From assembly GCF_003001675.1 (NCBI RefSeq), contig NZ_PVYW01000011.1, forward strand, positions 124,001 through 188,000: DNA of 64,000 nt. The letters run 5' to 3'. The notes beneath the pieces were generated by a model. It saw only the letters and a program-made list of their open reading frames with translations. It did not search any database and had not been told where the DNA came from. Source of the DNA: Cohnella sp. SGD-V74. Lineage in GTDB: Bacteria > Bacillota > Bacilli > Paenibacillales > Paenibacillaceae. Position 1 is the first letter of the stretch, and every line of letters begins with the position of its first letter. Shown here one piece after another: positions 1-64,000 of the stretch. Both the position numbers and the translations under genes were made by a program.

Positions 1-1
1 G

Positions 2-511
2 CTGTTCTTCCTCGCGATGAAGATGGTTCCGCACGAGTCGCTCGTCATGCCCCTGTATCTCATGCTGAGCCGGATGGGCCTGATCGGGGAACATATTTCG
101 CTCGTGCTGCCCTACGCCGGGTGGGGGCTGCCGATCGCCGTCTACATTCTGAAAAACTACTTCCAGACGATTCCCAACTCGCTGCTGGAAGCCGCGCGGA
201 TCGACGGGGCGTCGGAGTGGCTGTCGTTCCGCAAAATTATGGTTCCGCTCGCGATGCCGGCCATCGCGACCGTCGTCATCTTTAACTTCGTCTCGCTGTG
301 GGGCGAGCTGCTGTGGGCGACCGTAGCCTTGTCGACGGCGACGATGAAGACGCTGCCGCTTGGAATCATCGTGTTTCAATCCGAATTCGCGACCGACTGG
401 GGACCGCTGTCCGCGGCGATCTGCATGGTCATGCTGCCGCTCGTCCTCGTGTTCCTGTTCATGCAGAAATATTTCGTGCAAGGCATTACGGCCGGAGCCA
501 ACAAAGGCTAG
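2..511 (+). CDS. Carbohydrate ABC transporter permease, MalG type (5'-truncated)
   Basis: This is the C-terminal 169 residues of an inner-membrane permease of a sugar ABC importer. The frame is open to the window edge, so the true start lies upstream and the ATG at 17 is internal. The EAA loop that docks the ATPase is visible as EAARIDGASEW, followed by conserved prolines and two further hydrophobic segments. The C-terminus (QGITAGANKG) is typical of MalG/UgpE-like permeases. It lies 30 bp upstream of a GH106-like glycosidase gene and is probably in the same operon, so the imported sugar is likely a product related to that enzyme. The substrate cannot be told from the sequence. Confidence 0.93.
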   Translation: MFFLAMKMVPHESLVMPLYLMLSRMGLIGEHISLVLPYAGWGLPIAVYILKNYFQTIPNSLLEAARIDGASEWLSFRKIMVPLAMPAIATVVIFNFVSLWGELLWATVALSTATMKTLPLGIIVFQSEFATDWGPLSAAICMVMLPLVLVFLFMQKYFVQGITAGANKG

Positions 512-541
512 TCCGGCGATAAGAGAAGGGAGAGGGGATCG

Positions 542-3500
542 ATGACCGATCGCGTCTATGAGCTTTTCGCACAGCCTCCCAACGAATATCGCGGCAAGCC
601 GTTCTGGAGCTGGAACGGCAAGCTGGAGAAGGAAGAGCTGCTTCGGCAAATCCGCGTATTCGCCCGGATGGGACTCGGAGGCTTCTTCATCCATTCCCGT
701 ACGGGCCTCGTCACCGAGTATTTGGGCGACGAGTGGTTCGAGTTCGTGGAAGCCTGCACGGAGGAAGCCGAGAAGCTCGGCATGGAAGTGTGGATTTACG
801 ACGAAGACCGTTGGCCGAGCGGCACGGCCGGCGGCATGGTGACCGAGGAGCCGCGCTTCCGCTTGAAGTTCATCGAGCTGCGGGTTATACCTGCGGCCGA
901 GTTCGAGTGGACGGATGCGGACGGGCTGCTTGCCGTGTACGCTTGCAGGCTCGATGGCGTCTCCTATTCCGACTGCGTTCCCCTGGCGCGAGGGGAGATG
1001 CCGAAGCCGGGGGCGTCGGTGCTCGTCTTCGCTGTCGTCGAGATGAACAAGGACAGCTTCTATAACGGCTACACATACGTGGATACGATGAATCGCGAAG
1101 CGACGGACCGCTTTCTGGAAATTACCCATGAGCGTTACAAGAATCGCGTGGGCAGCCATTTCGGACGGACGATCAAAGGCGTGTTCACGGACGAGCCCCA
1201 TCGCGGGGCGCTTATGGACGGCTTTGGCATTACGAACGAGCACAGGCTGTGGAGCGTGCCGTGGACGTATACGCTGTTCGACGATTTCCAGCGGGCCTTC
1301 GGCTACGATCTGCGCGACAAGCTGCCGGAGCTGTTCCTGCGGCGGGAAGGAGAGCCGGTGTCGCAGGTAAAGTGGCATTACGTCGAGCTGACGCAGCGCC
1401 TGTTCATCGAGCATTATCTGAAGCCGATGCAGGCATGGACCCGCGACAACGGGCTGCGGCTGACCGGCCATATGCTGCACGAAGATACGCTGACGGTCCA
1501 GACGGCTTATCTCGGATCGGCGATGCGTTTCTACGAGTACCAGGACGATCCGGGCGTCGACGTGCTGCGGGAAGGCAACCGCAACTATTGGCTGGTGAAG
1601 CAGCTCTCGTCGGCGGCCAGGCAGCTGGGCCAGAAATGGCTGCTCTCCGAGCTGTACGGCTGCACCGGCTGGCAAATGTCTTTCGAGTCTCACAAGGCGG
1701 TCGGAGATTGGCAGACGCTGCTCGGCATTAACGTCCGCAATCATCATCTGTCATGGTACACAATGGAAGGCGAAGCGAAGCGGGATTATCCGGCGAGCAT
1801 CTCCTATCAATCGGCCTGGTGGGACGATTACGAATTCGTGGAGACGTACTTCTCGCGGTTCGGGCTTGCGCTCTCCCAGGGCGAGCGCAAGTGCGAGGTG
1901 CTCGTGCTGAATCCGGTCGAAAGCGTCTGGTGCCAGGTGTATCCGGGCTGGTCGATCGACATGAAGACGCAGTCGCCGGACGTGCAGAAGCTGGAAGACC
2001 AGTATCGCGATACGTTCCATTGGCTCGCGGAGGCGCAGATCGACTTCGATTACGCCGACGAAGAGATGCTTAGCCGCTTGCACGCGATCGAAACCGGAAG
2101 CGAAGCGGGAGCGAGGTTCCGGGTCGGGAAGGCCGCCTACAGCGTCGTACTCGTCGCCGGGATGATCACGATCCGCGAGAGCACGGTCGCCGCGTTGGAG
2201 AAGTTCGCCGCAGCGGGAGGCAAGGTCGTCTTCGCGGGCGAGGCGCCCCGTTACGTGGATGCGCTGTCCTCGGATCGCTGCGCGCGACTGGCGGACAAGA
2301 CGATATCCGTTCCGTTCGACGGCCCCGGCATCGTCGGCGCCGTCCGCGACGTCCGGACCTGTCCGGCGAAGGTCGTCGATGCCGCGACGGGCGCTGCGGC
2401 GACCGATATCTTCTGTCGGTTGAACGAGGACGAGAACGGACGTTACTATTTGGGGCTGCTGAACGTCAATCCGGATGCTGCCTGCGACGTTCGGGTCGAG
2501 CTCGCCGCCGTCGGCGCAATCGAAGAATGGGATTGCAAGACCGGCGGCAAGCAAGCCGTCGCTGCCGACACGGGCGAGGGAACGCTGAGCTGGAACGTTC
2601 GATTTCATCCGTCCGAGGAGCATCTGTACGTCATCGACAGCGCCGCACCCGCGAAGGAGCGGATGGCGGTTCCGGTCGGCGCGGCGTCGGCGCGCCACCG
2701 TCTGGACGGAGCCTATCCCTATCGCATGAGCGAGAGCAACGTCTGTGTCCTGGATATGGCGAGTTACCGGATCGGCGACGGGGAATGGAGCGAGCTCGCC
2801 GAGATTTTGCAAGCGGACCGCAGCATCCGGAGCGAGCTGGGTTTGCCGCACAGAGGCGGCCGGATGATCCAGCCATGGTATGCTGCGCTTCATCATCGGG
2901 AGGTAAACGCCGCGGCCGCTCCGCTCGAGCTGCGTTTCGAATTCTCGGCGGAAGTCTTGCCGGATCGCGACTTGTGGATTGCGCTCGAACGTCCCGACTT
3001 GTTCGGAATTTCCGTCAACGGCGTCTCCGTCGACCGGAAGGAGACGGACGGCTGGTGGGTTGATCCTTGCTTCCGCAAGATCAGGCTGCCGCGGTCGCTG
3101 CTGCGGCAGGGGGAGAACGAGCTGAGGCTGCGGACCGACTTCCGGAACGAAGTCAATCTGGAAGCCGTCTATCTGCTGGGGGAGTTCGGCGTCCGTCTGG
3201 ACGGCGTCCGCAGAACTCTCGTCGCGCTGCCGGAAGTCGTCTCGTTCGGGGATTTGACCGTGCAGGGCTTCCCTTTCTACGGGGGCAAGCTCGGGTATCT
3301 CATCGGCTCCGACGCCTTCGGGCCGGCGCCTGAAGACGGAAGGGCGGTGCTTGCGCTGTCTTCGTTCGAAGCCGCATGCGTGAAGGCAGGCGCCATGGAC
3401 GGCGGAGAGATGAAGATGATCGCGTGGCAGCCGTATGAAGCCGACATTACGGAGGAGCTGCGGACACGGCAGCCGATATGCGTGGAAGTCGTGCTCACGC

Positions 3501-3655
3501 GCAGGAACACGTTCGGACCGCTGCATCTCGTGCCGACGAGAATTCCGGAGTACCGGCCGTTTCATTTCCTGACGCAGGGGGAAGCCTATTCGGAAGCTTA
3601 TCGATTAATTCCTTCCGGCATTCTCGAAACTCCCGAGGTTTCGCTGCGTCAATAA
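542..3655 (+). CDS. Large glycoside hydrolase, GH106 (alpha-L-rhamnosidase)-like
   Basis: A 1037-residue protein without a signal peptide, so probably cytoplasmic. The N-terminus has the blocks typical of PF17132-type enzymes: PPNEYRGKPFWSWNGKL, then GLGGFFIHSRTGL, then VWIYDEDRWPSGTAGG. A glutamine-amidotransferase-like fold segment follows around residues 530-590 (AAGGKVVFAGEAPRY). A C-terminal galactose-binding-like beta-sandwich lies around residues 770-880 (LWIALERPDLFGISVNG). GH106 enzymes release L-rhamnose from rhamnogalacturonan or glycosides. The start ATG follows an AGGGAGAGGGG ribosome binding site and sits 30 bp after the permease stop. The family call is from motif memory; the exact substrate is unknown. 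Confidence 0.7.
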   Translation: MTDRVYELFAQPPNEYRGKPFWSWNGKLEKEELLRQIRVFARMGLGGFFIHSRTGLVTEYLGDEWFEFVEACTEEAEKLGMEVWIYDEDRWPSGTAGGMVTEEPRFRLKFIELRVIPAAEFEWTDADGLLAVYACRLDGVSYSDCVPLARGEMPKPGASVLVFAVVEMNKDSFYNGYTYVDTMNREATDRFLEITHERYKNRVGSHFGRTIKGVFTDEPHRGALMDGFGITNEHRLWSVPWTYTLFDDFQRAFGYDLRDKLPELFLRREGEPVSQVKWHYVELTQRLFIEHYLKPMQAWTRDNGLRLTGHMLHEDTLTVQTAYLGSAMRFYEYQDDPGVDVLREGNRNYWLVKQLSSAARQLGQKWLLSELYGCTGWQMSFESHKAVGDWQTLLGINVRNHHLSWYTMEGEAKRDYPASISYQSAWWDDYEFVETYFSRFGLALSQGERKCEVLVLNPVESVWCQVYPGWSIDMKTQSPDVQKLEDQYRDTFHWLAEAQIDFDYADEEMLSRLHAIETGSEAGARFRVGKAAYSVVLVAGMITIRESTVAALEKFAAAGGKVVFAGEAPRYVDALSSDRCARLADKTISVPFDGPGIVGAVRDVRTCPAKVVDAATGAAATDIFCRLNEDENGRYYLGLLNVNPDAACDVRVELAAVGAIEEWDCKTGGKQAVAADTGEGTLSWNVRFHPSEEHLYVIDSAAPAKERMAVPVGAASARHRLDGAYPYRMSESNVCVLDMASYRIGDGEWSELAEILQADRSIRSELGLPHRGGRMIQPWYAALHHREVNAAAAPLELRFEFSAEVLPDRDLWIALERPDLFGISVNGVSVDRKETDGWWVDPCFRKIRLPRSLLRQGENELRLRTDFRNEVNLEAVYLLGEFGVRLDGVRRTLVALPEVVSFGDLTVQGFPFYGGKLGYLIGSDAFGPAPEDGRAVLALSSFEAACVKAGAMDGGEMKMIAWQPYEADITEELRTRQPICVEVVLTRRNTFGPLHLVPTRIPEYRPFHFLTQGEAYSEAYRLIPSGILETPEVSLRQ

Positions 3656-3677
3656 ATAGTTAGAAGCGCAGAAGGGT

Positions 3678-3706
3678 TGTCCGTCAGCCATGTACATGGC
3701 CGGACA
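3678..3706 (+). terminator. Intergenic hairpin between GH106-like gene and glycerate kinase
   Basis: TGTCCG pairs with CGGACA and, inside it, GCCATG pairs with CATGGC. No clear T-run follows (CTCTTCTC), so it may be an attenuator or an mRNA-stabilising element rather than a full terminator. Confidence 0.4.
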
Positions 3707-3738
3707 GCTCTTCTCTGGCGAGGAGAGGGGAGTTTGGA

Positions 3739-4866
3739 ATGAGAATCTTATTGGCGCCGGACTCTTACAAAGGAAGTCTGAGCGCGGTTCAAGCCGCGGA
3801 GGCGATGGTCAGAGCGGTGCGGGACGCGCTGCCGGACGCGGAAGCGATCGCCCTGCCGATGGCCGACGGGGGAGAAGGCACGGTGGACGCGCTCGTGGCG
3901 GCGGGCGGCGGGGAGAAGCGGCCGATAGAGGCGACGGGGCCGCTGGGCTTGCCCGTTCGCTCGTACTACGGCACGATCGGCCGGACGGCCGTGCTGGAAG
4001 CCGCCAATCTGTTCGGGCTGACGATGGTTGCGGAGGCGCAGCGCAATCCGCTGCGCACGACGTCCGCCGGACTGGGCGAAGCGATTCGCGCGGCGCTGGA
4101 CGCCGGCTACGCGGATTTCGTCGTCGGGCTGGGCGGGAGCTCCACGAACGACGGCGGAATCGGGATGCTGCGGGCGCTCGGCGCGTCGTTCCTCGATCGC
4201 TCCGGAATGCCGCTGCGCGGCTTCGGGGCGGACTTGGCCGAGATCGCGTCCGTCGATTTGTCCGGCCTCGATCCGCGGCTCGCTTCCGCCCGGATCACGG
4301 TCGCCTGCGACGTGCGCAATCCGCTGCTCGGCGCGGACGGAGCGACGGCCGTCTACGGTCCGCAAAAAGGGGCCTCGCCGGAATTGTGCCGCCGCCTGGA
4401 CGAAGCGATGGCCGCTTACGCGGACAAGGTCGAGTCGGGGAGAGGCTTGGCGCTGCGAAACGAGCCCGGAGCCGGAGCGGCTGGCGGCCTCGGCTTCGCC
4501 TTCCTGGCCCTCGGGGCTGAGCTTGCGCCCGGAGCCGAGGTGCTGGAAGCTTATGTCGGGCTGAAGGAGCGCATTCGCGATGCGGATTGGGTCATTACCG
4601 GGGAAGGAAGAAGCGACGGGCAGACGCTGTACGGCAAGCTGCCTCTCCACGTCGCCAAGCTGGCCAGCGAGACGGGGACGAAGGCGGTGCTTCTGTCGGG
4701 CAGCCTCGGCGCCGCAAGCGAACGTCTCGATCCTTACTTCGCGGGCTGCTTCTCCATCGTCGAAGGGCCGGCGACTTTGGCGGAATGCATGGACAACGCC
4801 GAAGGCAGCCTCTATCGCGCGACCCGCCGCGTCGTCCGGCTGATCGCCGCCGCGAGCGGGGGCTAA
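3739..4866 (+). CDS. Glycerate kinase (glycerate 2-kinase, GarK/GlxK family)
   Basis: A 375-residue cytosolic kinase of the usual family length. It phosphorylates D-glycerate with ATP to 2-phosphoglycerate, feeding glycolysis. Family hallmarks visible are the N-terminal LLAPDSYKGSL, ALPMADGGEGTVDAL, the glycine-rich VVGLGGSSTNDGG, VACDVRNPLLG, EPGAGAAGGLGFA and VITGEGRSDGQTLYGK. The ATG follows a GAGGAGAGGGGAG ribosome binding site. It comes 83 bp after the GH106-like gene, so it may be co-transcribed, and a perfect hairpin follows its stop. Its place after a glycosidase suggests salvage of glycerate from uronate or plant-derived carbon, which is inference. Confidence 0.93.
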   Translation: MRILLAPDSYKGSLSAVQAAEAMVRAVRDALPDAEAIALPMADGGEGTVDALVAAGGGEKRPIEATGPLGLPVRSYYGTIGRTAVLEAANLFGLTMVAEAQRNPLRTTSAGLGEAIRAALDAGYADFVVGLGGSSTNDGGIGMLRALGASFLDRSGMPLRGFGADLAEIASVDLSGLDPRLASARITVACDVRNPLLGADGATAVYGPQKGASPELCRRLDEAMAAYADKVESGRGLALRNEPGAGAAGGLGFAFLALGAELAPGAEVLEAYVGLKERIRDADWVITGEGRSDGQTLYGKLPLHVAKLASETGTKAVLLSGSLGAASERLDPYFAGCFSIVEGPATLAECMDNAEGSLYRATRRVVRLIAAASGG

Positions 4867-4887
4867 CTTAATCAAAATTGCCGTTGC

Positions 4888-4917
4888 GGCCGCCAATGTC
4901 AAGTTGGCGGCCTTATT
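4888..4917 (+). terminator. Rho-independent-type terminator after glycerate kinase
   Basis: Perfect 9-bp stem GGCCGCCAA / TTGGCGGCC with a 7-nt loop, followed by TTATT. It separates the sugar genes from the germination operon. Confidence 0.65.
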
Positions 4918-4984
4918 GGCGTGCGAATAACCATCTGCGGATTGGAAATAATAGGGGGCGGAAACGAGCGAAGGAGCAGCCTTC

Positions 4985-6529
4985 ATGTTGGAGCAGTCAT
5001 CGAAATCCCCGCTTCCCTTGTCGTTAAAGGAAACAACCGAATGGATGAAGCAATTGCTCGGCAACAGCTGCGATCTGATCGTGCGCGAATTCAAGCTCGG
5101 GTACGAAGGCGCGCCGCGTGCAGCCATGCTGTACACGGACGGGCTGGTCGACCTGGAGCTCGTGCAATTGTTTATTATGAAGCCGCTCATGGAACTGGAC
5201 GGTCCGCCGCGCGCCTCGGACAGCCGGGGGCCGGGAACGAACGGCCCGGACGGCAAGCAAGAGCCGTACATCCGGCAGCTCGTCGAACAGGTACTGCCGA
5301 CGGGCGGCGTCTCCGAGATCAGGGAACGCGACGGATACGTCAATGCCGTGCTGACCGGGTACGCGGTCATCTCGATCGACGGCTATTCGACTGCGATCGC
5401 GGTCGAGCTGCGCGGCTGGGAGGAGCGGGGCGTAGACGAGCCGTCGACGCAAACGGTTATTCGCGGGCCGCGCGAAGGCTTCTCGGAAAATATCAGAATC
5501 AATACGGCGCTTATTCGCCGATTCATCAAAGATCCGAAATTGTGGATCGAGTCGCAGACGATCGGCCGTTCCACGCGGACGGCGGTCAGCGTCGCCTATA
5601 TGAAGGGGACGGCTTCGGAAGGCGTTATCGAAGAGGTGCGCAGACGGCTGTCCGAAATCGATATCGATGCGATTCTTGAGAGCAGTTATATCGAAGAACT
5701 GATTCAGGACGATTTCTTTACGCCGTTCCCGACTATCTTTCATACGGAACGGCCGGATGCGGTTGCGGCAGGGCTGCTGGAGGGCAGGGTGGCCATTCTG
5801 ATCGACCGCACTCCGTTCGTATTAATGGTCCCCGCGCTGTTCGTCCAGTTTTTCCAGTCGCCCGAAGACTATTATCAGCGTTCCGACATCGGCAGCCTGA
5901 TCCGGATATTGCGCTTTCTGTGCTTCGGCATTGCGATGTTCGTCCCCTCGATCTATATCGCGATCACGACCTTTCATCAGGAAATGCTGCCTACCTCTCT
6001 CTTTATCAGCTTGGCCGCGCAGCGCGAGGGCGTGCCGTTCCCGGCATTTATCGAAGCGATGCTGATGGAGGTTACGTTCGAGATTTTGCGCGAAGCGGGC
6101 ATCCGCATGCCTCGCTCGGTCGGGCAGGCGGTCTCGATCGTCGGCACGCTCGTGATCGGGCAAGCGGCGGTCGAAGCGGGCATCGTGTCGGCGGCGATGG
6201 TCATCGTAGTGTCGATTACGGCGATCTCCAGCTTCGTGCTGCCCTCCTTCAATATTTCGATATCGGTGCGCATGCTGCGATTTCTGTTCATGCTCCTCGC
6301 GGCATCGTTCGGCATTTACGGCATTATTATCGCGTTTATCGCGCTCGTTCTCCACTTGAGCAGACTCAGCTCGTTTGGCGTGCCGTATTTAACGCCGTTC
6401 GCCCCCTTGTATTGGTCGGACCAAAAAGACGCGATCATGCGCTGGCCGATCTGGGCAATGCGGAAGCGGCCGAGAATGATTGCCCAGTCGAACAGGATCA
6501 GACAGCGAAAGGGAGGGCCAAGAGGATGA
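4985..6529 (+). CDS. Spore germination protein, GerA family (germinant receptor A subunit)
   Basis: A 514-residue receptor subunit of the spore inner membrane. The N-terminal hydrophilic domain (about residues 1-270, with YTDGLVDLELV and IRGPREGFSENIRINTALIRR) is followed by transmembrane segments such as LCFGIAMFVPSIYIAITTF and a hydrophobic C-terminal half. This matches the GerAA/GerKA layout and length. GerA-type receptors sense nutrients and trigger germination together with B and C subunits, which follow here. The ATG is preceded by GAAGGAG. The stop overlaps the start of the C-subunit gene by 4 bp (ATGA), showing translational coupling. Confidence 0.95.
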   Translation: MLEQSSKSPLPLSLKETTEWMKQLLGNSCDLIVREFKLGYEGAPRAAMLYTDGLVDLELVQLFIMKPLMELDGPPRASDSRGPGTNGPDGKQEPYIRQLVEQVLPTGGVSEIRERDGYVNAVLTGYAVISIDGYSTAIAVELRGWEERGVDEPSTQTVIRGPREGFSENIRINTALIRRFIKDPKLWIESQTIGRSTRTAVSVAYMKGTASEGVIEEVRRRLSEIDIDAILESSYIEELIQDDFFTPFPTIFHTERPDAVAAGLLEGRVAILIDRTPFVLMVPALFVQFFQSPEDYYQRSDIGSLIRILRFLCFGIAMFVPSIYIAITTFHQEMLPTSLFISLAAQREGVPFPAFIEAMLMEVTFEILREAGIRMPRSVGQAVSIVGTLVIGQAAVEAGIVSAAMVIVVSITAISSFVLPSFNISISVRMLRFLFMLLAASFGIYGIIIAFIALVLHLSRLSSFGVPYLTPFAPLYWSDQKDAIMRWPIWAMRKRPRMIAQSNRIRQRKGGPRG

Positions 6530-7728
6530 GGGGAGCGTTCGGAAAATTCGTCCTATGTGCCGTGCTGCTGACGGTCTTGCTGGGGGTGACGGGATGCTGG
6601 AACAGAAGAGAGCTGAACACGCTTGCCATTGCGGTAGGGATGGGGATCGACAAGCGCGGCAGCGAATACGACGTGTCGATACAAGTCGTCAATCCGCAGG
6701 TCATGGACAAAAAATCGGGCACGAACCGTTCGGAGACGATCCAGTTTCGGGAGCATAAGGCGACCATTTTCGAAGCGCTTCGCAAGATGACGACGGTCAG
6801 TCCGCGCAAAATCTATCTGTCCCACCTGCGCATTCTCGTCTTGAGCGAGCAAGTGGCCCGGGAAGGCATTAACGAAGTGATCGACTTCATCTCGAGAGAT
6901 CACGAGGCGAGAACGGATTTCTACATTATGGTGGCCAGAGGCTCCAGCGCGTCGGAAGTGTTGAACGTGCATACGCAGCTCGACAATATCCCGTCGATCA
7001 AGGTGTTCGATATGCTGGAGGGGTCCGAGAAGGCGTGGGCGCCGACTTCCACGGTTAGGCTGGACGAATTGATCGACGCGCTCGAGAACGATTCGGGACA
7101 AAGCGGAGTGCTGTCGGGAGTTGCCGTCGCCGGGAATAAAAAGAAGGCTATGACGCAGGAAAACATAGAACGCATCCGATTGCCGGGGGTTCTCAAATAT
7201 TCGGGATTGGCCGTCTTCAAGCAGGGGAAGGCGGTGGGTTGGCTGAACGAGGAGCAGAGCGCCGCCTTCAAGTTCATTATGGGCAAGGTGAAGAACACGG
7301 TCTCCGACGTCCCGTGTCCGGCGGGAGGCAAGCTCGTGTTGGAAATATTCGATACGACTTCCGCGATGATTCCGAAGGCGCGCGGAGGCGAGCTGTCTAT
7401 TGCGCTTAAGCAAAAGTTGTTCGCCAATATCGGCGAGGTGTCTTGCGGCATCGATCTGTTAAACGAGTCGGCGATCGAGGAGATCGAGAAGCGTATGGAG
7501 GAGAAGCACAAGAGGCAGCTCGAGGAGACGATCGCATTCGTGCAGCGCAAGTATGGCGCAGATATTTTCGGATTCGGGCAAAGCATCCATCGCTCGTATC
7601 CGCGCGAATGGAAAAAAGTAAAAGCGAACTGGAGCGAGGCGTTCCGGGAGCTTCCGGTAACGGTGAGCGCGCAAGTGACGATCAGGCGAACGGGGACGAT
7701 CAATAACGCGGCCATCCCGTCGTCGTAG
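6526..7728 (+). CDS. Ger(x)C family germinant receptor lipoprotein (C subunit)
   Basis: A 400-residue lipoprotein. The start MRGAFGKF is chosen because its ATG overlaps the upstream stop by 4 bp and leads straight into a lipoprotein signal with lipobox LGVTGC (Cys24). The motif WNRRELNTLAIAVGMGIDKR right after the lipobox and the C-terminal helix-rich domain (about residues 220-390) are classic GerAC/GerKC features. It anchors to the outer face of the spore inner membrane and works with the A and B subunits. A small membrane-protein gene follows 14 bp downstream. Confidence 0.95.
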   Translation: MRGAFGKFVLCAVLLTVLLGVTGCWNRRELNTLAIAVGMGIDKRGSEYDVSIQVVNPQVMDKKSGTNRSETIQFREHKATIFEALRKMTTVSPRKIYLSHLRILVLSEQVAREGINEVIDFISRDHEARTDFYIMVARGSSASEVLNVHTQLDNIPSIKVFDMLEGSEKAWAPTSTVRLDELIDALENDSGQSGVLSGVAVAGNKKKAMTQENIERIRLPGVLKYSGLAVFKQGKAVGWLNEEQSAAFKFIMGKVKNTVSDVPCPAGGKLVLEIFDTTSAMIPKARGGELSIALKQKLFANIGEVSCGIDLLNESAIEEIEKRMEEKHKRQLEETIAFVQRKYGADIFGFGQSIHRSYPREWKKVKANWSEAFRELPVTVSAQVTIRRTGTINNAAIPSS

Positions 7729-7742
7729 AAGGAGCGGGAGCT

Positions 7743-7991
7743 ATGTGGGTAGGGATCGCCGTTGCCGCCTTGGTCGCCGCTGCGGCCGTCATCGAAGCGC
7801 CTTCCTTGTTTCGCGAGTCGGCCAAAACGGAAGGCATTCTGTACTTGGCGCTGGCGGCGGCAGGCTCGTTCACCCTTATCGGGTATACGGGCAAGTTTTA
7901 TTCGTTCGTATTTTTGAGATGGGTGGACATCGCGTTTCTGCCTATCGGAAACTGGGTAGCGCACCTATTCGGCACAGGAGGGGCATCGTGA
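7743..7991 (+). CDS. Small two-helix membrane protein inside germinant receptor operon (D-subunit-like)
   Basis: An 82-residue protein with two predicted membrane helices (about residues 2-20 and 33-50) joined by a short charged loop (SLFRESAKTEG). It sits between the C- and B-subunit genes and its stop overlaps the next start by 4 bp (GTGA). Small two-helix D subunits are known from some Bacillus GerA-type operons, where they modulate receptor function. Size, topology and position all fit that role, but I cannot confirm homology by eye. The start ATG follows GGAGCGGGAG. Confidence 0.75.
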   Translation: MWVGIAVAALVAAAAVIEAPSLFRESAKTEGILYLALAAAGSFTLIGYTGKFYSFVFLRWVDIAFLPIGNWVAHLFGTGGAS

Positions 7992-9085
7992 GAGAAGAAG
8001 CGATAAGCGCCAGGCAATTCACTGCGCTGGCCTTATTTGTTACGATCGGCGATTCGCTCGTCATTCTGCCCGGCACGATGGTTTCTCTGGCCAAGCAGGA
8101 TGCATGGCTGTCGATGCTGGTCGGCCTTGCGGCCGGTTTGCCGGTAATTCTCCTGTTTCTGGCCGTCCATGCGCGAGGAGCGGCGGCATCGCCGGTCGTC
8201 AAGCTGAAGCGGATATGCGGTCCGTGGTTCGGCGGCTTGTTTATATTGCCTTACATCGCTTTCTCGCTGTTTCTCAGCGCGGGGAGCATGCGCATACTCG
8301 GCGACTTCATGATTACGCAGATTATGCCGGAGACGCCGGGAACGGCGGTCGTAGCGCTGCTGTTGATCGTCGCGGCCGCGGCGATCAGAGGAGGAGTGGA
8401 AGCTTTCGCGAGGGCGGGCGAAGTGCTGCTGCTCTGTTTTTTGTTTGTCTTTTTCTTTTTTATATTGACGCTTGTCCCCCAAGTGGACTTTCATAGGCTG
8501 CTGCCTGTCTGCGAGAACGGCCCGGGTCCCGTCGCTCACGGCGGATTGCTGTCTTTGGCCTTCTGTTTTATCGAAATCATGCCGCTCATGATGCTTATGC
8601 CGCACGTCAAGGCGAATTCGCGCAAGGAAATGAGGCGCGCGTTGCTGATCGGCGCCATTGCCGGAGCTTGCGCCCTGCTTATCGTGACGCTGTTGTGCAT
8701 TACGGTGCTGGGACCGGGGCATGCGGAGCGGCATATGTATCCGACCTACACGCTCGCGAAGAAAATCAGCGTCGGCAGCTTCCTGGAGAGGGTGGAGGCG
8801 ATGATCGCTTTCATGTGGATCATCTCGACCTTCATGAAGCTTGGCGTTAATCTGTTCGCCGTTCATCTCGGCCTGGCGCAATGGATCGGCAGCAGAAGCT
8901 ACCGCACGCTCAGCGTGCCGGTCGCCGCGGTCACCTTGGCTCTCGCCGCCAATTTTACCGACAATATGGCCTACTTCAACCATATCGTTACGCTGGCGTG
9001 GCCTATTTACGATTTGACGATGCTGTTCGTTCCGCTGTTTCTGCTTGGGCTGCTCCTTGTCCGCAAGGCGGGCAAACGGGGGTGA
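7988..9085 (+). CDS. GerAB/GerKB-type spore germination transporter-like protein (B subunit)
   Basis: A 365-residue integral membrane protein of the amino-acid permease-like GerAB family, expected to have ten helices. N-terminal EEAISARQFTALALF and GTMVSLAKQDAWLSMLVG are typical of the family, as is the segment FTDNMAYFNHIV near the end. The GTG start at 7988 overlaps the preceding small gene by 4 bp, which fixes the start. B subunits bind germinant ligands. It closes the A-C-D-B operon. The next gene, selD, has its own promoter. Confidence 0.93.
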   Translation: MREEAISARQFTALALFVTIGDSLVILPGTMVSLAKQDAWLSMLVGLAAGLPVILLFLAVHARGAAASPVVKLKRICGPWFGGLFILPYIAFSLFLSAGSMRILGDFMITQIMPETPGTAVVALLLIVAAAAIRGGVEAFARAGEVLLLCFLFVFFFFILTLVPQVDFHRLLPVCENGPGPVAHGGLLSLAFCFIEIMPLMMLMPHVKANSRKEMRRALLIGAIAGACALLIVTLLCITVLGPGHAERHMYPTYTLAKKISVGSFLERVEAMIAFMWIISTFMKLGVNLFAVHLGLAQWIGSRSYRTLSVPVAAVTLALAANFTDNMAYFNHIVTLAWPIYDLTMLFVPLFLLGLLLVRKAGKRG

Positions 9086-9099
9086 GTAGGCGGACTTCT

Positions 9100-9127
9100 T
9101 TGCGAATCGATCCCGCAGGCGTATACT
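9100..9127 (+). promoter_or_regulatory. Probable sigma-A promoter of selD-mnmH
   Basis: TTGCGA and TATACT are separated by 16 bp in the gap between the germination operon and selD. An AAAGGA ribosome binding site lies before the selD ATG. Confidence 0.5.
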
Positions 9128-9164
9128 ATTTATTATGATACGATAATAGAAAGGAATTGGCGGC

Positions 9165-10214
9165 ATGTCGACAACGGACAAAATCAAATTGACTTCTTAC
9201 TCCAGCAAAGGGGGCTGCGGCTGCAAAATCGGCCCGGCCGACCTGGCTCAGGTTATTCGCAATCTTCCTCCGGCGGCTCCGAATCCCGACTTGCTCGTCG
9301 GCCTGGATACGAGCGACGACGCGGGAGTGTACCGCCTTAACGACGAGCTTGCGCTCGTGCAGACCGTCGATTTCTTCACGCCGATCGTCGACGATCCTTA
9401 TTCTTTCGGCCAGATCGCCGCGGCGAACGCGATCAGCGACATCTATGCGATGGGAGGCACCCCGCTGACGGCGCTGAACATCGTGGCATTCCCGATCTCT
9501 ACGCTGGACAAGCAGGTGCTGGCAGACATTCTCCACGGCGCGGCGGACAAGGTGAGCGAGGCGGGCATTACGCTTGTGGGCGGGCACTCCATCGACGACA
9601 AGGAGCCGAAGTTCGGTCTTGCCGTCACCGGCCTCGTTCATCCGCAGAAGGTTCGCACCAATGCCGGCGCTAAGCCGGGGGACCAGCTGATCTTGACGAA
9701 GCCGATCGGAGTAGGCATCCTGACGACGTCGATCAAGAAGGAGCAGCTGTCGGAGGAGGAGGTCGCGCGCGTTACGGCCGTCATGGCGACGCTGAACAAG
9801 ACGGCCGCCGAAACGATGAGCCGCTTCGAAGTGCACGGCTGCACCGACGTGACCGGATTCGGGCTGCTGGGACACGCGCTGGAGATGGCCAAAGGCAGCG
9901 GAGTGGGCCTGCGCATCGTGAAGGATCAGGTTCCGCTGCTGCCGAGAGTAAGAGAGCTCGCGGATCAAGGCTTCGTCCCGGGCGGGACGAAAAACAACTT
10001 CGCCCACATTGAAGATTCGGTCTCGTTCCCGGAGTCCATGGATCAAGTCGATCGGTGGATTTTGTGCGACGCCGTCACTTCGGGCGGGCTGTTGATTGCC
10101 GTCTCGCCGTCCGATTCCGACGCTTTGCTGGAGGCGCTGCTCGCAGCCGGCGTCGAGGCAAGCCGGGTCGGCGAAGCGGTAGAGGCTCATCCGGGACGGA
10201 TCGAGGTTTTGTAA
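9165..10214 (+). CDS. selD: Selenide, water dikinase (selenophosphate synthetase)
   Basis: A 349-residue cytosolic enzyme that makes selenophosphate, the activated selenium donor, from selenide and ATP. The N-terminal active-site loop reads KGGCGCK, with ordinary cysteine codons (Cys18 aligns with the catalytic Cys/Sec position), so it is the non-selenoprotein form. Further family blocks are GLDTSDDAGVY, VQTVDFFTPIVDDP, FGQIAAANAISDIYAMGG, VGGHSIDDKEPKFGLAVTG and DVTGFGLLGHALEMA. It lies about 100 bp upstream of mnmH, so its product most likely feeds selenation of tRNA wobble uridine. Confidence 0.97.
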   Translation: MSTTDKIKLTSYSSKGGCGCKIGPADLAQVIRNLPPAAPNPDLLVGLDTSDDAGVYRLNDELALVQTVDFFTPIVDDPYSFGQIAAANAISDIYAMGGTPLTALNIVAFPISTLDKQVLADILHGAADKVSEAGITLVGGHSIDDKEPKFGLAVTGLVHPQKVRTNAGAKPGDQLILTKPIGVGILTTSIKKEQLSEEEVARVTAVMATLNKTAAETMSRFEVHGCTDVTGFGLLGHALEMAKGSGVGLRIVKDQVPLLPRVRELADQGFVPGGTKNNFAHIEDSVSFPESMDQVDRWILCDAVTSGGLLIAVSPSDSDALLEALLAAGVEASRVGEAVEAHPGRIEVL

Positions 10215-10317
10215 TGAAGCCGGCAAAGCCATCCCTTTCGGAATGTAAGGGGCTTCCTCTTCATTGGTTCAACTTATACAGCTACATCAGAGCAGCAAGA
10301 GTAGGGAGAGAATCTAT

Positions 10318-11349
10318 TTGCTTCAAGATATTACGCTGGAAGAATTAAGAGCGCTGCAGCAGAAGCAGCAGCTTGCGTTCATAGACGTTCGCTCGCCGTC
10401 CGAATACGAGCTGGCCACGATACCGGGCAGTCTGAACATCCCGTTGTTCAACGACGCCGAGAGAGCGGAGATCGGCACGATCTACAAGCAGACGAGCGTC
10501 CAGGCCGCCAAAGAACGGGGACTCGAGATCGTCTCGGCCAAGCTCCCCGCCTTCATTAAGGAATTCGCGGGCATCGGACCTAAGAAAGTCGTGTTCTGCT
10601 GGCGCGGCGGCATGAGAAGCAAGACGACGGCAACGCTTCTGTCCCTGATGGGCATCCAAGCGTTCCGCTTGATCGGCGGCTATCGCGAGTATCGCAGATG
10701 GGTCGTCGAAACGATCAATACGATGGACTTTCCCCCGCGGGCTTACGTGATCCACGGCAACACGGGGACGGGAAAGACGGCCCTGCTCCGCCGACTGCAA
10801 GAGGAAGATTACCCCGTATTGGATCTGGAGGCGATGGCGGGGCATCGGGGATCGATCTTCGGGCATATCGGCTTGAAGAGCCATAACCAGAAGACGTTCG
10901 ACGCCCATCTTCTCGAAGAGATGCTCCGTTATCGGCAGTCGCCTTACGTCCTGTTCGAAGCGGAGAGCAAGCGAATCGGGAAGATTATGCTGCCCGACTC
11001 GCTGATCCGCAAAAAAGAAGAGGGCGTTCCGATCTGGATCGACATGCCCGTCCATGCCAGAGTCGAGCAAATCCTTCAGGATTATCGCCCGGCGGAATAC
11101 AAGGAGCAGTACGTCCAGGCGTTCAGGCAGATCAAATCGCGCATTCATACGCCCGTCGCGGCGGAGATCGAAGCGCTGCTGCTGGCCGACCGTTTCGCCG
11201 AAGCGGTGGAGCTGCTGCTCTTGCACTACTACGATCCGAGATATGCGTATACGGCGGAGCAGTACGGGGACGATGCGGGAATCCGCTTCAGCGTCCGGAA
11301 TGCGGACGAGGCTCTGCAGGCGATTCGAAGCTATATTTCCGACGTATAA
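10318..11349 (+). CDS. mnmH: tRNA 2-selenouridine synthase
   Basis: A 343-residue enzyme that converts 2-thiouridine to 2-selenouridine at the wobble position of Lys, Glu and Gln tRNAs, using selenophosphate and geranyl diphosphate. The N-terminal rhodanese domain contains the catalytic CWRGGMRS (Cys94). A P-loop GNTGTGKTALL follows in the C-terminal domain. I take the TTG at 10318 as start because GGGAGAG lies 9-10 bases upstream and the protein then begins LQDITLEEL, like homologues. Its last 62 bp overlap the 3' end of the convergent SGNH hydrolase gene. No selA or selB is in view, so selenium may be used here only for tRNA. Confidence 0.95.
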   Translation: MLQDITLEELRALQQKQQLAFIDVRSPSEYELATIPGSLNIPLFNDAERAEIGTIYKQTSVQAAKERGLEIVSAKLPAFIKEFAGIGPKKVVFCWRGGMRSKTTATLLSLMGIQAFRLIGGYREYRRWVVETINTMDFPPRAYVIHGNTGTGKTALLRRLQEEDYPVLDLEAMAGHRGSIFGHIGLKSHNQKTFDAHLLEEMLRYRQSPYVLFEAESKRIGKIMLPDSLIRKKEEGVPIWIDMPVHARVEQILQDYRPAEYKEQYVQAFRQIKSRIHTPVAAEIEALLLADRFAEAVELLLLHYYDPRYAYTAEQYGDDAGIRFSVRNADEALQAIRSYISDV

Positions 11350-12259
11350 TCTCCCGATAGAATGCCGAAGAGATCACGCCGTGGCCTTCGGAATTGGGAT
11401 GTACGGTATTCTCCGGCAGAAGAAGGCGGACGTTTCCGCTCGTCATGCCGTACAGGTCGATACAGGGAACCGACATTCTCCGGCATGCCTGCGCCACTTC
11501 GTCTGCCTTGCGTTGATTCTGTTCTTCGGAATAATACGAGTTGTAAGGGATATTGGAGACGATCAGTTCGGCTCCGGGCATCAGCTCCATGATCCGCTCG
11601 ATGCCCTGGACCATGGCCGCATACGGTCTCTCGTCGTTCATGCCGGCGAGCCACAGGACAAGATCCGGATTACGGGGCGCGACGACGGCATCCAGTACGC
11701 CTGTAACCGTGCGAATCGAGGCGCCGGACAAGCCGTGCACGCTGACCGGAACGGCAAGCATGCTTTGCAGCCTGCGCCCGTATAGCCCGAGCGGTCTGTC
11801 TTCGACGTTGGCGCCGAAGGTGATCGAATCGCCGATGCAGACGATTTGACGGTATCTGACATTCGAAGGCTTTACGAAGTCCACTTCAAGATAATCGAGA
11901 TTCAAGCGGCACGAGGAGGAGCATTTGTTCTTCCGGCCGCTTTTTCGTATTTCCAGCGTATGAAATTCCGCTTCCAAATTGTCGATGGTGCAGACGAGAA
12001 CGCCGTGACGTTCCGATGAACTGTACAGATCGATCACCTGAAGCCGCTTTCCATCCAACCAAATCTCCGCAAGGCCGTAGTCTCCGGTTGAAGCGAATAC
12101 CTTAGCTGAGCGGAAAGCTCCGCTCCATCTCGCCGCAGCGTCGTGATCGGCCGCATCGTTTGTTTCGTGTCTGCTGCCGATACTGGCGTCGGCGGAAGGA
12201 ATCGAGTTCCATTCCCCCTCGTAGTCCAATGCGATGTTTTCAACTCTCATCTCCGGCAT
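11288..12259 (-). CDS. SGNH/GDSL-family hydrolase (carbohydrate esterase-like)
   Basis: A 323-residue protein with an N-terminal beta-sandwich of about 120 residues (DGKRLQVIDLYSSSERHG) followed by an SGNH hydrolase domain. Block I with the nucleophile Ser is CIGDSITFGA, an SGNH-type Gly is in HGLSGASIRT, the Asn block is AGMNDERP, and the catalytic His is in NTVHPNSEGHG. This architecture resembles CE2/acetylxylan esterase-like deacetylases, so it may remove acetyl groups from polysaccharides. There is no signal peptide. The start follows GGGGAGGG and overlaps the upstream small gene by 13 bp, so the two are coupled. The 3' end overlaps mnmH on the other strand. Confidence 0.85.
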   Translation of the reverse strand: MPEMRVENIALDYEGEWNSIPSADASIGSRHETNDAADHDAAARWSGAFRSAKVFASTGDYGLAEIWLDGKRLQVIDLYSSSERHGVLVCTIDNLEAEFHTLEIRKSGRKNKCSSSCRLNLDYLEVDFVKPSNVRYRQIVCIGDSITFGANVEDRPLGLYGRRLQSMLAVPVSVHGLSGASIRTVTGVLDAVVAPRNPDLVLWLAGMNDERPYAAMVQGIERIMELMPGAELIVSNIPYNSYYSEEQNQRKADEVAQACRRMSVPCIDLYGMTSGNVRLLLPENTVHPNSEGHGVISSAFYREIIRRKYSFESPAEPRPHSGR

Positions 12260-12612
12260 AAGCCGCCCTCCCCGCTAAGATGCATAGGAACCGCCCAAAT
12301 CGTCCATCCTCCCGTCAGCCGCGGAACCTCGATAACCAGGTAACGCGAAATATCGCGAAGAACGAAGGAGGTATCGGCCGTTACGCCTCTTAGCGATGCG
12401 TGCTCCCCAAGCTCCTGCAAATAAGGGCCGCTTTCGTTCGGGGCTCCCTTGATCTCCAGGTCGATCGAGGCGTTATCGGTCGAGCCGATCAAATAAATTC
12501 TGCAATGCGAATAGCCGCACATATCCATAGGATTGCTGCGCCTTGTGGCGGGAGTCGGCAAGTAAATATGGGCCGGCGGAGGCTCAGCGGGATGACGACA
12601 GACGTGCTGCAT
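12247..12612 (-). CDS. Hypothetical protein coupled to SGNH hydrolase
   Basis: A 121-residue protein that I do not recognise. A perfect GGAGGT site 8 bases before the ATG and the 13-bp overlap with the SGNH hydrolase gene show it is real. It is beta-strand rich (CRIYLIGSTDNASIDLEIKG, YLVIEVPRLTGGWTIWAVPM), with no signal peptide or membrane segment. The strand pattern suggests a small beta-sandwich, possibly a carbohydrate-binding or substrate-presentation partner of the hydrolase, but that is inference. Confidence 0.7.
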   Translation of the reverse strand: MQHVCRHPAEPPPAHIYLPTPATRRSNPMDMCGYSHCRIYLIGSTDNASIDLEIKGAPNESGPYLQELGEHASLRGVTADTSFVLRDISRYLVIEVPRLTGGWTIWAVPMHLSGEGGLCRR

Positions 12613-12843
12613 ACGTTCAGCACCTCCTTTCTAGCCCATTGTAGTAGGGAATCACCGACGCGCCTATGAGACTTTTTTTACGGAGTTGCCCATTTTCTAC
12701 TACTTCAGGGGAATCTATTGTCCCCCCAATTCAGATTGGTTACTGTATCTACACCGGGAGGAGGAGGGTCATCAAAGGGGTTCGAAAACAGATCAACATT
12801 CCCGAAATCGACTTTTAATTCAAAATCAAAGGTGGTATACAGC
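12613..12843. other. Divergent intergenic region, lower GC
   Basis: These 231 bp separate the minus-strand SGNH pair from the plus-strand isomerase locus. The region has a short inverted repeat (GGGGAATC...TGTCCCC, about 12707-12726) and an AAAGGTGG site just before the isomerase ATG. No convincing gene was found: open frames here are only N-terminal read-through extensions. Promoters for both directions must lie here, but I could not assign them with confidence. Confidence 0.4.
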
Positions 12844-14286
12844 ATGACTTTGGGGAATATCCGGAAAAAAGCCCGCGTCGGGGTAATTACAGTCGGCCAC
12901 GAGCCGTATTGGGGACAATTCGAAGGCTTGAAGGAAGAGCTTGAAGGGTATGGACGGGAATTCGAAGCGCTGCTGGCGGGCAGCGACGTGGACGTCGTCA
13001 GCGGAGGCTTCGTCGACAATGTGGACAAGTCTTTCGCGGCAGCCGCCTATTTGAAGTCCCGCGACGTGGACTTTCTGTTCTGCAACCTGAGCACTTACGT
13101 CACTTCGTCTTCGGCGGCGACGGCCATTCTGAATCTGGACGTACCGACCGTGCTGGTGGCGCTCCAGCCCTTGAAGCGTCTGGATTACCGGAACACCACG
13201 ACTTACATGCAACTGGCGAACGACAATATTTGCTCTCTGCCGGAAATCGGAGGCGTGCTCGTTAGAGCCGGCAAGCCGGCGGCGGGGATGGTCGTCGGGA
13301 CGCTGCATGACGACCCGAGAGCCGCAGCGGAATTAAGGAGCTGGTGCCAGGTCGCGAACGCCCGCAGGGCGTTCAAGCACGCGAAGATCGGATATCTGGG
13401 CCACACGTACGAAGGGATGTACGATATGAATTCGGATCCGACGGCATTCACGGCGGCATTCGGCTCCCATGTTCAGATGCTGGAGATGTGCGATCTCGCG
13501 AAGCGGGTCAACGGGGCGACAAGCGGAGAAATCAAGGACAAGATCGACGAGATCCAAAGCATCTTCAAGATCGCGGATCCGTTCATCGATCCCGTGACGA
13601 GACCGATTAAGCAGGAGGACCTGGAGTGGTCTGCCAAAGTGGCGGTTGGACTGGATAAGCTGGTGTCGGAATTCGGCCTGACCGGTCTGGCTTATTATTA
13701 CAAGGGCCTCGACAACAATGAATACGAGCGGATCGGCTCGAATATGGTGTTGGGCAATTCCTTGCTGACGGGGAAGGGCATTCCTCTGGCGGGAGAAGCG
13801 GACCTCAAGACGTGCGCGGCGATGCTCATCATGGATCGGTTGGATGCCGGAGGCTCGTTCGCCGAGCTGCACCCGTGCGATTTCGTCGACAACGTCGTGT
13901 TGGTCGGGCATGACGGTCCTCATAACATCAAAATCGCGAACGGACGGCCGATCATCCGCGGACTGGATCTGTTCCATGGCAAAGCCGGATCGGGCATCGG
14001 CGTCGAGTTCAGCATCCAAACGGGGCCCGTGACGCTGCTCGGCATCTCGCAGACGGCAGACGGGCGCTTCAAGATGATCGCGACCGAAGGGCAATCCATT
14101 CCGGGGGAAATTCCGCAGACCGGCAATACAAACACGCGCTGCAGCTTCGATCGCCCGGTGGCGGAGTTCATCGAGCAATGGTGCTCGGCGGGGCCGACCC
14201 ACCACTTCGCGCTCGGCGTCGGCCATGTCAACGCCAAGCTGAAGAACGTCGCCAAGGTGCTGGGCATCGAGCTGGAAATCGTATAG
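12844..14286 (+). CDS. L-arabinose/L-fucose isomerase family protein
   Basis: A 480-residue cytosolic protein of the AraA/FucI superfamily, which interconverts aldoses and ketoses with a divalent metal. Recognisable pieces are ARVGVITVGHEPYWGQFEGL at the start, GLAYYYKG, LGNSLLTGKGIPLAGEADL, AELHPCDFVDNVVLVGHDGP and ITWQ-like ends replaced by PTHHFALGVGHV. The start MTLGN is preferred because AAAGGTGG lies just upstream, and an upstream in-frame extension looks non-coding. Its stop is 14 bp from the next gene. It is the first gene of a run of glycosidases, so its substrate is probably a sugar released by them. The exact sugar is unknown. Confidence 0.85.
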   Translation: MTLGNIRKKARVGVITVGHEPYWGQFEGLKEELEGYGREFEALLAGSDVDVVSGGFVDNVDKSFAAAAYLKSRDVDFLFCNLSTYVTSSSAATAILNLDVPTVLVALQPLKRLDYRNTTTYMQLANDNICSLPEIGGVLVRAGKPAAGMVVGTLHDDPRAAAELRSWCQVANARRAFKHAKIGYLGHTYEGMYDMNSDPTAFTAAFGSHVQMLEMCDLAKRVNGATSGEIKDKIDEIQSIFKIADPFIDPVTRPIKQEDLEWSAKVAVGLDKLVSEFGLTGLAYYYKGLDNNEYERIGSNMVLGNSLLTGKGIPLAGEADLKTCAAMLIMDRLDAGGSFAELHPCDFVDNVVLVGHDGPHNIKIANGRPIIRGLDLFHGKAGSGIGVEFSIQTGPVTLLGISQTADGRFKMIATEGQSIPGEIPQTGNTNTRCSFDRPVAEFIEQWCSAGPTHHFALGVGHVNAKLKNVAKVLGIELEIV

Positions 14287-14300
14287 GAGGGGTGGACGTC

Positions 14301-16760
14301 ATGACCGGCAAGCGAGAGAAACAGTTGAAGAGAGCGACGTTGGAGATGAGTCTGAAGCCGTTCAAAAGCCTGGAGCAAACGGCAGTCGACGAGGTATGCG
14401 CGGAGGCGCTGCGGCAGTGGAAGCCGCTGCTCGACATAGCGGAATCGGCTTCCATGCTGCTGTGGATATCGGACGGCAGCGAAATCCTGACTTGGAACGG
14501 ACGCGAGACGGATTCCTTCGAATGGGCGAAATATATCGGGTTCGCGAACGAAGAGTATTTCAGCCACATTCAGGACCGGGACAATCCTCGGATTGCCCGT
14601 CTGTACACGGCAAATCCGCCGGACATGACCTACGGGGATCTGAAGCGCATCGTCGCTTCGTTCAAACGGATCGCCGATGAGCGCTTCGGGATACGGCTGG
14701 AGGTCGGGGCTACGTTCGATGCGGGACCGGAATTCGCGTACTCGGATTTTAAGTACAAGGCGCATCCGGAAATCAACCGCGCGGAGCTGGGAGGCCGTTA
14801 CGTTGCACTGAAGGCCGATTATACCGTCGTCTGCACGTGGTCGAAGCTGAAGCAGGATTGTTCGTCCTATGCGGCCTATCCCGACGGAATTCCGGAGGGA
14901 ACGCCTTTCGGCGAATTTTTCGGCAAGCAATGCGCAAGCTTCCTGCCTGCGCTCGGATTCGATTATATCTGGTTCTCTAACGGGTTTGCGTTGTCGTACT
15001 TTCCGTGGACGTACCTTGGAGCCAATTACGACGGAACGAATATCCCGTTGGCGGATCATGCCGAGTTATCCGCCAACGTTCTGTCGTTCTGGGATTTGTT
15101 CAAGAGGGAATGCCCGGACTATCGGGTAGAGATCCGGGGAACCAATTTCGGAACCGGCATGGATCTGGCGAAGGATTGTATCCCGATGCTGCAGCTCTAC
15201 GAGAAGAACTACCTGGAATATCCGGCGCCGAACTCGCCTTGGGGGGCGCTCAACTTTGACTTCGGTCTGGAGATGACCGGCTACATGTCGCGGATCGCGG
15301 AGCTGCCGGGCGAGACTTTTCCTTATCGCTTTTACCCGAACGACCCCTGGTTCTGGCAAAATCCCTGGTTCGACCTGTACGACAGGGAAGCGCACGATAT
15401 CTATTGCCCGCTGTCCGTCGCCCGGGTGAACGAATCCGGAGAGACGGAGAGCCCCGGCGTCATCGAAATTTTAACGATCGATACGGAAAAAGGAGAGCTG
15501 GTCGAGGAAGGGCCCGCCGAGATCGTGCCGCATATCCGAAGGGCGCTGAAGGATCGTCCCGACGAGCCCGGCTTGTTGACTTGGCTTTATCCTTTCCGGG
15601 AGCTGCATCATGCGGCAGCCTCCCCCAACGACCGGTCGGGCATGATCTTCTTCCATGACTGGTTCGTACGCAACGCGATTAACGAAGGGCTGCCGCTGAA
15701 CACCGTCGTCGGCACGGACGTCTTCTTCTCGATGAAGGAGGAGGCCGTCGGCAAGCTGCGCGATACGATCCTGTTCGTGGCGACGGGCTGGCTGGAAGGC
15801 GAACAAGCGGAAGCCGTCGCGAATTATGTACGGCGAGGCGGACAAGTGCTGCTGTACGGCGCCGTGCGCGACGCGAATCTGCTTGAGCTGCTTCGGCTGC
15901 AAAGCGCTCCGCCGCTTGAAGGCGAGTTCGAGTACCGGCTGTCGGGCAGGGCAGACGGTCTGGAACAGGAGGACACCCGGGCTAGCAAGCTGCGCCACTA
16001 CGGCTTGATCGGAGACGGCGGACTATCGGAGAGGTTAGCGGGCGGGGCCGATGCGCATACGGCGCTCGTCTGCGAGGTGAGGCAAGGCGAGGAGGATCGC
16101 GCATTCGCGCTAAGCCGCTCCCTGCCGGAATGGAACGGCGGACGAGCAGGATGGGTGCGGGGTTCGCTGCCGTTCGAGCCGTCGGGAATCACCCATCTGC
16201 CGGTGCGCCAGGCTGCCGAATGGTCGGATGCTTCGATCGCCGTCCGCTCCGTGCTCGAGCATTTCGGTTACACGATCATGCAGAGTAAATACGATCAGAG
16301 CTCCGCATCCGCTCTTCTGTTCGTAAAGCGGCACGACAATGCCTTTTTTTTCGTCGGCTGCAAGAAGGATACGTCCGTGTCGTTCCGCCTGCGTTTTCCG
16401 GACGGAGAACCGGTCATTACCGGTCAGACGGCCGTGATCGGCCATGGCTGCGCGGCTTACGCGCTGGACCGGACGTTCCATGAGGAATGTCGAGTTTTCG
16501 CCGAGCAGATCGGCCCCTCACAGGTGAGCTGCAGAGAGATGAGCGCCATGCCGACGCGCAGAAAACAATCGGTGCGCCAGCTTGCAGTCAGCGGTCTGGC
16601 GGATGCCGTGCTGACGGTGTACCCGCCGCTTGCCGCGCTGGAGGCCGACTTGGTAGAGCTTCGCGCGGAACATACGGACGGGGAGCCGATCCCGTTCGAA
16701 CGCAAGGGTAACAAAATCGTCGCGCGTTCGGTTAGCGGCAGCGTGAGCATCACTTGGTGA
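14301..16760 (+). CDS. Uncharacterised glycosidase-like protein (819 aa)
   Basis: An 819-residue cytosolic protein, started at an ATG following TAGGAGGGG. I do not recognise a named family. The first 430 residues look like a TIM-barrel glycosidase: ATLEMSLKPFKSL, ADERFGIRLEVGATFDAGPEF, DYIWFSNGFALSYFPW and a WFDLYDREAHDIY motif rich in aromatic residues. Residues about 460-560 resemble the amidotransferase-like domain of GH42 enzymes (FVATGWLEGEQAEAVANYVR, GGQVLLYGAVRD). The remainder is beta-rich. It is tightly linked to the isomerase gene upstream (14 bp) and GH3 downstream (27 bp), so a role in glycan breakdown is likely. Confidence 0.7.
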   Translation: MTGKREKQLKRATLEMSLKPFKSLEQTAVDEVCAEALRQWKPLLDIAESASMLLWISDGSEILTWNGRETDSFEWAKYIGFANEEYFSHIQDRDNPRIARLYTANPPDMTYGDLKRIVASFKRIADERFGIRLEVGATFDAGPEFAYSDFKYKAHPEINRAELGGRYVALKADYTVVCTWSKLKQDCSSYAAYPDGIPEGTPFGEFFGKQCASFLPALGFDYIWFSNGFALSYFPWTYLGANYDGTNIPLADHAELSANVLSFWDLFKRECPDYRVEIRGTNFGTGMDLAKDCIPMLQLYEKNYLEYPAPNSPWGALNFDFGLEMTGYMSRIAELPGETFPYRFYPNDPWFWQNPWFDLYDREAHDIYCPLSVARVNESGETESPGVIEILTIDTEKGELVEEGPAEIVPHIRRALKDRPDEPGLLTWLYPFRELHHAAASPNDRSGMIFFHDWFVRNAINEGLPLNTVVGTDVFFSMKEEAVGKLRDTILFVATGWLEGEQAEAVANYVRRGGQVLLYGAVRDANLLELLRLQSAPPLEGEFEYRLSGRADGLEQEDTRASKLRHYGLIGDGGLSERLAGGADAHTALVCEVRQGEEDRAFALSRSLPEWNGGRAGWVRGSLPFEPSGITHLPVRQAAEWSDASIAVRSVLEHFGYTIMQSKYDQSSASALLFVKRHDNAFFFVGCKKDTSVSFRLRFPDGEPVITGQTAVIGHGCAAYALDRTFHEECRVFAEQIGPSQVSCREMSAMPTRRKQSVRQLAVSGLADAVLTVYPPLAALEADLVELRAEHTDGEPIPFERKGNKIVARSVSGSVSITW

Positions 16761-16787
16761 CGGCAGGAGAGAAGGGAAGGATTAACG

Positions 16788-18371
16788 ATGAAATACCGGA
16801 TTCGGATAAAGGACAGCGCCGAGCGCGAGGCGGCGGCGCTGTCCTTCAGGGAGCTTCTGAATCAGGTCTGCTGTCCGACCTACGGCCGGATCGGAGAAGA
16901 GAAGCTGGAATCCTTCGGGGCGATGTTCTTCCATCCGATGGAGCGAGACGAGCTAAGACGAATCATCGGGAAGTTCAAGGCGGGGTGCAAGCTTCCTCCT
17001 TTTATCGTCAGCGACTTGGAATGCGGGCCCGGCAATATGATCTTGGGCGCGACCAAGTTCCCCTACATGATGGGACTTAGCCAGACGAACTCCGAGGAGC
17101 TTGCCTACGAGACCGGCAAGATTGCCGCCCACGAGGCGGGCGAGCTGGGATACAACTGGACGTTCTCGCCCGTAGCCGATCTGGCGGCCGACCCGGACAG
17201 TCCCGTCGTCAGCATGCGAAGCGCGGGCGTCCGTCCCGAGCACGCTGTCAAGATGACAGGCGCCTACATGACGGGTTTGCAAGAGAACGGGATGATGGCG
17301 ACGATCAAGCATTTTCCGGGAGACGGGTATACCTCCTGGGACCATCACTTAACGACGCCGTTACTTCCGCTGGACAAGACTGCCTGGTTCGCCGGTCCCG
17401 GGCGCGTCTTTCAAGATTTGATCGATCGCGGCGCGATGGCTGTGATGCCGGGCCATATCGCGCTCCCAGCCTTCGACGAGCCGGATGAGCGCGGGTTGTA
17501 TCCTCCGGCGACGGTATCGAAGCGGCTGTTGGTCGATCTGCTGCGCGGAGAGCTGGGCTTTGAAGGGCTGATCGTGACGGATGCCATGGAGATGGGCGGC
17601 ATCGTCGGCTATATGAATTACTATGACGCCTGCGCTGCGGCTTTGGAGAACGGCTGCGACATGCTCCTCTTTCCCCGGATGGACGAGCGTTTCTATGCGG
17701 AGATGGAACGCAGAGCGGAGGACGGAACGCTCAGTCTCGATACGATGCGCAACCGAGCGGCCAGAATTATCGCGCTGAAGGAGCAGTTCGGTCTGTTCCG
17801 AGCCGCGGAAGCCGCGCCGAAGCCGTTGCCGGACCTTGCGGAGCACGAAGCGGTTGCGAGGCAAGTCACAGAGCGAGGCATCACGGTCGTGCGCGACCGG
17901 GAGGGGATCGTTCCGTTCCTGATCGGCAAGGAAACGAAGGTGCTGCATGCCGTCATTATGAACAATGCCGACCGGAACGGGGGGCTGCTCGCCAGCATGA
18001 AGCAGTCGCTCGGCAGCTTAACCGATTATGTCGAGCAGTGGATCGACCCGGGTCCGGACGCGTTATTCCAAGCCGCAGCCGAGAAGCGCTTCGACTTGAT
18101 CGTCTGTTCGATCGGGAGCAGGCTGAGCTATGGCCTGAACGTCGTCCGTCTTCATGACGAGGTCGCCAGAAATATGATGGGCGGCTGGACGAAGCTGGGT
18201 ACACCGATTATTTTCGTCTCGCATTTTCACCCGTTCGTCCATAAGGAGTACGAAGCATCCATCGATACCCTCATCAACACGTACGGAGATATTGCGTGTA
18301 CCGTTCCGTTCCTTGTTCAAGGCATTGCGGGCGAGAGAGCCCTGAACCGGAATTTATACGCGCATGATTGA
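16788..18371 (+). CDS. GH3 family glycoside hydrolase (beta-N-acetylhexosaminidase/NagZ-like)
   Basis: A 527-residue protein with a GH3 N-terminal barrel: PPFIVSDLECGPGN, YNWTFSPVADLAADP, IKHFPGDGYTSWDHH and GLIVTDAMEMGGI, where the Asp of VTDAMEM is the expected nucleophile. The C-terminal part (about residues 370-525) is a shorter second domain. There is no signal peptide, so it acts inside the cell. KHFPGDG followed by D-x-H resembles the NagZ pattern (KHFPGHG), but one key His is Gly-Asp-Gly here, so substrate preference is uncertain. It is part of the isomerase-glycosidase operon, 70 bp ahead of the GH2 gene. Confidence 0.88.
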   Translation: MKYRIRIKDSAEREAAALSFRELLNQVCCPTYGRIGEEKLESFGAMFFHPMERDELRRIIGKFKAGCKLPPFIVSDLECGPGNMILGATKFPYMMGLSQTNSEELAYETGKIAAHEAGELGYNWTFSPVADLAADPDSPVVSMRSAGVRPEHAVKMTGAYMTGLQENGMMATIKHFPGDGYTSWDHHLTTPLLPLDKTAWFAGPGRVFQDLIDRGAMAVMPGHIALPAFDEPDERGLYPPATVSKRLLVDLLRGELGFEGLIVTDAMEMGGIVGYMNYYDACAAALENGCDMLLFPRMDERFYAEMERRAEDGTLSLDTMRNRAARIIALKEQFGLFRAAEAAPKPLPDLAEHEAVARQVTERGITVVRDREGIVPFLIGKETKVLHAVIMNNADRNGGLLASMKQSLGSLTDYVEQWIDPGPDALFQAAAEKRFDLIVCSIGSRLSYGLNVVRLHDEVARNMMGGWTKLGTPIIFVSHFHPFVHKEYEASIDTLINTYGDIACTVPFLVQGIAGERALNRNLYAHD

Positions 18372-18441
18372 TCCGGCATCGAGACAACGTCCGGGTGTCG
18401 GGCAGGTTATACGCAAGTCATTATGGGCCGGAGGCTGAAGC

Positions 18442-20691
18442 ATGGAAAGCAAACTCGAAATGCAGTGGGAAGTCGGCTGGAGCGACAGTATGTCGGAAGC
18501 GCCGAAGCGATGGGTGCCTGCCGCTGTACCGGGCGCCGTCCAACTGGACTGGGCGAACGCGGAAAATTGGGGACATCATACGTACGGAGACAATTGGCGC
18601 CAATACGAGTGGATGGAACGGAAATACTGGACGTACCGCACCAAGCTGGAAACCGAACAGATGGCAGCGGGGCGGCGTCTGATCTTCGTGTCGAAGGGCA
18701 TCGATTATCATTTCCATGTCCGCGTCAACGGCAGGGAGGTTCTGTCGCAAGAAGGGATGTTCACTCCCGTCGAGCTGGATCTCACGGAACGAATCGACGG
18801 CGGCCGCATCGAGCTGGAAATCGTCATCGAACCGGCGCCCAGGCTGGAAGGAGCGGAAGGGAGGTCCCAGGCGGCCCATAGCTGCAAGCCCGCCGTCAGC
18901 TACGGCTGGGATTGGCATCCCCGGCTGATCCCGCTGGGCATATGGGACGAAACGTATGCGGAAATCCGTCCGCAGGTGCACATCGCGGCGGCCGAGGTCC
19001 GGTACGAGCTGAATTCCGACAGGAACAGCACGGAGTTGACGTTAAGCGCAAGATTGAACGGCGCCGGCACGGACGAATGCGTATGCGTATGGAAGGTTGC
19101 GGATCCGGAAGGCAATCCGGTATTCGAGCGGACGATTCCGGTCAGCGGGGATTCCGTTCAAGTGGTCGGAACGATCGATCATCCTCGCCTGTGGTGGCCT
19201 CACGATCAAGGCGATCAACCGCTCTACCGATCCGAGGTTTATGTGTCGGAGGCAGGCAGAGACGCCGGGGAAGCGGAAGTCCATCGACAAGCGATCGGTT
19301 TCAGAAAGGTCAGGCTTGTCGTTCACGAAGGCGGCTGGAAGGAGCCTTCGCAATTCCCGAAGAGCCGCAGTCTTCCTCCGATCACGATGGAAATCAACGG
19401 CCGGACGATCTTCTGCAAGGGGACGAACTGGGTCAACCCTTCGATCTTCCCGGGCACGATCTCTTCGGGCGACTACCGCAGCCTTCTGGAACTGGCCAAG
19501 TCGGCGAATATGAACCTGCTCCGCATCTGGGGCGGGGGAATCGTCAACAAGGCAGCTTTCTTCGAGCAATGCGACGAGATGGGCCTGATGGTATGGCAGG
19601 AGTTCCCCCTGGCTTGCAACCTGTATCCGGACACCCCCGAATACTTGCGCGTGCTGGATCAGGAATCCCGCTCGATCGTCGCCCGGCTTCGGAAGCATGC
19701 TTCGGTCGTCCTGTGGTGCGGGGGGAACGAGCTGTTTAACGCATGGTCGAAGATGACCGACCAATCGCTGCCGCTTCGGCTGCTCAACGCCAACTGCTTC
19801 GAGCTGGATCCGGCAACGCCTTTCCTTATGACTTCGCCGCTGGAGGGCATGGGGCACGGCCATTACATGTTCCGCTACCGAACGGGGGAAGACGTGCTGG
19901 AGGCGATGCCGAAGGCGAGCAACACCGCGTATACCGAATTCGGCGTCCCTTCGCCGGCTTCCATCGAGCAATTGCAGAGCTTTATTCCCGCGGATGAGCT
20001 CTTCCCGCCAAGACCGGGTACGGCATGGGAAAGCCATCATGCGTTCCATGCCTTGTCTCCGGAAATGTGGCTGATGCAGGATCAGCTGGATTACTATTTC
20101 GGGCCTTACGAGACGCTGGAGCAGCTCGTGGAATACGGTCAACTGCTGCAATCGGAGGGCTATAAGTGCATCTATGAAGAAGCCAGACGGCAGAAGCCGA
20201 AATGCTCCATGGCGCTGAACTGGTGCTTCAACGAAGCTTGGCCCGCAGCGGCGAACAACAGCATCGTCATGTGGCCCGACAAGCCGAAGCCGGCCTATTA
20301 CGCCGTACAAGCTTCGTGCAGGCCCGTTCTGGCGAGCGCTCGCATTCCGAAGTTCGTCTGGCGCGAGGGAGACTGGTTCGAGCCGGAGCTATGGCTGCTG
20401 AACGATAGCCCGGAAGAGGTTCCCGGCGGACGGCTGGAAGCTTACTTGTCCCTGGGCTCCGGCGAGCGGCTGCTGCTGTTGGAGTGGGAGTATGCCGGTT
20501 TACAAGCAAACCATAATCGAAGAGGGCCGACCGTGAGGTTTTTGCTTCCAGCTGCAGACGCCGAAAGAATGAAGCTCGAGCTGGTCGTTGCGGGTCGTCC
20601 GGAGCTGACATCCTCGTATACGCTGCTCTACAGGGCAAGCGGTCGTCCGACTCCGCCCAAGCGAGACGCCTTAAACTTCCAATCATCGTGA
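18442..20691 (+). CDS. GH2 family glycoside hydrolase (beta-mannosidase-like)
   Basis: A 749-residue cytosolic enzyme with GH2 order: sugar-binding domain (about 1-170), immunoglobulin-like domain (about 180-290), then a TIM barrel. The acid/base is in LWCGGNELF (Glu430) and the likely nucleophile in YTEFGVPSP (Glu499), matching beta-mannosidase-type GH2 members. WGGGIVNKAAFFEQCDEMGL is another family block. The ATG follows GGAGG. Immediately downstream is a promoter region for an ABC importer, so this gene ends the enzyme operon. It probably hydrolyses beta-mannosides or related oligosaccharides taken up by that importer. Confidence 0.9.
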   Translation: MESKLEMQWEVGWSDSMSEAPKRWVPAAVPGAVQLDWANAENWGHHTYGDNWRQYEWMERKYWTYRTKLETEQMAAGRRLIFVSKGIDYHFHVRVNGREVLSQEGMFTPVELDLTERIDGGRIELEIVIEPAPRLEGAEGRSQAAHSCKPAVSYGWDWHPRLIPLGIWDETYAEIRPQVHIAAAEVRYELNSDRNSTELTLSARLNGAGTDECVCVWKVADPEGNPVFERTIPVSGDSVQVVGTIDHPRLWWPHDQGDQPLYRSEVYVSEAGRDAGEAEVHRQAIGFRKVRLVVHEGGWKEPSQFPKSRSLPPITMEINGRTIFCKGTNWVNPSIFPGTISSGDYRSLLELAKSANMNLLRIWGGGIVNKAAFFEQCDEMGLMVWQEFPLACNLYPDTPEYLRVLDQESRSIVARLRKHASVVLWCGGNELFNAWSKMTDQSLPLRLLNANCFELDPATPFLMTSPLEGMGHGHYMFRYRTGEDVLEAMPKASNTAYTEFGVPSPASIEQLQSFIPADELFPPRPGTAWESHHAFHALSPEMWLMQDQLDYYFGPYETLEQLVEYGQLLQSEGYKCIYEEARRQKPKCSMALNWCFNEAWPAAANNSIVMWPDKPKPAYYAVQASCRPVLASARIPKFVWREGDWFEPELWLLNDSPEEVPGGRLEAYLSLGSGERLLLLEWEYAGLQANHNRRGPTVRFLLPAADAERMKLELVVAGRPELTSSYTLLYRASGRPTPPKRDALNFQSS

Positions 20692-20775
20692 GCCCATCGC
20701 CGGCATCGAACGGTTTGTGTCCGTCTATCCCTCAATTCGCGTAAAAACAGGCAAGGACCGCAAAAACGTCTCGTT

Positions 20776-20803
20776 TCGAAGCGCTTACAGCCGCGCCTAT
20801 AAT
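20776..20803 (+). promoter_or_regulatory. Promoter with cre-like operator upstream of sugar importer
   Basis: TATAAT at 20798-20803 is preceded by TCGAAGCGCTTACA (20776-20789), which fits the CcpA cre consensus TGWNANCGNTNWCA except at positions 2 and 3. Overlap with the -35 area suggests catabolite repression of the importer. Confidence 0.5.
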
Positions 20804-20844
20804 GAAAAAGCAAAGGACAAAACCTGATGAAGCGAGGGGTACAC

Positions 20845-22530
20845 ATGGAAAAGAGAAAAACGGCAAAAATCGCGTCGGGCTTGCTGCTGGCGTCCGCGCT
20901 CACGCTTGGCGCCTGTTCGAACTCGACGAACGGAGGGAATGCCTCCTCCGCGCCTGCGAGCCAGTCGGCGGGAGAGAATAACGGCGCGGTCTCGTCGGTA
21001 ACCGGACCGCTGGGGAAATACGATCCCCCGATCGAGGTGACGACCGTGCGGGCCGTCAATCAAGCGTTCAAGTACGACGAGGGCAAGTCGATCGACAATA
21101 ACATTTGGACGGATATTTTCAAGGACCAATACGGCATCAACGTCAAAAATCTGTGGGTCGTAGACGAATCGCAATATCGCCAGAAGCTGAACATCTCCAT
21201 TGCGTCGGGCGACATTCCGGACTTCATGATGGTGAACAAAGAGGAACTGCTCAGACTGTCGGAGGAAGATCAGCTCGAGGATTTGACGACGCTGTTGGAC
21301 CAGTACGGCAGCGACTACCTGAAAGAGCTGTTGAATCAAGACAACGGCACGGCGCTCAAGGCGGCTACGTACGAAGGCAAGCTGCTCGGCATTCCGCAGA
21401 TGCAGGTGAACGGCGGGGTCAGCACGGCCGAGATGATCTACTTGCGCTACGATTGGCTGAAGAATCTGAATCTGCCGGAACCGAAGACGATCGACGACGT
21501 GATCCAGATCGCCACGGCCTTCGTCAAGGACGACCCCGATCGGAACGGCAAGAACGATACGTACGGTCTGGGGCTGAACAAGGACTTGTTCCAGGCGCAC
21601 GGCACGGTGAAAGGCTTCTTCAACGGATTTAACGCGTATCCCGATGTTTGGCTGAAAGACGACAGCGGAAACCTCGTTTACGGTTCGATTCAGCCGGAGA
21701 TGAAGTTGGCGTTGGAAAAACTGAGCGAGCTGTACAAGGCAGGCATCATCGATCGCGAATTCACGGTCAAAGACTGGAACAAAATCGCCGAGGATATCGC
21801 TGCGGGTCGTCTGGGACTGGCCTATGGCACCGTATCCGACGGGGGACACATCCACAAAGTGAACAAGGATAACAATCCGGACGCCGAATGGAAAGTCTAT
21901 CCGATCGTCTCGCCGGACGGAAGCCCCGTTCAACCTCAGCTGAACGATACGGCCAACAACTTCTTCGTCGTGAAGAAGGGCGTCAAGCATCCGGAAGCGA
22001 TGATTCAACTGGCGAACATTTACTTGGAGCACTATTATCTGACGAACTACGCGCCGGATCCGAATCCGTTCATCTCCAGGGACAACGGCATATTCCCGGG
22101 CAAGTACCATCCCGTTCTCATCGATCCTCTGAATGTCAATCTGGACGCGTTCCGACTCGTTCAAGACGCGCTTGCGAAGAACGACGGCAGCCAGTTGGGC
22201 TTTCCCGCCAGCGTGCATTACGATCGACTCACCAAGTACGCGGCCGGCGACAAGGAGATGTGGTTCTCGACGATTGTTTTCGGAGCGGAGGGCTCGTACA
22301 GCGTCATCGACCAATATGACCGGAACGGCGTAGGCATCTACAATGCGTTCCAAGGCGCGGCAACGCCGACCATGTCGGAGAAGATGGCTTCCTTGAAGAA
22401 ATACCAGGACGAGACCTTCACGAAGATCATTATGGGCGAATCGCCGATCACCGAATTCGACAAGTTCGCGAGCGAGTGGAAGAAGCTCGGAGGCGACCAG
22501 ATCACGGAAGAAGTAAACGAAAGAAAGTAA
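20845..22530 (+). CDS. Extracellular solute-binding lipoprotein of carbohydrate ABC importer (LplA-like)
   Basis: A 561-residue lipoprotein with signal MEKRKTAKIASGLLLA and lipobox LTLGAC, then a Ser/Ala/Asn-rich linker. Length and blocks such as VNLWVVDES-like KNLWVVDESQYRQKL, DIPDFMMVNKEEL, DDPDRNGKNDTYGLGLNKD and a C-terminal WKKLGGDQITEEVNERK fit large family-1 sugar-binding proteins of Paenibacillaceae that pair with LplB/LplC permeases. I use the ATG at 20845, not the earlier one at 20827, because GAGGGG is spaced properly before it. DPDRNGKND looks like a calcium-binding loop. It delivers an oligosaccharide to the two permeases that follow. Confidence 0.93.
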   Translation: MEKRKTAKIASGLLLASALTLGACSNSTNGGNASSAPASQSAGENNGAVSSVTGPLGKYDPPIEVTTVRAVNQAFKYDEGKSIDNNIWTDIFKDQYGINVKNLWVVDESQYRQKLNISIASGDIPDFMMVNKEELLRLSEEDQLEDLTTLLDQYGSDYLKELLNQDNGTALKAATYEGKLLGIPQMQVNGGVSTAEMIYLRYDWLKNLNLPEPKTIDDVIQIATAFVKDDPDRNGKNDTYGLGLNKDLFQAHGTVKGFFNGFNAYPDVWLKDDSGNLVYGSIQPEMKLALEKLSELYKAGIIDREFTVKDWNKIAEDIAAGRLGLAYGTVSDGGHIHKVNKDNNPDAEWKVYPIVSPDGSPVQPQLNDTANNFFVVKKGVKHPEAMIQLANIYLEHYYLTNYAPDPNPFISRDNGIFPGKYHPVLIDPLNVNLDAFRLVQDALAKNDGSQLGFPASVHYDRLTKYAAGDKEMWFSTIVFGAEGSYSVIDQYDRNGVGIYNAFQGAATPTMSEKMASLKKYQDETFTKIIMGESPITEFDKFASEWKKLGGDQITEEVNERK

Positions 22531-22546
22531 ACAGCGCGATGTCGGC

Positions 22547-22570
22547 GAGAAGGCGAATATTCGCCTTCTC
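22547..22570 (+). terminator. Perfect 24-nt palindrome between binding protein and permease genes
   Basis: GAGAAGGCGAAT is followed directly by its reverse complement, giving a strong hairpin without a T-run. In binding-protein operons such hairpins usually protect the upstream mRNA or attenuate transcription, so the binding protein is made in excess over the permeases. Confidence 0.65.
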
Positions 22571-22597
22571 CCTTACTTCTTGCCGGAGGAGACTGCA

Positions 22598-23494
22598 ATG
22601 TTAAAAAAATGGCGGATACAAGCACCGTTGCACCTGATGCTGATTCCGGGCCTGGTCGCGATTCTGATTTTCAGCTACATTCCGATGGCCGGAATCGTGA
22701 TCGCGTTCCAGAAGTTCGTGCCGGTCAAAGGAATATTCGGATCGGAGTGGGTCGGACTCCAGCACTTTCGTTATATGATTCAGCTGCCCAACTTCACACA
22801 GATTTTGTGGAATACGACGTTTATCGCATCCATGAAAATCGTTGCGGGTATCGTCGTACCCGTGTCCATCGCGCTGCTATTGAACGAAATCCGCAAAGAA
22901 GCGTATAAGCGAACGATTCAGACGTTGATTTATTTGCCTTATTTCCTTTCGTGGGTCATTCTGAGCGGCATCCTGATCGATATTCTGTCGCCTAGCAGAG
23001 GCGTCGTGAACCAATTCATCGTTTGGCTCGGCTTTGACAGCATCTTTTTCTTGGGAAGCAACGACTGGTTTCCCTACACGCTGGTCATTTCCAACGAATG
23101 GAAGGAATTCGGCTTCAGCACGATCGTGTATTTGGCCGCGCTGGCCGGCATTAATCCCGCGTTGTACGAAGCTGCGTTGGTTGACGGGGCTAGCCGATGG
23201 AAGCAGACGCTTCATATTTCCTTGCCGGGCATGATGCCGATCATCGTCCTCATGGCGACGCTCAGCATCGGAAACATCATGAACGCGGGCTTCGAGCAGG
23301 TCTTCAATTTGTATGGACCAGCCGTATACGAGAGCGGCGATATTATAGATACTTTCGTGTACCGGATCGGATTGGAGGAAGCGCAGTACGGCTTGGCCAC
23401 CGCGGTCGGTCTGCTCAAATCGGTCGTCTCGCTGCTGCTGATCTCGGTCTCTTATTTTCTGGCTTACCGCTTTGCCAATTATCGTATTTTCTAA
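22598..23494 (+). CDS. Carbohydrate ABC transporter permease (LplB/YtcP-partner type)
   Basis: A 298-residue membrane protein. The EAA loop EAALVDGASRWKQTLHI lies about 90 residues from the end, and the N-terminus LHLMLIPGLVAILIFSYIPM is the usual first helix of LplB permeases. The ATG at 22598 has GGAGGA 7 bases upstream; a TTG at 22580 is in frame but not supported. It forms a heterodimer with the next permease in the cell membrane. No ATPase gene is nearby, so a shared MsmX-type ATPase is likely. Confidence 0.94.
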   Translation: MLKKWRIQAPLHLMLIPGLVAILIFSYIPMAGIVIAFQKFVPVKGIFGSEWVGLQHFRYMIQLPNFTQILWNTTFIASMKIVAGIVVPVSIALLLNEIRKEAYKRTIQTLIYLPYFLSWVILSGILIDILSPSRGVVNQFIVWLGFDSIFFLGSNDWFPYTLVISNEWKEFGFSTIVYLAALAGINPALYEAALVDGASRWKQTLHISLPGMMPIIVLMATLSIGNIMNAGFEQVFNLYGPAVYESGDIIDTFVYRIGLEEAQYGLATAVGLLKSVVSLLLISVSYFLAYRFANYRIF

Positions 23495-23506
23495 GGAGGT
23501 GCCCCT

Positions 23507-24391
23507 GTGAGCGGACATAAGTCGCCGACCTACCGAATGTTTCAAATGCTGAATTATGGCTTTCTTACCGCATTGGCGCTCCTGTGCGTGATGCCTCTGA
23601 TCCATCTCTTCGCCGTATCGTTCAGTTCCAACTCTGCGGCGACGGCGGGCGAGGTATTCCTGTGGCCCGTTGAATTCACCACCAAGTCCTATGAGTTCGT
23701 GCTGACCGAATCGGCCTTCATGAACGCGATGGGGGTTACCCTCCTGAGGGTGCTGCTCGGCGTGACGATCAATATGACGATCACGATTCTGGTCGCGTAC
23801 CCGCTGTCCAAGGATGCGAAAGCATTGGCGGGCCGGACGATCTACGTCTGGATCTTCGTCTTCACGATGCTGTTCAGCGGCGGAATCATTCCGATGTATA
23901 TGACGATGCGTTTCCTCGGCCTTCTGGATACGATCTGGGTGCTTGTTCTGCATACGGCGGTGCCTGTATTCAATATCGTCATCCTGCTCAATTTCTTCCG
24001 GAACCTGCCGAAGGAGCTGGAGGAAGCGGCCCTGATCGACGGCGCCGGACATTGGCGGATCATGTGGGGAATCTTCGTTCCCTTGTCGGCGGCCTCCATC
24101 GCGACGGTAACGCTGTTCTCGATCGTCATGCATTGGAATGCCTGGTTCGACGGCATCCTGTTCATGAACTCCCCGGATCACTATCCGCTGCAGAGCTATC
24201 TGTATACTGTCGTGGTGGGCATTCAATCGATCATTAACAGTTCGACGGACATGGAGGTTCTCGCCATGGTTTCCGACCGTACGGCGCGAGCGGCCCAACT
24301 CTTCGTCGGTTCGATCCCGGTGCTTCTTGTCTATCCGTTCCTTCAGCGCCATTTTACGAAAGGAATTGTCCTCGGAAGCGTGAAGGAGTAG
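23507..24391 (+). CDS. Carbohydrate ABC transporter permease (LplC type)
   Basis: A 294-residue membrane protein starting at GTG after a perfect AAGGAGGT site, 12 bp behind its partner. The EAA loop is EEAALIDGAGHWRIMWGIF. The C-terminus QRHFTKGIVLGSVKE is typical of the LplC/YtcP family. With the preceding permease it forms the channel of the importer fed by the 561-residue binding lipoprotein. Two-component genes follow 59 bp later and probably control the importer. Confidence 0.94.
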   Translation: MSGHKSPTYRMFQMLNYGFLTALALLCVMPLIHLFAVSFSSNSAATAGEVFLWPVEFTTKSYEFVLTESAFMNAMGVTLLRVLLGVTINMTITILVAYPLSKDAKALAGRTIYVWIFVFTMLFSGGIIPMYMTMRFLGLLDTIWVLVLHTAVPVFNIVILLNFFRNLPKELEEAALIDGAGHWRIMWGIFVPLSAASIATVTLFSIVMHWNAWFDGILFMNSPDHYPLQSYLYTVVVGIQSIINSSTDMEVLAMVSDRTARAAQLFVGSIPVLLVYPFLQRHFTKGIVLGSVKE

Positions 24392-24450
24392 CATAGGTTG
24401 TTAAAAGGAATGCGAGCGATCCGCTTCCTTCTTCAGAGAGGGGCGCAGGC

Positions 24451-26280
24451 ATGCATCATCTATCTTCGAGAAAACGCATTTCGATTTTCGGCAAGCTCGT
24501 GCTTGCCTTTCTCCTCGTTATGACGCCTTTGCTCGTATTGGGAGGGGTGATCAGCGACAAGGGAGCCGGAATCGTCGACAAGGAAATTTCGAAGTCGCTG
24601 CAGCAGCAGATCCGGTTTTATTTGCTGACGCTGGAAACGGAAATCGAACGCTTGGCGGCCCTGCAGCGGGAGTTCATGAACGACGAGGATTTGGACGCTC
24701 TTTCGTTGATGGTTCAGCGGATGTCGACGTATGAGCGGCTGTCCGCGGTAAAGCGGCTTCAGGCAAGGCTAAGAATGATCAAGGAATCCAGCGTGTATAT
24801 CGCCAATGCAAGAGCCTACATTCCATCCATTGAGCGGTTGGTGTCGTCGGACGGCGACGTCGCAATGCTGGATCAGGAAATGCTGGACAAGGTGAAGCAA
24901 GGCTCGCTCAGTCCGGCGCATCCTTTCGCCCGCCAGAACGAACGGTTTTACATCCGCGAATATTACCCCAGCGCTTACAATCTGGAGCACCGCAATCCGA
25001 ATTTTATTCTGGAACTGGAACTGTCCGTCCCGGCTCTGTATCGATTTCTCGAGCAGTTGCCGGGTTATGACAGCGGCGGGGCTGCGCTCGTAAGCGAAAG
25101 CGCCGTTATCGTGAGCGGGAAGCATCGGGCTTCTTTCGGGAAAATACAGGAGAAGTGGAACGGAGAGACTTACCGCTGGTTGAAGGATGGAGCCGGGGAC
25201 GCAAGCGAAGCGGCCGCGCGGACGTCCACGCTCGCGTTGGAGGACGGCGATTATTTGATCACCTCTCTCTACTCGCAGGCTCTTGATCTCCATCTCCTGG
25301 TTTATGTGCCGGAACGGGAGGTGATGGGGCCGCTCCTGAAATACCGAATGTATCTATGGATCGTCCTGGCGGCCGCCATTATCGTTATCCCGGTGTTCGC
25401 GTATTGGATCTACCGCATTATCCATCGGCCTCTGCGCAAGCTGGTAGGCGCATTCCGCAAAGTAGAGTCGGGGATCAAGCAGGTCGAAATCCGTCACGAG
25501 AGCAACGACGAATTCCGCTACCTGTACGAGAAGTTTAATGATATGGTCGCCCATTTGAACAAGCTGGTCTATGAAGTGTACGAGCAGAAGATCAGATTGC
25601 AGCAGTCGGAGCTGAAACAACTGCAATCGCAGATCAATCCCCATTTTCTCTATAACAGCTTCTACTTGATCTACCGGATGACCAAAGCCTACGACATCGA
25701 CAACGCGACCCGGTTCACCCGTTTTCTCGGGGATTACTACCAATATATCACAAGGAACGGAAAGGACGAGGTCCGTCTGGAGGACGAGATGCGGCACGTC
25801 CGCTCCTACATTGAAATCCAATCGATCCGTTTCGGCGATCGAATCCGTGTGGAAATGGAAGAGACGCCGGAGCAGCTGCGCGAGCTTCAAGTTCCTCGGC
25901 TTATTCTCCAGCCAATAGCGGAAAACGCATATCAGTACGGATTCGGCGGCGATATGGACGAGTGCCTGCTTCGCATCGGCTTTCGGCAGGAGCGGACTTC
26001 TGCCGGGGAACCCGCTGCGGTCGTCTTTATCGCGGATAACGGCGCAGGCATGACGGCGGAGCAGCTGGAGCAATGGCGAAGAAAGCTTGCGCAAGGAACG
26101 CACGAAACCGAAATAACGGGGCTGCTGAACGTGCATCGAAGGCTCAGGCTGAAGTTCGGGGATTCGGCCGGTATCAGACTGGATATAGAAGGAGAAGGGT
26201 TGACGGTCTCGGTGGTGCTTCCGCTGTTCGATTCGGAGAAGCCGGAACCGTCCATCGACATCGAGGAGGGCCAATCATGA
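24451..26280 (+). CDS. Sensor histidine kinase, YesM type
   Basis: A 609-residue membrane kinase. The first helix is near residues 10-30, an extracellular sensor domain of about 270 residues follows, and the second helix is near residues 300-325 (LWIVLAAAIIVIPVFAYWI). A HAMP linker comes next, then the His_kinase block QINPHFLYNSF with phospho-acceptor His398, and an ATPase domain with AENAYQYGF and ADNGAGM. It pairs with the AraC-type regulator that follows with a 4-bp overlap. YesM/YesN pairs typically sense a carbohydrate or its uptake and switch on the neighbouring ABC importer. Confidence 0.95.
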   Translation: MHHLSSRKRISIFGKLVLAFLLVMTPLLVLGGVISDKGAGIVDKEISKSLQQQIRFYLLTLETEIERLAALQREFMNDEDLDALSLMVQRMSTYERLSAVKRLQARLRMIKESSVYIANARAYIPSIERLVSSDGDVAMLDQEMLDKVKQGSLSPAHPFARQNERFYIREYYPSAYNLEHRNPNFILELELSVPALYRFLEQLPGYDSGGAALVSESAVIVSGKHRASFGKIQEKWNGETYRWLKDGAGDASEAAARTSTLALEDGDYLITSLYSQALDLHLLVYVPEREVMGPLLKYRMYLWIVLAAAIIVIPVFAYWIYRIIHRPLRKLVGAFRKVESGIKQVEIRHESNDEFRYLYEKFNDMVAHLNKLVYEVYEQKIRLQQSELKQLQSQINPHFLYNSFYLIYRMTKAYDIDNATRFTRFLGDYYQYITRNGKDEVRLEDEMRHVRSYIEIQSIRFGDRIRVEMEETPEQLRELQVPRLILQPIAENAYQYGFGGDMDECLLRIGFRQERTSAGEPAAVVFIADNGAGMTAEQLEQWRRKLAQGTHETEITGLLNVHRRLRLKFGDSAGIRLDIEGEGLTVSVVLPLFDSEKPEPSIDIEEGQS

Positions 26281-27947
26281 TGAACGTGCTGATCGTGGAC
26301 GACGAGCCGCTCGCCGTGAACTATCTGGTTGAGGCGCTTGCCGATATGCCGAAACTGCAGCTTAATGTGACCAAGGCGTATTCCGGCAAAGAGGCGCTGG
26401 CCAAGCTAGGCTCCGGCAAGGTCGATATTCTGCTGACGGATATTCGCATGCCCGGCATGAGCGGCATGGAGCTGGCGGACGCGATTCTGGCGATAAGTCC
26501 GAGGTGCCGGGTTATCTTCCTCACGGGTTATAACGACTTCGATTACGTGCAGACCGCGATGCGCAAAGGCGGGGTCGATTACGTGCTGAAGACCGAAGGG
26601 GACGGGGCGATCGTTAGCGCCCTTGAGAAGGCGATCGCCGATATCGAATCGGAATTAAACGACAAGCAGATCATGCAGAAGGCCCGGCAGCAGGTTCACC
26701 TGGCCTTGCCGTCGCTGCGCCGGGATTACTTAATCGACTTCCTTCAGGGGGATGTCGATAGTCTGGCCGCCCGAAAGAAACGTTTCGCCGAGTTGGACAT
26801 CGACCTCGATCCGGAGCGTCCGGTGTGCGCAATGCTCGGGCGAATCGACGCGTGGGGCTCGTTCTCGGCTCCCGCGGATCGGGCGCTGCTGTTCTACTCC
26901 ATCTACAATATCGCGGAGGAGTACTTCCAATCGGACTTGCGTTTCGTCTTCTTCCAGTACGACCGTACGCGCACGGTATGGTTGCTTCAACCGAAAAGGG
27001 GGGAATCGATGGAAAGCGCTCAGAATGCGATCGGCGACGGGGCCGAGCGGATTCAGACCGCCTGCAAAAGCATGCTGCGCATCCCGCTTTCCATCGCACT
27101 GTCGTTACGGCCCGTAAGCTGGGAGGAGGCCGGGAGCCTCCTTGAGGATCTGAAGCTGCAACTAACCTTCTGCATGGCCGCCGGCGAAGAGGTTTTGATG
27201 ACGGAGTCTGCGGATAGAGAGGCGGACGAAAGGCGAGGGTCCAGCTCGCTGCTGTTGGAAATCGGCCGCCTCCGGTCCAATATTCATAAGCTGGATTTGC
27301 TGGAATCTTCGATGGATAACGGGCAAACCGAAGAACTTAAAGAGCTGTACGAAAGCTTGTTTCGGGTAAAGGGGGAACTGTTCACCAGCGAAGAGGGCAA
27401 GTGGCTCGGGCTTGAGCTGTTCTCCCATCTCTCTGCGTTTTTCTTGACCTATCTGAATAAACGGAAGCTGATCGACGCGGTGGAGGCCGACGTTCCAATC
27501 GATAAAATCTACAATCCGAACCAGCATGCGGGGCTGGAGGCGATGCTGGCGTTTTTCGGAGAGCTCGGCCTCCGCATTGCGGAGCATAACGGCAAGCTCC
27601 AGAAGGAACGCAGCCACGGCATCGTAGATCGCATCCACAGCTACGTTCACCAATTTCTGCATGAAGAGCTCTCGCTGACGAAGCTGGCCGAGATCGTTTA
27701 TTTGAGCCCGCCGTACCTTTCCCGGATGTATAAGCAAATGACCGGTCAGGGGCTGCTGGAGTACATTAACGAAACCCGAATTCAGAGAGGGAAGCTGCTT
27801 CTTAAGCAATCGGATAAAAAAATTCACGATATCGCTTCGGAAGTCGGATTCGAATCCGCTCCTTACTTCACGAGGCTGTTCCGCAAGAAAATGGGCATGA
27901 CGCCGCAGGAGTACCGGGAGTCCGTCAAGGGAATGGATTCTTTATGA
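26277..27947 (+). CDS. Response regulator with AraC-type DNA-binding domain, YesN type
   Basis: A 556-residue regulator. The receiver domain (residues 1-120) contains VDDEPLAVNYL and phospho-acceptor Asp55 in LLTDIRMPG. A long middle region (about 130-440) follows, then two AraC helix-turn-helix motifs at the C-terminus (LAEIVYLSPPYLSRMYKQMT and IASEVGFESAPYFTRLFRKK). The ATG at 26277 overlaps the kinase stop by 4 bp and follows GAGGAGGG. It most likely activates the promoter ahead of the binding-protein gene. Confidence 0.95.
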   Translation: MMNVLIVDDEPLAVNYLVEALADMPKLQLNVTKAYSGKEALAKLGSGKVDILLTDIRMPGMSGMELADAILAISPRCRVIFLTGYNDFDYVQTAMRKGGVDYVLKTEGDGAIVSALEKAIADIESELNDKQIMQKARQQVHLALPSLRRDYLIDFLQGDVDSLAARKKRFAELDIDLDPERPVCAMLGRIDAWGSFSAPADRALLFYSIYNIAEEYFQSDLRFVFFQYDRTRTVWLLQPKRGESMESAQNAIGDGAERIQTACKSMLRIPLSIALSLRPVSWEEAGSLLEDLKLQLTFCMAAGEEVLMTESADREADERRGSSSLLLEIGRLRSNIHKLDLLESSMDNGQTEELKELYESLFRVKGELFTSEEGKWLGLELFSHLSAFFLTYLNKRKLIDAVEADVPIDKIYNPNQHAGLEAMLAFFGELGLRIAEHNGKLQKERSHGIVDRIHSYVHQFLHEELSLTKLAEIVYLSPPYLSRMYKQMTGQGLLEYINETRIQRGKLLLKQSDKKIHDIASEVGFESAPYFTRLFRKKMGMTPQEYRESVKGMDSL

Positions 27948-28095
27948 TTTTCTGTACGATCCCCGAATAAGTCCAACGCTTCAATCATATACGGTAAAGA
28001 AGGACATTCGGGAGAAGAACGGGCTTGCGTCCGTGAAGCTTCGATTCTTCAATGGAACGGTTGGGAATATCGGAGGGATAGAGGAGGGTGTGCCA

Positions 28096-28335
28096 ATGGG
28101 CAGAGCTTACTTCAATTCGGCCGTCAAGGGCGCGATTATGGGGGCCTCGATGACCGGCGGTTGGCTCTTGGCCGACCTGCTGCTTCCGGAGCCTTGGGGA
28201 GACGTCGTCTTGTTCGCGGCAATGGCGGTAGTGAACGTCGGCATCGGGTGGAAGCTCGGAAAGCTGTACGACCAACAGGAGGCCAAGGAGGCGGCGGCTG
28301 CCGAAGCCCTTGATGCCAAGAGCGCGCCCAATTGA
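28096..28335 (+). CDS. Small membrane protein of unknown function
   Basis: A 79-residue protein with a strong GAGGAGGG site before the ATG. It has two hydrophobic stretches (about residues 10-30, GAIMGASMTGGWLLADLLL, and 35-52, GDVVLFAAMAVVNVGIGW) and a charged Ala/Glu-rich tail (YDQQEAKEAAAAEAL). I do not recognise a family. It stands alone between the regulator gene and a terminator. Confidence 0.65.
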   Translation: MGRAYFNSAVKGAIMGASMTGGWLLADLLLPEPWGDVVLFAAMAVVNVGIGWKLGKLYDQQEAKEAAAAEALDAKSAPN

Positions 28336-28400
28336 CGATCGCACCCTCGGAAACGAAAACAGCGCGGCGCAGCATCACTCATACGGATATCATCGATAGA

Positions 28401-28436
28401 ACCGCGAGGGGAATTAAATCCCTGGCGGTTTTTTCG
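28401..28436 (+). terminator. Rho-independent terminator after small membrane protein
   Basis: ACCGC and AGGG pair with CCCT and GCGGT around an AATTAAAT loop, followed by TTTTTT. It isolates the quinoprotein gene from upstream transcription. Confidence 0.85.
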
Positions 28437-28456
28437 TGCGGGCGGGGTTGACTTAA

Positions 28457-28485
28457 TTGACATCGGATTGGAAATACCATAATCA
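28457..28485 (+). promoter_or_regulatory. Candidate promoter of the quinoprotein gene
   Basis: A consensus TTGACA at 28457-28462, with TAATCA 17 bp downstream or CATAAT at 15 bp. The leader to the start codon is about 70 nt. Confidence 0.4.
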
Positions 28486-28555
28486 GCGGATATTGCGTGA
28501 AGCTGGATAATCCATAAGCCGCGAAACCGTACATTAGATGTTGGGGGTTACGACC

Positions 28556-30286
28556 GTGAAAAAAACGCATGCCCTAATCGGAACGGCGCTGGCCTTATTA
28601 TTGGCGATCAGCGCCTGCACAAGGAACGACAACGAAGCTTCGCCTTCACCTTCGCCGACGCCGGAACAGACCGCCACGACTCCGCCGACCGCAACCGGAG
28701 CGACCGGCACATCCTTCGATAATTGGGGCTCCTACGGGTATACGTTGGCCAATACCCGGCATGTCCCTTTCACCGAGATTACCGCCGAGAACGTTCAGGA
28801 TCTGGGCGTTATCTGGTCTGCGGACTTGAAGGCGCTGGACAAGGACGTCAAAAACGGGAACCAGTCTTATCCGGTCGTCGTCGACGGCGTCGTCTTCGTC
28901 ACGACGGCGGGCAATCAGGTGTTCGCGCTCGATGCGGTAACCGGCAATCAAATATGGCACTGGAAACCGACGGCCGAGCAAGCGGCGACGTTCGCCAAGG
29001 CGGGCATTATCGCGAACCGCGGCGTTGCGGTCGGGGAAGGCAAAGTGTTCACGCTTGCGATCGACAATTCGCTGATTGCCCTGGATCAGAAAACCGGCGA
29101 GCTGGTCAAGATGATCAAGCTGTCCGACTATATCGACGGGGTCACGCTGGAGAACGGGTACTACGAGACGACCGCTCCCCAGTATTACAAAGGGAACGTC
29201 TATATCGGAAGCAGCGGCGGCGACAACGGCGTTCGCGGCTTCGTCGCCGCGTTCAGGGCGAGCGACTTGACGCCGGCCTGGGATTCCCCGTTCTGGACCG
29301 TGCCGCCCAAAGGCCAGGATTGGCTGGCGAACAGCAGATTCCAAGGGGGCGGGGCCGTCTGGAATCCGGTTGCGATCGACGAAGAAACCGATCTCGTGTA
29401 CTTCGCGACGGGCAATCCGGCTCCGGACTTCTATGGGGCCAATCGCCCGGGAGACAATCCTCACACCGACTCGGTCGTGGCCGTGAACGCGATGACCGGC
29501 AAGCTTGTCTGGTCCCGGCAGGAAGTCAGCCACGACTTGTGGGACTACGACGCGGCGGCATCTCCGATGATCATCAACGCAACGGTCAAAGGGGAGAAGA
29601 AGAAGCTCGTCGTCCAAGGGGGCAAGTCCGGACTATGGTTCGCCTGGGACGCCGCTACGGGGGATGTCGTATGGGACGGCATCCCGTTCGCCAAGATCGA
29701 TCATCCGAAGCCGACGGCCGAAGGGGTGATCGGGTATCCGGGAGTGCTGGGCGGGGAAAATTACGCGCCCGAATCCTACGATCCCGCGACGAATTACGTC
29801 TTGATTCCGGGCATCGAGCAGCCGTCGATCTTCAAAGCGGCGAAGAACGAAGACGAGGCGGCTACTCCGGACTTCCCGGGGGCTGCGGCTTTCGGCACGG
29901 TGGTCGAGGAGGTGCCGGACGTCAAAGGATACGGCACGATTACCGCGATCGACGTGGATACGGGCAAGCAAGCCTACCAGATCAAGACGGCGGATCAGCA
30001 GCGCGGCGGCTTGACGAGCACGGGCTCGGGACTGGCGTTCTTCGGCGAGCTGGACGGCAAGCTCAATGCGCTGGACGTTAAGGCGGGCAAGGTGGTCTGG
30101 ACGTTCCAGACGAGCGGAGATAACGTGCAGTCCGCGCCTTCGATCTTCAAGGTCGACGGCAAAGAATACGTCGTCGTCACGACGGGAGGAGCCAAACCGA
30201 AAGTGCACGTATTCGGCCTGGGCGGCGACAAGACGCAAGGCTCGGCCGGAGAAGCGGACACGGGCGGAGCGCACTCGGCGCAATAA
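28556..30286 (+). CDS. PQQ-dependent alcohol dehydrogenase-like quinoprotein (secreted lipoprotein)
   Basis: A 576-residue lipoprotein (lipobox LAISAC, then a Ser/Pro/Thr-rich linker) with an eight-bladed PQQ beta-propeller. It carries the type I quinoprotein blocks: NRGVAVGEGKVF, SSGGDNGVRGF, ATGNPAPDFYG and SHDLWDYD, plus GENYAPESYDP. Asn287 and Asp330 match the metal/catalytic residues. The Glu metal ligand of methanol dehydrogenases is Asp223 here. Asp332, two residues after the catalytic Asp, is the extra ligand position found in lanthanide enzymes. The usual vicinal disulfide is absent. It would oxidise alcohols or aldehydes outside the membrane. I prefer the GTG at 28556 over the ATG at 28538. 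A full pqq operon lies convergently next door. Confidence 0.88.
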   Translation: MKKTHALIGTALALLLAISACTRNDNEASPSPSPTPEQTATTPPTATGATGTSFDNWGSYGYTLANTRHVPFTEITAENVQDLGVIWSADLKALDKDVKNGNQSYPVVVDGVVFVTTAGNQVFALDAVTGNQIWHWKPTAEQAATFAKAGIIANRGVAVGEGKVFTLAIDNSLIALDQKTGELVKMIKLSDYIDGVTLENGYYETTAPQYYKGNVYIGSSGGDNGVRGFVAAFRASDLTPAWDSPFWTVPPKGQDWLANSRFQGGGAVWNPVAIDEETDLVYFATGNPAPDFYGANRPGDNPHTDSVVAVNAMTGKLVWSRQEVSHDLWDYDAAASPMIINATVKGEKKKLVVQGGKSGLWFAWDAATGDVVWDGIPFAKIDHPKPTAEGVIGYPGVLGGENYAPESYDPATNYVLIPGIEQPSIFKAAKNEDEAATPDFPGAAAFGTVVEEVPDVKGYGTITAIDVDTGKQAYQIKTADQQRGGLTSTGSGLAFFGELDGKLNALDVKAGKVVWTFQTSGDNVQSAPSIFKVDGKEYVVVTTGGAKPKVHVFGLGGDKTQGSAGEADTGGAHSAQ

Positions 30287-30298
30287 GGAGATCGCAAG

Positions 30299-31402
30299 AT
30301 GACCAAAGCGAGGTTGTTCGTGCTGCTGATCGCGGCGGCAGCTCTCTGGACCGGCACCTGCGCCGGGGCGAATGCGCCGGCGCAAGCTCCTCAAGCGCGA
30401 ATCGAGCTTGAGAAGACTTCCTTCACCGTTAAAACCTGGCGAACGGACGGCTCCCACATCGCTGCCGTCAAGGGCAAGCTCATTTGCGGCGGGCAGCCGG
30501 TCGCGGGCGCCGAAGTGCAGGCCGGACTGAATAAGAGAAGGCTTCGGACCGGAGAGGACGGCTCCTTCGACCTGCGAGTCGACCGCAGTCTGCTGGCCTA
30601 TGCGCCCATCCGGGTCGTATCGGCCAATGAGGCGAAGATTGCGGGCAAGCCGATCGGGCAACGGGAGGCGGACGGGCTGGCGTCCGCCTTCGCTGCGATC
30701 ACGGTCTATCACCCGATTCAGGTGATTGGCGAGAAGTCTGACGAAGCGGATGCGAGCAGGGTTAACGTGCAGGCGCGGATCAGAAGCGAGGCAGGAGACG
30801 CGATATCCTTCTTCCAGGTCGACAAGTACCGGATTGCCGGCCGGGTGGAGGATGCGGACGGCAATCCGGTGAAGGGCGCAATCGTCTGGATCGACCGGGA
30901 CCGGGGGGAGGGCTTCGCCAAATCGACTCCGACGGACGGAGACGGGAAATACGAGATGTTTTACTGGCCGGAAGAGGAGGAGACGAACCTTACCGTGATC
31001 GTCGGGCCGCGCCGGTACGCGCTGCCCGAAGGCAAGGCGTTCGTTCTTCCCCGGCACACCAGCGTCGATATCCGGATTCGACTGCCGAGGGAAGGCGTGA
31101 TCATCGACGATAAGCCTCCGACGCTGATGTGCGAGACGGCGAAGGGAGCGACGTACTCGGGGCTGTTGGCGGGACTCGACGTTCCGCCCGACGTGCCCTA
31201 CACCGTGACGATCCCCGATCGGGACGGACGGTTCGTACTGACCGTCGCGAAGGAAGTGTGGGAGCGGCGCCCGGCATTGTTCGAGACGCGGCTGACGAAG
31301 TTCATCGGGCAAGAGAAGGTGTTAAAAGCCGGGGACGCGCTGCCCGTCGGTTTCGTGGCTGCCAACGATCAAGATCCGAGGGTGATTCCGTCGGCTTCCT
31401 GA
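30299..31402 (+). CDS. Secreted protein with carboxypeptidase-regulatory-like (Ig-fold) domains
   Basis: A 367-residue protein with an N-terminal signal (RLFVLLIAAAALWTGTCAG), starting 12 bp after the quinoprotein stop and so almost certainly co-transcribed. Two transthyretin-like domains are visible (VKGKLICGGQPVAGAEVQAG...GEDGSFDLRV at about 50-95, and IAGRVEDADGNPVKGAIVWI...DGDGKYEMFYW at about 175-225). The rest is beta-rich. No enzymatic motif is seen. Its position suggests a structural or anchoring partner of the secreted quinoprotein, which is inference. The last 34 bp overlap the convergent dipeptidase gene. Confidence 0.75.
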   Translation: MTKARLFVLLIAAAALWTGTCAGANAPAQAPQARIELEKTSFTVKTWRTDGSHIAAVKGKLICGGQPVAGAEVQAGLNKRRLRTGEDGSFDLRVDRSLLAYAPIRVVSANEAKIAGKPIGQREADGLASAFAAITVYHPIQVIGEKSDEADASRVNVQARIRSEAGDAISFFQVDKYRIAGRVEDADGNPVKGAIVWIDRDRGEGFAKSTPTDGDGKYEMFYWPEEEETNLTVIVGPRRYALPEGKAFVLPRHTSVDIRIRLPREGVIIDDKPPTLMCETAKGATYSGLLAGLDVPPDVPYTVTIPDRDGRFVLTVAKEVWERRPALFETRLTKFIGQEKVLKAGDALPVGFVAANDQDPRVIPSAS

Positions 31403-32349
31403 GCCGACGGGATCTCGTCGGGCAAATGCGCCATGTAAAATCGAAACCAGTTGCCGTAGACGAAAAGCTCGACATCGTCCTCCGGGTAATGCTTCAACAG
31501 CAGATTCACCAATCGATCGTATTTGCCCGCGTGCTCCAGGCCGACGAGCCATTGCCGGATTCCGTCGAAGTCGGAGCCGAATCCGATATGGCGCTTGCCG
31601 CCGAGGGCGCAAATATGGTCGATGTGGGGAAGGATTTTATCCATCGAGACCGGTTGCTCCTCGCTTACGAACGGCGGAACGAACGTGATACCGATGACGC
31701 CTTCCGCTGCAATGAGGGCGCGAATCTGGGCATCCGTCAAGTTTCTCATTCGGGGACTGATCGCGCTTGCGTTGGAATGGGATGCGATAACGGGCTGACG
31801 GGACGTCTCCAGAAGCTCCCAGAACCCGTTCTCGGAGAGATGGGAGACGTCCATGATCAAGCCCAGCCGGTTGCATTCCTTGACCAGCTCCAGACCCGCC
31901 GCCGTAAATCCGCCCTTCCTCGGCTCCAGGACGCCGTCCGCAGCCCAGTTGGCGCGGTTCCAGGTGATGCCGACCGTCGTTACCCCGAGCCGCTGCAGAA
32001 TGCGAAGCAGGCCCAAGCTTCCATGCAGAGAATCGACCCCTTCCAGAGACAGCAGCGCGCCGATCCGGTTGTCGTTCGTGACTAGCCGCAGATCGGCTTT
32101 CGTGCGGATAAACCGCATTTGCGGCTCCCGGAGAATGCGTTCGTGGAACAGGTCGATGCTTTCCAGGACGTGCCGGAAATCGCCGGAATATCGTTCGGGC
32201 AAATAAATGGCAAAATTTTGCACGGCGACGCCCGATGCCAGCATTCTCTCCAGCGTAACGTCCAGACCGACTTGGCCATGGGCGAAGTCAAGCTCCGGGT
32301 TTTCCAGCAGCTTGCTGAGCACATCGCAATGGGCGTCGAATATGTTCAT
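31369..32349 (-). CDS. M19-family (renal-type) zinc dipeptidase, last gene of the pqq operon
   Basis: A 326-residue cytosolic metallopeptidase of the membrane dipeptidase family. Zinc-site motifs are present: FDAHCDVL (His-x-Asp), LSLEGVDSL (bridging Glu), IMDVSHLS, VIASHSNASA and GFGSDFDGI. The ATG at 32349 is 7 bp after the pqqE stop and follows AGGTGAT; longer in-frame starts inside pqqE lack a ribosome site. Transcription with pqqABCDE suggests a job in PQQ synthesis. No M16 peptidase gene pqqF is in the window, so this enzyme may help release or trim the cross-linked Glu-Tyr product from PqqA. The family assignment is firm; the role is inference. Confidence 0.9.
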   Translation of the reverse strand: MNIFDAHCDVLSKLLENPELDFAHGQVGLDVTLERMLASGVAVQNFAIYLPERYSGDFRHVLESIDLFHERILREPQMRFIRTKADLRLVTNDNRIGALLSLEGVDSLHGSLGLLRILQRLGVTTVGITWNRANWAADGVLEPRKGGFTAAGLELVKECNRLGLIMDVSHLSENGFWELLETSRQPVIASHSNASAISPRMRNLTDAQIRALIAAEGVIGITFVPPFVSEEQPVSMDKILPHIDHICALGGKRHIGFGSDFDGIRQWLVGLEHAGKYDRLVNLLLKHYPEDDVELFVYGNWFRFYMAHLPDEIPSAQEADGITLGS

Positions 32350-32356
32350 CCGCCGA

Positions 32357-33442
32357 TCACCTGCCTCGGTAAGAATAGGCGGACAAGCCGGCATCCCCAT
32401 GCGCGGCGGCGTGAACTCGATCCGCGACGATGCCGCGGTGAGGAGAACGTACGCACACAGGGTCGGCCGCCCGCGCGTCGCCGGTCAACAGAAAGGCTTG
32501 GCAGCGGCATCCGCCGTAATCGAGCTCTCGCCGCTCGCAGCTTCTGCAGGGCTCCGGCATCCAGTCATAGCCCCGATAAGCGTTAAAGGAAGGAGAATCG
32601 CGCCAGATCCAGGCCAGCTCGCGCTCCTTCACGTTTTCGAAAGACAGCGTCCGTATGTCCGACGCCGCCGTGCAGGCGAGAACCCGTCCGTCCGGCGCGA
32701 CCGTCAGCGACAGTTGGCCCCAGCCGCCCATGCAGGGCTTCGGAAACTCTTCGTAATAATCCGGTAAGATCCATAAAAGTTCGATGCGATGGCCGAAGCG
32801 CTCCTGAGCTCTCGCGTAGGCGGCTTCGGCTTCTTGAAGCTGCTCTCTTCTCGGGAGCAGTTGCCGGATGTTGCGCAAAGCCCATCCGTAATATTGGGCG
32901 TTGGCCAGCTCCAGCCGCTCCGCGCCCCATGACGCGCAAAGCTCGACGATGTCTTCGAGCAGATGAAGGTTGGCCCGATGGAGCACGACGTTCATGTGCA
33001 GGGGGAGACCAGCGGCGCGAATTCGCCGGGCGGCTTGCCGTTTCAGTTCGTGAGCCGGGAAACCGGCAATCGAGTCGGCGAGCTCCGCAGAGGCGGCCTG
33101 CACGCTAAGCTGAATGCTGTCGACGCCCGCCTCCGCAAGCTGACTGGCGCGCTGGTCCGTCAATCCGACGCCGCTCGTGATGAGATTGACATAGAGGTCC
33201 AGTTCGCGGGCGCGGCGAACGAGCAGTTCCAGATCGGGGCGCAGCAGAGGCTCTCCGCCCGTGAAATGGATTTGCGCGACTCCCAGCTCGCTTGCCTGTT
33301 CCAATACGTTCAGCCACATGTCGGTCGGCAGCTCGTTCTCTCTTTTCTGCAGCTCGACCGGATTCGAGCAGTAGGGACAGCGGAGCGGGCAGCGATGCGT
33401 AAGCTCCGCGGTCAACGCGTACGGCAGGCTTACGGGCCTCAC
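32357..33442 (-). CDS. pqqE: PqqE, radical SAM enzyme of PQQ synthesis
   Basis: A 361-residue radical SAM/SPASM enzyme that forms the carbon-carbon bond between Glu and Tyr of PqqA. The [4Fe-4S]-SAM motif is THRCPLRCPYCSNP near the N-terminus, followed by IHFTGGEPLLRPDL. The C-terminal SPASM region has CMGGWG, VLACTAA and CRSCERRELDYGGCRCQAF, which match the auxiliary-cluster ligands of known PqqE. I place the start at GTG 33442, giving a 4-bp GTGA overlap with pqqD and a good GAGGGTGG spacing; a GTG at 33451 is also in frame. The neighbour PqqD delivers the peptide. Confidence 0.96.
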   Translation of the reverse strand: MRPVSLPYALTAELTHRCPLRCPYCSNPVELQKRENELPTDMWLNVLEQASELGVAQIHFTGGEPLLRPDLELLVRRARELDLYVNLITSGVGLTDQRASQLAEAGVDSIQLSVQAASAELADSIAGFPAHELKRQAARRIRAAGLPLHMNVVLHRANLHLLEDIVELCASWGAERLELANAQYYGWALRNIRQLLPRREQLQEAEAAYARAQERFGHRIELLWILPDYYEEFPKPCMGGWGQLSLTVAPDGRVLACTAASDIRTLSFENVKERELAWIWRDSPSFNAYRGYDWMPEPCRSCERRELDYGGCRCQAFLLTGDARAADPVCVRSPHRGIVADRVHAAAHGDAGLSAYSYRGR

Positions 33443-33708
33443 TCGATCCACCCTCTTTCCGCAGACGCAGCGAGAAATTCGACGATATCGTTTTCGAGTC
33501 CGCTCTGGCCGTATTTCGTCTCGAGTTCCCCGATCATCTGCGCAATCGTGCGCTGCCCGTCGCAGAGCCGGAGAATCGCTCCCGCCGCCTCGTTAAGCTC
33601 CACGACCCGCTCCGGCAGCAGCAGCAGCTCGGTCTGGCGGGCTTTGTCGTATTTCATGCGGCCCGGACTTCGCAGTCTCGGCCTTTCCGACAGCGCCCGG
33701 GAGCTCAT
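33439..33708 (-). CDS. pqqD: PqqD, peptide chaperone (RiPP recognition element)
   Basis: An 89-residue cytosolic protein that binds PqqA and presents it to PqqE. The core LLLPERVVELNEAAGAILRL with DGQRTIAQMIGEL is the standard PqqD signature. The ATG overlaps the pqqC stop by 4 bp and its own stop overlaps pqqE by 4 bp, so translation is coupled throughout. An N-terminal extension of about 15 basic residues (ALSERPRLRSPGRMKYD) precedes the domain, as is common. Confidence 0.95.
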   Translation of the reverse strand: MSSRALSERPRLRSPGRMKYDKARQTELLLLPERVVELNEAAGAILRLCDGQRTIAQMIGELETKYGQSGLENDIVEFLAASAERGWIE

Positions 33709-34421
33709 CGCCCGTTCTCCCCGTCAGGGAAGGCCAAGCTCAATGCGTCCAGGAGCGCCCACAGGACGTCGCATTTGAACCGCAAAGCCGAGATCGCCTG
33801 CTCCTGTTCGGCGCGATTGCCGCATTCGCGCAAGACGAGGCTTAAGCCGTGATCCGCGTCGCGGGGCGCTTGGTGAAGGCGGGCCTGGAAATAGGCCAAG
33901 CCTTCGGGACGAATCCAGGGATACAGCTGCTCGAATACGCCGATCCGCTTGGAGACGAGAGTCGGCGCGAACAATTCCGTCAGGGAGGAGGCGACGGCGA
34001 TCGGCCACGGCTGCAGCCTGCAGAAATTTACGTAGGCGTCGACGGCGAAGCGGACGGCCGGAAGGACGCGGCGTTCGTCCAGCATTTCCTCTCTCGGAAT
34101 GCCGGCGGCTTCGCCCAGGCGAATCCACGCCTCGATTCCGCCGTCCTCGCCTTCCCGGCCGTCATGGTCGATAATCCTCTGAATCCACTCGCGGCGTTCC
34201 TCCCGGGACGGCAGCTTGGCGAGGATTAACGCGTCCTTGACCGGAATGTTCTTCTGATAGTAGAAGCGGTTGGCGATCCATGCCCGAAGCTGGGCGGGGG
34301 AGAGCTTGCCTTCGTGCATGGCGATATGGTAGGGATGCTTGTCGTGATAGCGTTCCTCCCCGACCTGCCGCAGACGCGCGATGAATTGTTCGTTAGACAG
34401 CAAATACGATTCCAACGTCAA
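33705..34421 (-). CDS. pqqC: PqqC, cofactor-free PQQ synthase
   Basis: A 238-residue cytosolic oxidase that performs the last step, ring closure and eight-electron oxidation to PQQ, without metal or flavin. Family blocks are YHDKHPYHIAMHEGKL, RFYYQKNIPVKDALIL, DHDGREGEDGGIEAWIRL, SLTELFAPTLVSKRI and YFQARLHQAPRDADHGL, containing the conserved His and Arg residues. The TTG at 34421 overlaps the pqqB stop by 4 bp; a second TTG at 34415 has better spacing (7 bases) from GGAGG and could be the real start. Length is close to the usual 240-250. Confidence 0.96.
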   Translation of the reverse strand: MTLESYLLSNEQFIARLRQVGEERYHDKHPYHIAMHEGKLSPAQLRAWIANRFYYQKNIPVKDALILAKLPSREERREWIQRIIDHDGREGEDGGIEAWIRLGEAAGIPREEMLDERRVLPAVRFAVDAYVNFCRLQPWPIAVASSLTELFAPTLVSKRIGVFEQLYPWIRPEGLAYFQARLHQAPRDADHGLSLVLRECGNRAEQEQAISALRFKCDVLWALLDALSLAFPDGENGR

Positions 34422-35326
34422 ACCTCCATTTCCATTCCGTCAACTCCGACCTCGATGCCCAGCTCCGTTACCGTTCGGCGTTCCGGCGAGCGTTCGTCCA
34501 GCATCGGATTCGTGTTGTTGACGTGAATATAGATTTTGCGACGGGCCGGAATCCGTGCCAGCCGCTCGGCGCTTCCGTTCGCGCCGGCAACGGGGAGATG
34601 CCCCATGTCCGACGCCCGTAACTCGGACACGCCAAGCAGGCGAAGCTCGTCGTCGCGCCAGAAGGTTCCGTCCAGCAAAATGCAATCGGCGCCTTCGAGA
34701 TGACGCTGGAGCGTCTGCGACCACGCCTCGATCCCTGGCGCGTAGACGGCGACGCCGCCCGTCGTATTGTCCGTTATGCGATAGCCGACGACCCACGCCT
34801 CCCGGTCTTGATTGCGGTTGGACCAGGCGTATCGGGGAGGCTTGTCGCCCAAGTAGAACGGACATACCGCTAATTGTCCCCCAAAAAGTGGAAAAGATTC
34901 CTCCGGTCTCGCCTCGCGCCAGCGGAAGTCCGCGTACGGTTCGACGATTTTGCTGACCGGAAAACCGTTCGCAAGCGCCAGAAGGACGGGAGGGGGCGCG
35001 TATACGTCCAGGGACGAGCTCTGTCTCAGCTGAAGAAGTCCCGTCGTATGATCCAGTTCGGCATCGGTCAGCAGGACGGCTTGGACGGGGGAGCCGCGCA
35101 AGGAAGGTCCCGGATGAAGCGCGCCGTACGCTTCCGTCTGGAGACAAATATCCGGGCTGGCATTCAGCAGCGCCCAACGCTCGCCGTCCGGGCTGACGGC
35201 GAGCGAATCGTTCCTTCTCGCCCGTAAGGACGGAACGCCCGCTCTGACGCGCTCGCAGTTCGGACAAGCGCAGTTCCATTGCGGATAGCCGCCTCCCGCG
35301 GCGGCTCCCAACACTTTAATGATCAC
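34418..35326 (-). CDS. pqqB: PqqB, metallo-beta-lactamase-fold hydroxylase
   Basis: A 302-residue protein of the metallo-beta-lactamase fold that hydroxylates the tyrosine ring of the Glu-Tyr intermediate. It has the N-terminal KVLGAAAGGGYPQWNC with the zinc knuckle NCACPNC, then LLNASPDICLQ, LLTDAELDHTTGLLQLR and near the end VNNTNPMLDERS, all diagnostic for PqqB. The start is GTG at 35326, preceded by AAGGGGGAAGG. A stem-loop in the 50-bp gap to pqqA probably lowers its expression relative to the precursor peptide. Confidence 0.96.
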   Translation of the reverse strand: MIIKVLGAAAGGGYPQWNCACPNCERVRAGVPSLRARRNDSLAVSPDGERWALLNASPDICLQTEAYGALHPGPSLRGSPVQAVLLTDAELDHTTGLLQLRQSSSLDVYAPPPVLLALANGFPVSKIVEPYADFRWREARPEESFPLFGGQLAVCPFYLGDKPPRYAWSNRNQDREAWVVGYRITDNTTGGVAVYAPGIEAWSQTLQRHLEGADCILLDGTFWRDDELRLLGVSELRASDMGHLPVAGANGSAERLARIPARRKIYIHVNNTNPMLDERSPERRTVTELGIEVGVDGMEMEV

Positions 35327-35349
35327 GGCCTTCCCCCTTCATATAAGAG

Positions 35350-35369
35350 ATGCCGGATTTCTCCGGCAT
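35350..35369 (-). terminator. Intercistronic stem-loop between pqqA and pqqB
   Basis: A perfect 8-bp stem closed on the transcribed strand by a GAAA (GNRA-type) tetraloop: ATGCCGGA-GAAA-TCCGGCAT. No T-run follows. It probably stabilises the pqqA transcript or partly attenuates pqqB, giving excess precursor peptide. Confidence 0.7.
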
Positions 35370-35375
35370 GGATGC

Positions 35376-35447
35376 TTACTTCCGATAGGCGTAGGCGGTC
35401 ACTTCGGCGCAAAGCTCGATAATCTTGAATTCGGGCTTCACCCACAT
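35376..35447 (-). CDS. pqqA: PqqA, PQQ precursor peptide (23 aa)
   Basis: A 23-residue peptide missed by ordinary length cut-offs. It begins MWVKPEF and ends EVTAYAYRK. Glu15 and Tyr19, spaced as E-V-T-A-Y, match the two residues joined to form PQQ in the 23-residue Klebsiella peptide. The ATG at 35447 has AAAGGGGG with 7 bases of spacing. An ATG two codons earlier (35453) would sit too close to it. It is the first gene of the operon. After PqqE joins Glu15 and Tyr19, the flanking peptide must be removed by peptidases. Confidence 0.93.
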   Translation of the reverse strand: MWVKPEFKIIELCAEVTAYAYRK

Positions 35448-35491
35448 AGCCATACCCCCTTTCCATACCATCGCGATAGGCAGCACGCTTC

Positions 35492-35518
35492 ATTGTATGT
35501 CGGAGCCGGGATGTCCAA
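35492..35518 (-). promoter_or_regulatory. Candidate promoter of the pqq operon
   Basis: On the minus strand TTGGAC (35518-35513) and TACAAT (35497-35492) are 15 bp apart, upstream of pqqA and downstream of the previous gene's terminator. The short spacer makes the exact boxes uncertain. Confidence 0.4.
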
Positions 35519-35524
35519 GAAGCG

Positions 35525-35580
35525 CAAAAAAACGATGCAAGTCTCGTCCGTCGTCCGGAGCGGGAGCTGCATCGTTATTG
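35525..35580 (-). terminator. Terminator of the WGxxGxxG protein gene
   Basis: On the minus strand AACGATGCA pairs with TGCATCGTT around a loop of about 30 nt (itself partly paired), followed by T residues. It separates this gene from the pqq operon. Confidence 0.7.
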
Positions 35581-35593
35581 ACGAAGGGGAGGA

Positions 35594-36010
35594 TCAGCGA
35601 TTGCGCTGCGGATTCCGGTTGCGAATGCCGGCCAGCCCGAACAGCCCGAGCAAACCGAGCCATCCCCAGCCGATGCCCCTGCCCGAATTCGTCGCCGCAG
35701 CCCGATAGGCGCCGTCCGCGGAAGTGCGGTTGCCGTAGCCATAGCCGTTGTTAATGTTCGTCGTGCCTGGAGCTCCCGGGTTTACGCTGCGGAATTGGCT
35801 GCCCGTTCCCGTGCCGTAGACGCTGATCTCATGGCCGTTCGTCCGGTCGACGTTCTGCGCGCGAACGTTCGATCCGTTGGACGGAGTTCCCATCCCGTTG
35901 CCTAACCCGCCGTTCCCGCCGTTTGCCGTTTCCGCGTGCGCGTAAGCCGGCGCTGCCAGCATCAGGGACAGGGCGGCGATTCCTAACGCGGTCTTGATTC
36001 GGCTTCTCAT
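35594..36010 (-). CDS. Small secreted WGxxGxxG-family protein
   Basis: A 138-residue protein with a clear signal peptide (IKTALGIAALSLMLAAPAYAHA), a Gly/Asn-rich low-complexity middle (GGNGGLGNGMG, NINNGYGYGN) and a C-terminal hydrophobic helix beginning WGWLGLLGLFGLAG, followed by a basic tail (RNRNPQRNR). This is the layout of the WGxxGxxG protein family common in Paenibacillaceae: a C-terminal membrane anchor or sorting signal whose function is unknown. It has its own terminator. Confidence 0.8.
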   Translation of the reverse strand: MRSRIKTALGIAALSLMLAAPAYAHAETANGGNGGLGNGMGTPSNGSNVRAQNVDRTNGHEISVYGTGTGSQFRSVNPGAPGTTNINNGYGYGNRTSADGAYRAAATNSGRGIGWGWLGLLGLFGLAGIRNRNPQRNR

Positions 36011-36145
36011 AGGATACCTGCTTTCGAAGGAGATTTAATGTTTTGGCTAGCTTCTCTTCGCGGCCGCTATCTTATGCAAGGGCTTGTACTGCCGGGGCGG
36101 CTTCGGGAATATATCTGTAGCAAAGATCCTGAAGGGGCGGGGGGC

Positions 36146-36694
36146 ATGGAGATATTATTCGCCTGGATTCTGACGATGTGTCTCGGACTCGATACGCTGA
36201 TCGTGTCGGCTTCGTTGGGATTAAAGAAGGAAGCCGGGGACAAGGTGAGGATCGCTCTCGTCTTCGCCGCCGCCGAAGCGGTTATGCCCATCGCCGGCGT
36301 CGTCATCGGAGGGGCGCTCGGCCGCTTTGTCGCGCCCGCGGCGCCGGCGATAGGCGCTCTGCTGTTGATCGCGGTGTCGGTTTACTTTCTCTTCTTCGAC
36401 GATGAAGAGGGGGAGAAGAAGGCGTTGAATCAAGCGCTTGCCGGTTGGCCGTTGATCGCGGCGGCCGTCAGCATCAGCATAGACGAGCTTGCGGTAGGGG
36501 TTTCCGCCGGATTTATGCAAGTTCCGATGCTGCTCACGATCGCGCTGATCGCTTCGCGTTCGTTCGTATTCACCTTTATCGGCGTGACGTTCGCTGAGAA
36601 GCTTAGGCCGATGATGGGAGAATGGGCGGAAAAGTGCTCCGGCGTCCTGCTTGGCTTAATGGGAATCTGGATGCTGCTGGAGAGCTTCCTGTAA
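36146..36694 (+). CDS. MntP/YtaF-type membrane protein (putative manganese efflux or sporulation membrane protein)
   Basis: A 182-residue protein made of two repeats of three helices. The paired Asp-containing helices LGLDTLIVSASLGL and SISIDELAVGVSAG match the DUF204 repeats of MntP-like manganese exporters. YtaF, found in spore formers, shares this fold, and I cannot separate the two by eye. The ATG at 36146 follows AAGGGGCGGGGGG; the upstream open frame to 36038 lacks such support. It stands alone, followed by a repeat element. Confidence 0.8.
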   Translation: MEILFAWILTMCLGLDTLIVSASLGLKKEAGDKVRIALVFAAAEAVMPIAGVVIGGALGRFVAPAAPAIGALLLIAVSVYFLFFDDEEGEKKALNQALAGWPLIAAAVSISIDELAVGVSAGFMQVPMLLTIALIASRSFVFTFIGVTFAEKLRPMMGEWAEKCSGVLLGLMGIWMLLESFL

Positions 36695-36720
36695 CCGGGA
36701 GGGCCTGTCGATTCAAGGGA

Positions 36721-37003
36721 AGAGGATGTCCCATAAGTAAACAGAGCCGTACCGAACGATTATCGATGGATGCAGGGTAATGGGCATCTATCTCCTTCCG
36801 ATGCAAGATACCCCACAAAGTGACGTTAAGCTTCGAAGCTTATTCCGATTACTTTGCGGGGGCCCCAAAAGCGTGATCCTGAAATGGGAACGGTAAACCC
36901 GTTAAGAGGTGATTTCAGGACCGTATGAGGCAGTCTCCAGGAGATAGATGCCCTTCTTTTTTCAACGATAATCTTGTACGCCCCTACTTATGGGACAACC
37001 TCT
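36721..37003. mobile_element. MITE-like element, copy 1 (with nested palindromic insertion)
   Basis: A 283-bp non-coding element bounded by 19-bp terminal inverted repeats with one mismatch (AGAGGATGTCCCATAAGTA against AGAGGTTGTCCCATAAGTA). Subterminal inverted repeats GATTATCG and GGGCATCTATCTCC recur in both arms, and the centre pairs TCCTGAAAT with ATTTCAGGA. It matches copy 2 (45988-46212) over nearly its whole length in the opposite orientation. It carries about 65 extra bp (36805-36874). No transposase is encoded, so it would need one supplied in trans. The outer sequence resembles ends of IS1182-like transposons, from memory only. Confidence 0.8.
36811..36861. repeat. Palindromic insertion inside MITE copy 1
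   Basis: CCCCACAAAGT (36811-36821) and ACTTTGCGGGG (36851-36861) form imperfect inverted arms around a perfect 16-nt palindrome, TAAGCTTCGAAGCTTA (36827-36842). It is absent from copy 2 and looks like a second small palindromic element inserted in the first. Confidence 0.6.
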
Positions 37004-37038
37004 TTTCGACATGTTGGAAAATAATAATTAATGTGCTA

Positions 37039-37068
37039 TTTACAATAGTGTGTGACGTACAGTATAAT
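37039..37068 (+). promoter_or_regulatory. Promoter of padR-HAAS operon
   Basis: TTTACA (37039-37044) and a perfect TATAAT (37063-37068) with an 18-bp spacer. The spacer contains GTGTGTGACGTAC, a likely site for PadR autoregulation. Confidence 0.65.
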
Positions 37069-37087
37069 CAATTCAGGAGCTGATCAT

Positions 37088-37438
37088 ATGCCAGACGTAA
37101 ACGAAACGATAAACGGTTTGTTGGGCGAGCTCAGGCGCGGCACGATCGTCATCGGCGTGCTCAGTCAATTAACCGAGCCGCAGTACGGCTACTCTCTCGT
37201 TCCGGTGCTGGAAGAGAAGGGGGTTGCCGTCGATCCGGGAACGTTGTATCCGCTGCTGCGCAGGCTGGAGAAGCAGGAGCTGCTCGAAAGCAAATGGGAT
37301 ACGAACGAAGCGCGTCCCCGCAAGTACTACGTGCTCAGCCCGTTCGGCAAAGAAGTGTACGAAGGATTGTGCCGGGAGTGGCGGAAGCTGATCGTCAGCA
37401 TGGAAGCACTCACGGCGGAAGCAAAGGGAGGAGATTAG
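37088..37438 (+). CDS. PadR family transcriptional regulator
   Basis: A 116-residue winged-helix regulator. LRRGTIVIGVLSQL, YGYSLVPVLEEKGVAVDPGTLYPLLRRLEKQELL and RKYYVLSPFGKEVYE are the standard PadR blocks. The C-terminal helix is of the short PadR-s2 type used for dimerisation. The ATG at 37088 follows AGGAG. The gene is 2 bp from the HAAS membrane protein; PadR-HAAS pairs are a recurrent Firmicute module in which PadR represses its own operon. Confidence 0.93.
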   Translation: MPDVNETINGLLGELRRGTIVIGVLSQLTEPQYGYSLVPVLEEKGVAVDPGTLYPLLRRLEKQELLESKWDTNEARPRKYYVLSPFGKEVYEGLCREWRKLIVSMEALTAEAKGGD

Positions 37439-37440
37439 GA

Positions 37441-38460
37441 ATGGAGATTATCGACCGTTACATCTATGCGGTAACACAGCGTCTGCCCGAGTCGCAGAGG
37501 GCTGACATTAAGCGGGAACTGCGCGGCTTGATCGAGGATATGCTGGAGGAGCGGGCGCCTGCGGGGCAGGCTTCGCGGCAGGATGCGGAGAGCGTGCTGA
37601 CGGAACTGGGCCACCCGAACGAGCTGGCGGCGAAATATCGGGGGCACAACGACCGCTACCTGATCGGCCCTGCAGTGTTCGACTCGTATTTGACGACGCT
37701 TAAGATCGTGCTGGTCTCAATCGCGATTGGCTTGTCCGTCCTGTTCGCGATCCAAGTCATCGTGACGCCGGACGGCGTGCTGGAGCGGTTCACCGACTAT
37801 CTCGTATCGTTGTTCAGCGCAGGGGCGCAAGGTTTCGTCTGGGTTACGGTTATATTCGCCTTGATCGAATTCCGGAAGCGGAAGAATGCGGCAGGCACGG
37901 CCGATTCCCCTGTGGACTGGAAGCCGGCGGATTTGCCGGAAATTCCCGACGAGCAGTCGAGGATCAAGCTGAGCGATCCGATCGCGAGCATTATTTTTAC
38001 CGTGTTGTTTACGGTCGTATGCGTCTATTCGATTGAGCTGCTGGGCATATGGAGGCTTCATGAAGGCGAGCGCACGGTTATTTCCTTCTTGAACGCCGAC
38101 GCGTTCCGGGCCTATCTGCCGGTCATCTGGGCGCTGGCCGCGCTCGGTATTCTGAAGGAGAGCATCCGGATCATCGTGCGCAATCGGACGGGGAAGCTGC
38201 TTGCGTTCCACATAGCCGTGTCGATCGCGTCCTCGGTCGCCGCTTGCGTCGTCCTGGCCGATTCGGCCATCTGGAATCCGGATTTCGTTCGGGATATGGA
38301 AGCTGCGGGACTGTTGAATCCCGGCTGGGACAACTACGACTCGCTCGTGTCGATCTGGACGAGAGCAAGCGGATGGTTGGTCGGCATGGTCGTCCTGTTC
38401 GGCGCGATCGATATCGTGTCGGAGGCGTATAAGTGGTATCGGGTTAGAAGATCGGCTTAA
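37441..38460 (+). CDS. HAAS-domain membrane protein (DUF1700-like)
   Basis: A 339-residue protein. The N-terminal cytosolic HAAS domain (RYIYAVTQRLPESQRADIKRE and AESVLTELGHPNELAAKYRG, residues 1-80) is followed by six or more membrane helices between about residues 95 and 335. HAAS domains are thought to receive signals together with a linked PadR regulator. The ATG comes directly after the padR stop. Its function is unknown; it is perhaps the sensor or the target of PadR control. Confidence 0.85.
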   Translation: MEIIDRYIYAVTQRLPESQRADIKRELRGLIEDMLEERAPAGQASRQDAESVLTELGHPNELAAKYRGHNDRYLIGPAVFDSYLTTLKIVLVSIAIGLSVLFAIQVIVTPDGVLERFTDYLVSLFSAGAQGFVWVTVIFALIEFRKRKNAAGTADSPVDWKPADLPEIPDEQSRIKLSDPIASIIFTVLFTVVCVYSIELLGIWRLHEGERTVISFLNADAFRAYLPVIWALAALGILKESIRIIVRNRTGKLLAFHIAVSIASSVAACVVLADSAIWNPDFVRDMEAAGLLNPGWDNYDSLVSIWTRASGWLVGMVVLFGAIDIVSEAYKWYRVRRSA

Positions 38461-38466
38461 CATCGG

Positions 38467-38490
38467 CCCCGCGCGGTTATCCGCGCGGGG
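38467..38490. terminator. Convergent GC-rich hairpin after HAAS gene
   Basis: CCCCGCGCGG and CCGCGCGGGG form a perfect 10-bp stem with a TTAT loop. The hairpin includes the last codons and stop of the convergent CAP gene. There is no T-run, so termination strength is uncertain. Confidence 0.5.
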
Positions 38491-39931
38491 TGTAGAAGTT
38501 TTGGGTGTAATAGATCCGGTATTCGTAATCGTCCGAATAAGCGATCCCTACTCCGAGCCGCTCGTACTTGTCGCCTAAAATGTTGCTGCGGTGGCCTTCG
38601 GAATTCATCCATTCCGCATGGGCGAAAATGGCGTTGATCTGGCCGGCCGCGATGTTTTCCGCCGCAGCCGAGTAGGCGATGCCGTCGGCTTTCATCCGGT
38701 CGAACGGACTGCGACCTTGCGGATTGACGTGATCGAAGAAGCCGTTCTGCCCCATATCCTTGCTGTGATCCCGGGCCGTTCCGGCGATCTTGGCGTCCCA
38801 GGCGAGCGCCTTCTTGCCGGCAAGAACGCGAGAGACATTCGCGAGATCCAGCAGCTCCCGCTCGTACGCGGTCAGGAGCGAAGGGGTGACGACGCCGTAG
38901 CTGCCTTTGCGCGCGGCCGCCGTTTTCCTCTCGATCATATACATTCCCATCGTCTTCCCGCCGTTATGGTGATCCACAATAAAGGTCAAATAAGAGCCGT
39001 CTACCTCGTAGCTCGGGTAAGTTTCCTTCGCTGCGCGAATAAATACGTTCGTATCGAGCTCCGTCAAGCTGCGGGGCTTGCCGAGCTTCGCTTCGATCGC
39101 CGCTGTCGCCGATCCGATTCCGAGTCCGTCGCCGCTGCGCCATACGTTGGCGTTGGAGAACAGAGCAACGACTTTGCCCCCGCCGATGCCGATCTGCGCG
39201 TACTGCTTGTAGTCGTCGTTATAGACGTGCCATTGAAATCCGTATTCGCTCGGATCGACGCGGCTGGGCTTGCCCAGCTTGGCGGCTACCGTCGCTTCGG
39301 AGTCTCCGATGGCAATGCCTCTCAGACTGTAGCCCGCACTTGCCTCCGGCTGCGGTTCGGCGTTCGCCGCTCCGCCCAGCGCGTTGACGATAAATTGGAC
39401 GGCTTCCGCGCGGCTCAGCGCTTTCTGCATCTGATAGCCTTCCACCGTCGCCGAGGTGATGCCGCTGGACAGACCGTTGTCGAGTAAATAACGGACCGCC
39501 TCGGTTCGTCCGAGGATAAGGCCTTTCAAGGCGGCGATAAGCTGCGCGGCGCCGCCTCTGTCGAAGCTCGCGCCCGCCCCGGATAAAGGAAAGTTCCGCT
39601 CTTCGGCGTACTTGTAATACGGGGCGCTCCAGACTTCGCCCGCCTGGCGGGCCGGAAGCTCGTCGGGGATAGCGGCCGACAGGAGAAGCTTCAGGAATTC
39701 GGCTTCGGTCACCCGCTGCGTCAGACGGAATGTCCCGTCGCTGTAGCCGTCGACCCAACCCTCGTCAGCAGCCCGATGAACCGCCTCGTAAGCCCAATGC
39801 GTCGGAGGGACGTCCTTGAAGCCCGCTTCGGCCGCCGATGAAGGATGCGGCGCAGCCGCCAGGAAAAATGCGGCGACTATAAGAATTAACGTCATTAATC
39901 TCCTATTCATTCTGCTCGCGGTTTCGTTCAT
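38477..39931 (-). CDS. Secreted SLH-domain and CAP-domain protein (YkwD-like)
   Basis: A 484-residue surface protein with a signal peptide (LMTLILIVAAFFLAAAP). It then has SLH-type repeats for cell-wall attachment (FKDVPPTHWAYEAV...GYSDGTFRL, about 40-200). Next are CAP-associated repeats (YSLRGIAIGDSEATVAAKLG and VWRSGDGLGIGSATAAIEAK), then a C-terminal CAP domain with ARDHSKDMGQNGFFDHVNP, AAENIAAGQ, WMNSEGHRSNIL and YTQNF. I chose the ATG at 39931 because AAGGGAGGAC lies 8 bases upstream; the longer frame to 40036 is not supported. CAP proteins of spore formers are extracellular, with poorly known roles. Confidence 0.9.
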   Translation of the reverse strand: MNETASRMNRRLMTLILIVAAFFLAAAPHPSSAAEAGFKDVPPTHWAYEAVHRAADEGWVDGYSDGTFRLTQRVTEAEFLKLLLSAAIPDELPARQAGEVWSAPYYKYAEERNFPLSGAGASFDRGGAAQLIAALKGLILGRTEAVRYLLDNGLSSGITSATVEGYQMQKALSRAEAVQFIVNALGGAANAEPQPEASAGYSLRGIAIGDSEATVAAKLGKPSRVDPSEYGFQWHVYNDDYKQYAQIGIGGGKVVALFSNANVWRSGDGLGIGSATAAIEAKLGKPRSLTELDTNVFIRAAKETYPSYEVDGSYLTFIVDHHNGGKTMGMYMIERKTAAARKGSYGVVTPSLLTAYERELLDLANVSRVLAGKKALAWDAKIAGTARDHSKDMGQNGFFDHVNPQGRSPFDRMKADGIAYSAAAENIAAGQINAIFAHAEWMNSEGHRSNILGDKYERLGVGIAYSDDYEYRIYYTQNFYTPRG

Positions 39932-40173
39932 TCGAAAGTCCTCCCTTAGCCGTAATCGATAACCGAGTCCCCCGATCGACTTCATCGGAAGGATACTATT
40001 TATTTCGGTCGTTCGGTTTCGTTTCGAAATAGGCACAATTTCTCATCACCGTCTCGGGGAGCGACTGGAGTCCCGCTTTTTGCGACTAACCTGCCATTCC
40101 GAGCATATTCCAGGGAAGATGTGCTATCATTGTAGACTAATATATCTATCATTTTTGTGGAGGAGGCAGCCGC

Positions 40174-41502
40174 ATGTCGAATTCGACGAAGTTGATTACA
40201 GGTTCCAACGCGCCGTTGCCGAACGATCGGACGCTGGAAATCGCGGTAGAGTGGACAAGCTCTCCGGCTGAGCTGGACATAAGCTGCTTTATGGTGAACG
40301 AGCAGGGCAAGGTGCCGTCCGATCGCTATTTTATTTTCTATAACCAAGCGGAAGATCCGGAGCGCAACGTCCGTTTCGAACCGCAAAACCCGCATTCCGT
40401 CAAATTTTCGATCGATCTGAACGGTCTTCTTGCTTCGCCGATTCAAAAGTGCGTGTTCGCGGCTACGCTCGACGGACCGGGTACGTTCTCCGAGGTGCAG
40501 GGATGCAAAGTGACGGCCCAATGCTCCGGTTCGGAAATCGTATACGAGTGCAGCGAGGGCAAGGCGGAGAAGACGCTGGTGCTGGTCGAATTGTATAGGC
40601 ACGGTGGCTGGTTTAAGCTCCGGGCGATCGGCCGCGGCTTTAACGGAGGGCTGAAGCCGCTGGCGGAATCCCACGGCGTCGTCGTCGAAGAGCCGGAAGC
40701 CGAGGAAGCGGCGGCGCCGCAAGTCGCAGCGGCTTCGTCCGCCGCTTCGGTCCCAACGCCCGCATCCGCTCCGACGCCAGCGGCGGCCCCAGTCTCGACC
40801 CCGCCGGAGACGAAAGTCAACTTGACGAAAATCGATCTCTTGAAGAAAAAGGTCAAAGTATCGCTCGAGAAGAAGAGGATGGACGCGATCAAGGCGCGGG
40901 TCGCCGTCGTGTTCGACGCTTCCGGTTCGATGATGTCGCTGTATCAGAAGGGCACCGTCCAGCGCGCGTTCGAGAAAGTGCTGGCGATCGCGGCGTGCAT
41001 GGACGACGACGGCGTAATGGACGTCTGGTTTTTCGGCAGCAAGTCGAAGCGGGCGCCAAGCGTCACCGAGAACGACTACGAGGACTACGTCAAGAAAACC
41101 TACCCGGCTCCAAGACTGTTCGGCGGGCTGGGCTCCGGCAACAACGAACCTCTCGTGATGGCGGACATCATTCGGAAATATACGAAGGAGGAGCCGAGCG
41201 ACGTTCTCCCGACGTACGTCATTTTCTTCAGCGACGGCGGCATCTACGAAACGAAGAAAATATCGAAGCTGCTCATCGACAGCTCGAAGTCGAGCATCTT
41301 CTGGCAATTCGTCGGCTTGGGCAACGCGAATTTCGGCGTATTGCAGGAGCTCGACAACTTGCAAGGCCGATTCATCGACAATGCCAACTTCTTTGCGCTG
41401 AGCGATCTGGATCAAGTCGGCGACGAAGAGCTGTACGACCGGATTTTCAACGAGTTTCCGGACTGGCACCGCCAGGCGAAGGAGAAGGGAATTTTGCGAT
41501 AG
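40174..41502 (+). CDS. TerD domain fused to VWA domain (tellurium resistance/stress family)
   Basis: A 442-residue cytosolic protein. The N-terminal TerD-like beta-sandwich (about 1-170; GSNAPLPND, CFMVNEQGKVPSDRYFIFYN) has the calcium-binding style of TerD. A low-complexity Ala/Pro/Ser linker (about 175-215) leads to a von Willebrand A domain (about 240-425) with the MIDAS motif FDASGSMMS and TYVIFFSDGGI. TerD and VWA proteins usually occur as separate genes of the ter stress system; here they are joined. The ATG follows GGAGGAGG. Ter systems are linked to tellurite, phage and envelope stress, but the real function is unclear. Confidence 0.88.
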   Translation: MSNSTKLITGSNAPLPNDRTLEIAVEWTSSPAELDISCFMVNEQGKVPSDRYFIFYNQAEDPERNVRFEPQNPHSVKFSIDLNGLLASPIQKCVFAATLDGPGTFSEVQGCKVTAQCSGSEIVYECSEGKAEKTLVLVELYRHGGWFKLRAIGRGFNGGLKPLAESHGVVVEEPEAEEAAAPQVAAASSAASVPTPASAPTPAAAPVSTPPETKVNLTKIDLLKKKVKVSLEKKRMDAIKARVAVVFDASGSMMSLYQKGTVQRAFEKVLAIAACMDDDGVMDVWFFGSKSKRAPSVTENDYEDYVKKTYPAPRLFGGLGSGNNEPLVMADIIRKYTKEEPSDVLPTYVIFFSDGGIYETKKISKLLIDSSKSSIFWQFVGLGNANFGVLQELDNLQGRFIDNANFFALSDLDQVGDEELYDRIFNEFPDWHRQAKEKGILR

Positions 41503-41539
41503 TCGGATACAGATTACGGCGGGTAAGCGGGGGATAGCG

Positions 41540-42238
41540 TTGCTCAAGAGGTTGGTTTTCGGAGGCGTCTACGGAGGGGCGGCGCTGTGGCTGTTCGTCT
41601 ATCGCGACGCTCTCGTCGCCTGGATCGACTCGGATACGGCGTGGCATCAGGACATTCTCATCGGACTTGCCGGACTGATCGTCGCGATCGTTCCGGCCGT
41701 CCCGTACGGCGTGATCGCTGCCGTGTTCGGAGCGAAATACGGGGCGGCGGCAGGAAGTCTGATCAATCTGACGATCTCCAGCCTGGCTGCGATTATTCTT
41801 TTCGCCTGGATTCGGTATACCTTTACGGAGGAGAGTCGCCTGAAGGCGGCTCGATTGAAAGGAATCCGCAGACTGACGGATTATGCGGAACGCAACGCTT
41901 TTTTCGCCGTCCTGTTTGCCCGTCTGCTTCCTATCGTTCCCGCACAGCTCGTGAATGCTTATGCCGCGATCATCCGAATGAAAGGACGCACTTTCATCGC
42001 GGCGACGATCGTGGGCAAAACCCCGTATCTGATCGCCGTAACCCTATTGGGCGAGAGCCTGTTCGAGAGAAGCGGATGGCGGGAGATTTTGCTGATTCTC
42101 GCTCTGTATTTGGTCTTCATCTCGGTCGTATTCCTGCTGGGCAAACGCTTTGCGATTCCGTCGACCGACGCCGGCGGCCGGCACGCTGATGCGGCGGGCG
42201 ATAGCGTAAATTCGAAAAAAAACGAATCCCGACTATGA
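41540..42238 (+). CDS. VTT (DedA/TVP38-like) membrane protein
   Basis: A 232-residue membrane protein of the VTT/SNARE-associated family. The core GLIVAIVPAVPYGVIAAVFGAKYGAAAGSLINL with FARLLPIVPAQLVNAYAAI shows the re-entrant-loop Pro and Arg residues typical of TVP38/DedA proteins, proposed to move lipids or act with the proton gradient. The TTG start at 41540 is weakly supported (GCGGGGGAT upstream). It is 37 bp after the TerD-VWA gene and probably co-transcribed. Confidence 0.82.
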   Translation: MLKRLVFGGVYGGAALWLFVYRDALVAWIDSDTAWHQDILIGLAGLIVAIVPAVPYGVIAAVFGAKYGAAAGSLINLTISSLAAIILFAWIRYTFTEESRLKAARLKGIRRLTDYAERNAFFAVLFARLLPIVPAQLVNAYAAIIRMKGRTFIAATIVGKTPYLIAVTLLGESLFERSGWREILLILALYLVFISVVFLLGKRFAIPSTDAGGRHADAAGDSVNSKKNESRL

Positions 42239-42340
42239 TACGAGAATCGTTTTGGCGACTCAGCACCCGGTACCGGACCAGACGGGCCTTGAAAATCGAT
42301 GCTCGGCGAAGCGGGCTTCACGGCGTAATCATTAATTACA

Positions 42341-43207
42341 TTAAATGTTGTCGAGATTTCTTTTGTAATATCCCGGATTGATCCCCGTTATCGCCTTGAA
42401 CGTCTTGGAGAAATGATGAACGTCGGCAAAGCCGCAATACTCGCTCGCTTTCTGAAGGGTGAGCCCTTCCCGCAGCAGCTCCTGCGCGTATTCGATCCGC
42501 AGCTTCAGCAAGTATTGGTAAGGCGTCATGTTGAAGTGCTGTTTGAAGAGCACGGTAAACCGGGAAGGGGAAAGCCCGGCTTTTTTCGCCATGTCGCCGA
42601 CATTGATCGGCTCCGAGAGATGGAACGCGAAGTAAGACGCGATCCAATTCAGGAAAGGCTGCTGTGCGAGCGCGCTTGGCTGGGGACGCATGTATTGCTT
42701 GAACAGCGCGGCGATCCATTCGTAGGCCAGTTGATGGGCTTCCATTATCCCCACGTAGGTTTGCTGCTGCCAGCAATCGATCATGCGGAGGACAAGCTCC
42801 CGCATTTTGCCCGGATGGGCGGTCTCCAGAACGAGCGGCAATCGAAATGCGTCGCAATCATTCAGCCTCGGCTGCATGAAAGAGGAATAGGGCGTCATGT
42901 CCAACTGGCCGGGATAGGTGACGAAGCTGCTCTCCCTGTGCGGATTATAGAAAAAATCGAGATGAACGTACGGGTTGGTCGTCGGGGTAAGCCCCCTGAT
43001 CGTATGGACGTCGCCAGGCTGAAGCAGGCATAGATCGCCCTCCTTCAGCTTATGGAGCCGACCGTTCACCTGAATTTCGAAATGACCTTCCTGGGCGAAA
43101 AAGAGGATGTAATCGAGCAAGCTGCGTTCGCCGAGGAAAAACGGGGGGCGAACCGCATAACCCGCGATCCGAATGTAGGGAGCTATGACATGATCGTCGA
43201 GATTCAT
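42341..43207 (-). CDS. AraC family transcriptional regulator (cupin sensor)
   Basis: A 288-residue regulator. The N-terminal cupin-like sugar-sensing domain (about 1-150; LLDYILFFAQEGHFEIQVNG, LLQPGDVHTIRG) precedes a C-terminal AraC domain with two helix-turn-helix units (VGDMAKKAGLSPSRFTVLFKQ and ASEYCGFADVHHFSKTFKAI). It is divergent from the GH116 gene across a 124-bp promoter region and most likely controls it in response to a sugar. Confidence 0.92.
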   Translation of the reverse strand: MNLDDHVIAPYIRIAGYAVRPPFFLGERSLLDYILFFAQEGHFEIQVNGRLHKLKEGDLCLLQPGDVHTIRGLTPTTNPYVHLDFFYNPHRESSFVTYPGQLDMTPYSSFMQPRLNDCDAFRLPLVLETAHPGKMRELVLRMIDCWQQQTYVGIMEAHQLAYEWIAALFKQYMRPQPSALAQQPFLNWIASYFAFHLSEPINVGDMAKKAGLSPSRFTVLFKQHFNMTPYQYLLKLRIEYAQELLREGLTLQKASEYCGFADVHHFSKTFKAITGINPGYYKRNLDNI

Positions 43208-43247
43208 CGGCTGATCGCCTCTTCCCGGAACGGATTTTCAAGCGGAA

Positions 43248-43277
43248 TTGACATAAAAAAGGCGTTGAATCTACAAA
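43248..43277 (+). promoter_or_regulatory. Candidate promoter of GH116 gene
   Basis: Perfect TTGACA (43248-43253) and TACAAA (43272-43277) spaced by 18 bp in the divergent region. Downstream AT-rich sequence (GATAGAGATAATCTC) may hold regulator sites. Confidence 0.5.
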
Positions 43278-43331
43278 GGAATCCGAATCCGTTTTCATTA
43301 TGATAGAGATAATCTCTTAAGCCAGTATATC

Positions 43332-45965
43332 ATGATCGGAAACGGGGTTAAACGTTTGGGAAACGTGTATAAAGGTGCAAAGACAAAGGAAATCCGCTTC
43401 CCGCTCGGAGGAATCGGAAGCGGGAGCATTGGTCTGGCCGGCAACGGCAGACTGGTCGACTGGGAGATTTTCAATCGGCCCAACAAGCGGAGCTTTAACG
43501 GTTTTAGCCACTTCGCGATCAAGGCGGAACGGCAGGGCAGGCTGCTCGATGCGCGCGTAGTGCAGGGGGATCTGTTGACCTCCTATATGGGCGAGCCTCT
43601 TCGGGGCGCACCTCTCCACAGCGGATACGGGTTCGGTCCGGAAAGCCAGACGATGGCGGGAATGCCCCATTTCAGAGAGGTCGAATTCAGCGGCGAGTTC
43701 CCTCTGGCCAATCTGTCGTTCGCCGACCCTACTTTCCCCGGGACAATCGGGCTGACGGCGTTTAACCCGTTCATTCCGCTGCAGGAGGACGATTCCAGTC
43801 TCCCCGCGGCTTTCTTCGAATGGGAGATCGAGAATACGGAGAAGGAGACGACAGCCTATACGCTCTGTCTCTCCGCGGGCAACCCGCTCCCGACGGAACA
43901 GGTCTGTCACAGATACGGCATGGCCGAAGGCCGGCATGGGCCTAACGTCCATACGATCCTGTTGGGTTCGGGCCAGTATGCCGACGATCATCCTCACTGC
44001 GGCAATATCGCCCTGGCGACGGATACGGAAGAGGTCAGCTATCAGGAGTTCTGGTATCGCGGCGGCTGGTGCGACAATCTGGAGATGTTCTGGCATGATT
44101 TCGCGCAGCCCGGCAGGATGAAGAACAGGCGCTATCCGGAAGAGGAACCGCCTCATGCGAGGAAGGACACGGCGTCGCTTGCCGCGCATGTCGAACTGAA
44201 GCCGGGAGAGAAGAAGCGCGTTCGCTTCGCGATCAGTTGGCATTTTCCTAACGTCGAGAACTATTGGAACCCGAATCCGTCCGGCGCCAACGGCTGGAGA
44301 AATTACTACGCAACGCTGTTCGAAGACTCCCGCGCAAGCGCGAAGTATGCGCTCGAGCACTGGGATCGTCTGTACGGGGACACGCTCCAATTCAAAGAAG
44401 CGCTGTTCTCTTCCACGGCGCCGGACGTCGTGAAAGAAGCTGCATCGGCAAACTTGGCGGTGCTCAAATCCGCCGCGGTTTTGCGGCTGACGGACGGTTC
44501 CTTGTACGGGTTCGAAGGCTGCATCGAGGACACGGGCTGCTGCGAAGGCTCCTGTACGCATGTCTGGAATTATGCTTACGCCGTTCCGTTCCTGTTCCCT
44601 GGACTGGAGCGCAGCATGCGCGAGCTGGATTACCGATACAACAAGCGCGACGACGGCAGAATGGCTTTCCGCTTAATGCTTCCGCCCGGACGCGAGAGGG
44701 CGGATTTCCGCGCTTGCGCGGACGGCCAATTCGGCGGCGTGATCAATGCTTATCGCGATTGGAAAATTTCCGGAGATACGGATTGGCTGAGAACGATCTG
44801 GCCGGATCTCAAGCAATCGATCGCATACGCATGGGCGGAGAGCAACGAGGACCTATGGGACCCGGACAAGACGGGCGTACTCACGGGCCGGCAGCATCAT
44901 ACGCTGGACATGGAGCTGTTCGGGCCGAATTCCTGGTTAAGCGGATTTTATTTGGCGGCGCTGAAGGCGGGAGCCGAGATGGCGGCGTTCCTGGGCGAAC
45001 AGGCGGCGGCGGACGAGTTCGACAGTCTGTTCCGCAAAGGGAAGAAACGGGTCGACGAGCATCTATTCAACGGCGAATACTATGTCCAGCGCATCGATTT
45101 GTCGGATAAGACGCTGCTGGACCCTTTCGAGGACGATTGCGCCAAGTCGTATTGGAATCCGGAGCTGAACGAATTGAAATATCAGATCGCGGGCGGCTGC
45201 GCCATCGATCAGGTTGTCGCCCAGTGGCATGCGAACTTGTGCGGGCTTGGCGAGGTCTTCGATAAGGAGCAGACGCGTACGGCTCTGCAATCGTTGTACC
45301 GGTACAACTTCAAGAGCAGCAGGAGAGAGGAGGCGAACACTTGGCGCTTGTACTCGCTTAACGACGAGGGCGGACTTGTCATTTGCACTTGGCCGGAGGG
45401 CGTCGATAAGCCGGGCATTCCTCTGACCTACAATTCGGAGACGATGACAGGGTTCGAATACCAAGCTGCTTCGCACATGATCCAGGAGGGCTTCGTCGCG
45501 GAAGGGCTCTCTATCGTGCAAGCGATTCGCGATCGGTACGACGGAGAGAAGCGGAATCCGTGGAACGAAATCGAATGCGGGAGCAATTACGCGAGGTCGA
45601 TGGCCAGCTATTCCTTGCTTCAAGCGTTCAGCGGATTCGAATACGACAGCGTTGTCGGCATGATCGGTTTTAAGCCGGTACGCATGGAGGACGGCAAGTT
45701 CCGTACGATCTGGTCGCTCGACAGCGGGTGGGGAACGTTCGAATGCAATGAGGCGCAGGCGACGCTTCAAGTATTGGGCGGACGCATGGATGTGAAGACG
45801 TTGAAGCTGCCGGAAGAGCAGCTCGCCGAGGTGGAAGACGTTCGAGCGCACGGACGGCGCCTGGAGCATGAGATTGTCGGCAATGAGCTGCGCTTGGCCG
45901 AATCGGTGCGTCTGGATGCGAACAACCCGTTGATTATCGCGTTCAACGGTCGGGTTCCGGCTTAG
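43332..45965 (+). CDS. GH116 family beta-glucosidase / glucosylceramidase-like
   Basis: An 877-residue protein of the GBA2-like GH116 family. It opens with IRFPLGGIGSGSIGLAGNGR, the typical N-terminal block. The catalytic barrel (about 390-850) contains GCIEDTGCCEGSCTHVWNY, LTGRQHHTLDMELFGPNSW and YNSETMTGFEYQAASHMI. There is no signal peptide, so it acts on imported glycosides (beta-glucosides or beta-xylosides). The start at 43332 has no strong ribosome site; the TTG around 43356 is an alternative. It is regulated by the divergent AraC gene. A repeat element follows 25 bp after the stop. Confidence 0.88.
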   Translation: MIGNGVKRLGNVYKGAKTKEIRFPLGGIGSGSIGLAGNGRLVDWEIFNRPNKRSFNGFSHFAIKAERQGRLLDARVVQGDLLTSYMGEPLRGAPLHSGYGFGPESQTMAGMPHFREVEFSGEFPLANLSFADPTFPGTIGLTAFNPFIPLQEDDSSLPAAFFEWEIENTEKETTAYTLCLSAGNPLPTEQVCHRYGMAEGRHGPNVHTILLGSGQYADDHPHCGNIALATDTEEVSYQEFWYRGGWCDNLEMFWHDFAQPGRMKNRRYPEEEPPHARKDTASLAAHVELKPGEKKRVRFAISWHFPNVENYWNPNPSGANGWRNYYATLFEDSRASAKYALEHWDRLYGDTLQFKEALFSSTAPDVVKEAASANLAVLKSAAVLRLTDGSLYGFEGCIEDTGCCEGSCTHVWNYAYAVPFLFPGLERSMRELDYRYNKRDDGRMAFRLMLPPGRERADFRACADGQFGGVINAYRDWKISGDTDWLRTIWPDLKQSIAYAWAESNEDLWDPDKTGVLTGRQHHTLDMELFGPNSWLSGFYLAALKAGAEMAAFLGEQAAADEFDSLFRKGKKRVDEHLFNGEYYVQRIDLSDKTLLDPFEDDCAKSYWNPELNELKYQIAGGCAIDQVVAQWHANLCGLGEVFDKEQTRTALQSLYRYNFKSSRREEANTWRLYSLNDEGGLVICTWPEGVDKPGIPLTYNSETMTGFEYQAASHMIQEGFVAEGLSIVQAIRDRYDGEKRNPWNEIECGSNYARSMASYSLLQAFSGFEYDSVVGMIGFKPVRMEDGKFRTIWSLDSGWGTFECNEAQATLQVLGGRMDVKTLKLPEEQLAEVEDVRAHGRRLEHEIVGNELRLAESVRLDANNPLIIAFNGRVPA

Positions 45966-45987
45966 ACGCGCCGCACCGCTGCAGCAT

Positions 45988-46212
45988 CAAGGGGGCTGTC
46001 CCATAAGTAGAGACGTACAAGATTATCGATGTAAAAAGGAAGGGCATCTATCTCCCGGAGACTGCCTCATACGGTCCTGAAATCACCCATTCACGGGTTT
46101 ACCATTCCCATTTCAGGATCGTATAGCATCGGAGGGAGATAGATGCCCGTTACCCTGCATCCATCGATAATCGTTCGGTACGTCTCTGTTTACTTGTGGG
46201 ACAGCCCCCTTG
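45988..46212. mobile_element. MITE-like element, copy 2
   Basis: A 225-bp non-coding element with terminal inverted repeats CAAGGGGGCTGTCCCATAAGTA and, on the other end, the same with C for T (CCCACAAGTA). It is the reverse-complement of copy 1 with scattered differences and lacks the inner 65-bp insertion. Inner arms GATTATCGATG and GGGCATCTATCTCC are conserved. It lies between the convergent GH116 and DUF4358 genes and can fold into a long hairpin, so it may also serve as a bidirectional terminator. Confidence 0.8.
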
Positions 46213-46232
46213 GCGTATCCGAGCCGCGCGCG

Positions 46233-46829
46233 TTAGGCCGCGATTTCCTTGAAGGCTTTCACCAGATCGTCGGCGCTCTCGGAAATGAGGAACAGCACAT
46301 ATTCTCCTTTGGCTTCGATTTTATAATTTTGGGCGTGCTTGTACGGCTCCGGCAAGTACTGCTCGAACATCTTCTGAACGTCTTCGGCGCGCTTCTCCAT
46401 TCCTTTCTTAACCGCCTCGATATGTTTAACGTCCTTAACTTTAATGACGGCGATCTCATTGGACATGAGATTAAATGCCGGGGTTTTGATCGTGAATTCC
46501 TCGACAAGCTCGGGATCGATGCCGTAGTAGTTTTTCAATTCTTCAGGGGCAAGGTCTATCAGACTGGGCTGTTCTATTTTCTCCAGCATCGAGCTCACGA
46601 TTTTATCCGTGGACGACGCGGACGGATTCTCGTCCGGCTTCGCGGAATTGTCTGGTTGTTCCGGTTCGGCAGAAGGGCTGGAGCCGGCTCCCGGAGTTTC
46701 GCTGGCGACCGGCGGATTCGCGGCGGTCGGAGTTCCGGCATTGTTCCCGTTATTGTTGCCGGAGCAAGCGGTGAGCAGACTGCCGAGCAGTGCGGTGACT
46801 AAGAGGAAGGACAGAGCTGATTTTTTCAT
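46233..46829 (-). CDS. DUF4358-type lipoprotein
   Basis: A 198-residue lipoprotein with signal KKSALSFLLVTALLGSLLTAC (Cys after LLTA), a long Asn/Pro/Ser/Glu-rich linker (about residues 22-75), and a C-terminal domain of about 115 residues (ELKNYYGIDPELVEEFTIK, SNEIAVIKVKDVKHIEAVKK, KIEAKGEYVLFLIS) that matches DUF4358 proteins of Firmicutes. Its function is unknown. It lies on the outer face of the membrane. Confidence 0.82.
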   Translation of the reverse strand: MKKSALSFLLVTALLGSLLTACSGNNNGNNAGTPTAANPPVASETPGAGSSPSAEPEQPDNSAKPDENPSASSTDKIVSSMLEKIEQPSLIDLAPEELKNYYGIDPELVEEFTIKTPAFNLMSNEIAVIKVKDVKHIEAVKKGMEKRAEDVQKMFEQYLPEPYKHAQNYKIEAKGEYVLFLISESADDLVKAFKEIAA

Positions 46830-46925
46830 GATGCATTTCTCCTTGTTCTGAAATCATAGTATCGAGTGCTTACGATCATGACATAGTGACGTCTGCTGTC
46901 GCCGGAATGTTGCAGGCTCGGCTTG

Positions 46926-46979
46926 TTGACACGGTGGCAAATGATGGCCTATAATCAAAAAAAGACACCAAATGGTGTC
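46926..46979 (+). promoter_or_regulatory. Promoter and operator-like palindrome of arsR-uvrA-like operon
   Basis: Perfect TTGACA (46926-46931) and perfect TATAAT (46950-46955), 18-bp spacer. Just downstream is GACACCA-AA-TGGTGTC (46964-46979), an inverted repeat with 7-bp arms placed where a bound ArsR would block transcription. Read on the minus strand the repeat is followed by T7, so it could also act as a weak terminator. Confidence 0.7.
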
Positions 46980-47038
46980 CGTTTAACAGGGCAAAAATTT
47001 GAGAAACCCCTTGGTCTTAATACGTAGGAGAGAGTGCC

Positions 47039-47374
47039 GTGAGCGAGAATACCCAGCTGCGGGATGTGTTTGACGCGATTGCCGATCCGACCAGACGGCA
47101 GCTTATTCACTTGTTGGCGGAGACGGATGAGCTGCCGCTTCATGAAATGACGGGGCAGTTTCAAATGGGCCGGACCGCGGTATCCAAGCATTTGACGATT
47201 CTTAAAGAGGCGGGGCTCGTGCGTGACCGGAAAGTCGGAAGAGAAACGCGCTTCAAGCTCAACGCTGCGCCGCTCAGGGAAGTTCAGAATTGGGTGGCGT
47301 TCTACAGCAAGTTCTGGAGCGCCAATCTGCTGCGCTTGAGCGAGCTGCTGGAAGAGGAAGAAGACGGGAAATAG
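47039..47374 (+). CDS. ArsR family transcriptional regulator
   Basis: A 111-residue winged-helix repressor. FDAIADPTRRQLIHLLAE, MTGQFQMGRTAVSKHLTILKEAGLV and GRETRFKLNAAPL are standard. The ArsR metal-binding ELCVCDL motif is absent, so it probably senses something other than arsenic; it resembles the SdpR/YdfF-type subgroup. The GTG start follows TAGGAGAG. It is 36 bp upstream of the UvrA-like gene and most likely represses this operon through the palindrome at its promoter. Confidence 0.92.
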   Translation: MSENTQLRDVFDAIADPTRRQLIHLLAETDELPLHEMTGQFQMGRTAVSKHLTILKEAGLVRDRKVGRETRFKLNAAPLREVQNWVAFYSKFWSANLLRLSELLEEEEDGK

Positions 47375-47410
47375 CAAGTCCAAAATCACGCGATCGGAAG
47401 GAAGTCGTGC

Positions 47411-49666
47411 ATGAGCGAAGCGAATCAAGAGTACATCGTCATTACGGGAGCACGGGAAAACAATCTGAAGAACGTATCGCTGCGCATCCCCAAGCGACAG
47501 ATCACGATTTTCACCGGGGTGTCCGGTTCCGGGAAGTCGTCGATCGTGTTCGATACGATCGCCGCGGAATCGACGCGGTTGCTGAACGAGAACTTCAGCA
47601 TGTTCGTGCGCAATTTCCTGCCTAAGGTTCCGCAGCCGGATACGGACGGGATCGAAAACTTGAGCATGGCCGTCATCGTAGACCAGAAGCGTCTGGGCGG
47701 CGGTTCGCATTCCACGATGGGCACGATTACCGATATTTCTCCGATCCTCCGTCTGCTGTTCTCCCGGGTGGGCAGTCCGTATGTCGGCGGGGTCAATATG
47801 TTCTCGTTTAACGATCCGCAAGGGATGTGTCCCGAGTGCAACGGGATCGGCCGCAGGCTGGGCGTGGACATGAACAAGGCGTTGGACCTGTCCAAGTCGT
47901 TGAACGAAGGAGCGATTCTGCTTCCGGACTACTCGGTGAACAGCTGGGAATGGAATATGATCGTGCAGTCGGGCGACTTCGATCTCGACAAGAAGCTGGG
48001 CGATTATTCGGAGGAGGAACTGGATCGGCTGTTGTACGCCAAAGCCAGGAAGGTTCAGATGGATTTCGCCGGGAAGCCCATGAACATTACGGTGGAAGGC
48101 GTCCTTGAGAAGTTCACCAACAAATATATTAAGCAGGATTTGAAAGCCAAGTCCGAGCGCACGCAGAAAGCGGTCGCGCCGTACATATCCGAAGGTCCCT
48201 GCGCCAGCTGCCGCGGCGCGAGGCTCAGTCAGGCTACGCTTAGCTGCCGGATCAACGGACTCAACATCGCGGATCTCTCCTCGATGGAGGTCGGCCGGCT
48301 CATTCGCGTCGTTCGTGAGATCGACGACGAGAGAGCCGCGCCGATCGTCAAGTCTTTGGCGGAGCGGCTGCAGCATCTGGTCGATATCGGACTCGATTAC
48401 TTGACGCTGGATCGCGAGACGGACACATTGTCGGGCGGCGAGTCGCAGCGCGTCAAGATGGTGAAGCACCTGAGCGGCAGTCTGGTGGACGTTACCTATA
48501 TTTTCGATGAACCGAGCGTCGGTCTGCATCCCCGCGATGTGCACCGCTTAAACGAGTTGCTTCAGAAGCTGCGCGACAAAGGCAATACCGTCATCGTCGT
48601 CGAGCATGATCCCGACGTGATCAAGGTGGCGGATCATATCGTCGATGTCGGGCCTCACGCCGGAAGCCGCGGCGGCAACATCGTGTACGAGGGAAGCTAC
48701 CAAGGGCTGCTGGAGTCCGGCACGCTGACTGGCGCGCATATGAAACGGCCGCTGGAGCTGAAGCGAGCTTGCAGGCAGCCGTCCGGCAAGCTGTCCATTC
48801 AGGGGGCTTCGCTGCATAACTTGCAGAACGTGAGCGCGGATATTCCGACGGGAGTGCTGACCGTCGTCACGGGGGTTGCCGGCTCGGGCAAGAGTACGCT
48901 GATTAACGAAGTATTCCTCGGCGAGCATCCGGATGCGATTGTCATCGACCAATCGGCGGTTGGCGTATCGACGCGCTCGAATCCCGCGACCTACACCGGC
49001 ATCATGGACGATGTTCGCAAGGCGTTCGCTTCCGCGAACAAGGTCAACCAGGGCTTGTTCAGCTTTAATTCCAAAGGGGCTTGCGAGAACTGCCAGGGGC
49101 TGGGCGCCGTCTATACGGACCTTGCGTTCCTGGACAGCGTTAAGCTGCCGTGCGAAGTATGCGGAGGCAGACGCTTCAAGGAAGAGGTGCTCGCGTACAA
49201 GCTGGACGGCAAATCGATTGCCGACGTGCTGGAGATGACCGTAGAGCAGGCTTTGGAATTCTTCCAGCTTAAAGAGGTCGTGCGCAAGCTTCAGGCGATG
49301 AGCGACGTGGGGCTGAACTATATTACGCTCGGCCAGCCGCTCAGCACGCTCTCGGGAGGGGAATGCCAGCGCATCAAGCTGGCCAGCGAGCTGCACAAGA
49401 AGGGCAGCATCTACGTGATGGACGAGCCGACGACCGGTCTGCACATGTCGGATATCGGCCACCTGCTGGAGATCATGAACCGTCTCGTCGATGCCGGCAA
49501 TACGGTCATCGTCATCGAACACAATCTCGAAGTGATCAGCCAGGCGGACTGGATCATCGATATGGGACCGGACGGAGGCAGCAAAGGCGGCCAAGTCGTG
49601 TTCGAAGGCACGCCTGCGCAGATCGTCGATGCGGAGCAGTCGATTACAGGAAGATATTTGAAGTAA
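47411..49666 (+). CDS. UvrA-like ABC-class ATPase (drug-resistance type UvrA paralogue)
   Basis: A 751-residue protein with two ABC ATPase modules. Walker A sites are GVSGSGKSSIVF and GVAGSGKSTLIN, signatures LSGGESQRVKM and LSGGECQRIKLA, and Walker B FDEPSVGLHP and MDEPTTGLHM. Zinc-finger cysteines appear as CPECNGIG, CASCRGARL and CENCQGLG/CEVCGG. At 751 instead of about 940 residues it lacks the UvrB-binding and part of the insertion domains, as in class II UvrA/DrrC-type proteins that protect against DNA-intercalating drugs. It is co-transcribed with arsR, so it is probably an inducible resistance determinant. Confidence 0.92.
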   Translation: MSEANQEYIVITGARENNLKNVSLRIPKRQITIFTGVSGSGKSSIVFDTIAAESTRLLNENFSMFVRNFLPKVPQPDTDGIENLSMAVIVDQKRLGGGSHSTMGTITDISPILRLLFSRVGSPYVGGVNMFSFNDPQGMCPECNGIGRRLGVDMNKALDLSKSLNEGAILLPDYSVNSWEWNMIVQSGDFDLDKKLGDYSEEELDRLLYAKARKVQMDFAGKPMNITVEGVLEKFTNKYIKQDLKAKSERTQKAVAPYISEGPCASCRGARLSQATLSCRINGLNIADLSSMEVGRLIRVVREIDDERAAPIVKSLAERLQHLVDIGLDYLTLDRETDTLSGGESQRVKMVKHLSGSLVDVTYIFDEPSVGLHPRDVHRLNELLQKLRDKGNTVIVVEHDPDVIKVADHIVDVGPHAGSRGGNIVYEGSYQGLLESGTLTGAHMKRPLELKRACRQPSGKLSIQGASLHNLQNVSADIPTGVLTVVTGVAGSGKSTLINEVFLGEHPDAIVIDQSAVGVSTRSNPATYTGIMDDVRKAFASANKVNQGLFSFNSKGACENCQGLGAVYTDLAFLDSVKLPCEVCGGRRFKEEVLAYKLDGKSIADVLEMTVEQALEFFQLKEVVRKLQAMSDVGLNYITLGQPLSTLSGGECQRIKLASELHKKGSIYVMDEPTTGLHMSDIGHLLEIMNRLVDAGNTVIVIEHNLEVISQADWIIDMGPDGGSKGGQVVFEGTPAQIVDAEQSITGRYLK

Positions 49667-49700
49667 GATTTTATTTTCTCGCTAGGAGGAGGACAAGGGA

Positions 49701-50411
49701 ATGGGCTTTTTTCAAGATATGTTGGCCGTATTCAAGAAGAAGGAGTTAGTGTTTGTCGAAAGCCGCCGGGAGTCGGAAGACGTGCATTCTTTTCTATTCG
49801 AGAAGAGGGGCGATCTAAGCTGGAAGGCAGGGCAATACGGTTTATTCCATATTGCTCACACGACCGTCAAGAAGCCTACGCGGCCGTTCAGCATTGCATC
49901 TGCTCCAGCAGAGAACGTCGTCAGAATAACGACGGTTGTTCGGGAAGCCCCGAGCGATTTCAAGAAAGCGCTGCTGGAGTTAAAACCGGGAATGAAAGTG
50001 AAAGTAAGCGGTCCGGTAGGAGGGTTCCATCTGGAAGCCGGCAGTCCTTCGCTGCTGATTGCAGGCGGCATCGGCATAACGCCGTTCCGGTCGATCTTGA
50101 AGCAGATCGAGGCAGAAGGGAACGGAGACGGGAAAACGATCCAGTTGCTCTATCTCGATAGCCGCAAGTCGTATCTCTATAAAGACGAGTTTGATCAAAT
50201 CGCCGCAAAGCACCCTTCAATTAAAGTTTCTTACCTGGAATCCAGGGACGAACTGAAGCAGGAGATTGAAAAATTTACGGCATTAAATAAGAATAACGGC
50301 AAATACTTGATCGCGGGTTCCAAGTCGTTCGTAGATGCTGTTGCCGAGACTTTGACAAACAATCAGATCGCAAAAGGGAACATCAAGAAAGACTCCTTCT
50401 TCGGATACTAG
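49701..50411 (+). CDS. FAD/NAD(P)-binding oxidoreductase (ferredoxin reductase-like)
   Basis: A 236-residue flavoprotein with a FAD-binding barrel (RPFSIASAP, residues 52-60) and an NAD(P)-binding domain (LLIAGGIGITPFRSILKQI). It lacks a C-terminal 2Fe-2S domain and a heme-globin domain, so it is the bare reductase module. The ATG follows AGGAGGA and lies 34 bp after the UvrA-like gene, which suggests the same operon. Its electron partner is unknown. A terminator lies 57 bp after its stop. Confidence 0.85.
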   Translation: MGFFQDMLAVFKKKELVFVESRRESEDVHSFLFEKRGDLSWKAGQYGLFHIAHTTVKKPTRPFSIASAPAENVVRITTVVREAPSDFKKALLELKPGMKVKVSGPVGGFHLEAGSPSLLIAGGIGITPFRSILKQIEAEGNGDGKTIQLLYLDSRKSYLYKDEFDQIAAKHPSIKVSYLESRDELKQEIEKFTALNKNNGKYLIAGSKSFVDAVAETLTNNQIAKGNIKKDSFFGY

Positions 50412-50467
50412 CGCATATCGCTTCGCTGACCGGAAGCGGAAGGACGTCATGGAGTTCGCTTGGAAAG

Positions 50468-50491
50468 AGTCGCGTAAATCGCGGCTTTTTT
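50468..50491 (+). terminator. Rho-independent terminator after flavoprotein gene
   Basis: AGTCGCG-TAAAT-CGCGGCT stem (one G-U pair) followed by TTTTT. It lies between convergent genes. Confidence 0.8.
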
Positions 50492-50529
50492 CTATAGACT
50501 CCAACTGGCGAAAGGTTGGAGGATACGAA

Positions 50530-51303
50530 TTAGATGCCGTTCAGAAACGCCTCGATCCAGCGATTGACCTCGTCCGGGTTGTCCAGATTCGTCAAATGAT
50601 GCGCGTTCGGGATCGTATGCAGGACTGCGCCGGGAATCCGCGCTGCCAGCTCGGCCTGTTGGCGGCCGACCATATTATCTTTGTCGCCGTGCAGGATAAG
50701 GGTCGGGCATTGGATTTTCTCCAGATCAGCTCTGCTGTCCATGCGGAGGTTGCCGGCCCAATGCCGCACGAAATTGCGGTGCGTCATCTTCCCGAACGCC
50801 TCCATAATGAAAGCGTGATTGGAGGGAGTAAGCTTGGAGAGCGCGGTTGCCGTCAGCTTGGCCGTTGTGCGAAGCGGAATGAGACGCGTGGAGAAACGGC
50901 TGAACGGCGCGGTCGTTCTCTCGAACCAGTTGAACGCGTTCGTGAACGGCGTGCCGATCAGCACGAGCGCCCGCACGCGCTCCGGGTAACGCACGGCAGT
51001 CTGCAGCGAAATATGCCCTCCCATGGATAGTCCGCACAGTACAGCGGAAGGAAGCTGCAGCGTCTCCATCAACGCGGCCAAATCCTTGCTGAACAGCTCC
51101 GGGTCCACCGCGCCATCCGGCAAGGAGGAGTTGCCGTGCCCGCGCACGTCCCATACGATCGTCCGGTGCGAGCGGGAGAAATAATCGACCTGCGGCGCCC
51201 ATTGTTTGTGATACATCGAATGGCCGTGCGTGAAAATAAGCGCCGGCCCGCTTCCTTTCTCCTCGTAATAAATGTCGGCTCCATTGGATTGAAACGTAGC
51301 CAT
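50530..51303 (-). CDS. Alpha/beta hydrolase
   Basis: A 257-residue alpha/beta-fold hydrolase. The oxyanion segment is FTHGHSMYHKQW, the nucleophile elbow is CGLSMGGHISL (Ser), and the charge-relay His is in IPNAHHLTNLDNP. LILHGDKDNMVGR holds the likely acidic residue. There is no signal peptide. It is divergent from a TetR gene, with AT-rich inverted repeats between them, and is probably repressed by it. The substrate is unknown. Confidence 0.9.
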   Translation of the reverse strand: MATFQSNGADIYYEEKGSGPALIFTHGHSMYHKQWAPQVDYFSRSHRTIVWDVRGHGNSSLPDGAVDPELFSKDLAALMETLQLPSAVLCGLSMGGHISLQTAVRYPERVRALVLIGTPFTNAFNWFERTTAPFSRFSTRLIPLRTTAKLTATALSKLTPSNHAFIMEAFGKMTHRNFVRHWAGNLRMDSRADLEKIQCPTLILHGDKDNMVGRQQAELAARIPGAVLHTIPNAHHLTNLDNPDEVNRWIEAFLNGI

Positions 51304-51326
51304 ATCCTCACCTCTTTGTGTATAAT

Positions 51327-51356
51327 TATGAAATTTTATAAGTTTGATATTTCATA
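51327..51356. promoter_or_regulatory. Operator-like inverted repeat near hydrolase start
   Basis: TATGAAAT and ATTTCATA are perfect 8-bp arms separated by 14 bp. It sits just upstream of the hydrolase gene in the divergent region and is a candidate TetR site. Confidence 0.5.
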
Positions 51357-51402
51357 TCTTAATTAGAATATAGTCTTGGTCACGCGATAAAGCAATAGTT
51401 TT

Positions 51403-51426
51403 GAAATATTCAATTTGAATTATTTC
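51403..51426. promoter_or_regulatory. Operator-like inverted repeat near tetR start
   Basis: GAAATATTCAA and TTGAATTATTTC are arms matching except for one extra base. It shares the GAAAT...ATTTC core with the other repeat 76 bp away, as expected if one regulator binds both. Confidence 0.55.
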
Positions 51427-51474
51427 ATTATTTGGAGTATGTTAAGGGTAACCCTTCTGGAACGAGGTTGCGGC

Positions 51475-52080
51475 ATGAACGGATTCGAGAGACGAAAAGA
51501 ACGGAAGCGCCAGTCGATTCGCGAAGCGGCGCTTGGGTTGTATGTGCAGCATGGGGTCCGCAATGTGGGCATTGCGGCGATCGCGGAGGCAGCGGGCGTG
51601 TCGCAGGTCACGATTTATAACTATTTCGGAAGCAAGGACGAGCTGACGCGAGACGTTGTGGCCCATTATCTGGATCAGTATTTGGCGGATTTCTCAGCCT
51701 TCTGTCACGGGGAGCTGCCTTATGCGGAGAAGCTTGAACAGATGCTGTTGCGTTCCCGGGCATTCGATAGTCTGCACGTGCAGTTCATGGACACGTTTCT
51801 CTCCGAAGACCCCGCTGTTGCGGAAATCGTCAGAAGCTATGAAGCCAAGCTGGTTCCGCTATTCGCCGCTTTCATTACGGAAGGCAAGCAACTGGGGTAT
51901 TTCAACAGAGCGCTTTCCACGGAGACGCTGCTCTTTTACATCCATCTGTTCAGCAGTCAGGCTCTGTCCAAATTGGGTGCGGAGCCGGATGAAGATCGCA
52001 AGCGTCAGATGTACAAGGAGCTGTTCGTTATTTTTTTTAACGGGGTGGCGGGCGAGCGGCCTATGAACCTGTCGCTATGA
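51475..52080 (+). CDS. TetR family transcriptional regulator
   Basis: A 201-residue regulator. The N-terminal helix-turn-helix is REAALGLYVQHGVRNVGIAA and AEAAGVSQVTIYNYFGSKDEL; the C-terminal ligand domain is helical. The ATG at 51475 has ACGAGG upstream; a frame extending to 51415 is not supported. It is divergent from the alpha/beta hydrolase and likely controls it and itself. A terminator follows. Confidence 0.93.
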   Translation: MNGFERRKERKRQSIREAALGLYVQHGVRNVGIAAIAEAAGVSQVTIYNYFGSKDELTRDVVAHYLDQYLADFSAFCHGELPYAEKLEQMLLRSRAFDSLHVQFMDTFLSEDPAVAEIVRSYEAKLVPLFAAFITEGKQLGYFNRALSTETLLFYIHLFSSQALSKLGAEPDEDRKRQMYKELFVIFFNGVAGERPMNLSL

Positions 52081-52108
52081 AGCAAGCAACGAATAGGAGA
52101 TTTGTTGT

Positions 52109-52140
52109 AAACCGTGAAGCTCAGGCGCTTCGCGGTTTTT
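52109..52140 (+). terminator. Terminator after tetR
   Basis: AAACCG-T-GAAGC pairs with GCTTC-G-CGGTTT around a short loop, followed by a T5 run. Confidence 0.85.
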
Positions 52141-52234
52141 GTCGATGTATGGCCGGAACTTTTATTATTCTTTTATTGGCTTTCCGTATACTGTCCCTAG
52201 GCTAGGAAAAGGAAATCGAGGGGAGTATGCGGGA

Positions 52235-55200
52235 ATGGCGGAAGCGGCAAGAAAAGCGAAAATCTGGCTAATGACGATAATGTTGTCGTTCGGCGCGGTG
52301 CTGGGGGGCGGTTTCGGCAACGGCCAGGTCTATGCGGCGGGCGGAGATTTTGCCGGAGGGACCGGAACGGCGATCGATCCTTATCTGATCGAAACGGCCG
52401 ACCAGTTGGACAACATGCGGGACGCTTATCTGGATGCGGGGACGTATTTCAAATTGATCGCCGATATCGACTTGAGCGGGTACGCCGCAACGGGTTGGAA
52501 TTCTATCGGAGACAGCGACACTCCGTTTTACGGACATTTCGACGGGGAAGGTCACACAATAAGCGGGCTTACGGATCATACCGGAATCAGCATGGGACTA
52601 TTCGGAGTTTTATCGAGCGGAAGTTGGGTGGGCAATCTTAAGCTGACCGACGTATCGATTGTCGGAGACCACCTCGTGGGGGGAGTGGTCGGCGATATCT
52701 ATCAGGGAACGATTGACAACGTCTCGGTTACGGGTGAGATATCCGGAGTCGATTCTGTAGGCGGCTTGGTAGGCTACGGCTACGAAGGAACGATTATAAA
52801 CAGCTGCGCCTCGGTAGCAGTTACCGGAGTGAACCAGGTAGGCGGTCTGGTGGGTGAATTTATGGGGGAGATCACCGACAGCTGCGCGACGGGGGAAGTT
52901 AACGGAACCCGGCACGTTGGCGGACTGATCGGTTTCGCCGAGGAAACGGAGATCCAGCGGAGCTACGCTTCCGGAGAAGTGAACGGCACGGACGAGGTCG
53001 GCGGATTAATCGGCAGAATCGAAGAAGGAAGCATCGGTTACAGCTATGCTGCTGGAGACGTCAGCGGAAACATGGACGTCGGCGGATTGGTCGGGACGCA
53101 GATCGAAGTGACGATGAGCTACAGCTATGCGACAGGAAATGTGAGCGGGAATGAGCAGAGCAACTATATCGGCGGGCTGATCGGATACAACAACGACAGC
53201 AAGGTATTGTTCAGCTACGCGTTAGGAGAAGTCAGCGGACTTGCAGATAGCGAAAACCTTGGCGGCTTGGCTGGCGCGCATTACTCCGGAGGGTTCGGGG
53301 AGATCGCCGATAGCTACGCCATGGGGAATGTGGATGGGGGAACGAACAACTCCACGGTGGGCGGTCTCGTCGGAGTAAATATAGAAGGTACCATTCGCAA
53401 CAGCTTCGCTGCTGGAGACGTGAACCCGATCTCGGGAGAGACCGGCTATTATATAGGGGGGCTCGTAGGGGATAACGTGTACGGAACGATTCAGGATAGC
53501 TACGCTTCGGGGAAGGTTAGAGGGCATTATGCCGTCGGAGGACTGGTTGGCGGTAATCCGAATGATATGGACGGGGAAATCAGCCGGAGCTTCGCCCTCG
53601 GAGACGTGGAAGGAAGCGGTATCGGAAGCCAGAATATCGGCGGTCTGGTTGGCTATAATGCCTGGGGTAAAATCGAGAATAGCTACGCTGCCGGGAAGGT
53701 GAGCGGCGACGACATCGTTGGCGGGCTGGCAGGAGAGAGCGGCTCGGGTTCGATTCGGACAAGCTATTCCGTGGGCGAAGTAACGGGAGGCTCCAACGTG
53801 GGCGGCCTGATCGGGAGAGGCAGCTTCGGAAGTTTCGTCAATAGCTTCTATGATGGAGACACGAGCGGTCAGAGCGTATCGGACGGAGGCACGGCTCTTA
53901 GTACCGTGCTGATGCACAGCCAGAGCTCTTATGAAGCGGATGCGGCCAATGCGTGGGATTTTGCCTCCGTATGGGGAATAGAACCGGCTATGAACGGCGG
54001 ATATCCTTACCTGAGGGCCAGCCTCGTTCAACTGCAATACGATGATAACGACAGTACCGGCGGTACGGCTCCTCTCAGCCAAACGTTCGTCCCTGTAACT
54101 GAGCTCAGTTTGCCGGGGCCTATGGATCTGGTCAGAGCGGGTCACACCTTCGCGGGCTGGAGCGAGAAATCGGATGGAAGCGGGACCGTGTACAATGAGG
54201 GTGACTCCTTCGCGGTAAGGAAAAACACGACCTTGTTTGCCCAGTGGGACGCGTTGGCTCTGAGCAGCGATGCGACGCTGACTTCCACGATTGGAACGGT
54301 AAGCACAGATGGTACGGCTAGTGAGACGATTACTGGAGTTCCTTATGGCACAACGTTGGTCGCTTTCAAGGCTGCGATTACACCGGCTACGGGTGCTACG
54401 TTCGAGGTATATGAGGTCGATGGTACGACGATAGCCACTGTATTGGCATCAGGTTACAAAGTCATCGTTACGGCAGAAGATGGCACGACTCAAGTGACGT
54501 ATACCGTTACGGTTAGCGCTCCTCCGCTGAGCAACGATGCGACGCTGACTTCGACGATTGGAACAGTAAGCACGGGAGGCACAGCTAGCGAGACGATCAC
54601 GGGTGTGCCGTATGGAACGACGTTGGTGGCTTTCAAGGCTGCGATTACACCGGCAACAGGTGCCTCGTTTGAGGTGTACGAAGCTGATGGTGTGACGGTC
54701 GCCACTGTGTTGGCATCTGGTTACAAAGTCATCGTCACCGCAGAGGACGGCACGACGCAAGTGACTTACACCGTCACGGTTAGCTCGCCTCCACTAAGCA
54801 CGGATGCGACGCTGACTTCCACGATTGGAACAGTAAGCACGGGAGGCACGGCTAACGAGACGATTACGGTTGTGCCGTATGGCACGACGTTGGTCGCGTT
54901 CAAATCTGCGATTACACCGGCTACAGGTGCCTCGTTCGAGGTGTACGAGGCTGACGACGTAACGATAGCCACTGTATTGGCATCAGGTTACAAAGTCGTC
55001 GTCACCGCAGAAGATAGCACAACACAAGTGACGTATACCGTCACAGTGAATGCGGCTCCGTCTAGTACGGGAAGCGGCGGAAACAGCGGCGGCCCCGCAC
55101 CGGCGAACAACAAACTGACGCTCCAAGCCGGCAAAGCGGGAGAATTGAGCCTTTTCGATGAGATTACGGTAACCGTACCGACTAACGCCTCGGATAAGGA

Positions 55201-56071
55201 GATCGTCATCACGATCGATAAGATAACGAATCCGCAAAAATTGCTCTCGGACCGCGATGTGCTTCTAAGCGCGATATTCGAAGTTCTCAAGAACTTCACG
55301 GATGACTTCAAGAACCCCGTTACGGTTACGATCAAATACAACGTCGCAGATTTGCCCAAAGATCGGGTTCCAGCCGTATTTACTTACGATGAGACTAAGA
55401 AAGTCTGGGTGGAAGCAGCAGGGGGTAAGGTAAGCGGGGATCGCGTTTCCGTGCAGGTGATTTCCTTGGCGAAGTTCGCCGTTTTCGCGGTCGATCGTCC
55501 GGACGAGCCGATTAAGGAAAGCGAACCTGCCCCCCTTTTTAACGACGTCTCCGGACACTGGGCTGAACAGAATATTACCCAAGCGTTAAAGCTGGGAATT
55601 GTCTCGGGCTACTCGGATGGTTCGTTTAAACCGAACGGGACCATCACGCGCGCGGAATTCTCCCTTATGTTAATGAACGCCTTGAATCCGACCGATGAGG
55701 TCAGTGCATTGCCGTTCACCGACGCTGAGAAGATCGGGAAATGGGCTAAAAATGCGGTGGCACTCGCGGTTCAAGCCGGCTATATTAAAGGCTATCAGGA
55801 CGGAACGTTCCGTCCGAACGCGGTGATTACCCGGGCCGAGATGGCGATGATGGCCGCCAATGTGTTGGGGCTATCGTCGCAGGCGGGTGCATCAACCGGT
55901 TTTGCGGATGATCAGGCGATTCCCGCATGGGCGAAAGGCGCAATTGCCGCAATTCATGCGAAAGACATCATGAAAGGCAAGTCGTCAGGCAAGTTCGATC
56001 CGGCGGCCAAAGTGACGAGAGCTGAGGCCGTAACCGTTGTATTGAACCTGTTAGGCGCGAAGAGCGAATAA
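52235..56071 (+). CDS. Large SLH-anchored surface protein with GLUG repeats and cadherin-like sandwich repeats
   Basis: A 1278-residue secreted protein. It starts with a signal peptide (IWLMTIMLSFGAVLGGGFG...VYA). About residues 60-590 contain many GLUG-type repeats of roughly 24-30 residues (pattern SYATGNVSG...VGGLIG), expected to form a beta-helix. An InlB B-repeat-like unit follows at about 598-672 (AGHTFAGWSEKSDGSGTVYN). Then come three tandem 89-residue cadherin-like sandwich domains (675-942), a linker (about 950-1095), and three SLH repeats (1100-1278; HWAEQNITQALKLGIVSGYSDGSFKP) that bind wall polymers. It is probably an adhesin or S-layer-associated protein. The ATG follows GAGGGGAG. 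Confidence 0.93.
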   Translation: MAEAARKAKIWLMTIMLSFGAVLGGGFGNGQVYAAGGDFAGGTGTAIDPYLIETADQLDNMRDAYLDAGTYFKLIADIDLSGYAATGWNSIGDSDTPFYGHFDGEGHTISGLTDHTGISMGLFGVLSSGSWVGNLKLTDVSIVGDHLVGGVVGDIYQGTIDNVSVTGEISGVDSVGGLVGYGYEGTIINSCASVAVTGVNQVGGLVGEFMGEITDSCATGEVNGTRHVGGLIGFAEETEIQRSYASGEVNGTDEVGGLIGRIEEGSIGYSYAAGDVSGNMDVGGLVGTQIEVTMSYSYATGNVSGNEQSNYIGGLIGYNNDSKVLFSYALGEVSGLADSENLGGLAGAHYSGGFGEIADSYAMGNVDGGTNNSTVGGLVGVNIEGTIRNSFAAGDVNPISGETGYYIGGLVGDNVYGTIQDSYASGKVRGHYAVGGLVGGNPNDMDGEISRSFALGDVEGSGIGSQNIGGLVGYNAWGKIENSYAAGKVSGDDIVGGLAGESGSGSIRTSYSVGEVTGGSNVGGLIGRGSFGSFVNSFYDGDTSGQSVSDGGTALSTVLMHSQSSYEADAANAWDFASVWGIEPAMNGGYPYLRASLVQLQYDDNDSTGGTAPLSQTFVPVTELSLPGPMDLVRAGHTFAGWSEKSDGSGTVYNEGDSFAVRKNTTLFAQWDALALSSDATLTSTIGTVSTDGTASETITGVPYGTTLVAFKAAITPATGATFEVYEVDGTTIATVLASGYKVIVTAEDGTTQVTYTVTVSAPPLSNDATLTSTIGTVSTGGTASETITGVPYGTTLVAFKAAITPATGASFEVYEADGVTVATVLASGYKVIVTAEDGTTQVTYTVTVSSPPLSTDATLTSTIGTVSTGGTANETITVVPYGTTLVAFKSAITPATGASFEVYEADDVTIATVLASGYKVVVTAEDSTTQVTYTVTVNAAPSSTGSGGNSGGPAPANNKLTLQAGKAGELSLFDEITVTVPTNASDKEIVITIDKITNPQKLLSDRDVLLSAIFEVLKNFTDDFKNPVTVTIKYNVADLPKDRVPAVFTYDETKKVWVEAAGGKVSGDRVSVQVISLAKFAVFAVDRPDEPIKESEPAPLFNDVSGHWAEQNITQALKLGIVSGYSDGSFKPNGTITRAEFSLMLMNALNPTDEVSALPFTDAEKIGKWAKNAVALAVQAGYIKGYQDGTFRPNAVITRAEMAMMAANVLGLSSQAGASTGFADDQAIPAWAKGAIAAIHAKDIMKGKSSGKFDPAAKVTRAEAVTVVLNLLGAKSE
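54260..55065 (+). repeat. Three tandem 267-bp in-frame repeats
   Basis: The same phase point (GATGCGACGCTGACTTC) occurs at 54269, 54536 and 54803, an exact period of 267 bp (89 codons). The copies are nearly identical in DNA, so they arose recently or are kept alike by recombination. Copy number may vary between strains. Confidence 0.92.
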
Positions 56072-56079
56072 ACAAACAG

Positions 56080-56126
56080 GGCAGTCCTTCAATCGGCGAT
56101 CAAGCCGGTTAGAGGACTGCCTCTTT
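56080..56126. terminator. Bidirectional terminator between SLH protein and EcsC gene
   Basis: GGCAGTCCT pairs with AGGACTGCC, and inside it AATCGGC pairs with GCCGGTT. TCTTTT follows on the plus strand. Confidence 0.8.
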
Positions 56127-56134
56127 TAATGGCA

Positions 56135-56890
56135 TTATTTACGAATATCAATAACGACGGCAGCTTCATTTAACCTGCGCAACCGATAGGCGTTGGTCGC
56201 GGTCTGGCGAAGCTCCTCAAGAATGGTGTAATTCGCCCAGGCTCCCGCAACCGCGCCTATTCCAGGCACCATCTGCAGCAGCTTCCGAAAGTCGATGGCG
56301 TCGCGATATTCTTTCTGGAATGTCTCCCAGTCCATGTTTTTGTAGTGTTCGGTATCCGAGGACCAGAGCTTCTTCTCGGAGTTCCAGTTTTTGACGGAGT
56401 TCAGCAGCCTGGCGCGTTGTTCCGGTCCGGAGAACGTCAATTGGAACACTTTCAGAATAAAAACCCGTTCGGAAAAATGCTTCGTATCGTACCCGTAGTT
56501 GTGAGCCAGCTCGAACAAGTATTTCATCTTGATGGCGATGAGCGCAGGGAAGTCCACAACGTTAAGCAGTATGCCGCCCGCTCCGGTGCCCGCTCCTTCG
56601 GCGACGGCGATCTTCTGATACAGGGAAAACAGATTTTTCGCCTCTTCGTCGCTCCGTTCCAGATTAAGCTCCCGCTGCACGGGCCGCTTCGGCGTATATT
56701 CTGCGCCGAACAGCGCCGTGCGCACGATCGATTTGATCGTGGTCGTGATGACGTTCTGGGCTTTGGCGGGGATCATTCTGTTAATTCGATTGCCGATCGT
56801 CTTGGAGGTTCTCTCCAGCCACCCGGGCGGCTTGAATAATTGCTGTTCCCAAGCGGCAATTTCTTCGCGCGCCTTCTGTTCGTAGTGCAT
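56135..56890 (-). CDS. EcsC family protein
   Basis: A 251-residue protein of the EcsC family. Recognisable parts are IAAWEQQLFKPPGWLERTSK, AVAEGAGTGAGGILLNVVDFPALIAIKMK and LQMVPGIGAVAGAWANYTIL, with weakly hydrophobic helices that may contact the membrane. In Bacillus ecsC lies beside the EcsAB transporter, but no ecsA or ecsB is here. The ATG at 56890 follows GGAGGAG; the TTG six codons earlier is part of that site. Its function is unclear. Confidence 0.88.
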   Translation of the reverse strand: MHYEQKAREEIAAWEQQLFKPPGWLERTSKTIGNRINRMIPAKAQNVITTTIKSIVRTALFGAEYTPKRPVQRELNLERSDEEAKNLFSLYQKIAVAEGAGTGAGGILLNVVDFPALIAIKMKYLFELAHNYGYDTKHFSERVFILKVFQLTFSGPEQRARLLNSVKNWNSEKKLWSSDTEHYKNMDWETFQKEYRDAIDFRKLLQMVPGIGAVAGAWANYTILEELRQTATNAYRLRRLNEAAVVIDIRK

Positions 56891-57006
56891 GGTTGATCGC
56901 TCCTCCAAAAGAGTTGGCTATAGTATACCGGATAACGACGGCATGCAAAACAGACCAGGGCAGGAGGAGGAGCCAGACGAAAGTCGTGGAATCGAAGCAG
57001 AGAGAC

Positions 57007-58104
57007 TTAACGCGCCGCCAAATTCATCTCGACGCACATGAGAATGAAGGCGCCGGCGCCGTGCAGATCGTTCTCGCTGGTCGGCCGGGCGATATAATGG
57101 GCATAATCGCCGATTCCGGTGCCGATGCAGATGTTGCCGATCACGACGTTGCCGTTCTCATCGAATTTCAGCGTATCGATCACGCCCCGGTAGCCTTTCC
57201 AGGCATATTCCATGTATTCGGCATCCAGGTAACCGAATCGCACGGCCTTCGCGATGGCATGTACGAACAAGGCTGTACAGGAGTTTTCCAGCCAGTTGTC
57301 CGGACGGTCCCCCTTGTCGATAACCTGGTACCACAGGCCGGTGGCGGAGTCCTGATACTTCGTCAGAGCGATAAGCAGATCCTGTACGATCGTTACAAGC
57401 TTGGCTTTGTCGGGATGATCGTCCGGCAAGTGTTCGAACATTTCCAACAACGCGACAGGATACCAGCCGATCGCGCGGCCCCAGAATTCCGGAGCGAGAC
57501 CGGTGACGGGGTCGGCCCATTCGGCTTCTTTCGTCTCGTCCCAGCCGTGGTACAGCAAGCCGGTTACGGGATCCTTCGTGTGCTTGTCCATGAGCAGCAC
57601 CTGGAAGATGAGCTTGTCGACGTATTCGCGCTCTCCGAAAGTTTTGGCGAATTGCACGGCAATCGGCCCGGCCATGTACAAACCGTCCAGCCACATTTGA
57701 TTCGGATAGTGCCCCTTGTGCCAGAAGCCGCCTGACCGGTTTGTCGGCCAGTTCTTCAGCAAGGGCACGAGATGGTATAGCGCTTTCTTGTACCGCTCGT
57801 CTCCCGTCCGCTCGTAGAGGGGGAAAAGCAGGACGCCGGGCTGAATGTCGTCAAGCTCGTCGGACTTGAAGTTTCTGATGCTGCCGTCTTCGAGAACCTG
57901 GCTGTCGACCCATCCTTTGATGTAGTCGTACAGCTTTTGTTCTCCGGTCTGCCGCCAGCATTTCTCCATGCCGGACAGGAAGACGCCTTGATGATAATGG
58001 AAGCGTTCCGGCGGAAGACGCTCCGGCTCGAACTTGGCCATTAACGCCTCGCAGGCTTTGAGCGCCCACTGTATAGGGGATGCAGGGGATGATGCGGTAG
58101 GCAT
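57007..58104 (-). CDS. GH105 unsaturated rhamnogalacturonyl/glucuronyl hydrolase (YteR/YesR-like)
   Basis: A 365-residue (alpha/alpha)6-barrel enzyme that removes the unsaturated uronic acid left by polysaccharide lyases from oligosaccharides. Diagnostic parts are FLSGMEKCWRQTGEQ, NFKSDELDDIQPG, PNQMWLDGLYMAGP (catalytic Asp), GWDETKEAEWADPVTGLAPEFWGRAIGWY and DNWLENSCTALFVHAI. There is no signal peptide, so it acts on imported oligosaccharides. The ATG follows GAGGAGG. It is divergent from an AraC regulator that probably controls it. Confidence 0.92.
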   Translation of the reverse strand: MPTASSPASPIQWALKACEALMAKFEPERLPPERFHYHQGVFLSGMEKCWRQTGEQKLYDYIKGWVDSQVLEDGSIRNFKSDELDDIQPGVLLFPLYERTGDERYKKALYHLVPLLKNWPTNRSGGFWHKGHYPNQMWLDGLYMAGPIAVQFAKTFGEREYVDKLIFQVLLMDKHTKDPVTGLLYHGWDETKEAEWADPVTGLAPEFWGRAIGWYPVALLEMFEHLPDDHPDKAKLVTIVQDLLIALTKYQDSATGLWYQVIDKGDRPDNWLENSCTALFVHAIAKAVRFGYLDAEYMEYAWKGYRGVIDTLKFDENGNVVIGNICIGTGIGDYAHYIARPTSENDLHGAGAFILMCVEMNLAAR

Positions 58105-58234
58105 CTTATCTTTCCTCCTCGGTTGTTTGTACTCCTATTCTAGCATCGGGGAATGTGCATATTTTGCGGTTTTGGCGGTTTTTATCTTATTTCTTGCGGT
58201 ATAATAAGCGAGAGGCGGAAGGGGGCGCAGCGGC

Positions 58235-59068
58235 TTGGGAGATGTGTACTTCGAGAACCCGGCAGGCACTTTCCAGGTGTCCCACCGGAAGGCGTTAAGC
58301 CATCATATGCCGGCAAGCCATTTTCACGGTACCTACGAAATCTATTATCTGATGTCCGGCAAGCGGGAATTTTTTATACAAGACCGGACGATTGCGATTA
58401 ACGAAGGCGATGTCGTCATCATTGCCCCGAATATTCTGCATCGTACGACCAATGCGGAGCGGCCGAAGCACGAGCGGTTCATTATCAATATGCACGAGCG
58501 GTTATTTTCCTCCGACGGCTCCCATAAGGAGGCGCTTGGGCCTTTGCTGGAGCGGGATTATTTGATCCTCAACGATTCGTTGCAGCACAGACAGTTAATC
58601 GAAACGCTCTCCAGAACAATTCTCCAGGAGATCCGGGAACGCGGGAGCGGCTTCGAATTGTTCGCCCAGACGCTGGCGGTGCAGCTGCTCATCGCGTGCT
58701 GCAGAAGATTCCGGGAGCAGGGCGCGGAGCCGCCGGCTTCGCCGAGTCCGATGCACGAACGCATATCGGAGATCGTCCGTTATATCAACGAGCACTACAT
58801 GGAGGAGCTGTCGCTTCATGTGCTGTCGGACAAGTTTTATTTCAGTCCGTATTATTTGAGCCGGTCCTTCAAGGAGGTGACGGGCTTCGCATTCGTGGAG
58901 TACGTGAACAGCGTGAGGGTTAAGGAAGCCATCAAGCTGCTGGAGAGCTCTGCCATGAAGGTGAACTTGATCGCACGGAAGGTGGGGTTCGGAAGCGTAA
59001 CGCATTTCGGCCGGGTGTTCAAGGAAGTAACGGGCAATGCGCCTTTGCGTTATAGAAGGCGAGGTTAG
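58235..59068 (+). CDS. AraC family transcriptional regulator (cupin sensor)
   Basis: A 277-residue regulator with an N-terminal cupin domain (HFHGTYEIYYLMSGKREFFI, GDVVIIAPNILHRT) and a C-terminal AraC domain (LHVLSDKFYFSPYYLSRSFKE and IARKVGFGSVTHFGRVFKEVT). The TTG at 58235 starts the protein GDVYFENPAG; the GGAAGGGGGC site is a little far upstream, so the start is less certain. It most likely senses a product of pectin breakdown and regulates the divergent GH105 gene. Confidence 0.9.
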   Translation: MGDVYFENPAGTFQVSHRKALSHHMPASHFHGTYEIYYLMSGKREFFIQDRTIAINEGDVVIIAPNILHRTTNAERPKHERFIINMHERLFSSDGSHKEALGPLLERDYLILNDSLQHRQLIETLSRTILQEIRERGSGFELFAQTLAVQLLIACCRRFREQGAEPPASPSPMHERISEIVRYINEHYMEELSLHVLSDKFYFSPYYLSRSFKEVTGFAFVEYVNSVRVKEAIKLLESSAMKVNLIARKVGFGSVTHFGRVFKEVTGNAPLRYRRRG

Positions 59069-59120
59069 ATACATAACGATCGAGTTTATAGAGATCGTCA
59101 ACACGAAGAGGTGTATCCTG

Positions 59121-59428
59121 ATGACAAAGGGCATTAGAAACCATAAGATTGATCCCTTCTTCAAGAAGGCGAAGCAGTGGAAGGAAGAATTCGAGAAGCT
59201 GAATGTCCAGGCGGCGCGTCAGCTTCGGTTCACCAACGTTCAACAAATAGACGAGATGCAGCTGCTGATCAAAACGTACATCGACGAAGCCATCGAAGTT
59301 GAAAAAGCCGGCGTGCAAGTCGAATATATCTTCTTTATTTTTCTTCGGCCAAGCAATCCAAAACCCGGGAGTCCAGAATTGAAAAATACTTGCCGAATAT
59401 TCTCGACGGCAAAGGAATGGACGACTAG
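59121..59428 (+). pseudogene. Decayed ydeI-family (DUF1801) gene with two internal deletions
   Basis: The frame keeps the N-terminus of YdeI proteins (KIDPFFKKAKQWKEEFEKL), then jumps to NVQAARQLRFTNVQQIDEM and [16 protein letters not shown]. Roughly 65 residues seen in intact homologues are missing between them. After a second loss of roughly 45 residues the conserved C-terminus ([19 protein letters not shown]...LDGKGMDD, stop at 59426-59428) continues in a different frame. The open frame itself runs on to 59483 into a terminator. ATG and ribosome site survive. The missing lengths are from memory of intact proteins. Confidence 0.8.
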
Positions 59429-59444
59429 CGCAGTCATACCTAGT

Positions 59445-59470
59445 AAAGCCGCGGCTGCCGCGGCTTTTTC
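59445..59470 (+). terminator. Rho-independent terminator after ydeI remnant
   Basis: AAAGCCGCGG-CTG-CCGCGGCTTT, a perfect 10-bp stem with TTTT. It is retained although the gene in front has decayed. Confidence 0.9.
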
Positions 59471-59509
59471 TAGTATAATCTAGATATTGATTCCATCCTG
59501 TAGATATGA

Positions 59510-59563
59510 ACTCTATACATACTGTATCTTGGAATATCGAATCGCGTGTGCTACAATCTGTGT
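59510..59563 (+). promoter_or_regulatory. nrdHIEF promoter with NrdR-box-like sites
   Basis: TTGGAA (59529-59534) and TACAAT (59552-59557) have a 17-bp spacer. ACTCTATACATACTGT (59510-59525) matches the NrdR-box consensus ACACWATATATWGTGT at 13 of 16 positions. A weaker box-like sequence (59548-59563, 9 of 16) overlaps the -10. NrdR represses ribonucleotide reductase genes. Confidence 0.55.
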
Positions 59564-59809
59564 AGTTCAATTTCATATCTGTTTCGGTCTGGTACTACCA
59601 GATGACCTGCCTTGCCGGAACGTTGCTTGCATTTCTCCGGGGGCTGAGGAAGAAGACGAATCTAGCGGGAAAGTTTCGGCGACGCATGCCGTATGACGGA
59701 TGCGAATTCGGGTTGCCGGAATGGAACCGTGCTATTCGGCAGAACACCCCCCTCGGAGACCTGGGTGTTCTTTTTCTTTGCAATATACATATTGGAGGAG
59801 ACGAAAAAA
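59564..59809 (+). ncRNA. Structured 5' leader of nrdHIEF
   Basis: About 245 nt lie between the predicted transcription start and nrdH with no gene. Visible hairpins are TCTGG-TACTA-CCAGA (59594-59610 area), CGCAT-G-CCGT-ATG-ACGG-ATGCG (about 59684-59705), TGCC-G-GAAT...ATTC-GGCA (about 59714-59740), and finally a terminator hairpin at 59741-59776. The layout is that of an attenuator or riboswitch. I could not match it to a known class. Confidence 0.5.
59741..59776 (+). terminator. Attenuator-type terminator before nrdH
   Basis: AGAACACCC pairs with GGGTGTTCT (9 bp), followed by TTTTCTTT, only about 20 bases before the GGAGGAG ribosome site of nrdH. It would stop transcription before the operon unless the leader folds otherwise. 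Confidence 0.8.
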
Positions 59810-60034
59810 ATGAAGCTTTATACGAGAACGGTATGTCCGAAATGCATGTGGATCAAATCTGAATTGCAGCGCGCGGAAGTTGAAGTCGAGATCATCAACG
59901 TAGACCACGATGCGGAAGCGTTTGAAAGACTCGTAGCGGCTGGAGCGATGAGCGTGCCGGTATTGGAAGTCGAAGGCGAGTTTATTTTCGATACGAACGA
60001 AATGGTCAAGCAGTTGGAGAGTCTGACGGTATGA
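59810..60034 (+). CDS. nrdH: NrdH-type glutaredoxin-like protein
   Basis: A 74-residue thioredoxin-fold redoxin. The active site is TVCPKCMW (C-P-K-C; many NrdH proteins have C-V-Q-C or C-M-Q-C), and the substrate-loop Pro lies in GAMSVPVLEVEG. It reduces the class Ib ribonucleotide reductase NrdEF. The ATG follows GGAGGAG by 9 bases. Its stop overlaps nrdI by 4 bp. Confidence 0.92.
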   Translation: MKLYTRTVCPKCMWIKSELQRAEVEVEIINVDHDAEAFERLVAAGAMSVPVLEVEGEFIFDTNEMVKQLESLTV

Positions 60035-60426
60035 TCGCGTTTGCGAGCCGTACAGGAAACGTGAAATATATCGTTTCGCGCCTGCATTTGCCCGCAATCG
60101 AAATCGCCGATGACGTCAAGCTGGCGGAGCCTTTTTTGCTGTTCACTTATACGGATGGATTGGGCGATGTGCCGCGGGCGGTGACGCAGTTTATGGATCG
60201 AAACGGCGCGCTGTGCCGGGGAGTGATCGTAAGCGGGAACAGCAACTTCGGTCATCGCGTATTCGGGGGAGCCGGCGATGCCATTGCGCGGCAATGGCGA
60301 ATTCCGCTGGTTCGCAAAATCGACTTGCGCGGTTTCGCGGAAGATTACGAGGAGATCCGCCGTTATTACGAGGATTGTTTCCGGGAGGAGAGAAAGTCGG
60401 ATGAAGTCTTACTTGAAGTTAAATAA
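60031..60426 (+). CDS. nrdI: NrdI flavodoxin-like protein
   Basis: A 131-residue flavoprotein that supplies oxidant to assemble the dimanganese-tyrosyl radical of NrdF. The FMN loop is ASRTGNVKYI, with FTYTDGLGDVPRAV and VSGNSNFGHRVFGGAG further on, all diagnostic. The ATG overlaps nrdH by 4 bp (ATGA), and the last 26 bp overlap nrdE. Confidence 0.95.
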   Translation: MIAFASRTGNVKYIVSRLHLPAIEIADDVKLAEPFLLFTYTDGLGDVPRAVTQFMDRNGALCRGVIVSGNSNFGHRVFGGAGDAIARQWRIPLVRKIDLRGFAEDYEEIRRYYEDCFREERKSDEVLLEVK

Positions 60427-62494
60427 TGAAGTGCTTAATCAATACAGCCGGACGGGCAAGCTCGATCTTGCGAAGGATAAAGAGGCGACGCGCCGGTACT
60501 TCCTGGAACACGTTAACGCAAAACTGCGCTACTTTATCGATACGGAAGAAAAAATCCGGTATCTCGTGGACGAGGGATACTATGAAAAAGAATTCCTTCA
60601 GCAGTACCGTCCGGAGTTCATCGAGCAGCTTTACGAGAAAGCGTACGCGTACGAGTTCCGTTTCCCGTCGTTCATGAGCGCCAGCAAATTTTACGAGAGC
60701 TATGCGATGAAGAGCCGCGACGGCGAAGAGATTCTCGAGAAGTACGAGGATCGCATCGTCATTATCGCTTTGTATTTGGCGCAAGGGGACGAGAGTCTGG
60801 CCGAGCGGGCGGTGGAAGCGATGATGTCGGCTTACCAGCCGGCGACGCCAACCGCGCTGAACAGCGGCAAGATGGCGCGCGGCGAGCTTGTCAGCTGCTT
60901 CAAATTGACGATGGACGATTCGATGAACAGCATCTCGCAAAACATCGGCTACTGTCTGGAGCTGTCCCGCTTGGGAGGCGGCGTAGGCGTTAACGTAACC
61001 GACTTGCGACCACTCGGCGATCCGATCAAGGGCATTCTCAACCGCGCGAGCGGAGTTATGCCCGTCGCCAAGCTTCTGGAAAATTCTTTCTCTTATTCGA
61101 ATCAACTCGGCCAGCGCAACGGCTCCGGGGTTATTTACTTAAACGTCTTCCACGCCGATATCGAGAACTTTATTTCGGCCAAGAAGCCTAACGCCGACGA
61201 CAAGATCCGGCTCGCTACGCTGTCGACCGGCATCATCGTGCCGAATATTTTCTTCGAGCTGATGAAACGGGACAAAGACATCGTCTTGTTCAGCCCGTAC
61301 GACATTTACAAGGAATACGGCAAACGGATGTCCGAGATCAGCATGAGCGAAATGTATTACGAGCTGCTGGACAACCCTAACATTCGGAAAATCAAGCGGA
61401 TCAACGCCCGCAAACTGTATACAGAAATTAAAAAAGCGCAATTCGAATCGGGGTATCCGTTCGAAGTGTTCGACGACCACGTGAACGAGAAGCACGCGCT
61501 TCGCAACCTGGGCCGCGTGAAGATGTCGAACCTGTGCACGGAAATTCTGCAAGTGCAGGAAACGAGCGTCATCCACGATTACGGAACCGAGCACGAATAC
61601 GGAATGGACGTCTCCTGTAATCTCGGTTCGATCGACATTCACAACGCCACGAAAGCGGAATCGTTCGAGCAGTTGATCGATACGTCGATGCGATTGCTGA
61701 CGAACGTGTCGACGATGACCGATATCCGCAACGTTCCGTCCATTACGAAGGCGAACCGTCTCATGCATTCCGTCGGTCTCGGCGTGATGAACCTGCACGG
61801 ACACTTGACCTCGCAAGGGCTGGCCTACGGCTCGAAGGAGTCCGTCCTCTTTATCGACGCGTTCATGGAGGCGCTCAATTATTATTCGCTGCTCTCCTCG
61901 ATGCAGATCGCCAAAGAGAGAAAACAGACGTTTTACGGTTTCCCGCAAAGCGATTACGCGAACGGAAGTTATTTCGACACGTACATTGCCAAGACCGCCG
62001 AGTCGCTGCCGGAAGAAGTTGCCGCGGCGCTGGGCAACGTTCCGGTGATTACCGCGGAAATGTGGGCGGAGCTTAAGGAACAGGTCATGACGCACGGATT
62101 GTTTAACGCGTACCGGCTGGCGATCGCGCCTACCGGAAGCATTTCTTATATCCGCAACAGCACGGCTTCGATCGCGCCTTGCACGGAGAAGGTCGAAATT
62201 CGGGACTACGCGGACAGCCGCACCATTTACCCGATGCCGTTTTTGACGAACGAGAACATCTCGCTCTACAAGGAAGCCTACGAGATCGATCAATTCCGGA
62301 TGGTCGACTTGTATGCGGCCGCGCAGCGTCACATCGACCAAGGGATCTCGATGACGCTATACGTCACGGATCAGTGGACGACCGAGCAACTGGCGCGTCT
62401 GTACATCTATGCTTGGATGAAGGGAATCAAGACGGTATATTACGTGCGCCAGCGTCTTCAGACCATCGAGGAGTGTGTATCGTGTTCGATCTAA
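60401..62494 (+). CDS. nrdE: Ribonucleoside-diphosphate reductase, class Ib large subunit
   Basis: A 697-residue catalytic subunit that turns ribonucleoside diphosphates into deoxyribonucleotides. Parts visible are QPATPTALNSGK, LVSCFKLTMDDSM (first active-site Cys), SRLGGGVGVNVTDLR, NLCTEIL (radical Cys region), APTGSISYI, and the C-terminal redox pair CVSC. The N-terminal allosteric ATP cone is short, as in NrdE. The start MKSYLKLNNEV follows GGAGGAGAG inside the nrdI gene. Its stop overlaps nrdF by 13 bp. Confidence 0.97.
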   Translation: MKSYLKLNNEVLNQYSRTGKLDLAKDKEATRRYFLEHVNAKLRYFIDTEEKIRYLVDEGYYEKEFLQQYRPEFIEQLYEKAYAYEFRFPSFMSASKFYESYAMKSRDGEEILEKYEDRIVIIALYLAQGDESLAERAVEAMMSAYQPATPTALNSGKMARGELVSCFKLTMDDSMNSISQNIGYCLELSRLGGGVGVNVTDLRPLGDPIKGILNRASGVMPVAKLLENSFSYSNQLGQRNGSGVIYLNVFHADIENFISAKKPNADDKIRLATLSTGIIVPNIFFELMKRDKDIVLFSPYDIYKEYGKRMSEISMSEMYYELLDNPNIRKIKRINARKLYTEIKKAQFESGYPFEVFDDHVNEKHALRNLGRVKMSNLCTEILQVQETSVIHDYGTEHEYGMDVSCNLGSIDIHNATKAESFEQLIDTSMRLLTNVSTMTDIRNVPSITKANRLMHSVGLGVMNLHGHLTSQGLAYGSKESVLFIDAFMEALNYYSLLSSMQIAKERKQTFYGFPQSDYANGSYFDTYIAKTAESLPEEVAAALGNVPVITAEMWAELKEQVMTHGLFNAYRLAIAPTGSISYIRNSTASIAPCTEKVEIRDYADSRTIYPMPFLTNENISLYKEAYEIDQFRMVDLYAAAQRHIDQGISMTLYVTDQWTTEQLARLYIYAWMKGIKTVYYVRQRLQTIEECVSCSI

Positions 62495-63447
62495 AAGTGT
62501 TCGAAGCCGTCAACTGGAACCGGACCCAGCAGGAGTTGACGAAAGTGTTCTGGGATCAGCAGTGGAAGCAAATCTGGTTCCCCGAAGAAATCGCCGTCAG
62601 CAAAGACGTGAAGCAGTGGCAGGACTTCGCGCATCAGGATACGTATAAGAAAGTATTCGGCGGCCTTACGCTGCTCGATACGATTCAGACGAATATCGGG
62701 ATGAACGTCATTGCCCGTCACGCGCCGGACCTGCAAGAAAAGGCGCTCTATACGGTGTTCGCTTCGTTCGAAGCCATTCACGCGAAGTCGTACTCGTATA
62801 TTTTCACGACGCTGTGCACGAACAGCGAGATCGATGCGATCTTCGAGTGGGTTAAGCAGAACGAGTATTTGCAGTACAAAGCAAAGCGGATCAGCGACGT
62901 CTATCTGGCGATCGAGGAAGACGATCCGGTGTCCTTGTGGAAGGCGATGTTCGCTTCCGTCATGCTGGAATCGTTCCTGTTCTACTCGGGCTTCTTCTTC
63001 CCGCTGTATCTGGGCGGCCAAGGCACGCTTCGGAACAGCGCGGAGGTCATCTCGCTCATTCTGCGGGACGAGTCGATTCACGGCGTTGCGGTCGGTTATT
63101 TCGCTCAGCAGCGGTTTAAACAATTTTCGGCGGAGCAGAAAGAGCAGCTGACAGTGTGGGCGTATGAGTTCTTGCTGGACCTGTACCACAACGAGCTCAA
63201 CTACACCAACGACTTGTATGCGGAAACCGGTTTGAGCCCGGACGTGAAGAGCTATGTTCGTTACAACGCGAACAAGGCGCTGATGAACATCGGCTTCGAG
63301 ACGATGTTCCCGGACGAGGAAGTCAATCCGATCGTCATGAACGGAATTCGCAACGAGGGATCGACTTATGATTTCTTCTCGCAAAAGGGTTCGACGTACG
63401 CCGTGGCGAAGGTAGCTCCGATTACGGACGATACGTTCCGGTTTTAA
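62482..63447 (+). CDS. nrdF: Ribonucleoside-diphosphate reductase, class Ib radical subunit
   Basis: A 321-residue diiron/dimanganese protein. Metal and radical residues are in GLTLLDTIQ, SFEAIHAKSYSYIF (Glu, His and the radical Tyr), LESFLFYSGF and ILRDESIHG. The C-terminus ends VAPITDDTFRF, which docks into NrdE. The GTG at 62482 follows GAGGAG. It is the last gene of nrdHIEF and is followed by a strong terminator. Confidence 0.97.
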   Translation: MFDLKVFEAVNWNRTQQELTKVFWDQQWKQIWFPEEIAVSKDVKQWQDFAHQDTYKKVFGGLTLLDTIQTNIGMNVIARHAPDLQEKALYTVFASFEAIHAKSYSYIFTTLCTNSEIDAIFEWVKQNEYLQYKAKRISDVYLAIEEDDPVSLWKAMFASVMLESFLFYSGFFFPLYLGGQGTLRNSAEVISLILRDESIHGVAVGYFAQQRFKQFSAEQKEQLTVWAYEFLLDLYHNELNYTNDLYAETGLSPDVKSYVRYNANKALMNIGFETMFPDEEVNPIVMNGIRNEGSTYDFFSQKGSTYAVAKVAPITDDTFRF

Positions 63448-63480
63448 CCGATTGAATACTGCGTTCCCGAAACGATACGA

Positions 63481-63518
63481 GAGGCTGTCCAACAAGCAGT
63501 TGGCAGCCTCTTTTTTTC
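63481..63518 (+). terminator. Terminator of nrdHIEF
   Basis: GAGGCTGTCCAAC pairs with GTTGGCAGCCTC (one mismatch), followed by T7. Confidence 0.92.
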
Positions 63519-63532
63519 TTCATGGACCGCTA

Positions 63533-63593
63533 TTGTGCAAAGACGCGAAGTTAATGTACAATAGTCTCGGACGTAATACATACACAGATGTAT
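63533..63593 (+). promoter_or_regulatory. tetR promoter with operator-like palindrome
   Basis: TTGTGC (63533-63538) and TACAAT (63557-63562) are 18 bp apart. Downstream lies ATACAT-N6-ATGTAT (63576-63593), a perfect 6-bp-arm inverted repeat suited to autorepression by the TetR protein that follows. Confidence 0.5.
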
Positions 63594-63621
63594 CTAATTT
63601 GGATGGCGGGGTTTGTCTATC

Positions 63622-64000
63622 ATGAGGAAAAACAAGTTTCAACTGCGCAGCGAGGCCACTTACGAGAAATTGATGACGGCCGGCGAGGAAGTTTTCTGCG
63701 AGAGGGGCTTCTCCAGCGCCACCATTGACGAAATTTCCAGCCGGGCCGGCTACACGAGAGGGGCCTTCTATGCTCAATTTGAGAGTAAGGAAGTTTTTTT
63801 TCGCAGATTGATCGAGTATCGCCAGCAGATGAGAGCGGATACCCATGACCTTCTGGAACAGCGATTCCGTGCCGGAGCAACTTTGCCGGAACTGGTTTCT
63901 TTCCTGGCGGAGGGCTTGGTCGCGTACATCGAGAAATCACCGGAGTGGATTTTCGTCTACATCGATTATTTTATGCAGGCCGAAGACCGGGACGCTGTAC
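63622..64000 (+). CDS. TetR/AcrR family regulator (3'-truncated by window end)
   Basis: The first 126 residues of a regulator. The helix-turn-helix is EKLMTAGEEVFCERGFSSAT and ISSRAGYTRGAFYAQFESKEVFF, very like AcrR/TetR_N. The ligand domain begins (LVSFLAEGLVAYIEKSPEW) and runs off the window. The ATG at 63622 is the first in the frame. Its targets are unknown; it probably represses itself through the palindrome upstream. Confidence 0.9.
   Translation, partial: MRKNKFQLRSEATYEKLMTAGEEVFCERGFSSATIDEISSRAGYTRGAFYAQFESKEVFFRRLIEYRQQMRADTHDLLEQRFRAGATLPELVSFLAEGLVAYIEKSPEWIFVYIDYFMQAEDRDAV

Follow-up and report, generated by a model that had tools for sequence, protein, structure and literature searches.

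A probable PQQ production-and-use module in a spore-former near Cohnella, and a small membrane protein that co-occurs with it

The closest described relatives of the locus analyzed here are the pqqABCDE operons of other bacteria, for which solved structures of PqqC (3hml, 1otw), PqqE (6c8v), and PqqB (4z5y) are available, and the gene set, gene order, and catalytic families are alike. Unlike those operons, our locus contains an M19 dipeptidase gene within the operon, a gene for a small membrane protein (f5) lies near or inside it, H154 of PqqC is replaced, and a conserved hairpin follows pqqA in Paenibacillaceae. To our knowledge, an M19 dipeptidase is not a canonical member of pqq operons. 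An actinobacterial PQQ cassette is known from Mycobacterium smegmatis, its enzyme being assigned to TIGR03075; the paper describing it (PMC3023750) used a phylogenetic profiling approach like ours. We found no match to f5 in the actinobacterial loci that we fetched. Among the papers listed in searches of an open library, no title or opening of an abstract described the module, an f5-like protein, or a Gram-positive PQQ exporter. A study on PQQ-secretion transporters in Gluconobacter is cited in PMC12124388.

In the window, i.e., the whole 64-kb stretch of DNA that was analyzed, pqqABCDE and the dipeptidase gene occupy the minus strand, while a lipoprotein quinoprotein dehydrogenase (QDH) is encoded on the plus strand. 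The first gene, pqqA (35376-35453), encodes a 25-amino-acid precursor peptide, MAMWVKPEFKIIELCAEVTAYAYRK (TIGR02107, 26.9 versus a cutoff of 20; PF08042, 25.9 versus 21.1). It is followed by pqqB (34418-35326; MBL fold; TIGR02108, 391.1 versus 245), pqqC (33705-34421; PQQ synthase with a TTG start; TIGR02111, 326.9 versus 240), pqqD (33439-33708; peptide chaperone; TIGR03859, 86 versus 46), pqqE (32357-33451; radical SAM/SPASM peptide cyclase; TIGR02109, 503.8 versus 381.35), and, as the final gene of the operon, the M19 membrane-dipeptidase family gene (31369-32349; PF01244, 322.8 versus 26). With PqqA to PqqE each above their NCBIfam cutoffs and the M19 product above that of Pfam, the original prediction of a complete operon in canonical order with an adjoining dipeptidase is borne out, and the strands and coordinates agree with its convergent orientation toward the quinoprotein gene. 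The 4-bp couplings that it also described exist for pqqB-pqqC and pqqC-pqqD only: pqqD and pqqE overlap by 13 bp, pqqA and pqqB are separated by 49 bp, and pqqE and the dipeptidase gene are separated by 7 bp. Its span placed the genes correctly but omitted three neighbors, at 28096-28335, 30299-31402, and 35597-36010; each of the three is found again in related loci. The dipeptidase gene has an alternative open start at 32400 and is without a match in several related loci (e.g., L032, L034 to L037, and L046). No PqqF/G-type protease gene was recognized within the operon.

PqqC, PqqE, and PqqB of the window align near full length to their solved counterparts, and in the portion of the 6c8v alignment shown, PqqE retains the CxxxCxxC motif and the C-terminal cysteines. 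Of the 13 residues that we take to form the PqqC active site (H24, R50, Y53, Q54, K60, R80, H84, Y128, E147, H154, Y175, R179, and K214), 12 are retained, and V replaces H154. Inactivation of PqqC by this replacement is unsupported: when PqqCs of other phyla, beyond Paenibacillaceae and Bacillaceae, were sampled, 28 of 29 also had a residue other than His there. The solved chain 3hml has Ser at this position. Between pqqA and pqqB lies a hairpin (ATGCCGGAGAAATCCGGCAT; 35350-35369, minus strand). Of the Paenibacillaceae loci, 25 of 28 have a GCCGGA-loop-TCCGGC element within 200 nucleotides past pqqA, compared with none of 22 from Bacillaceae and none of 12 others. Rfam gave no match at the gathering threshold within the 64-kb window. 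A terminator-like hairpin with a T run separates f5 from QDH (28407-28423, plus strand); it is weak by itself, because the region holds seven such sites against 7.8 expected in shuffles.

QDH (28556-30286) has a GTG start and a lipobox, ISAC, recognized by eye. It exceeds the PF01011 cutoff (277.8 versus 26.7) and stays below those of TIGR03075 (PQQ-dependent dehydrogenase, methanol/ethanol; 304.9 versus 480.05 bits) and TIGR04528 (acido-empty-quinoprotein group A; 280.9 versus 650 bits). Enzymes of the TIGR03075 type presumably carry a vicinal CC disulfide and the metal ligands Glu, Asn, and Asp. The vicinal CC is absent from 39 of 43 aligned rows, including the window QDH, which keeps two of these ligands (Asn287 and Asp330) and has Asp223 in place of Glu, an unusual metal site that the original prediction had not noted. 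QDH reads DYD at positions 330 to 332, and the second Asp (D332) occurs in all 43 rows; an extra Asp matching it has been linked to lanthanide coordination in a published study (PMC5487730). R155, T205, D223, W269, N287, D330, D332, K357, and N402 are identical in 45/45 unbroken QDH rows, some of which represent one gene fetched twice and which include nine PqqC-less genomes. The structural model shows the propeller fold of the family (TM-score on the query, 0.77 to both 1yiq and 1kb0). PQQ alcohol dehydrogenases, PedH, and XoxF are similar to it in structure, and the best 30 of 50 structural matches listed are PQQ dehydrogenases. The site is probably of the lanthanide type and would bind PQQ together with a metal ion, judging from its residues.

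Downstream of QDH, a secreted Ig-like/CarboxypepD_reg protein (CPr; 30299-31402, plus strand; PF13620, 43.6 versus 32.3) is encoded. CPr adjoins QDH in all 30 Paenibacillaceae loci having 1.5-kb flanks, with or without PQQ genes, five of the 30 being from PqqC-less genomes in which f5 is missing; this constant adjacency suggests that CPr is a partner of QDH in Paenibacillaceae. It was not found in the Bacillaceae loci examined, and fold comparison returned generic Ig-like matches only. The electron acceptor, which the original prediction had left unknown, now has candidates in both families. A CuA-like lipoprotein gene (f11) was present in 13 of 20 Paenibacillaceae loci, in 12 of them beside QDH, and all 19 quinoproteins checked in Bacillaceae carry a fused cytochrome c domain. 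The f11 residues H81, C112, C116, H120, and M123, invariant in six of six aligned sequences, correspond to what we take to be the CuA ligand set of COX2 (His, Cys, Cys, His, Met). No CuA-like gene occurs in the window; a relative is located on contig 27 of the same genome, adjoining a COX2 gene.

To place the module among related bacteria, we considered its distribution and composition. PqqC exceeded its cutoff in 29 of 394 genomes of the same family (Paenibacillaceae) and in 1 of 319 genomes across the class, namely, the window's own. The predicted rarity in Gram-positive bacteria thus holds across the class, less so inside the family. Counting matches with E values up to 1e-40, QDH was found in 27 of the 29 PqqC genomes and in 13 of the 365 PqqC-less ones. 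A PqqB+C+E tree, which contains no Proteobacteria, resolved one Paenibacillaceae clade and one Bacillaceae clade (support of 100 each) that are not sisters. GC content and codon use were within the range of the window's 21 other long open reading frames, in line with the similar base composition noted before. This composition, together with the presence of the module in close relatives, leads us to reject a recent transfer to the strain. The nonsister clades, too, are better explained if the genes have long been in the family and were gained and lost there than by such a transfer.

The gene upstream of QDH encodes f5, a predicted membrane protein of 79 amino acids (28096-28335, plus strand; gaggagg precedes its ATG), whose first hydrophobic stretch is borderline and which has no Pfam or NCBIfam family above cutoff. 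Fifteen residues are invariant among 15 aligned sequences spanning two families. Within the 394 same-family genomes, f5 is present in exactly the 27 that carry both PqqC and QDH and is absent from all 365 without PqqC, and none of the 319 class-wide genomes has f5 without PqqC. Along an rpoB tree of 64 genomes, f5 and pqq changed in the same direction in 14 of 16 independent pairs, with 0 opposite and 2 showing no difference (P = 0.00012); among QDH carriers, 7 of 7 pairs agreed (P = 0.016). In a second Bacillota set, which overlaps the first in part, f5 occurred in 25 of 26 PqqC genomes with a quinoprotein of the QDH or canonical type and in 0 of 7 without. The sole quinoprotein type in 6 of these 25 genomes is the canonical one (741 to 802 amino acids), with vicinal cysteines, Glu, and its own cytochrome c. 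The seven Bacillota genomes lacking f5 have pqqABCDE and no QDH, though they encode GSDH-type quinoproteins, one of whose genes directly precedes pqqA. GSDH is also encoded in the window's genome and in G421, so it is not peculiar to these seven. Four GSDH proteins from f5-less genomes (L186 to L189) carry signals that, read by eye, look like Sec or lipoprotein signals. For these four proteins, Tat export of preloaded GSDH is accordingly rejected as the reason for the absence of f5, and PQQ apparently can exit without f5.

From the co-occurrence, we tentatively read f5 as a factor for PQQ export or hand-over, a role that it may have. The seven pqq-bearing genomes with GSDH and without QDH have no f5, which speaks against a universal PQQ exporter. 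The joint reading, in which f5 would be a dedicated exporter or hand-over factor for the exit of PQQ from the cytoplasm and would also serve a distinct lanthanide quinoprotein class, is rather doubtful. That class, with Asp for the usual Glu and no vicinal disulfide, would be the one served in Paenibacillaceae and in most sampled Bacillaceae. A part in PQQ biosynthesis, for instance docking PqqB or the trimming of PqqA at the membrane, would suit the location of f5, which in 15 of 22 Bacillaceae loci is flanked by pqqA and pqqB, and the lack of f5 in PqqC-less genomes of both collections. However, f5 was not found in the seven QDH-less Bacillota PqqC genomes, in the metagenome-assembled genome G421, which has two quinoproteins, or in the acidobacterium G405, which has pqq and quinoproteins, and we regard such a part as unlikely. 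That f5 anchors the dehydrogenase in the membrane or is its electron-transfer subunit would suit its position directly 5' of QDH on the same strand in the window and in Cohnella-type loci, and the lack of f5 in 2/394 genomes with PqqC and without QDH points the same way. Yet all 13 genomes with QDH and without PqqC lack f5, although QDH is unbroken in nine of them with every checked residue kept (it is broken in two, and two fell outside the check), and six genomes pair f5 only with the canonical quinoprotein carrying its own cytochrome c; an anchor is thereby disfavored, and we consider it distinctly unlikely.

Block gain and loss explains part of the co-occurrence, because f5 lies within a few kilobases of pqq in most genomes, and f5 could on this basis be a mere passenger. 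This is quite improbable, given that f5 and pqqC are on different contigs in three family genomes (the draft assemblies G003, G014, and G035), that f5 lies away from pqq in several Bacillaceae, and that 15 of its residues are invariant across two families. Moreover, QDH sits between f5 and pqq in the window's arrangement, yet in 13 genomes QDH is retained although f5 and pqq are both absent. Another recurrent neighbor, the secreted WGxxGxxG-family protein f8 encoded beyond pqqA (35597-36010, minus strand; NF041742, 56.6 versus 35), is near pqq in 16 loci and shows no such match: its relatives occur in 22 of 33 genomes, including 7 of 10 without pqq or QDH. As a control f8 is imperfect, since these matches are mostly weak and may be paralogues; as a part of the module it is unsupported, and its role is doubtful. 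For QDH, the alternative is that the quinoprotein is empty and makes no use of PQQ, as in the acido-empty group. The TIGR04528 score is close to the TIGR03075 score, both being under cutoff, the vicinal cysteines are missing, and Asp replaces Glu. Against this, QDH is concentrated in PqqC genomes and its PQQ-pocket and metal residues are invariant, which makes an empty quinoprotein very improbable.

Taken together, the predicted self-contained cofactor-plus-enzyme unit is supported by PqqA to PqqE above their cutoffs and the adjoining lipoprotein QDH, and the locus very probably combines PQQ synthesis with a quinoprotein outside the cell. The best explanation as a full account is that the locus is a module by which a spore-former close to Cohnella both makes and uses PQQ, which we consider slightly on the probable side. 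By homology to the established pathway, PqqE and PqqD would cross-link PqqA inside the cell, proteases would trim it, possibly with the M19 dipeptidase assisting, and PqqB and PqqC would complete PQQ. The cofactor might then cross the membrane with the aid of f5 and would be bound outside by the lipoprotein QDH, which may hold it with a lanthanide-type metal ion and oxidize an alcohol or aldehyde, with CPr as a possible partner. The electrons could be taken up in Paenibacillaceae by the CuA-like lipoprotein and a terminal oxidase, and in Bacillaceae by the cytochrome c that is fused to the quinoprotein.

If right, the module offers a genetic handle on the route by which a charged, cytoplasm-made cofactor reaches enzymes outside, and it would add spore-forming bacteria to the organisms with PQQ biochemistry and, probably, lanthanide biochemistry. 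It would also suggest that some Gram-positive bacteria, as reported for Gram-negative ones, retain the enzyme while lacking the pathway for its cofactor; the 13 of 394 genomes with QDH and without PqqC presumably rely on PQQ from neighbors. Membrane crossing and the use of others' PQQ are themes shared with PqqU, the PQQ importer of Escherichia coli, although PqqU is a TonB-dependent outer-membrane importer (PMC12124388) and f5 has 79 residues in a host without an outer membrane. With the lanthanide-dependent XoxF (6dam) and PedH (6zcv), QDH shares the fold, the Asn, the catalytic Asp, and the second metal-site Asp, but it is a Gram-positive lipoprotein with 26 to 27% identity to them, has Asp where XoxF has Glu, and lacks vicinal cysteines. 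Type II quinohemoprotein alcohol dehydrogenases (1kv9, 1kb0, and 1yiq) are among its best sequence and structure scores; where lanthanide enzymes have their additional Asp, these have Thr, and their ligand position is occupied by Glu, whereas QDH has Asp at both. The Bacillaceae relatives of QDH have a fused cytochrome c like these enzymes, while the window QDH, unlike them, is without a heme-binding CxxCH domain.

The original prediction of a complete pqq gene set accompanied by a quinoprotein proved right: PqqA to PqqE of the window all exceed their NCBIfam cutoffs, and solved homologues align almost end to end with PqqC, PqqE, and PqqB. The genes pqqB, pqqC, pqqD, and pqqE lie on the minus strand between pqqA (35376-35453, minus strand) and the gene of an M19 dipeptidase (31369-32349, minus strand; Pfam cutoff passed). 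Convergent to them are the genes of the quinoprotein dehydrogenase (QDH; 28556-30286, plus strand) and of a secreted protein, CPr (30299-31402, plus strand), while a 79-codon gene, f5 (28096-28335), lies upstream of QDH, from which a terminator-like hairpin separates it. GC content and codon use of the module are inside the range of 21 other long open reading frames of the window, some of which are possibly not genes. A putative manganese efflux pump (PF02659; 36038-36694, plus strand) adjoins the module, and this pump family is also found close to pqq genes in nine related loci. PqqC keeps 12 of the 13 active-site residues checked, numbered and lettered after the Klebsiella enzyme. The exception is H154, replaced by Val; a Val, Ile, Leu, or Met occupies the site in 29/29 Paenibacillaceae, 22/22 Bacillaceae, and 28/29 other sampled sequences.

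The product of f5, which passes no family cutoff in Pfam or NCBIfam, has two hydrophobic stretches (the first borderline) flanking a PEPWGD turn, and 15 of its residues are invariant among 15 aligned sequences. Its gene is located between pqqA and pqqB in 15 of 22 Bacillaceae loci. Among 394 Paenibacillaceae genomes, PqqC was found over its cutoff in 29 (40 match at an E value of ≤0.001, of which the 11 weaker matches were excluded), QDH in 40 (E value of ≤1e-40, three candidates scored per genome), and f5 in 27. The genomes with f5 are precisely those that have both PqqC and QDH; neither the 2 PqqC-only nor the 13 QDH-only genomes contain it. In three draft assemblies (G003, G014, and G035), f5 and pqqC are on different contigs. 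For an rpoB tree, we used the 64 of 66 hand-chosen genomes for which the whole rpoB piece was fetched (G007 and G009 were left out), the 66 comprising nearly all of the genus and part of the four other genera with PqqC over the cutoff. Of 16 independent pairs on this tree, 14 show f5 changing together with pqq and none shows it changing the opposite way (P = 0.00012); when only QDH carriers are considered, the change is joint in 7/7 pairs (P = 0.016).

In the 33 Bacillota genomes from which the fetched loci come, a set that partly overlaps the 394 genomes, f5 is present in 25 of 26 genomes with a quinoprotein, the sole exception being a metagenome-assembled genome (MAG; G421), and in none of the 7 without one. 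Six of these 25 (G417 to G420, G422, and G423) yielded no quinoprotein other than a canonical type, 741 to 802 residues long, that has the vicinal cysteines, the Glu, and a CxxCH motif of its own, showing that f5 is not tied to one dehydrogenase type. In an acidobacterium with quinoproteins (G405), f5 was not found. A class-wide sample of 319 genomes contained f5, as well as PqqC over its cutoff, in the window's own genome only. As a control we used f8, another recurrent neighbor (35597-36010), relatives of which occur in 22 of 33 genomes chosen for this comparison, regardless of pqq, although this control is imperfect, since its matches are mostly weak and paralogues are possible. A new point is f5 itself, a predicted membrane protein without an earlier description in the literature searched, whose occurrence follows that of PQQ synthesis combined with PQQ use.

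With regard to its role, f5 is present where PQQ is synthesized internally and a propeller quinoprotein is placed outside, and absent with a lone enzyme, for which PQQ must come from outside, or without such an enzyme. As an explanation of this correlation, a factor that hands PQQ through the membrane does better than either a subunit of QDH or an enzyme of PQQ synthesis. Counting against such a factor are seven PqqC genomes without QDH that carry GSDH proteins (G217 and G404, and likewise G354 and G403, share the same places and count once per pair); one GSDH adjoins pqqA, and four have ordinary secretion signals by eye, so that PQQ seems to reach GSDH without f5. Both the window's genome and G421 encode GSDH proteins as well. 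As far as co-occurrence goes, almost all data would be accommodated by a delivery step that serves propeller dehydrogenases specifically. According to PMC12124388, PQQ is synthesized in the cytoplasm and then transported to the periplasm; PMC2294125 treats the route as an open question and discusses PqqB as a carrier. Directly behind pqqE, 22 Bacillaceae loci encode a transporter judged by eye to be of the MFS type (e.g., locus L063, 11423-12706, plus strand), another candidate for PQQ transport or substrate uptake. In Bacillus sp. FJAT-26390 (locus L058), whose genome lacks QDH, a fibronectin-like/GSDH fusion (5675-7912, plus strand) directly precedes pqqA; here the pqq operon is paired with another kind of PQQ enzyme.

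QDH itself starts with a signal and a lipobox, ISAC (by eye), followed by a Ser/Thr/Pro-rich linker. Its score is under the TIGR03075 cutoff, making it a divergent relative outside this subfamily; the best matches of its structural model (mean pLDDT, 79) are PQQ alcohol dehydrogenases, with PedH and XoxF within the first ten. Of 43 aligned quinoproteins, 39 (QDH of the window and 38 others from Paenibacillaceae and Bacillaceae) are without the vicinal cysteines and carry Asp at the site of the family's metal-ligand Glu, and the remaining 4 have both the cysteines and the Glu. This variant metal site is a new point. All 43 carry the Asp two positions after the catalytic Asp that is tied to lanthanide use in PMC5487730. 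Nine pocket residues are identical across 45 unbroken QDH rows, including 9 PqqC-less genomes (G004 and G007 were left out). In two further PqqC-less genomes, QDH is split into two frames (G009:C1:291922-293690 and G023:C4:345631-347110), which looks like decay of the enzyme in genomes that do not synthesize PQQ, with sequencing error as the alternative.

CPr adjoins QDH in all 30 Paenibacillaceae loci for which 1.5-kb flanks were available, including 5 loci of PqqC-less genomes (four more loci were excluded because the flank was too short), and is a probable QDH partner. Its model has Ig-like domains, structure comparison gave no informative match, and the fetched Bacillaceae loci contain no CPr match. 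A small lipoprotein with a CuA ligand set, invariant in 6/6 aligned sequences, is encoded in 13 of 20 QDH-bearing Paenibacillaceae loci (an automatic cluster of 15 minus two false members), adjoining QDH in 12 and lying beyond pqqA in one (L048), and may accept electrons from QDH. Near the window's module, only one weak shadow match to it was found; a relative adjoins a COX2 gene on contig 27 of the same genome. In the fetched loci, a C-terminal CxxCH motif occurs in 19/19 Bacillaceae quinoproteins of >400 residues versus 0/19 from Paenibacillaceae, suggesting, as a further new point, two solutions for the electron acceptor, a CuA-like lipoprotein and a fused CxxCH.

A hairpin after pqqA (GCCGGA-loop-TCCGGC; 35350-35369) recurs in 25/28 Paenibacillaceae loci, 0/22 Bacillaceae loci, and 0/12 others. 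It could keep the pqqA message above that of the remaining genes, which may relate to the 20-fold-higher abundance of PqqA than of, e.g., PqqC or PqqE reported in PMC2294125. Possible identities of the hairpin are an attenuator, a site of RNA processing, and a palindrome bound by a protein.

The window's host genome (8.24 Mb, 59 contigs) clusters by rpoB with G020 (support, 100/100), which has the same PqqC place and QDH score as the Cohnella phaseoli locus L031, and we therefore place the host close to Cohnella. From at least 553 confirmed relatives in a genome contig scan, we took the best 80 pqq loci: 29 from Paenibacillaceae (including L058, titled Bacillus, which falls inside that clade), 22 from Bacillaceae, and 29 from other phyla. 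In a quick PqqB+C+E tree (46 rows picked from 81, covering sequences near the window's PqqC and no Proteobacteria), Paenibacillaceae and Bacillaceae each form one clade (support, 100 each), and the former join actinobacterial rows and one acidobacterial row (98), apart from Bacillaceae. The PqqC of an acidobacterial MAG contig (L060) is 67% identical to the window's, the best Bacillaceae rows reaching 66%; interphylum transfer and misbinning are both possible. The module is a clade-wide though scattered unit and no isolated oddity. We found no paper on it in the openly accessible literature searched. According to PMC3023750, PQQ is sparsely distributed (∼10% of 1,450 genomes), and a Mycobacterium PQQ cassette comes with its own dehydrogenase, so that a Gram-positive PQQ cassette as such is not new.
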